From positions 1 to 20,176 of IMG/VR virus record IMGVR_UViG_3300020220_000426: a stretch of DNA of 20,176 nucleotides; one strand, written 5' to 3'. The translations under genes were made by a program, and so were the position numbers. The stretch is from a virus. Under the pieces are notes generated by a model that saw only the letters and a list, made by a program, of their open reading frames with translations, did no database searches and was not told where the DNA came from. Positions 1-20,176 of the stretch are shown here, piece after piece (the first letter of the stretch is position 1; every line of letters begins with the position of its first letter).

Positions 1-88
1 TGAGTGCCGCTAGTATCCACGCTTGAGATAGACTTTTCGGACCCTCCTTTAGGAGTTTCTGCAGTTTTTCTATTTCTCTTTTTCTCAT
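1..88 (-). CDS. Partial CDS, unknown protein (5' end only)
   Basis: An open frame begins with ATG at 88-86 and runs off the left edge, giving 29 visible codons. The peptide starts MRKREIEKLQKLLKEG and continues PKSLSQAWILAAL; it is charged and probably helical, with no motif I recognise. Its ATG overlaps the TGA stop of nrdB (ATGA, 85-88), the same coupling seen at many other junctions here, which is the main reason to believe it is real. It would be the next gene of the gp61-nrdA-nrdB operon. No function is proposed. Confidence 0.6.
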   Translation of the reverse strand, partial: MRKREIEKLQKLLKEGPKSLSQAWILAAL

Positions 89-1215
89 AGTTTGAAACCA
101 GCGAAAGTATCTTTCTTAACATCTTGTTTAATTCCACCAACAACATAACTTTCAACTTCCGTTTCTTGAGGAGCAACTTGGAGACCTTTAGAGCTAATCC
201 AATGCTCAGTCCAAGGTAGAGGATTATTTTTAGCAGGAATATCATAGACAGGTTTAAATCCGATTGCTTTCATACGACGATTGGCAATCCATTCAACATA
301 CTGCACAAGCAGTTTTGCATTCAAACCAATCATAGAACCATTCTTGAACAGATAATCTGCCCAGACCTTTTCTTCGTTTACTGCTTTATCAAATGTTTGA
401 TAAACCCATCCTTCTTCTTCAGCAGCGATTTTGAGCATGTCTGGATCATCGCCGTCACGCCATTTATTGATAATGTTTTGCGTAAGGACAAGATGCTGGT
501 TTTCATCTCTGGCGATGAGAGAGATAATTTTAGCGGATCCCTCCATAAGTTTAAGTTCACCAAAAGCGAACGAACATGCGAACGAAACATAGAACCTAAT
601 GCCTTCTAGAATATTAACATTCATCACAGCACGATAAAGTTTTCTCTTGAGTTCATAAAGATCTCCTTTAGCAGTATCTACTCCCTCAAGAACATGTTGC
701 CACCGATTACCACTATCATAAGTATGTGCGTTATTAATAAAATCATTATAAGATTCTGTGACACTTTCTGCACGAGAAAGAATCATATCATCATGCAGAA
801 TAGTATCAAATACTTCTGCTGGATCTGGATATACATTCTTAATAATATATGTATAAGAGCGGGAGTGAATCATCTCCATAAATCCCCAAACTTCCATACA
901 TGCTTCAAGTTCAGGCAGGGAACAATAAGGAATGAATGCCATACCAGGGGCACGACCCTGAACAGAATCAAGCATAATCTGATACTTTAAATTAGAAGTA
1001 AAAATATGCTTTTGTTCTGGACGAAGTTGTGCATAATCTGAACGATCTTTCTGAAGTGAGATCTCTTCAGGTCTCCAAAAGTATCCTAATTGAGACTGTG
1101 TAAGTTTATCAAATACAGGATACTTATAAGAATCATAGCGTTGAACTCCCAGCGGAGCACCAAAAAACATAGGTTGTTTCTTGGTGTCCACAAGACTCTT
1201 ATTAAAAACTGTCAT
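85..1215 (-). CDS. nrdB: Ribonucleotide reductase class Ia, beta subunit
   Basis: Small subunit of aerobic ribonucleotide reductase. It carries the di-iron centre and tyrosyl radical that power reduction of NDPs to dNDPs in the NrdA partner, for phage DNA synthesis in the host cytoplasm. From ATG 1215 it has 376 residues, close to the E. coli and T4 enzymes (376 and 388 as I recall). Visible family blocks are QPMFFGAPLG near the N-terminus, YFWRPEEISL, NLKYQIMLDSVQGR, then EMIHSRSYTYI, which supplies the metal-ligand Glu and His and the radical Tyr, and ARDENQH further on. The C-terminus FAGFKL fits the tail that docks on NrdA. Start: ATG 1215 matches where relatives begin. A GTG at 1263 would add 16 residues and overlap nrdA; it has a GGAGG six bases upstream, so it remains a serious alternative. 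The stop overlaps the next ATG. Confidence 0.95.
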   Translation of the reverse strand: MTVFNKSLVDTKKQPMFFGAPLGVQRYDSYKYPVFDKLTQSQLGYFWRPEEISLQKDRSDYAQLRPEQKHIFTSNLKYQIMLDSVQGRAPGMAFIPYCSLPELEACMEVWGFMEMIHSRSYTYIIKNVYPDPAEVFDTILHDDMILSRAESVTESYNDFINNAHTYDSGNRWQHVLEGVDTAKGDLYELKRKLYRAVMNVNILEGIRFYVSFACSFAFGELKLMEGSAKIISLIARDENQHLVLTQNIINKWRDGDDPDMLKIAAEEEGWVYQTFDKAVNEEKVWADYLFKNGSMIGLNAKLLVQYVEWIANRRMKAIGFKPVYDIPAKNNPLPWTEHWISSKGLQVAPQETEVESYVVGGIKQDVKKDTFAGFKL

Positions 1216-1243
1216 CCCCTGAATAGAACGATTGGTTCCTACC

Positions 1244-3556
1244 TTAAATTGTACAACTGTCACAAGATTCCTCCTCTGCGTTTAAAAGACTTTCTACTAA
1301 ATTTTGAATTGATTGTTTTCTGATTTCTTCCTCCTTAATTTCATCAGTCTTGATGTCATAAGTGTTTTGATAATAACTTGTTTTCCAACCATACTTGTAT
1401 GTTTTAAGAAAATCATTTGCCATCACACTCACTGGTACTTCATTATCTGGGTAGTTTTCTGGATTATAGGACCAGTTTCCACTGATCGCCTGGTCAAAAA
1501 ACTTCTGCATAACAGCAACGATATTAATATAACCGTTGTTATCAAGCATATCCCAGAGAAGGGTATAGTTATGTTTAAGGGTTTGGTACTGGGGTACGAT
1601 TTGCTTAAGGGGTCCTTTTTTAGATTTTTTAATGGACAGATGCCCTCTAGGCGGCTCAATTCCATTTGTGGCATTTGACACAACGGAACTGCTCTCTGAT
1701 GGCATTTGAGCAGACAAGGTGGAGTGCCGTAAACCGCTGTCCATAATATCTCTGCGTAGTGTTTCCCAGTCATGACTGTATCCTGGATTAGAGATTTCGT
1801 CTACATCTTTTTTATATGTATCAATAGGGAGAATACCCTGTGCATACTTTGTGCGACCAAAATACTCGCAAGCACCTTTCTCTTTAGCAAGTTGATTAGA
1901 TGCTTTCAGTAGATAATATTGAAATGATTCAGTGAGTTCATGAACTGCGTCCCATGCCTCTTGAGAGTCATAGTTAAATCCAAGTTTTGCCAAATAGTGT
2001 GCGAGTCCAATATAACCAATACCCAAAGATCTACGAGCTTTCGTAGATTTTTCAGCAGCAATAATAGGATAATGTTGATAATTAATCAATTCATCCAACG
2101 AACGAACACTTAAATCACAAAGAGTTTCAAACTCTTCATCTGATTTAACTTTACCTACATTGATTGCAGACAAAATACAAAGTGCAATCTCACCTTCAAG
2201 GTCATCAATATGGCGAAGAGGTTTTGTAGGAAGTGTAATCTCCTGACAGAGATTACTCATCCAAATTTTATCCTGGAAGGAAGAATGACTATTACAGTGG
2301 TCAATATTCATTATATAGATACGGCCAGTTTCAGCACGTTCTTTAAGAAGAACAAGAATGAGGTCTTGAGCACGGACAGTTTTTCTTGGAATAGAAGTAT
2401 CTCGTTCGTAAACATGGTATAACTTGTCAAATCCATCAAGACCAAAAGCATCAGACAGGCCAGGAACATCGTGTGGACTGAAGAGAGAAATTTCTTGGTC
2501 GTTGATGAAACGTTCATAGAAGAGTTTAGAAATTTGAATACTGTAGTCTAACTTACGAACTCGGTTATCCTCTGTTCCTTTATTGTTTTTTAGTACTAGG
2601 ATGTCCTCTATTTCCCTGTGCCAGATTGGGAAGTGGACTGTCGCGCTTCCGCCTCGTATGCCATTTTGCGTACAGCAACGGACAGTTGCTTCAAACTTTT
2701 TGAGAAACGGTATAACTCCAGTGTGAGCCACTTCACCCCCTCGTATTTTGCTGTTGAGAGCACGGATGCGACCTGCGTTGATGCCGATGCCCGCCCTTTG
2801 AGCAACATACTTACCAATAGCCATGTCGCTACTGAAGATGCTATCAAGGGTGTCGTCAGAATCAACCAGAACACAACTAGCGAATTGTCGCAGAGGCGTC
2901 CTAACTCCTGCGAGGATTGGAGTTGGCACGTTGATTTTGTGCTTGCTGATTGCGTCATAGTATTTTCTTACATAGTCCAGACGAGTTTGTTTAGGATACT
3001 CAGCAAAAATTGTCGCTGCCACCAACATGTAAGCATACTGGGGAGTTTCATACACAGATCCAACACTACGATCCTGAACGAGGTATTTATCTACAACTTG
3101 ACGAAGACCAGCATATGTAAACAAATAATCACGGTGATGAACAATATAAGAATTTAATTTGTCCCACTCTTCATCAGTATATTTTGAAGATAATTCTTTA
3201 TCATAAACATTTTTCATAATTCCATGATATAAATGATCTCCTAATTGAGGAAATCCATTATTCCAATCAGGACCAAATACTTGTTTATAAAGACCAAACA
3301 ACAACAGTCGGGCTGCAACAAACTGATAATTAGGGTTCTCCAATGAAATCAAATCACTGGCAGAGCGAATAAGAATTTCTTGAATTTGATCAGTTGTAAT
3401 GCCATCATAGAATTGAATACCAGATTGTATCTCTACTTGTGATGGAGAGACACCTGCGAGACCCCCACAGGCACATTCTACCATGTTATGAATCTTATCA
3501 AGGTTTAAAGGTTCAATTGATCCATCGCGCTTTACAACTTTAATTCCGTTACTCAT
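1244..3556 (-). CDS. nrdA: Ribonucleotide reductase class Ia, alpha subunit
   Basis: Large catalytic subunit of ribonucleotide reductase (770 aa), which reduces ribonucleoside diphosphates with NrdB. An ATP-cone-like N-terminal domain (about residues 5-90) is followed by the barrel. The catalytic residues are visible: the redox pair is C228 in FASCVL and C460 in EIALC, and the thiyl-radical cysteine is C437 in SNLCQEI with N435 and E439. NNKGTEDNRVRKLDYSIQ (324-341) and the radical-transfer tyrosines in KTSYYQNTYD near the C-terminus are also present. The tail CDSC (765-768) is the cysteine pair that hands electrons in from a glutaredoxin or thioredoxin. Its ATG overlaps the primase stop (ATGA, 3553-3556), and nrdB follows at once. 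No active-site residue is missing, so an active enzyme is expected. Confidence 0.97.
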   Translation of the reverse strand: MSNGIKVVKRDGSIEPLNLDKIHNMVECACGGLAGVSPSQVEIQSGIQFYDGITTDQIQEILIRSASDLISLENPNYQFVAARLLLFGLYKQVFGPDWNNGFPQLGDHLYHGIMKNVYDKELSSKYTDEEWDKLNSYIVHHRDYLFTYAGLRQVVDKYLVQDRSVGSVYETPQYAYMLVAATIFAEYPKQTRLDYVRKYYDAISKHKINVPTPILAGVRTPLRQFASCVLVDSDDTLDSIFSSDMAIGKYVAQRAGIGINAGRIRALNSKIRGGEVAHTGVIPFLKKFEATVRCCTQNGIRGGSATVHFPIWHREIEDILVLKNNKGTEDNRVRKLDYSIQISKLFYERFINDQEISLFSPHDVPGLSDAFGLDGFDKLYHVYERDTSIPRKTVRAQDLILVLLKERAETGRIYIMNIDHCNSHSSFQDKIWMSNLCQEITLPTKPLRHIDDLEGEIALCILSAINVGKVKSDEEFETLCDLSVRSLDELINYQHYPIIAAEKSTKARRSLGIGYIGLAHYLAKLGFNYDSQEAWDAVHELTESFQYYLLKASNQLAKEKGACEYFGRTKYAQGILPIDTYKKDVDEISNPGYSHDWETLRRDIMDSGLRHSTLSAQMPSESSSVVSNATNGIEPPRGHLSIKKSKKGPLKQIVPQYQTLKHNYTLLWDMLDNNGYINIVAVMQKFFDQAISGNWSYNPENYPDNEVPVSVMANDFLKTYKYGWKTSYYQNTYDIKTDEIKEEEIRKQSIQNLVESLLNAEEESCDSCTI

Positions 3557-4533
3557 ACTTTCTTCCAGGCGGTAAATTTAACTTGTGCTTCTAATCCTTG
3601 GTAGACATTTGATTCTACCATATTTTGAACATCGTGTCCAGACATCACCATATCATTGATGTCCTTTTCTTTAATTATACTAGGCCAAATAACTACATGT
3701 TTACCTTGACTAATGAGTTTTTCATATTTGTCAACGATTTGTCTGTTTCGTGGTTCATTGTCCAATATATAAACAACATCATTGAAGTTGAAATCATCAA
3801 GGGTAACATCAGATCCGCACATTGCGATTGCGTTTGATATAAACAAGGAGTCAAATGGTCCTTCTGTGACATATACTGTTTGCGATGGGTCTAAATTATT
3901 GAGTCCAAATACTTTAGGGTATCCTTTATCCAGGATGGTAGTGATATAGCGTAACTTTGTATTCTGGTCCAGAGACCTACCCTGATAACCAAAGACTTTT
4001 CCTTCCTGTGTGATGAGTGGTATGACAATTCTTGATTCTTGGTGAGAATTATCCAAGCGAGCCCAAGCATTAAAATCCTCTGCGTAGTAGAAGTTTGAGA
4101 AAAATTTCTCTGGAATCTGGCGGTTGGTGAGGTATACTTTTGCTGGATGCTTATTATTTAGAATTGAAATTTTTTGAAGATCAGAGAAAATACTTTTGTT
4201 AAAATTTGGTGACTTAATTTTAAATTCTGGTTCTGGAGTGTTAGTTGCTTTACCAGTCAACCCCTCCTTATAACGTTCCATAATATACTCATCGTGAAGA
4301 AGAGTATCATTATCTTTAAGAAAATTAGTCAGTGTTCTGCCAACACCACAATTGTGACACTTGAAAAAATAATCATTACGCTTGCGATAAAAATACCCCC
4401 GTGTTTTGTTTCGGTTCTTTGCCGAATCACCGCAGTAGGGGCACCTGAATGTATATAAATCTTCTTTCTTTTTAGTAAACTTTACAAGTCGTGGAGAAAT
4501 CAAATTAATGTATTTGCTGTCAATAAAACTCAT
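3553..4533 (-). CDS. 61: DNA primase, T4 gp61-like
   Basis: Primase of the phage replisome, which lays RNA primers for the lagging strand in complex with the gp41 helicase. At 326 aa it is close to T4 gp61 (342 aa as I recall). The N-terminal zinc-binding module is clear: C31-P-Y-C34 and C59-H-N-C62. The C-terminal half carries a TOPRIM core, with the acidic motif VTEGPFDSLF (E224, D228) and YILDNEPRN (D258, E260), plus KDINDMV near residue 293. The start overlaps the preceding gene's stop by ATGA (4530-4533) and its own stop overlaps the nrdA ATG, so it is translationally coupled on both sides. Note that it is separated by about 7 kb from helicase gene 41. Confidence 0.93.
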   Translation of the reverse strand: MSFIDSKYINLISPRLVKFTKKKEDLYTFRCPYCGDSAKNRNKTRGYFYRKRNDYFFKCHNCGVGRTLTNFLKDNDTLLHDEYIMERYKEGLTGKATNTPEPEFKIKSPNFNKSIFSDLQKISILNNKHPAKVYLTNRQIPEKFFSNFYYAEDFNAWARLDNSHQESRIVIPLITQEGKVFGYQGRSLDQNTKLRYITTILDKGYPKVFGLNNLDPSQTVYVTEGPFDSLFISNAIAMCGSDVTLDDFNFNDVVYILDNEPRNRQIVDKYEKLISQGKHVVIWPSIIKEKDINDMVMSGHDVQNMVESNVYQGLEAQVKFTAWKKV

Positions 4534-4925
4534 CGTGTAGGAACTGCTTGACTACCTCCCATAGTAGCACCGCCGTTTCCAGTTGTCAAGATATTACCAA
4601 AGAATGTAGCTGAACCAATAACAACAGTAGCAGCAGTAGCGACGCCAATAGTTATCCAACGAAACTTTGAAAGTTCGTCAATTCTTTTTTCAAGTTTGTC
4701 TAATTTAGAATTAATAGCTTTAATTAATTCTAAAATTGCTGCGTCTGCTTTATCTACTTGTTCTAATCTATTTTCGTGGCGCTCTAGTATAAGGGCAACT
4801 GCTTGGTTACCCTCACTGATTTTATCTACTGCTCTCTCAAGTTTGTCAAGCATCTCCTTGGAGAGATCTTCATATATTTGAAACTTGGCTTCTAAAACTT
4901 CTATGTCTTTACCAATTCCAAACAT
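4530..4925 (-). CDS. Coiled-coil protein with C-terminal membrane segment, unknown
   Basis: A 131-aa protein I cannot name with certainty. Residues about 5-88 are a charged, heptad-like helix (for example DKLEKRIDELSKFRW) without helix breakers, so a long coiled coil is likely. Residues about 90-110 (ITIGVATAATVVIG and on) form one hydrophobic membrane-spanning segment, followed by a short Gly/Thr-rich tail. This architecture, an amphipathic coil plus one membrane anchor, recalls the XhlA/holin-accessory type and similar small phage membrane proteins. A lysis or membrane-anchoring role is therefore possible but is inference. The SD sequence GAGGT lies five bases before ATG 4925, overlapping the previous gene's TGA. 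The stop overlaps the primase start. Confidence 0.8.
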   Translation of the reverse strand: MFGIGKDIEVLEAKFQIYEDLSKEMLDKLERAVDKISEGNQAVALILERHENRLEQVDKADAAILELIKAINSKLDKLEKRIDELSKFRWITIGVATAATVVIGSATFFGNILTTGNGGATMGGSQAVPTR

Positions 4926-4932
4926 ATTTACC

Positions 4933-5700
4933 TCACATAGCAGTTGTATTGAACTGCATAATCTTGAGGAATGATTCTACATCCTTATTCATCAGGAAAC
5001 GATACTGCTGCTGACGGTCATGGTCCAGTGCTTCAAATGTTGCAATCATACGCTTGGCAACATCTGAATTAATTTTCATACTACGTCCATCTTGAAACTG
5101 AACAAAACCTTCTTTATACTCAAAGGTAGCATCTTGAGCAATTCTCATAAGAGTTGCGAGTACTTCATGACCTCTTTGAATGGTGCCAATAGTTTCTTGC
5201 AGTTGAGAACCTTCTGGATCAAAACTATTGTTTTGCTTTTGAAGTTGAGTGGTTTTTTGAGCAGCCTTCTTTCTGAAATCAGAGAGACGTGCCTTCATAA
5301 GCGTATCCATTTCTTTGGTTTTACGCTGCATTTTACCTTTAGCTTCTTGAGCTTTGGACTGAACTTCTTTCTGTTTGTCCAATTTTTTTTGCTGAGCAAT
5401 TTGCTTTTGTGCCCGTTCAGTTTCTGAGGGACCCTGATTTTTTTCGTCAGCTTCAATAAGATTTAATTCTTCGTTAGTCATTTTTTTCTTTGCTCTCTTT
5501 TCTCTATTTAAAAGAATGGTGTTTACGAACTTACGTCCATCTTTAGTTCTTCCATCATAAGATTTTTTCTTTTTAGAAGAAACAAATGGTTCTACAGCAG
5601 GTGGAATAGAAAGGTTGGCACCTGTTCCCACAGAATTTGTGGGAGCATCTTCCCACATCTTGCGACGAGCCTGTTGAAGAAGTTCTTTTAAGTTTTTCAT
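4933..5700 (-). CDS. Lys/Gln-rich coiled-coil protein, unknown
   Basis: A 255-aa protein of unknown function. The N-terminal 35 residues are Pro/Ser/Gly-rich and probably flexible. Residues about 36-165 are extremely rich in Lys, Gln and Glu (for example KQIAQQKKLDKQKEVQSKAQ), predicting a long charged coiled coil. Residues 170-255 look like a compact alpha/beta domain ending in LKIMQFNTTAM. The pattern is that of a scaffold or virion-associated protein, and I recall similar conserved proteins in T4-like cyanophages. No catalytic motif is visible. ATG 5700 overlaps the previous TGA (ATGA, 5697-5700) and has AGGA just upstream. Confidence 0.8.
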   Translation of the reverse strand: MKNLKELLQQARRKMWEDAPTNSVGTGANLSIPPAVEPFVSSKKKKSYDGRTKDGRKFVNTILLNREKRAKKKMTNEELNLIEADEKNQGPSETERAQKQIAQQKKLDKQKEVQSKAQEAKGKMQRKTKEMDTLMKARLSDFRKKAAQKTTQLQKQNNSFDPEGSQLQETIGTIQRGHEVLATLMRIAQDATFEYKEGFVQFQDGRSMKINSDVAKRMIATFEALDHDRQQQYRFLMNKDVESFLKIMQFNTTAM

Positions 5701-6059
5701 ATCCTATTTAGTTCTTCTAAACATTTTAGATCGGGATCAATATAATTGAGATATCCTTCAGGAAATCTATTGAGATAAATTAAAAAAGATTTGAGAACGG
5801 GCCAACATCTACTTTCAATCTTATAAAACAACAGAGGCACTGTAGCATCATTAAAAACATTGAAGAGGATTATCATATGATTTAAAATCAAATGATGTTT
5901 AAGTATATCGTCTTTCAGATATTTTCTGATTAATTTTTTAACATACTTAAATCTTTTTAGGTCCTCTTCAAATTCTTCTCGTGTGGTGCATTGAGGATTG
6001 TTGTAATGTTTAATAGCGAAGAAAACATAATTATCTTCATTCAGTTCATCAAATCTCAT
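5697..6059 (-). CDS. Conserved phage hypothetical protein, 120 aa
   Basis: A small protein (120 aa) of unknown role. It appears wholly alpha-helical, with an acidic start (MRFDELNEDNYVFFAIKHY), a basic middle (RFKYVKKLIRKYLKDD) and several aromatic/hydrophobic helices (LILNHMIILFNVF; PLLFYKI). The hydrophobic stretches are interrupted by charges, so a soluble helical bundle is more likely than a membrane protein. I recall proteins of this type in T4-like cyanophages without an assigned function. It starts a few bases after the MPLWGK gene stop, with no clear SD sequence, and overlaps the next start by ATGA. Confidence 0.8.
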   Translation of the reverse strand: MRFDELNEDNYVFFAIKHYNNPQCTTREEFEEDLKRFKYVKKLIRKYLKDDILKHHLILNHMIILFNVFNDATVPLLFYKIESRCWPVLKSFLIYLNRFPEGYLNYIDPDLKCLEELNRI

Positions 6060-6066
6060 TTAATTA

Positions 6067-6618
6067 TTATGTAATAGCGATTGTCTTAACTGTTCCTGTA
6101 CCGCCAGCACCCTGAACATCTCCAGCAACAAATGCCTTATCAGATGCAGTTGTTGTACCAATATCAACGATAGTACCAGTGATTGTTTGAGCAGCGATTG
6201 ACAAAGTTTGAGTTGTATTAGGAACAGTGAATGTAAATGCTACTTGTTGAACTCCTGTTTGAGCAGCAGCAGTTGCTGTAATTGCACCACCAACTGAACC
6301 AGTAACTACAAGAGTTGCACCAGCCGTAACTGTAACTTCTTCGTTGTAATTAACAATTACTGTACCAGTTGCAAGTTTTGCATATGTACTTGCAGCAAAG
6401 TAAACGCCAGCAATAGTAGCATTACCCAGAAGGTCAGTAGCACCAGCACCACCAAGTCCTCCAACAGCAACAAGAACTTCTTCAAGACCATTTGCATGTT
6501 TAATCACCCATCCACGCTCATCAGCAAAACATGTATTAAGATCGTTGGCTGGGTTGTCATTTTCTCTCAACCACTTAGGTCTAGATTCATCTGCTGTGCT
6601 TTTTCCCCATAGAGGCAT
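6067..6618 (-). CDS. Putative virion structural protein, MPLWGK-type
   Basis: A 183-aa protein beginning MPLWGKSTADESRPKWL, an N-terminus I associate with a family of cyanophage virion proteins. The first 45 residues are charged and contain an ERGWVIKHANG segment. The rest is rich in Ala, Thr, Val and Gly with alternating hydrophobics (TGTVIVNYNEEVTVTAGAT), suggesting beta-sandwich or Ig-like repeats of the sort used in capsid decoration or fibres. A longer in-frame start at 6684 exists, but ATG 6618 is chosen because TTAGGAG lies seven to eight bases upstream and a TATAAATA late promoter lies at 6650-6657, inside the longer frame. The late promoter supports a structural role; the exact virion location is not known. 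Confidence 0.85.
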   Translation of the reverse strand: MPLWGKSTADESRPKWLRENDNPANDLNTCFADERGWVIKHANGLEEVLVAVGGLGGAGATDLLGNATIAGVYFAASTYAKLATGTVIVNYNEEVTVTAGATLVVTGSVGGAITATAAAQTGVQQVAFTFTVPNTTQTLSIAAQTITGTIVDIGTTTASDKAFVAGDVQGAGGTGTVKTIAIT

Positions 6619-6620
6619 GT

Positions 6621-6636
6621 TAATTCTCCTAATTAG
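6621..6636 (-). promoter_or_regulatory. Ribosome binding site deciding the 6618 start
   Basis: On the minus strand TTAGGAGAATTAAC precedes ATG 6618. The AGGAG core is about seven bases from the ATG, which fixes the start of the MPLWGK gene downstream of the late promoter and rules out the longer frame that would begin at 6684. Confidence 0.8.
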
Positions 6637-6649
6637 TCGTTTCTTTTTA

Positions 6650-6657
6650 TATTTATA
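6650..6657 (-). promoter_or_regulatory. T4-type late promoter TATAAATA
   Basis: An exact TATAAATA on the minus strand, the late-promoter box used in T4-like phages by the gp55 sigma factor with gp33 and the sliding clamp. It stands about 31 bases before the ATG of the MPLWGK gene, leaving a leader of about 25 bases that contains the SD sequence. It begins at the end of the T-run of the upstream terminator. Confidence 0.8.
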
Positions 6658-6682
6658 AAAAAGGGGGACAATGAAATCCCCC
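6657..6682 (-). terminator. Rho-independent terminator
   Basis: On the minus strand GGGGGA pairs with TCCCCC (6 bp) around an eight-base loop and is followed at once by six T residues. It lies 25 bases after the stop of the 59-aa gene and ends the transcript of the 369-aa and 59-aa genes. The T-run leads straight into a late promoter. Confidence 0.88.
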
Positions 6683-6706
6683 ATGATATCTAGTTTTAGA
6701 TATTAC

Positions 6707-6886
6707 TCAGGGAGTAATATCTTTTGCTCCTCTCTTTTTTAGTTGCCCCTGAACTTGAAGAAGAACTAAAGAAAGAATACCGTTTGATTTTACTTTGGGG
6801 TTTGCTCCAAGTGCTTCAGACAGAGCAAAAAGGACTGTTGCAATCAAAGCTTGATTAGCAAATGCCCATGCAATTACAGCAGACAT
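6707..6886 (-). CDS. Small hydrophobic protein, 59 aa, unknown
   Basis: A short gene, ATG 6886 to TGA 6707, encoding 59 aa that start MSAVIAWAFANQALIATVLF. The first 25 residues are hydrophobic and could be one membrane-spanning or amphipathic helix. Next come GANPKVKSNG, a second moderately hydrophobic helix (ILSLVLLQVQGQL) and a basic tail (KKRGAKD). A TAGAGGT Shine-Dalgarno seven bases upstream and the terminator directly after the stop support it as a real gene. I recall similar mini-proteins in cyanophages. A holin-like or membrane-adaptor role is possible but unproven. A CTAAATA motif at 6912-6918 could be a degenerate late promoter for it. Confidence 0.75.
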   Translation of the reverse strand: MSAVIAWAFANQALIATVLFALSEALGANPKVKSNGILSLVLLQVQGQLKKRGAKDITP

Positions 6887-6910
6887 AATAACCTCTAGTA
6901 TAGGATGTTT

Positions 6911-8020
6911 CTATTTAGTCTTAGAATATCCTTTTTTAATATACTTAACCATACGCTCATACTTAGCGCCTGGAGGTGCAGATTCTTTCTTGGTTGTTTT
7001 ACCACCGTCACAACCACAACCCTCATTGACAGGAGGACATGCATCATCACCATGTTCTGGACACTGCTCACCTTCACTAGTATGATTACACTTTTCAACT
7101 AAATTCATTTCTTCTCTCCAGTTAGAGAAATTTTCTTTTTTAGTTGCGATTGCTTTTGTTATAGCAGCACGGCGCTTCTTCAAATACTTATCAGATTTAT
7201 CGGAATCGCCATCGTTATCTACATCAGAATCTTCTTTGCCTACGGGGTCAAGTGCTTCTTTTTTTGCTGTTCTAGCTGCTTTTTTAAAAGCATCTTTTGC
7301 TGGATAATCTTCGTGTCCTGGTTTGGCAGGTGCTTCACCACGAGCTCTCTTTGCATGAATGTTTGCATAAAGACCTTTCTTTGCTTCATCTAAATCTTCT
7401 TCTTCTTCTTTTACACAGTTAGGAACTTCACGACCATTCTTCGTTTTAGTTCCCTTTGCCTTATAACCATCCCAGCAAGTAGAAGCACCAACATTTTTAC
7501 GTGCTTGTGCAAGACCTTCAAATATATCATCTGAAGATAAATTATCAACGACAGTATTCATTAATGAACTATTATAATTTTCAGCGATTTCTTGTTTGTT
7601 ATCAACTTCACCAAAACACTCTTTGCCGCCCATTCCAGCAGCAGAACGTTCAATTAAAAATTTAGAAAAACTATCGTTAAACATTTCCTTACAGGTACTT
7701 TTCTTTTTATTTATCATAGTAGTATGTTTAGGAGTGTTTAATTTACTATACTTTTCAATCTTTTGGCCAGGAGTTAAGCACTGAAGATACTCACGAGTTT
7801 CGTCGGTCCCTAATTCATGAACTTCATGGAGGTCTGAAATCCAACTCCTAAATGTTTTTTTGTTTTCATCTAAACAGATAACATAGTTTGGACCACGACG
7901 AATAATGACTCCTATTCTATCATTATTGTCTCTTACTTTCATTCCTTCTGGAAACACTTCACCGTTATAATACTTCTCACGAATATAAACCTTCGTGGTG
8001 TACTCTGAAAATTTATACAT
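6911..8020 (-). CDS. 369-aa mosaic protein with EF-hand-like loop and Cys-rich tail
   Basis: Unknown function, with several separable parts. Residues 25-70 (EGMKVRDNNDRIGVIIRRG, FRSWISDL) look like a small SH3/KOW-like beta domain. Residues 113-124 (MFNDSFSKFLIE) resemble a prohead-targeting leader placed internally. Residues 180-205 (CWDGYKAKGTKTKNG, VPNC) and 216-260 (KKGLYANIHAKRARGE, DYPAKDAFKK) are modules I recall recurring in cyanophage proteins. Residues 266-277 (DVDNDGDSDKSD) form a perfect 12-residue EF-hand/dockerin-like calcium loop followed by a basic helix. Residues 310-340 contain five Cys and two His in CNHTSEGEQCPEHGDDAC and CGC spacing, a plausible zinc site. It is probably a late or virion-associated protein, since late-promoter motifs flank it. 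The ATG at 8020 has no clear SD sequence. Confidence 0.82.
   Translation of the reverse strand: MYKFSEYTTKVYIREKYYNGEVFPEGMKVRDNNDRIGVIIRRGPNYVICLDENKKTFRSWISDLHEVHELGTDETREYLQCLTPGQKIEKYSKLNTPKHTTMINKKKSTCKEMFNDSFSKFLIERSAAGMGGKECFGEVDNKQEIAENYNSSLMNTVVDNLSSDDIFEGLAQARKNVGASTCWDGYKAKGTKTKNGREVPNCVKEEEEDLDEAKKGLYANIHAKRARGEAPAKPGHEDYPAKDAFKKAARTAKKEALDPVGKEDSDVDNDGDSDKSDKYLKKRRAAITKAIATKKENFSNWREEMNLVEKCNHTSEGEQCPEHGDDACPPVNEGCGCDGGKTTKKESAPPGAKYERMVKYIKKGYSKTK
7708..7715 (-). promoter_or_regulatory. Candidate internal late promoter GATAAATA
   Basis: GATAAATA (seven of eight to TATAAATA) lies inside the 369-aa gene. The next in-frame ATG (7684-7682) follows about 24 bases later with AAGGA just before it, and would yield a shorter protein starting at M113. 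It could also be chance, because the bases encode M-I-N-K-K in an AT-rich gene. Confidence 0.3.
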
Positions 8021-8045
8021 TAATACGATTGTTAAGAGTATATTA

Positions 8046-8053
8046 TATTTATT
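8046..8053 (-). promoter_or_regulatory. Candidate late promoter AATAAATA
   Basis: AATAAATA (seven of eight to TATAAATA) overlaps the TAA stop of the NMNAT-like gene and stands 25 bases before the ATG of the 369-aa gene. A TATAAT at 8042-8047 overlaps it, but the matching -35 position (ATTACC) is poor, so the late-promoter reading is preferred. Confidence 0.45.
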
Positions 8054-8621
8054 TAAAGTTTGTGGGTAATCTGTTAGCGATCTCTTTCATAAGTTTTTTA
8101 CAATCACTATCATTTAACGCTGTGGGAATGCCTGGACGAAATGTTGTAAAGTCACCAGCAAATGCTGCTCTTCTCATTTTAGTTCCAGAGATTGCAAATG
8201 TATCTCCATCAGCATCACGGTCACCAGATGAGATTACATCAAGTTCATTAAACACAAAGTCTTTACCATTATACTTTTTAATCCACTGCATCGCCTGAAC
8301 TCTATCAGAACCTACTACAAAGTATGCATTATCATATCCCAGTGACTGCAATTCCTGAAGGATGGTCACAGGGTCTTTAGCAGTAGCACTACTGAATATT
8401 TTACCACGATGGTCTGGAAGTGATTTAGTCATATAGGTCAACTTCACATCAGGAGGTAAAGGATTATTACCTTTAGAATCTACAGACTGACTGATGTAAA
8501 TACGATAATCATTACTGCCAGCAATTCTCTTCAGATTTGAGAAATTTTCAGCGTGACCTGTAGTGCAGGGTTGGAATCTGCCAAATGTAAAGTAACAACT
8601 TTTGTATTCTATGAGACTCAT
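8049..8621 (-). CDS. NMNAT-like nucleotidyltransferase
   Basis: A 190-aa protein of the HIGH-motif nucleotidyltransferase superfamily (nicotinamide/nicotinate mononucleotide adenylyltransferase, cytidylyltransferases). The N-terminal FTFGRFQPCTTGH (residues 11-23) is the ATP-binding loop with the T-x-G-H form of the HxGH motif. VVGSDRV (102-108) and ISGTKMRRA (144-152) match the central SD motif and the C-terminal ISxTxxR motif. All the family's binding motifs are present, so activity is likely: transfer of an AMP or CMP group to a mononucleotide, perhaps NAD+ synthesis from NMN. The substrate cannot be decided from the sequence. Its ATG overlaps the stop of the ligase-like gene (ATGA, 8618-8621), suggesting the two work together. 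T4-like phages are known to carry NadV/NadR-type NAD genes, which makes NAD metabolism the leading guess. Confidence 0.85.
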   Translation of the reverse strand: MSLIEYKSCYFTFGRFQPCTTGHAENFSNLKRIAGSNDYRIYISQSVDSKGNNPLPPDVKLTYMTKSLPDHRGKIFSSATAKDPVTILQELQSLGYDNAYFVVGSDRVQAMQWIKKYNGKDFVFNELDVISSGDRDADGDTFAISGTKMRRAAFAGDFTTFRPGIPTALNDSDCKKLMKEIANRLPTNFK

Positions 8622-9826
8622 TTCTTCCAGTTCTTTTCTATTGTGAAATTATTTTTGCTAAACTCAATACGATTAACTAATTTCACCATATCTCCATCTT
8701 GATGAAGAACATAACCTTCAGGAGTAGTAACTTTATAACCACCATCAATCTCAACGAAAGTTCTAAACTGTTCTAAACTATCTAACTTTTGAATAATGAA
8801 TAGTTTTGCTTCCTGAATAGTTTTGTACAAAGCAACAAATGCTTTAAATTGTCGTTCATGATCTTCTAAGTATTTAATACCGCTATAAAACAAATCTCTT
8901 TTCTTTGTTTGGGCGGCGGCAGTTTTAACAGAGTTAATTTCCTTATCCATCTTTTCTTTATAGAACATAGCAAAAGATTTTAAAGTAGCATCAACATTAG
9001 TAATTGTTCTCGCTGCTTTAATCTCTGCATTAAAGAATGGTTTTAAATAAGACCCCACAAAAAACTTCGCATCACCAGTGGTGCCAGAGTTTTCCACAAG
9101 GTAATCGTGAAACTCTGCAGAAATTTCACACATTCTGTTTATTTGCTGGATGTATCTGTTGAATCTTTGTTCTTCCGTTTGCGAGAAAGATACTTGCTGA
9201 ACTTCCGTATCATTAGAGATAACGGCAACATCATCAACAGAATTAAATCTCGTAATATCAACACGAGGTCGTGCAGACATATCTGCAAGATCAGGACCAC
9301 CAGTATAATGAGTATGAAACACCACTCCAATTTTAGCTCTATTGACTTTTTTACCAATAGGATGATCAGTTGGGATACCATATGTAATCGTGTTAGGTCT
9401 GAATACTATTATCTCTTCGCCATCTACTCTCTGCGTTTTCTTATCGTCGGTAAACAAAAGGTCTCCCTGTATCACACCAGTAATACCAAGTTTAGAAAAA
9501 TAATTTAAACAATCTTTGAGTTTTTTATTTAACTCACCCTCGTACATATTATCAATATCACCGTCTGTATAACATATCTTTGGTTCTTTTTTGTTGAAAA
9601 CTGATTTAGTTCCAACAAAAAATAAACTTGTTATAGGGTCTACACCACATACGACAGAAGGAGCGCCGTCCCATTTTGTTTGAAGAAATCCTCCTGTAGA
9701 TTTCTTACCAATCATATTTTTCAACTCAGTAAGAAAACTAACAATAGCAAAACATCCTTCAGAACCATAGTTCAATACTTCGTCTTCAAGGTGTTCAAGA
9801 TGTTTTAGTTTAACTATGTTTGCCAT
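8618..9826 (-). CDS. Ligase-like (KWDGAP) protein, putative nucleotidyltransferase
   Basis: A 402-aa protein that I recall as a conserved but uncharacterised family in T4-like cyanophages. FLQTKWDGAPSVVCG (residues 48-61) looks like nucleotidyltransferase motif I (K-x-D-G) of ATP-dependent DNA/RNA ligases, with K51 the candidate adenylated lysine. FFVGTKSVFNK (69-79), GVIQGDLLF (117-125, motif III-like) and VFRPNTITYGIP then GVVFHTHYTGG (141-176) occupy the places where the middle ligase motifs would fall. I do not see a clean motif V (KxK), so catalytic ligation is not assured. The C-terminal half (200-402) is helical and charged. It is coupled to both neighbours: TAATG at 9824-9828 with the gene before, ATGA with the NMNAT-like gene after. 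Confidence 0.8.
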   Translation of the reverse strand: MANIVKLKHLEHLEDEVLNYGSEGCFAIVSFLTELKNMIGKKSTGGFLQTKWDGAPSVVCGVDPITSLFFVGTKSVFNKKEPKICYTDGDIDNMYEGELNKKLKDCLNYFSKLGITGVIQGDLLFTDDKKTQRVDGEEIIVFRPNTITYGIPTDHPIGKKVNRAKIGVVFHTHYTGGPDLADMSARPRVDITRFNSVDDVAVISNDTEVQQVSFSQTEEQRFNRYIQQINRMCEISAEFHDYLVENSGTTGDAKFFVGSYLKPFFNAEIKAARTITNVDATLKSFAMFYKEKMDKEINSVKTAAAQTKKRDLFYSGIKYLEDHERQFKAFVALYKTIQEAKLFIIQKLDSLEQFRTFVEIDGGYKVTTPEGYVLHQDGDMVKLVNRIEFSKNNFTIEKNWKK

Positions 9827-11292
9827 TAATTTGAAAAAATTAAAGTATAATTAACAGTTCCTTGTGTTGCAGATATAAGATCAGTAGCAGATTTACTGCC
9901 AATAATATGTATGTCTGCGTTTGTTATTTTTTTAACTGTAAAAAATATTTCACCTCTTCTAAATTTAGCAAGGTCTATATAAGCTTGAAATATTGTTCTG
10001 CCGATCAAAGTGTTTCTCATTATTTCTTTTGATTTTTCTTCGCTATTTAATTTATCCGCAATATATCTGGAAAATAGTGATGTCATTCCAGATCCACACT
10101 TCTTAAGTGATGCCAGAACAGATCGGGAACTTGCTGTTGGAAATTCGGAAGAGTTTAAAGATGACTGAACTTGAATTGCTTTTCTAATTACTTGTCCATA
10201 AACTGGATTATCTAAACACCCCGCCTTTAATTGTTTATATAAATCATCTGGATTTATGGTTGGATTTTTATTTCTTTCTGTTGATGTAGATGGTCCAACC
10301 GAAAATCCTAGAATTTTTTCCACACCATATCTATAAACATATCTCATAGCTTTTCCACCAGTAATTTTACCACCATCAATTGATTTGCATATTTGCATAA
10401 GATCTTTTAATGTTGGTGCATTATTTAATCTATTAGGATCTGGAGTTACATGTGGCATTACATTAGACCACAAAGAAGGGTCTGCACCTTTTTTACCTGC
10501 TTTAGATGATATTAATCTTCTTTCTCTACCACCATCAGAGTAAATAAATTGCAAATAAGAATCTACACCAGCAAATGATGGATCTGTAGGGACAGCAAAA
10601 TATTCTAACTTTCCAGTGCTTGGTGTTTTTAATAATTGTGGTGAAGAAATAGTTGTATTATTTCCTAATAAAGCTTCATATCCTATGAGAAGTTCGCCAA
10701 GATAAATTGCCAACTGATTTTTTTCTTTATCTGATACACCAGCATTCCATATAAATTTAGAATTTCCTGTTATACTTCCAGCATCTTCATCTACATCATC
10801 ATAAAAAAATTGAACTACTTGCTCTAGAATATAATCTGGAACCGATGGTTCATTTGTCAAACCATCAATTATTGACACAGCTAATTGTCTTGCTGAAGTA
10901 AATTTTTTACATGGAACATTTTCCTGTTCATTTAATGTAGGAACTACTATACTTTCTCCTCTATGAATTAATTTAGTAGATTCAATTTGAAAAGTTGCTT
11001 TTCCATCTTTTACTTTATCAATACAATTAATATGAATCCACCCTGTTCCTTCATTACCAGCATCTACAGATATAAGATTTTTGAAAGTTCCAGTATAATG
11101 ATAGGTATCACTTTCAAAAACTGTAATGGGATGACCGTGTTCCAATAAAACTTTATTGAAAAGATTTCCTGAATTATTTTGAACTTGTAAATAACTTTTA
11201 CCTCTAGTATTTGAACTATTTGCTTTTACAAAAGTTTCTACTTCTCTGTCCTTAAAATACTTTTCCCATTTCTTATCAGTTTGCTTGGACAT
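9826..11292 (-). CDS. Unknown 488-aa protein behind a late promoter/hairpin
   Basis: I do not recognise this 488-aa protein. It is Ser/Thr/Asn/Lys-rich, with no signal peptide or membrane segment. The centre contains SYLQFIYSDGGRERRLISS followed by KAGKKGADPSLW (about residues 245-275). An acidic strand followed by S-x-K and Gly/Lys is faintly reminiscent of restriction-type nuclease cores, but this is only an impression. The C-terminal 80 residues, from RRGEIFFTVKKI through DIHIIGSKSATDLISATQG, predict beta structure. Codons appear more AT-rich than in gp43 or UvsX. The only nearby SD is the GGGGG arm of a hairpin immediately before ATG 11292. Its stop overlaps the ligase-like start (TAATG), so the three genes 11292-8049 form one expression unit. 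Confidence 0.8.
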   Translation of the reverse strand: MSKQTDKKWEKYFKDREVETFVKANSSNTRGKSYLQVQNNSGNLFNKVLLEHGHPITVFESDTYHYTGTFKNLISVDAGNEGTGWIHINCIDKVKDGKATFQIESTKLIHRGESIVVPTLNEQENVPCKKFTSARQLAVSIIDGLTNEPSVPDYILEQVVQFFYDDVDEDAGSITGNSKFIWNAGVSDKEKNQLAIYLGELLIGYEALLGNNTTISSPQLLKTPSTGKLEYFAVPTDPSFAGVDSYLQFIYSDGGRERRLISSKAGKKGADPSLWSNVMPHVTPDPNRLNNAPTLKDLMQICKSIDGGKITGGKAMRYVYRYGVEKILGFSVGPSTSTERNKNPTINPDDLYKQLKAGCLDNPVYGQVIRKAIQVQSSLNSSEFPTASSRSVLASLKKCGSGMTSLFSRYIADKLNSEEKSKEIMRNTLIGRTIFQAYIDLAKFRRGEIFFTVKKITNADIHIIGSKSATDLISATQGTVNYTLIFSN

Positions 11293-11314
11293 AAAAAATC
11301 CCCCTTATAGGGGG
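11293..11314 (-). terminator. Hairpin terminator overlapping a gene's SD
   Basis: On the minus strand CCCCC-TATAA-GGGGG-A-TTTTTT: a five-base-pair all-GC stem, five-base loop and six T residues, with the T-run ending directly at ATG 11292. It closes the early unit gp43-uvsX-gp41-mazG just after the mazG stop. The GGGGG arm is also the only SD-like sequence for the 488-aa gene, so a full-length transcript would hide it. Confidence 0.75.
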
Positions 11315-11322
11315 TATTTATT
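11315..11322 (-). promoter_or_regulatory. Candidate late promoter AATAAATA
   Basis: AATAAATA (seven of eight to TATAAATA) overlaps the mazG TAA stop. With the usual late-promoter spacing of five to six bases, transcription would begin at about 11309, just after the CCCCC arm of the hairpin. Late RNA would then keep the GGGGG SD free and could not form the terminator stem. Confidence 0.6.
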
Positions 11323-11725
11323 AGATATCGTTTGCTACTCGGTTCTCGCTACGCTCAATACTAAATGCACCTTCAGGGTAACGAGCACTTAATTTCTCAA
11401 AGTTCATCTGGATAATCTCTTCCAAGGAAACATTAAGTGCCAGACAAGCTTGAGCAACATACCACATAATGTCACCAAGTTCACGCTTCAAATGAAACAA
11501 GTTTTCTTGGTTCACTGGTTTACCTTGGAAGACAATCTTCTTCACAATCTCAGTAAACTCTCCAGCTTCAGCAGACATTCCTACAGCAGCAGTAAGCAAT
11601 CTCTCGGTAGGAAAATTTTCTCTCTGAAGTTCTGCAAGACGAGAAGAAAAATCAGGAAAGTTTTTACTGGGTAGAGAAGTAGTGGTGTCTACAAACTCAA
11701 CATACTTATTAAGATCAATTGTCAT
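11321..11725 (-). CDS. mazG: MazG-type nucleotide pyrophosphohydrolase
   Basis: A 134-aa all-alpha NTP pyrophosphatase. The MazG metal-binding motif is complete: EAGEF (E53, E56) followed by ELGDIMWYV (E82, D85), the classical ExxE...ExxD set that binds magnesium. Enzymes of this fold hydrolyse (d)NTPs or related nucleotides to monophosphates and pyrophosphate. In cyanophages mazG is a common host-derived metabolic gene, proposed to adjust (p)ppGpp or nucleotide pools; the substrate is not shown by the sequence. It follows gp41 by two bases without an obvious SD and is the last gene of the gp43-uvsX-gp41 unit. Length is that of a single-domain MazG, about half of the two-domain E. coli protein. 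Confidence 0.9.
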   Translation of the reverse strand: MTIDLNKYVEFVDTTTSLPSKNFPDFSSRLAELQRENFPTERLLTAAVGMSAEAGEFTEIVKKIVFQGKPVNQENLFHLKRELGDIMWYVAQACLALNVSLEEIIQMNFEKLSARYPEGAFSIERSENRVANDI

Positions 11726-11727
11726 AA

Positions 11728-13110
11728 TTAAAATTTAAAATCAGTGAACTTTGCCATAGATTTACCTTGAGACTTGGCAATTTCCTCAAAGTCATAGTCC
11801 TGCCCAGAGTCAGCAATATCTGTTTGAGCAGTATCCTCTACATCATACAACCTCATCTTCGCTCTGTCAATACCCACTACAAATCTTTTATGCATCGTCG
11901 GATCGTTATAACGATTCTTCAATTGTTTTACCATGATTTGATTGAGGTTTTCTAATTCTTCAGTGCTAATAAGGGCAAACATGAGATCAGCAGTAGCAGG
12001 CAAACCAAAGGACTCTGAAGTATCAGTAAGATCAACATCAGTACTACCATAACCACTCCTAGTAGTTTGAGTAGCAGACATGATGGGCACGTTGAACTCC
12101 ACAGCCAGTCCTCGTAATTCTTCGGCAATTGCTTTAACAAACGTATAAGAGTTGACAATTGTCCCCTTGTACCTAGAACTGCTGCAGATATTTAGATAGT
12201 CAATAAAGATAATATCAGGTTTAAAACTCTTCTTTAAAGATAAATCATTCAAGAGTGCTTTGAAATGTCCAGCATGAGCAGCTGCTGTAGGGTATTCTTT
12301 AATGATAAGTTTGCCGTTAGTTTTCTGTGCTAACCTCGTGACTTTAGATGAGAATATTTGTTCTGGGATCTCCTCAATATCTTTGATGTTGATATTGAGT
12401 AAGTTAGCATCAATACGTTCTGCGATCTTCTCTTCTGCCATCTCCAGAGTGATGTATAAAACATTCTTTCCGTAAAGAAGGGTGGTAGCAGCCATATGAC
12501 ACATAAACAAAGATTTGCCAACACCTGTTCCCGCAAGCGCAACATTAAGAGTTTTATTGGGTAACCCTCCTTTCGTAATTTTATTAAATAACGAAAGATC
12601 AAATGGTATCTTATTTTCGTTACGGTGATAATATTCGTAGCGCGTTTCATAGTCTTCTATGTAATCATGTCCAATGTGCTCATCAAAAGAAACGGCAAGT
12701 GCCTCTTGAAGAATTGAAGGAATAGCATCTTCAGTACGATTCTTATCTTTACCATCGGCAATCTTTACGCTCTCTAGGAGAGCAAGATAAACTGCACGTT
12801 GCTTACACCATTTTTCAGTGGTGTCAAGCATCCACTGCGAATCTACATCAGTATTGTTAATATCATCTAATTTTACTTGAAGTTCTTTATAAGAATCTTC
12901 ATTTAAATCTTTGCGATTATCAACTTCAATTCGTAGAATTTCTTGAGTAGGTGGTTGACCATAAGAAACTACAAACTCATTAATAATATCAAACAGAACC
13001 TTATCTGAATAATGCGTGAAGTATTCCCCTTTTATATAGGGTATTACCTTACGCATGTAAGATTCACTGTTGACAAGGTTTTTTAAGATTGTACTTTCAA
13101 TCGTTTCCAT
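11728..13110 (-). CDS. 41: Replicative DNA helicase, T4 gp41-like (DnaB family)
   Basis: Hexameric 5'-3' helicase that unwinds the fork and partners with primase gp61. It has 460 aa from ATG 13110; T4 gp41 has about 475. The N-terminal helical domain (about 1-150) aligns by eye with gp41 (KVIPYIKGEYF). The RecA-like motor has Walker A AGTGVGKS (193-200), the catalytic Glu in TLEMAEEKIAERIDAN (E223), Walker B IIFIDYLNIC and SESFGLPATADLMFALI near the C-terminus. A longer frame begins at 13143, but ATG 13110 is preferred: it shares a base with the uvsX stop (TGATG) and matches the position where gp41 relatives begin. Confidence 0.95.
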   Translation of the reverse strand: METIESTILKNLVNSESYMRKVIPYIKGEYFTHYSDKVLFDIINEFVVSYGQPPTQEILRIEVDNRKDLNEDSYKELQVKLDDINNTDVDSQWMLDTTEKWCKQRAVYLALLESVKIADGKDKNRTEDAIPSILQEALAVSFDEHIGHDYIEDYETRYEYYHRNENKIPFDLSLFNKITKGGLPNKTLNVALAGTGVGKSLFMCHMAATTLLYGKNVLYITLEMAEEKIAERIDANLLNINIKDIEEIPEQIFSSKVTRLAQKTNGKLIIKEYPTAAAHAGHFKALLNDLSLKKSFKPDIIFIDYLNICSSSRYKGTIVNSYTFVKAIAEELRGLAVEFNVPIMSATQTTRSGYGSTDVDLTDTSESFGLPATADLMFALISTEELENLNQIMVKQLKNRYNDPTMHKRFVVGIDRAKMRLYDVEDTAQTDIADSGQDYDFEEIAKSQGKSMAKFTDFKF

Positions 13111-14123
13111 CAAGATCCATAGCAGAATTCTTTTTGGGCACATTCGTCAAGTGCTTGAAGAATATCTGGAGTAAAGAATTTTTCAGGATCCTTATAGATA
13201 ACCGAAGGATATACACTGCCAGAATCAGTTTTAATGCGATTACCCACACGCTCAAAGACTCCGTGCTGTTCACCCAGTTCCAATAGTCCATAGTACTTAT
13301 CAAGACCTCGTTCATCAAAATACAACCTCGTTTCTACATCAGAGTTTTCTTTAGTAAAGCGGGACTTCTGTGCCTTCACTTTAATAATATTACCAACCTG
13401 TTCAGTACCATCCTTCTCCTTCTTTTTAGAAAGAAACAGAATAGTAGAAGCAGAATACTTCAGACCAGCACCACCACCCATTTCTTTCGTAGGAACATAA
13501 GCACCCACAACTTCATAGGTATGATTTGTAACAATTAAAGGGATGCCCGCCTGACCCAATTTCAGAGAAAGAATCCTGAAGATAGATTTAATCACCTGAG
13601 CACGAGTCATGTCACGAGTTTCTTTGCCATCAGAAGCATCCTGAACCTCTTTCGTGGTAGAAAGCATTCCCAAAGAGTCTAGCACAAAAAGAAGAGGTGG
13701 GCGGTCTTCTTTCTTAAGTTTCATATACTCATCAACAACCTTAATAGATTGTGTACGAAACTCTTGAACTGTTGATACAGGCACAAGACCTACACGTTTG
13801 ACATCAATATCACGAGACAGCATCATATCTTTTGAGATGGCAGATTCAGTCTCAAAGTAAATAGCCTGCGCTAACGGATTTGACTGTAAAAAGTTTTTGA
13901 CGATTGATAGGGCAAAGAAAGTCTTTCCAGTGCCTGACTCCCCCGCGAGCGCAGTGATTTTGTTTGATGGGAAACCACCGAATATGCTACCGCTGATAAG
14001 AGCGTTGAGAATATAAGAACCAGTGTCCACGAAAGAAGAACAATCCCCTGCGGCGATTCCGTCATCAACGACTGACGCAAATTCATTATCTAACTCCTTA
14101 ATAATTGTATTTAAAAAACTCAT
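13110..14123 (-). CDS. uvsX: Recombinase UvsX (RecA-like)
   Basis: Strand-exchange protein for recombination-dependent replication and repair. It has 337 aa, somewhat shorter than T4 UvsX (391). Walker A GESGTGKT is at residues 61-68 with PSNKITAL before it. The catalytic Glu region is YFETESAI (89-96), and Walker B is [11 protein letters not shown] (144-154, D149). The segment [20 protein letters not shown] matches the core that contacts DNA and ATP in UvsX. AGGT lies five bases before ATG 14123, next to the gp43 stop, and the gene is coupled to helicase 41 by TGATG. No defect is visible. Confidence 0.95.
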
Positions 14124-14129
14124 AATACC

Positions 14130-16622
14130 TCACGAAAAAAAACTACTTAAAGAACCTGTACGTTCGTGTTTCCAACCAATACATTCTAGCACAGATTTAA
14201 GAGGTTCTAAGAACGATTTCTCAAACTGTAGTGCGTGGTCAATATATTTGTCCAATCCAAATTCAGGGGGAAGCGTGTTGAAAAATGAAATAACATTCTC
14301 GCTGATTGGATTGGGTGTCTTTAAATAGATAAATTTGATTTTTTCTCCTTCTTGGATAAGAGGAAATCTATTAGTAACTTTATACTGCTTAATATAGTGA
14401 TTATACAATAATGCACCTCTGACAGCAATAGGAGTACTCTTCTTATAAATTTGAGAATAACTCCTGTACTTCTCAAGACCATTACAACCTCGCGGGAATG
14501 CAATATCTAGGTAGTTTTGTCTCTTGGTGTCTGACCTAATCTGGTCAATAAAATCAATCATAGTGTCATTCGTGCCTTCAATCATAATCTTATATGCCTC
14601 CTCAAGTTTGTCCCTGAAGTAGGCGGGGGTTGAAGACCGTTGAGTTTCAAGACCCATAATTTTCATTTTAGGTTGTTTATACCGAACTCCCTCGCTGTCC
14701 CATACATTTAGAATGTATCGTTTCTTGGCAGTCCAGATGCCACGGTTCGCAATATTCTCACGCTTCATGAACATTTTCTGGTCAAACGCATTTACATACG
14801 TTGCCAGTTCTTTGTAACAACCTTCAATATAAGGCTCAAGTTCCACTTGACAGATCTTGTCAAGGAACCCCACAACTTTCTCATCAGACGGCGTTCCTCC
14901 CTTGAATACAGATTTAACCAGATCGCCCAGATTAAGATAAATGGAATCAGTATCAACAGCAATAACATAATCTTTATTCTCCGTTTTAAGTATCTTATTC
15001 AGGTATTCATTCATTTTATTTTCAATCCAGCGGATTGAGAGTTGTCCTGAAAGAGTAATTGCTTCAGCATTCTCTATTCGGAAATAGCGAAAATACTCAT
15101 TACCAATCGCACCATAGGCAGAGTTTAATTGAATCTTACGTGCCATTTGAATGTTATTGTACTTGGCAATATCCTTGACTAGTTGAGGATTCTTGGTATT
15201 CTCATATTCTTGTTTAGCAGCAAGCATCTTCTTCTTATAAATGGTGCGATCTTTATAGATCTTTTCCATAAGTTTAGGAAGGAAACCCTGTTTCTCTGTA
15301 GTAAAGAATGTACCATTAGGACAGATTGTTTGACCGCAGAGGTCAGACAGGTCCAGTTCCTTATTCAAGAGTTTATCTACATTCACTGAATCGTGACGGT
15401 GTTCCAACAAAGTTTCTGGACTGATGTTGTACTGCATAATCAGGTGAGGATACAATGAGTTAAGGTCAAAGTTCACCACCCAATCATAGATACCAGGAAT
15501 AGGTTCTTTTACATAAGCACCAGCATACTGCTGATCTTTTGTGCTTTCAGTCTTAAATGGGATGACAATATTTTCACGAGACAGGGCATCGTAAATAATA
15601 CTGTCCCACACACGAACCTGATAGAATACATCCTCAAAATTTACTTTGGCATCGTATGCCATCGTAACAGCAAGTTCAATCAGTTTCATCTTATCTTCCA
15701 ACATATCCACAAGTTCTACGTCATGGATGTTGTACTCAATAAATTTCTGCCAGTTGCTGCGGTAGAAGTCTTGAAAGTTTTCAAACTCACTGTGGTCAAG
15801 TTTCTGCTGACCAAGTTCCACATAAGCGATATGATCTAACCGATAACTCTCCTGATTAGTATAGGTAAACTTCTGATAGAGGTCATAGTAGTCTAATGTA
15901 GCGACTCCGTAGATATCATAGTAAAGTTTTTTCTGACCTTTCACATAAAGTTCTCGTTCCTTAACCATGTTCCAGCATGACAGTGAACGCATATGTTTTG
16001 TGGATAACACACGATCCATGCGACGACAGATAAATGGCATATCAAAGAACTTGACATTCCATCCAGTCACAATGTCAGGAGTTTTCTGCACCCAATACTC
16101 TAGGAACTTTCCGAGAAGTTCTCGTTCATTCTTACAGTAAACATAATGCACATCAGAGCGAGTGTTATTAAACTCACCACAACCCCAAGTAATGATTTGC
16201 TTGCTGTTAAAATCTTTTACTGTGATGCAGAGAATTTCTTCGGATGCTTCTTCTACACTAGGAAAACCATTCTCTGATGTAGTCTCAATGTCCAGAGACA
16301 TAATATTGAGTTGAGCAAAATCATAATCAACATCACCAGGATATTTGTCAAGAATATACTGATAGAGATACTTAGTATTACCATAGATAGTAAAATTATC
16401 TACAGTCTCATAGGTCTGCACAAACTCTTTTGCTTCCTTGATGCTACTAAACTTTACTGGTTCTACATAAGAACCTTCAAGAGTTTTATGCTTGGTTTTC
16501 TTTTTGGACGGAACAAACAGGGTAGGGCAAAACCCCTCTCTGTGTTCTACTCGCTCACCACCACTGAATCCACGATACAGAACGGTATCGTTGATAATGG
16601 CAACATTAGTATAAAAATTCAT
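14130..16622 (-). CDS. 43: DNA polymerase, T4 gp43-like family B
   Basis: Replicative family B polymerase with 3'-5' proofreading (830 aa; T4 gp43 has 898). Exonuclease motifs: MSLDIETT (D111, E113), TGWNVKFFDMPFICRR (about 186-201) and YNIHD (297-301). Polymerase motif A is DLNSLYP (386-392, with the catalytic Asp first), motif B is KIQLNSAYG (496-504) and motif C is VDTDS (556-560, catalytic D557 and D559). The order and spacing are complete, so both activities should be intact. The chosen ATG 16622 shares a base with the preceding TGA (TGATG); a TTG three bases earlier is not needed. The C-terminus is short and does not obviously end in a clamp-binding motif longer than LSSFFS. Confidence 0.97.
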   Translation of the reverse strand: MNFYTNVAIINDTVLYRGFSGGERVEHREGFCPTLFVPSKKKTKHKTLEGSYVEPVKFSSIKEAKEFVQTYETVDNFTIYGNTKYLYQYILDKYPGDVDYDFAQLNIMSLDIETTSENGFPSVEEASEEILCITVKDFNSKQIITWGCGEFNNTRSDVHYVYCKNERELLGKFLEYWVQKTPDIVTGWNVKFFDMPFICRRMDRVLSTKHMRSLSCWNMVKERELYVKGQKKLYYDIYGVATLDYYDLYQKFTYTNQESYRLDHIAYVELGQQKLDHSEFENFQDFYRSNWQKFIEYNIHDVELVDMLEDKMKLIELAVTMAYDAKVNFEDVFYQVRVWDSIIYDALSRENIVIPFKTESTKDQQYAGAYVKEPIPGIYDWVVNFDLNSLYPHLIMQYNISPETLLEHRHDSVNVDKLLNKELDLSDLCGQTICPNGTFFTTEKQGFLPKLMEKIYKDRTIYKKKMLAAKQEYENTKNPQLVKDIAKYNNIQMARKIQLNSAYGAIGNEYFRYFRIENAEAITLSGQLSIRWIENKMNEYLNKILKTENKDYVIAVDTDSIYLNLGDLVKSVFKGGTPSDEKVVGFLDKICQVELEPYIEGCYKELATYVNAFDQKMFMKRENIANRGIWTAKKRYILNVWDSEGVRYKQPKMKIMGLETQRSSTPAYFRDKLEEAYKIMIEGTNDTMIDFIDQIRSDTKRQNYLDIAFPRGCNGLEKYRSYSQIYKKSTPIAVRGALLYNHYIKQYKVTNRFPLIQEGEKIKFIYLKTPNPISENVISFFNTLPPEFGLDKYIDHALQFEKSFLEPLKSVLECIGWKHERTGSLSSFFS

Positions 16623-16948
16623 CAACCAACTACATCACGGTAAAATTTTAGCAGATCCTCACGAGGTTCTACAATAGTCAGAATATCAGAAGATCTGATG
16701 GGAATTTGTTTTTGATAAGAATAATCAATAAAATTATCAAGCGTTAGAAATACTCTTGCACTTTCTCTACAAGTAAACTCAACTCCAAACTCTAAAGAAT
16801 TATCAGGAATTTCTTCATCATCTTTATAAAGATAATTGCGTACAATTTCTTTAGGATTGACTAATACACAATCAGCATCTTCACCCTCTCGTTCTTCAAT
16901 CTCCGAGATCAGTGTCTGATGAGTCTTCAATAAAATCACCTTTACCAT
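16622..16948 (-). CDS. Sm-like small protein, paralogue 2 (108 aa)
   Basis: A 108-aa protein of unknown function. It begins MVKVILLKTHQTLISEIEER and ends DILTIVEPREDLLKFYRDVVG. It is clearly related to the preceding gene's product: both have V-x-LLK near the start, a beta-rich middle with V-x-P, and a C-terminal block T-x-x-EP-(R/K)-x-D-(L/I)-L-x-x-Y-x-x-x-VG. The short-strand pattern recalls Sm/Lsm-like folds. The gene overlaps the upstream paralogue by 53 bases; the start is supported by alignment with that paralogue and by GGAG nine bases upstream. Its stop overlaps the gp43 start. A role in replisome or RNA regulation is only suggested by position. Confidence 0.8.
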   Translation of the reverse strand: MVKVILLKTHQTLISEIEEREGEDADCVLVNPKEIVRNYLYKDDEEIPDNSLEFGVEFTCRESARVFLTLDNFIDYSYQKQIPIRSSDILTIVEPREDLLKFYRDVVG

Positions 16949-17249
16949 CTTCTTGCACTCCTACATTTTTAACGTAACTATCTAGTATATCATCCTTGGG
17001 TTCGCATGAGGTAACTACCCAATCATATGGAACAAAATAAGTTTCATCTTTAGATGTAATTAACCATGGTTCAAAGTTAATTAGATTTTGTTGTGTTTCT
17101 TCATTCAAAAGTTGTTGTTGTGAAATAGTTAACCTTACTGGTCTGATAAAAACTAGACTCATTTGTTTATCAGTTTCTTTATCAATAATTTCACGTACAT
17201 CAGCAATAATTTCTTCCCCCGACTTCAACAGGACAAGTTGAACAGACAT
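16896..17249 (-). CDS. Sm-like small protein, paralogue 1 (117 aa)
   Basis: A 117-aa protein beginning MSVQLVLLKSGEEIIADVRE, the 'LKSGE-x-I-I-A-D' pattern I recall from Sm-like phage proteins, and containing VVTSCEPKDDILDSYVKNVG, shared with the next gene. A highly acidic tail (EDGKGDFIEDSSDTDLGD) follows. No enzyme motif is present. Sm/Lsm folds usually bind RNA, but here that is inference. It is the first gene after the sigma70-type promoter at 17273-17301, with a leader of about 17 bases and no clear SD, so it would be expressed early with gp43, UvsX, gp41 and MazG. Confidence 0.82.
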   Translation of the reverse strand: MSVQLVLLKSGEEIIADVREIIDKETDKQMSLVFIRPVRLTISQQQLLNEETQQNLINFEPWLITSKDETYFVPYDWVVTSCEPKDDILDSYVKNVGVQEDGKGDFIEDSSDTDLGD

Positions 17250-17272
17250 AATTTTCGTATAAACTACACCCC

Positions 17273-17301
17273 ATTATAACATGAGATTAGTTTAATGACA
17301 A
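17273..17301 (-). promoter_or_regulatory. Sigma70-type early promoter
   Basis: TTGTCA (17301-17296), a 17-base spacer and a perfect TATAAT (17278-17273) on the minus strand: five of six and six of six to consensus at ideal spacing. The start of transcription is expected near 17266, 17 bases before ATG 17249. The -35 box lies in the last codons of the nucleotidyltransferase gene, whose TAA stop is inside the spacer. It is the best host-type promoter in the window and would drive the Sm-like pair, gp43, UvsX, gp41 and MazG. Confidence 0.82.
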
Positions 17302-17997
17302 GCTGGCAACCTTAAGATTTCTTAAATGGGTTGAAAGTTTATCTAGATATCCTCTGTTACGGAGTTCTTTAAACACGAGGTTTTCTACAGCAAACTCACC
17401 ACCTCTCTGAATAGATGATGCTCTCATGTTACGAAGTTTCTCTTTCAGTTTCTCAAATGCATCACGATCATCTGCTTTATTACCAATCAGGAAATCAATT
17501 TTCTCCATGTACTGCTGCACTTTTCTAGTAATGCAGGGATCTGAAAGATTTACTTCCTGATACACTGGACGACGAATCCAGAAACTATTTGTCAGCGAAA
17601 ATACTCCTTGTCCTGATGGTACAGGATCTCTTCTATCTTGGGCATAGAGTTCAACATCATGTCCATAGATTTTAATATCGTGCGTGAGAGACCAAAGTTG
17701 TTTCTTGTCTCTAAGGTAATCATCAATAAGATCAGGACAATCGGCAATATCTTCCTTACTGACGAGAAGATGAAGATCAAGATCAGAATACTTAGTATAG
17801 TTGTAATTGGCATTTCCACCAACAAGGATTACATCAATAATAGCATAATTTGGAATGTTAGCAAACTGCGCCCATTCTTCTGCAACACGCAGTAGTGCTT
17901 CTCTAACCTCTGGTTTGATTGCTTCCCCCACCCAGAACTTAGGATTTAAATTATTATTATAACGAAGAGTTAGTTTGAGGTCTCTATAAGTTTTCAT
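17287..17997 (-). CDS. Polymerase-beta-type nucleotidyltransferase domain protein
   Basis: A 236-aa protein with a minimal nucleotidyltransferase fold. VGGNANYNYTKYSDLDLHLL (about residues 59-78) holds the Gly-rich motif, and the D-x-D metal pair sits in SDLDLHL. The third acidic residue is probably in GHDVELYAQD (about 109-118). The N-terminal LNPKFWVGEAIKPEVREALL is a helix I recall preceding such domains in T4-like marine phages. The C-terminal 100 residues are helical and basic (LKEKLRNMRASSIQRGGEF). Family members transfer NMP groups to RNA, proteins or antibiotics; the target here is unknown. It follows the 52-aa gene with GGAGG 12 bases from its ATG, and its 3' end contains the early promoter of the next unit. 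Confidence 0.82.
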   Translation of the reverse strand: MKTYRDLKLTLRYNNNLNPKFWVGEAIKPEVREALLRVAEEWAQFANIPNYAIIDVILVGGNANYNYTKYSDLDLHLLVSKEDIADCPDLIDDYLRDKKQLWSLTHDIKIYGHDVELYAQDRRDPVPSGQGVFSLTNSFWIRRPVYQEVNLSDPCITRKVQQYMEKIDFLIGNKADDRDAFEKLKEKLRNMRASSIQRGGEFAVENLVFKELRNRGYLDKLSTHLRNLKVASLSLN

Positions 17998-18002
17998 TAA
18001 TC

Positions 18003-18161
18003 TTAATCGCCTCCACGAGATGAACTGGACTTAGATGCACATACCTTTTGTCCAGTTGACTTATATGTTGTAGTTCTACCATAGCACTTTGCTTTTGGTT
18101 TTGGAGGATTAGCACCAAAATCTCCCTTCATTTCAGTAATATATTGCTTAAAGGTCTTCAT
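18003..18161 (-). CDS. 52-aa basic protein with capsid-targeting-like leader
   Basis: ATG 18161 to TAA 18003 encodes 52 aa. The N-terminus MKTFKQYITE closely resembles the T4 capsid-targeting leader MKTYQEFIAE, the ten residues that send internal proteins into the prohead and are cut by protease gp21 after an (I/L)-x-E site. Here the site would be I-T-E, leaving a 42-residue peptide that is strongly basic, with two Cys (about 26 and 41) and a Ser-rich end (SKSSSSRGGD). A TATAAATA late promoter lies 13 bases before the ATG. AAGG abuts the ATG, so the leader is very short (about seven bases) and the SD is poorly spaced. It is likely a small internal head protein; this is inference from the leader and promoter. 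Confidence 0.72.
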   Translation of the reverse strand: MKTFKQYITEMKGDFGANPPKPKAKCYGRTTTYKSTGQKVCASKSSSSRGGD

Positions 18162-18174
18162 CCTTTTTTATTTT

Positions 18175-18182
18175 TATTTATA
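18175..18182 (-). promoter_or_regulatory. T4-type late promoter TATAAATA
   Basis: An exact TATAAATA on the minus strand, 13 bases before ATG 18161. Its first T is the last base of the upstream terminator T-run. Transcription should start about 18169, leaving an almost leaderless message for the 52-aa gene and continuing into the nucleotidyltransferase gene. Confidence 0.78.
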
Positions 18183-18223
18183 AAAAAAGGGGGGACTCCT
18201 CTGATATTTGCCAGAGGATCCCC
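18182..18223 (-). terminator. Rho-independent terminator after hsp20
   Basis: On the minus strand GGGGA pairs with TCCCC and TCCTCTG pairs with CAGAGGA, a 12-bp stem with one bulged base and an eight-base loop, followed by extra C and seven T residues. It lies 23 bases beyond the hsp20 stop. Confidence 0.9.
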
Positions 18224-18243
18224 GCGCCGACGATATTCAATTC

Positions 18244-18251
18244 TATTTATT
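18244..18251 (-). promoter_or_regulatory. AATAAATA late-promoter-like motif at hsp20 stop
   Basis: AATAAATA overlaps the TAA of hsp20 (F-K-stop), the same context as at 8046-8053. Because a terminator follows directly, any RNA from it would be short unless it reads through, so its use as a promoter is doubtful. Confidence 0.2.
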
Positions 18252-18678
18252 TAAACTCATATGTTTTTTTCTTCTGATGGTCTGGGATAACTCTCTTAAG
18301 TTTAACGACCAGCATACCATTATCAAATTGAACATCAGTTACTTCAACATCATCAGATAAAGTTCTGCTCCAGGTAAATGCCCTTTTTGCAATTCCTCTG
18401 TGCAGATACTCATCTTCATATTCTTCTTCTGCTTTTTTACATTCAACAAAAAGTTTATTCCATTCTGTAGAAACTGTAATATCATCTTTAGCATATCCAG
18501 CAAGTGCAAGTTCTAATCTAAAATCAATACTGGATTCTTTTACAAGATTATGTGGCGGATAGTTTGCTATATCCTCATGGACTGTGGCGAACCTACGAAT
18601 CCACTCATCCATTCCAATTCCAAATCTTGATGCATCATTTAAAAGCGCGTTAATATCGGCAATCTGATACTTAACCAT
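18247..18678 (-). CDS. hsp20: Small heat-shock protein, Hsp20 / alpha-crystallin family
   Basis: A 143-aa ATP-independent chaperone that binds unfolding proteins as an oligomer. The alpha-crystallin domain runs from about residue 48 (IDFRLELALAGYAKDDITV) to residue 136. Its conserved features include the strand with GIAKRAFTWSRTL, equivalent to the F-x-R-x-(F/I)-x-LP segment of the family, and the closing DNGMLVVKLKRVIP, equivalent to the G-x-L motif. The C-terminal extension is short (KKKTYEFK) and lacks an evident I-x-I/V motif. Hsp20 is a typical cyanophage gene. TAGGAGG eight bases before ATG 18678 is the strongest SD here. A terminator follows the gene, and another precedes its leader, so it may be transcribed alone. 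No clean promoter is seen in the leader; TTAAATAATA at 18731-18740 is only weakly late-promoter-like. Confidence 0.93.
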   Translation of the reverse strand: MVKYQIADINALLNDASRFGIGMDEWIRRFATVHEDIANYPPHNLVKESSIDFRLELALAGYAKDDITVSTEWNKLFVECKKAEEEYEDEYLHRGIAKRAFTWSRTLSDDVEVTDVQFDNGMLVVKLKRVIPDHQKKKTYEFK

Positions 18679-18681
18679 TTG

Positions 18682-18725
18682 TATGACCTCCTAAAAGCGT
18701 CTGTAGTTTATGTCCCCCTAAAGGC
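18682..18725 (-). repeat. Duplicated SD-like element in the hsp20 leader
   Basis: Two copies of a 17-base element (18682-18698 and 18709-18725) start 27 bases apart and match at 14 of 17 positions. On the minus strand they read GCTTTTAGGAGGTCATA and GCCTTTAGGGGGACATA. The first-named copy is the functional hsp20 SD. The other has a purine-rich SD core but no start codon after it. Confidence 0.6.
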
Positions 18726-18752
18726 GACACTATTATTTAACAACAAAGCATT

Positions 18753-18771
18753 AAAAAAGGGGTGTTACCCC
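18753..18771 (-). terminator. Rho-independent terminator after regA
   Basis: On the minus strand GGGGT-AAC-ACCCC followed by six T residues: a compact five-base-pair stem with a three-base loop, eight bases after the regA stop. It separates the gp62-regA unit from hsp20. Confidence 0.82.
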
Positions 18772-18778
18772 CCGAACA

Positions 18779-19216
18779 TCATTCTTCGGATGCCACTACT
18801 TTTTTCTTGCCGATGTTGTACTTTGCTTCCAAAGTCCACTCATCTTTTTCTTTATAAGCAATAACCTTGATTTGATTAAGAGGAGATACATCCTCAATTG
18901 CATCAGGTTTGGTTACACTAATCAGTTCCCAATCAACCAGAAGTTGAGTAATGCGATTGCGACGCTGAACATCATTCAACGTAAGGTTTGCTCGTTTGCC
19001 GTCAAGAGCAAACAGTTCCTTAAAATGAACGATATAATATCGTCCTTGCTTGTGTAAAATATGGCAGGATTGATAGAGTTTCTTTTCCTTCCGTGAAGCA
19101 ACTCCAATACGAGTTAAGGTCTCACGAACTTTAAGAAAGTCATCAGGCTCACTTAAAGTAACTTCTATCATTTCATTTGGTGACCAGGATACTTCAATGT
19201 CAGTCGCTGTAGTCAT
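18779..19216 (-). CDS. regA: Translational repressor RegA
   Basis: RNA-binding protein that blocks translation initiation on several early phage mRNAs, including replication genes, in T4. It has 145 aa. From residue 16 it matches T4 RegA throughout by eye: MIEVTLSEPDDFLKVRETL, YQSCHILHKQGRYYIVHFKE, LFALDGK, VDWELI and EWTLEAKYNIGKK. The first 15 residues (MTTATDIEVSWSPNE) precede the place where T4 RegA begins. ATG 19216 is still preferred because AGAGGTGG stands about seven bases upstream, whereas the internal ATG at 19171 has no SD. The start overlaps the gp62 stop (ATGA). The C-terminus is followed directly by a terminator. Confidence 0.93.
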   Translation of the reverse strand: MTTATDIEVSWSPNEMIEVTLSEPDDFLKVRETLTRIGVASRKEKKLYQSCHILHKQGRYYIVHFKELFALDGKRANLTLNDVQRRNRITQLLVDWELISVTKPDAIEDVSPLNQIKVIAYKEKDEWTLEAKYNIGKKKVVASEE

Positions 19217-19593
19217 TGTTTTCCACCTCTATACAATTTCAGTTTGATAAAATTTAGTTGATCGTCAGAAAGAATACTCAGAGCAGTCCTAGCTTTCTCA
19301 TTACTATAACCATAATAAGATTTAACTACTTCTAAATCATTCAATTTTTCTTTCTTTAACCAGGGAGAAAATCTCCGTTTTGGTCTGACAATATTTAGCA
19401 AAAAAATATATTGTAATTCTGTAGATAAATGATGATTGATATTCATCTCATTTGCCATCATTACAGTATCAATAAAACCAGAGAGACAGCGATTAACAAT
19501 ATATGGAGGATACTCTTTCTTATTCTCCTCCGTCATAATATTTTCTTTTTCGTGGTTGATAGAATTCAACCAATGTTTGAGTTCAGTTTTCAT
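19213..19593 (-). CDS. 62: Clamp-loader small subunit, gp62-like
   Basis: Small subunit of the phage clamp loader, which with gp44 ATPase opens and loads the gp45 sliding clamp. It has 126 aa, clearly shorter than T4 gp62 (187 aa), but matches the cyanophage form I recall: LKHWLNSIN near the start, YPPYIVNRCLSGFIDTVMMA (about 28-47), LQYIFLLNIVRPKRRFSPWL and YYGYSNEKARTALSILSDDQL. It is all helical with no ATPase motif, as expected. Position just before regA is the T4 order. It overlaps regA by ATGA and starts by ATGA overlap with the preceding small gene. The gp44 partner is not adjacent and must lie outside the window. Confidence 0.88.
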   Translation of the reverse strand: MKTELKHWLNSINHEKENIMTEENKKEYPPYIVNRCLSGFIDTVMMANEMNINHHLSTELQYIFLLNIVRPKRRFSPWLKKEKLNDLEVVKSYYGYSNEKARTALSILSDDQLNFIKLKLYRGGKQ

Positions 19594-19805
19594 GTTTTAA
19601 TCGTTCGCACAGGACCCATTACACCTTTACCTGACGAAGTAAATTGGTAAATCTGAACCGTGCCATCAAATTGAGTAACAACAATGTTATCTCCCTGAAT
19701 GACTGCCGAGGAAACATTAGTACCAAAGGTGGCAACGGGACCAGAAAGTGTGCGAAGTTGAGCGACACCGTTTTTAGCAACAACAAAATAAGATGTATTA
19801 GGCAT
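19590..19805 (-). CDS. Small beta-rich protein, 71 aa, unknown
   Basis: A 71-aa protein beginning MPNTSYFVVAKNGVAQLRTL and ending with a GKGVMGPVRTIKT tail. The alternating pattern (SAVIQGDNIVVTQFDGTVQIYQF) predicts four or five beta strands, like a single propeller-type blade or small barrel. Two segments echo each other: L-SGPVATF and M-GPVRTI. It has no catalytic motif and no membrane segment. It overlaps the methylase stop by eight bases and the gp62 start by ATGA, so it is expressed with them. Function unknown; a virion or clamp-loader accessory role cannot be told apart. Confidence 0.72.
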   Translation of the reverse strand: MPNTSYFVVAKNGVAQLRTLSGPVATFGTNVSSAVIQGDNIVVTQFDGTVQIYQFTSSGKGVMGPVRTIKT

Positions 19806-20176
19806 GATAGTTAGTAATTAAAAGTTCAGTACGGTCTTTTTGTTCATTCATATAGTCACCAGTAGACCTCATTGTATAAGTCAAGTCCCAGGTTGATTGA
19901 TAGTAATCTTTATACCACTCAACAAGTGTAGGATTACTGTTGTAAGTAATCATCCACTTATCTTTTACATTACCTTGATCTATGTAGGCATGAAACATCT
20001 CATGGTCAAATCCTTTATGAAGCTCTCCTTTCTTACCATACAAATTGTTTTTGATATCGTAAGGAGGGTCAAGAAACCAGAATGTTCCCACAGGAGCAGA
20101 TGTCATCATCATCTCCCAGTAATTAAGATTAGTGATTTTCCAGTCTTTAATAATTTCACCATACCCAGGAAGTTTC
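19798..20176 (-). CDS. dam: DNA adenine N6-methyltransferase (partial, 5' end missing)
   Basis: The frame is open to the right edge (KLPGYGEIIKDWKITNLNYW before the first visible Met), so only the C-terminal part is present: 125 codons. GTFWFLDPPYDIKNN carries the catalytic DPPY motif of amino-methyltransferases that use S-adenosylmethionine to methylate adenine. Downstream, MITYNSNPTLVEWYKDYY and RTELLITNY fit the D12/Dam class, the type found in T4 (GATC-specific). Target specificity cannot be read from this half. Phage Dam enzymes protect DNA from restriction or mark it for host processes. The gene ends just before the 71-aa gene, with an eight-base overlap, upstream of gp62. Confidence 0.85.
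   Translation of the reverse strand, partial: KLPGYGEIIKDWKITNLNYWEMMMTSAPVGTFWFLDPPYDIKNNLYGKKGELHKGFDHEMFHAYIDQGNVKDKWMITYNSNPTLVEWYKDYYQSTWDLTYTMRSTGDYMNEQKDRTELLITNYHA

Follow-up and report, generated by a model that had tools for sequence, protein, structure and literature searches.

In T4 genes such as e, soc, 49 and I-TevI, the ribosome binding site (RBS) is paired in the long early RNA, and the late promoter is located around the 5′ strand of this pairing (PMC3014915, PMC2988022). RBS hairpins are also found in nuclease genes that reside in early operons and are expressed late, namely Aeh1 mobE and T4 segB, I-TevII and I-TevIII, and the 5′ part of the T4 mobE coding region contains an intrinsic terminator (PMC2988022). 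The T4 late promoter consensus is numbered from −13, with +1 six bases past the box. An A at −13 is an accepted variant, the form AATAAATA occurs at 9 of 50 T4 sites, and A-T pairs prevail just downstream of the late boxes, which is a statistical preponderance and not an absolute rule (PMC2988020). For phage S-PM2, NATAAATA has been proposed as the late motif (PMC2984593). Here we describe a locus at which a late-type box, a hairpin of intrinsic terminator form and a Shine-Dalgarno (SD) sequence share their bases.

The locus is found in a 20-kb virus record from IMG/VR, a fragment of 20,176 nucleotides which is called the window in the following. Its genes run in one direction and are T4-like, in the order DNA polymerase, UvsX, gp41 helicase, MazG, a gene for a 488-aa protein, DUF6267 and nucleotidyltransferase, with primase, NrdA and NrdB further on. 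The MazG protein is closest to the MazG proteins of cyanomyoviruses. Its gene is the last one of the upstream uvsX-gp41-mazG run, and its early timing is assumed here from its operon partners. The DUF6267 protein (8618-9826), whose gene adjoins the nucleotidyltransferase gene, contains the stretch TKWDGAPS, which by eye is like the nucleotidyl-lysine motif of DNA/RNA ligases. At 6650-6682 and 18175-18200 on the minus strand of the window, the T-runs of terminators are fused to perfect TATAAATA boxes (CCCCCTTTTTTATAAATA).

At the junction of mazG and the 488-aa gene, the minus strand from 11322 to 11290 has the order AATAAATA-CCCCC-TATAA-GGGGG-A-TTTTTT-ATG and reads ...GATATCTAATAAATACCCCCTATAAGGGGGATTTTTTATG... 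across the element (Table 1). The stop codon TAA of mazG (11323-11321) overlaps the late box. An earlier note on this DNA had placed the box, both arms, the loop, the T-run and the ATG, and these coordinates proved exact when the sequence was read again. It had also put the late start at about 11309, in agreement with T4 numbering from −13, which gives +1 = 11309 (PMC2988020); a start at 11308 (A) is equally plausible as one at 11309 (T). The double use of GGGGG as stem arm and SD, likewise noticed before, holds for the window instance by sequence and by predicted folds.

Table 1. Features of the element and of its neighbouring genes (positions in the window)
Feature	Position	Strand	Remarks
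mazG (MazG nucleotide pyrophosphohydrolase)	11321..11725	minus	PF03819 E 1.2e-8; phrog_229 E 9.5e-56
Late box AATAAATA, T4-type	11322-11315	minus	−13 to −6; from sequence
First stem arm CCCCC	11314-11310	minus	fills −5 to −1; predicted absent from late RNA
Hairpin loop TATAA	11309-11305	minus	predicted late +1 at 11309 (T) or 11308 (A)
Second stem arm GGGGG	11304-11300	minus	sole Shine-Dalgarno-like sequence, 7 nt before ATG
A between arm and T-run	11299	minus	from sequence
T-run TTTTTT of intrinsic terminator	11298-11293	minus	predicted 3′ ends of early RNA
ATG of 488-aa gene	11292-11290	minus	from sequence
488-aa gene	9826..11292	minus	starts at ATG 11292; SH3-like N-terminal part

Based on this layout, the element is probably a compact on-switch for a late gene, standing between this gene and an early/middle operon (uvsX, gp41, mazG). 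RNA polymerase reading through from mazG would transcribe both arms, and the CCCCC/GGGGG hairpin together with the T-run would halt the early RNA short of the ATG. In read-through RNA that escapes, GGGGG, its would-be SD, would be base-paired. At late times, RNA polymerase with the phage late factors would start from AATAAATA at about 11309, past the CCCCC arm. Since a late RNA without this arm could not form the hairpin, it would be elongated, and its SD, at 7 nt from the start codon, would be free. The activity and start site of the promoter, the stop of early RNA, the timing and the lock on translation of read-through RNA are all predicted from sequence.

The hairpin has the form of an intrinsic terminator, with five G-C pairs and a T-A pair followed by one A and six Ts. 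In an independent terminator scan it ranks second among all sites of the window, which holds 20 terminator-like sites versus 9.9 ± 2.7 in shuffles. The stem of the element is short, 5-6 bp versus a median of 8 for the other terminators of five genomes. RNA from 11340 is predicted to fold into the hairpin at −15.3 kcal/mol with the SD paired, and RNA from 11309 only into a weak alternative at −3.4 kcal/mol with the SD free. Defining a nest as NATAAATA, a hairpin of at least four G-C pairs starting −2 to +2 from the end of the box, and then TTTTT, we find one in the window and none in 400 dinucleotide-preserving shuffles of it.

The same layout is conserved in many other phages. Scanning IMG/VR for the box, an abutting CCCCC, a loop, GGGGG and a T-run gives 70 loci. 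Together with the window, the element is directly behind mazG in 57 of 71 loci and occurs behind other genes too, and the genes after it in these 71 loci fall into ten clusters without detectable mutual BLASTP similarity. A second form, box-CCTCC-loop-GGAGG-T-run, is found at 62 loci in IMG/VR. It precedes a gene of a RusA-like resolvase family in 49 of them, including the cultured isolate S-PM2, where this gene lies behind nrdB, is annotated as RusA-like Holliday junction resolvase and has the leader GATAAATA-CCTCC-ATAT-GGAGG-TTTTTT-ATT-ATG in the region 115169-115200. Both arm forms occur within the 488-aa family and within the MAIDKGKQ family; the middle pair has therefore changed from C-G to T-A, by which the stem is kept and the quality of the SD is kept or improved. 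An endolysin gene is found directly after the resolvase gene in L483 (S-H34), L484 (S-CRM01) and L486 (MA01), and the switch may also govern lysis genes there.

The distance between box and arm in relatives had been proposed by the earlier note as a check, and it is constant at 0-1 nt across dozens of contexts. A box-free scan, which required the hairpin, the T-run and an ATG, returned at least 76 distinct contexts. Among the matches listed (76 distinct contexts), [AG]ATAAATA touches the arm in 37 and is 1 nt off in six, which makes 43 of 76 at an offset of 0-1. Also among the matches listed, no box is found 2-32 nt from the arm, except for one tandem-duplicated hairpin at 23 nt. In a set of T4-like loci, part of which had been selected because they carry the element, the 5′ arms of the terminators cluster at offsets of −1 and 0 from the box, and in a second group the box comes after the terminator. 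The element is not present at the sought sites in Syn9, Cr30, HTVC008M and most of the sampled resolvase-bearing isolates, mostly because the genes overlap there. In the relatives found by mazG (L011-L087), mazG mostly overlaps or abuts a small gene (MTKEKQVTIKMDAR...) without the late element. L511, on the same contig as L288, has two tandem copies of the hairpin after a single box, some 60 bases ahead of the start codon. A late RNA from this box would still carry the second hairpin, and the duplication is either a natural counter-example or a recombination product.

A search that used the alignment of the 488-aa protein alone, with identity down to 33%, gives 37 loci with 36 readable leaders, 23 of them distinct. 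Of the 36 loci, 34 (21 of the 23 distinct leaders) have a hairpin with a T-run whose 5′ half contains or adjoins a late-type box, and in these 21 the start codon comes directly after the hairpin. Two relatives of the gene, L497 and L498, lack the element. In L499-L504 and L523, the gene of this family lies behind tRNA-Ser(TGA), and the terminator hairpin (CCTCCTCT/AGGGGAGG) is longer and has a TCTAAATA box in its loop. The arms in the family comprise CCCCC/GGGGG, CCTCC/GGAGG, TCCCC/GGGGA, CCTCCTCT/AGGGGAGG, ACCTCCC/GGGAGGT and GAGGGG/CCCCTC, and they always pair. When 12 leaders from three gene families are aligned, 100% of the cells pair and seven double changes are observed versus 2.5 in shuffles, a count that is not a probability as the leaders are related sequences. 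With the partner slid by 1-3 columns, the same 12 leaders give no double changes. To be noted, the 40:39 ratio of CCCCC/GGGGG to CCTCC/GGAGG with no mixed arms is not evidence of covariation, since the scans required matched arms. The core common to the relatives appears to be an intrinsic terminator with a late promoter nested in it.

The window box fits the NATAAATA motif of S-PM2 and is of T4 type (TATAAATA or a close variant). Of the 21 leaders of the 488-aa family with the element, 13 have the box ATAAATA and eight have CTAAATA, which is Aeh1-like. A purine stands at the sixth base past the box in 72 of the 79 related contexts that are distinct. An A-T-rich segment after the box is absent in the window, where its place is taken by CCCCC at −5 to −1, and with five G-C pairs to melt after the box the strength of the promoter is doubtful by T4 standards. 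Two instances of the element precede a gene matched to the head-tail adaptor Ad2 (gp13), which is late and structural; both contigs share one sequence. In S-PM2 (NC_006820), a terminator hairpin at about 66797, upstream of gp13, carries the late box GATAAATA in its loop. Box-in-loop hairpins like that of the S-PM2 gp13 leader are also seen in L439, L448, L059 and L341. The gp33 late coactivator family is encoded by six of the eight long relatives examined, including G002, a genome with the element behind mazG.

In the fold, some of the box is paired with the U-run, and the stop codon overlaps the box. AATAAATA could be read as an A-rich tract of the kind that is common ahead of intrinsic terminators and pairs with their U-run, here fused to the stop codon, the element being no more than the terminator of mazG. 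However, ATAAATA or CTAAATA is kept exactly, Ts included, in unrelated upstream contexts, and there are other leaders, among them those behind the tRNA gene, in which the box has shifted into the loop of the hairpin. Furthermore, it is absent from most other terminators of the same genomes and it precedes the late gene gp13. We rejected the A-tract on the conserved Ts and the relocation of the box into the loop, and regard it as very improbable.

Of the 21 leaders in the 488-aa family that bear the element, 19 (the window included) have a G-rich 3′ arm usable as an SD. Across 79 distinct related contexts, a distance of 7 or 9 nt separates the G-rich arm from the start codon in 72. Swapped arms, with a G-rich 5′ arm and a C-rich 3′ arm that holds no SD, are found in L006 and L512 of the 488-aa family, before the resolvase gene in S-H34, and in L406 of phrog_1462 (versus L220). 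A scan for the swapped polarity gives 25 loci with varied genes. Such leaders, which keep the same box, T-run and ATG, are what would be seen if terminator and late promoter were packed together for space or operon insulation; the RBS lock would then lack a separate function, since RNA that is terminated does not extend to the ATG. The un-nested late boxes elsewhere in the window, fused to the T-run of the preceding terminator, would also fit. With packing, the nested arms are expected to follow the general polarity, and the other terminators in five long genomes have the G-rich arm first in 49 cases versus 26. Yet the nested terminators of the same five genomes are C-rich first in 5 of 5 (a sample that is not independent, as four of the five genomes were chosen for carrying the element), and the 19 leaders above have the same polarity. 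In addition, both common arms, GGGGG and GGAGG, are good SDs at a spacing of 7-9 nt. We consider packing as the full account unlikely.

The C-rich-first nests, set against a mostly G-rich-first background, suggest that hiding of the SD is favoured where it is possible. As some members of three gene families have swapped arms, it is a frequent feature and not an indispensable one. The switch would have promoter nesting and the stem as its constant features, and the SD in the 3′ arm as its majority state. The core of the earlier note, a late box set in such a way that late RNA lacks the first arm of the terminator, is strongly supported by the fixed spacing and the stem covariation. Its claim that the SD is hidden stands for the window and most relatives and fails as a general rule, given the C-rich 3′ arms in L006, L512, S-H34 and L406.

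The protein encoded behind the element in the window has no Pfam or PHROG match, no confident Foldseek match and nothing in a profile search of PDB sequences, and the only isolate relative found is a distant one in Caulobacter phage Cr30. Its AlphaFold model has a mean pLDDT of 78.7 and shows an SH3-like N-terminal part. Residues 161-484 of the model match the restriction enzyme MspI with Z 5.2 over 197 residues, which is weak and below the Z 8 caution line. Glu200, Asp244, Ser262 and Lys264 (E200, D244, S262, K264) are invariant in the family and would suit a PD-(D/E)XK nuclease, which we take as a lead only. From the model, the protein may be an MspI-like nuclease of PD-(D/E)XK type. Homing endonucleases such as I-TevI bind operators over their own late promoters (PMC2988022), and with a possible nuclease downstream, the palindrome could be chiefly a site, in DNA or RNA, to which a phage regulator such as an autorepressor binds, and not a terminator. 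Against this, the same stem is found before unrelated genes, its arms change by compensation or full swap with the T-run invariant, and the element has no Rfam match. We give this regulator site hardly any credence, and keep to the terminator with a nested late promoter.

The recurrence of the element before unrelated genes raises a wider, more tentative possibility. A portable cassette of about 33 bp, in which late promoter, terminator and SD share bases, might have served T4-like phages of marine and fresh waters repeatedly for placing late genes, of which several are nuclease-like, at the ends of early operons (nrdA-nrdB, uvsX-41-mazG); the downstream gene would be exchanged while the cassette stays. 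If the switch works as proposed, 33 bp would hold three signals set by the start of the RNA: an early stop, a late go and a late-only ribosome site. In this simple way a phage could store a late gene that may be harmful behind an early operon. The switch would also be a caution for annotation: a gene is not necessarily silent when a strong terminator stands immediately ahead of its start codon. The presence of the element in cultured S-PM2 makes these predictions directly testable. In the literature searched, mostly outside subscription papers, we found no description of a promoter in a terminator combined with an exact fill by the arm, and the literature searched gave no transcription start sites for element-carrying cyanomyoviruses.

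A comparison with the ordinary terminator-late promoter junctions of cyanomyoviruses shows that both signals lie within 40 bp there as well, as in the window with TTTTTTATAAATA at 6650 and 18175. In those junctions the box comes after the terminator and the start codon later, whereas here the box precedes the stem and touches it. In Aeh1 mobE and T4 segB, I-TevII and I-TevIII, terminators and RBS hairpins are separate, while here one hairpin could do both, and no test made identifies the genes downstream of the element as homing endonucleases. The closest likeness is to T4 e, soc, 49 and I-TevI, where RNA from the late promoter also lacks the 5′ strand that hides the RBS, and the analogy to e and I-TevI drawn by the earlier note is sound and documented (PMC3014915, PMC2988022). 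Unlike in these four T4 genes, the hairpin here also has the shape of an intrinsic terminator, with a first arm that occupies exactly −5 to −1 and a second arm that is itself the SD. The element measures about 33 bp in all and recurs before many unrelated genes.
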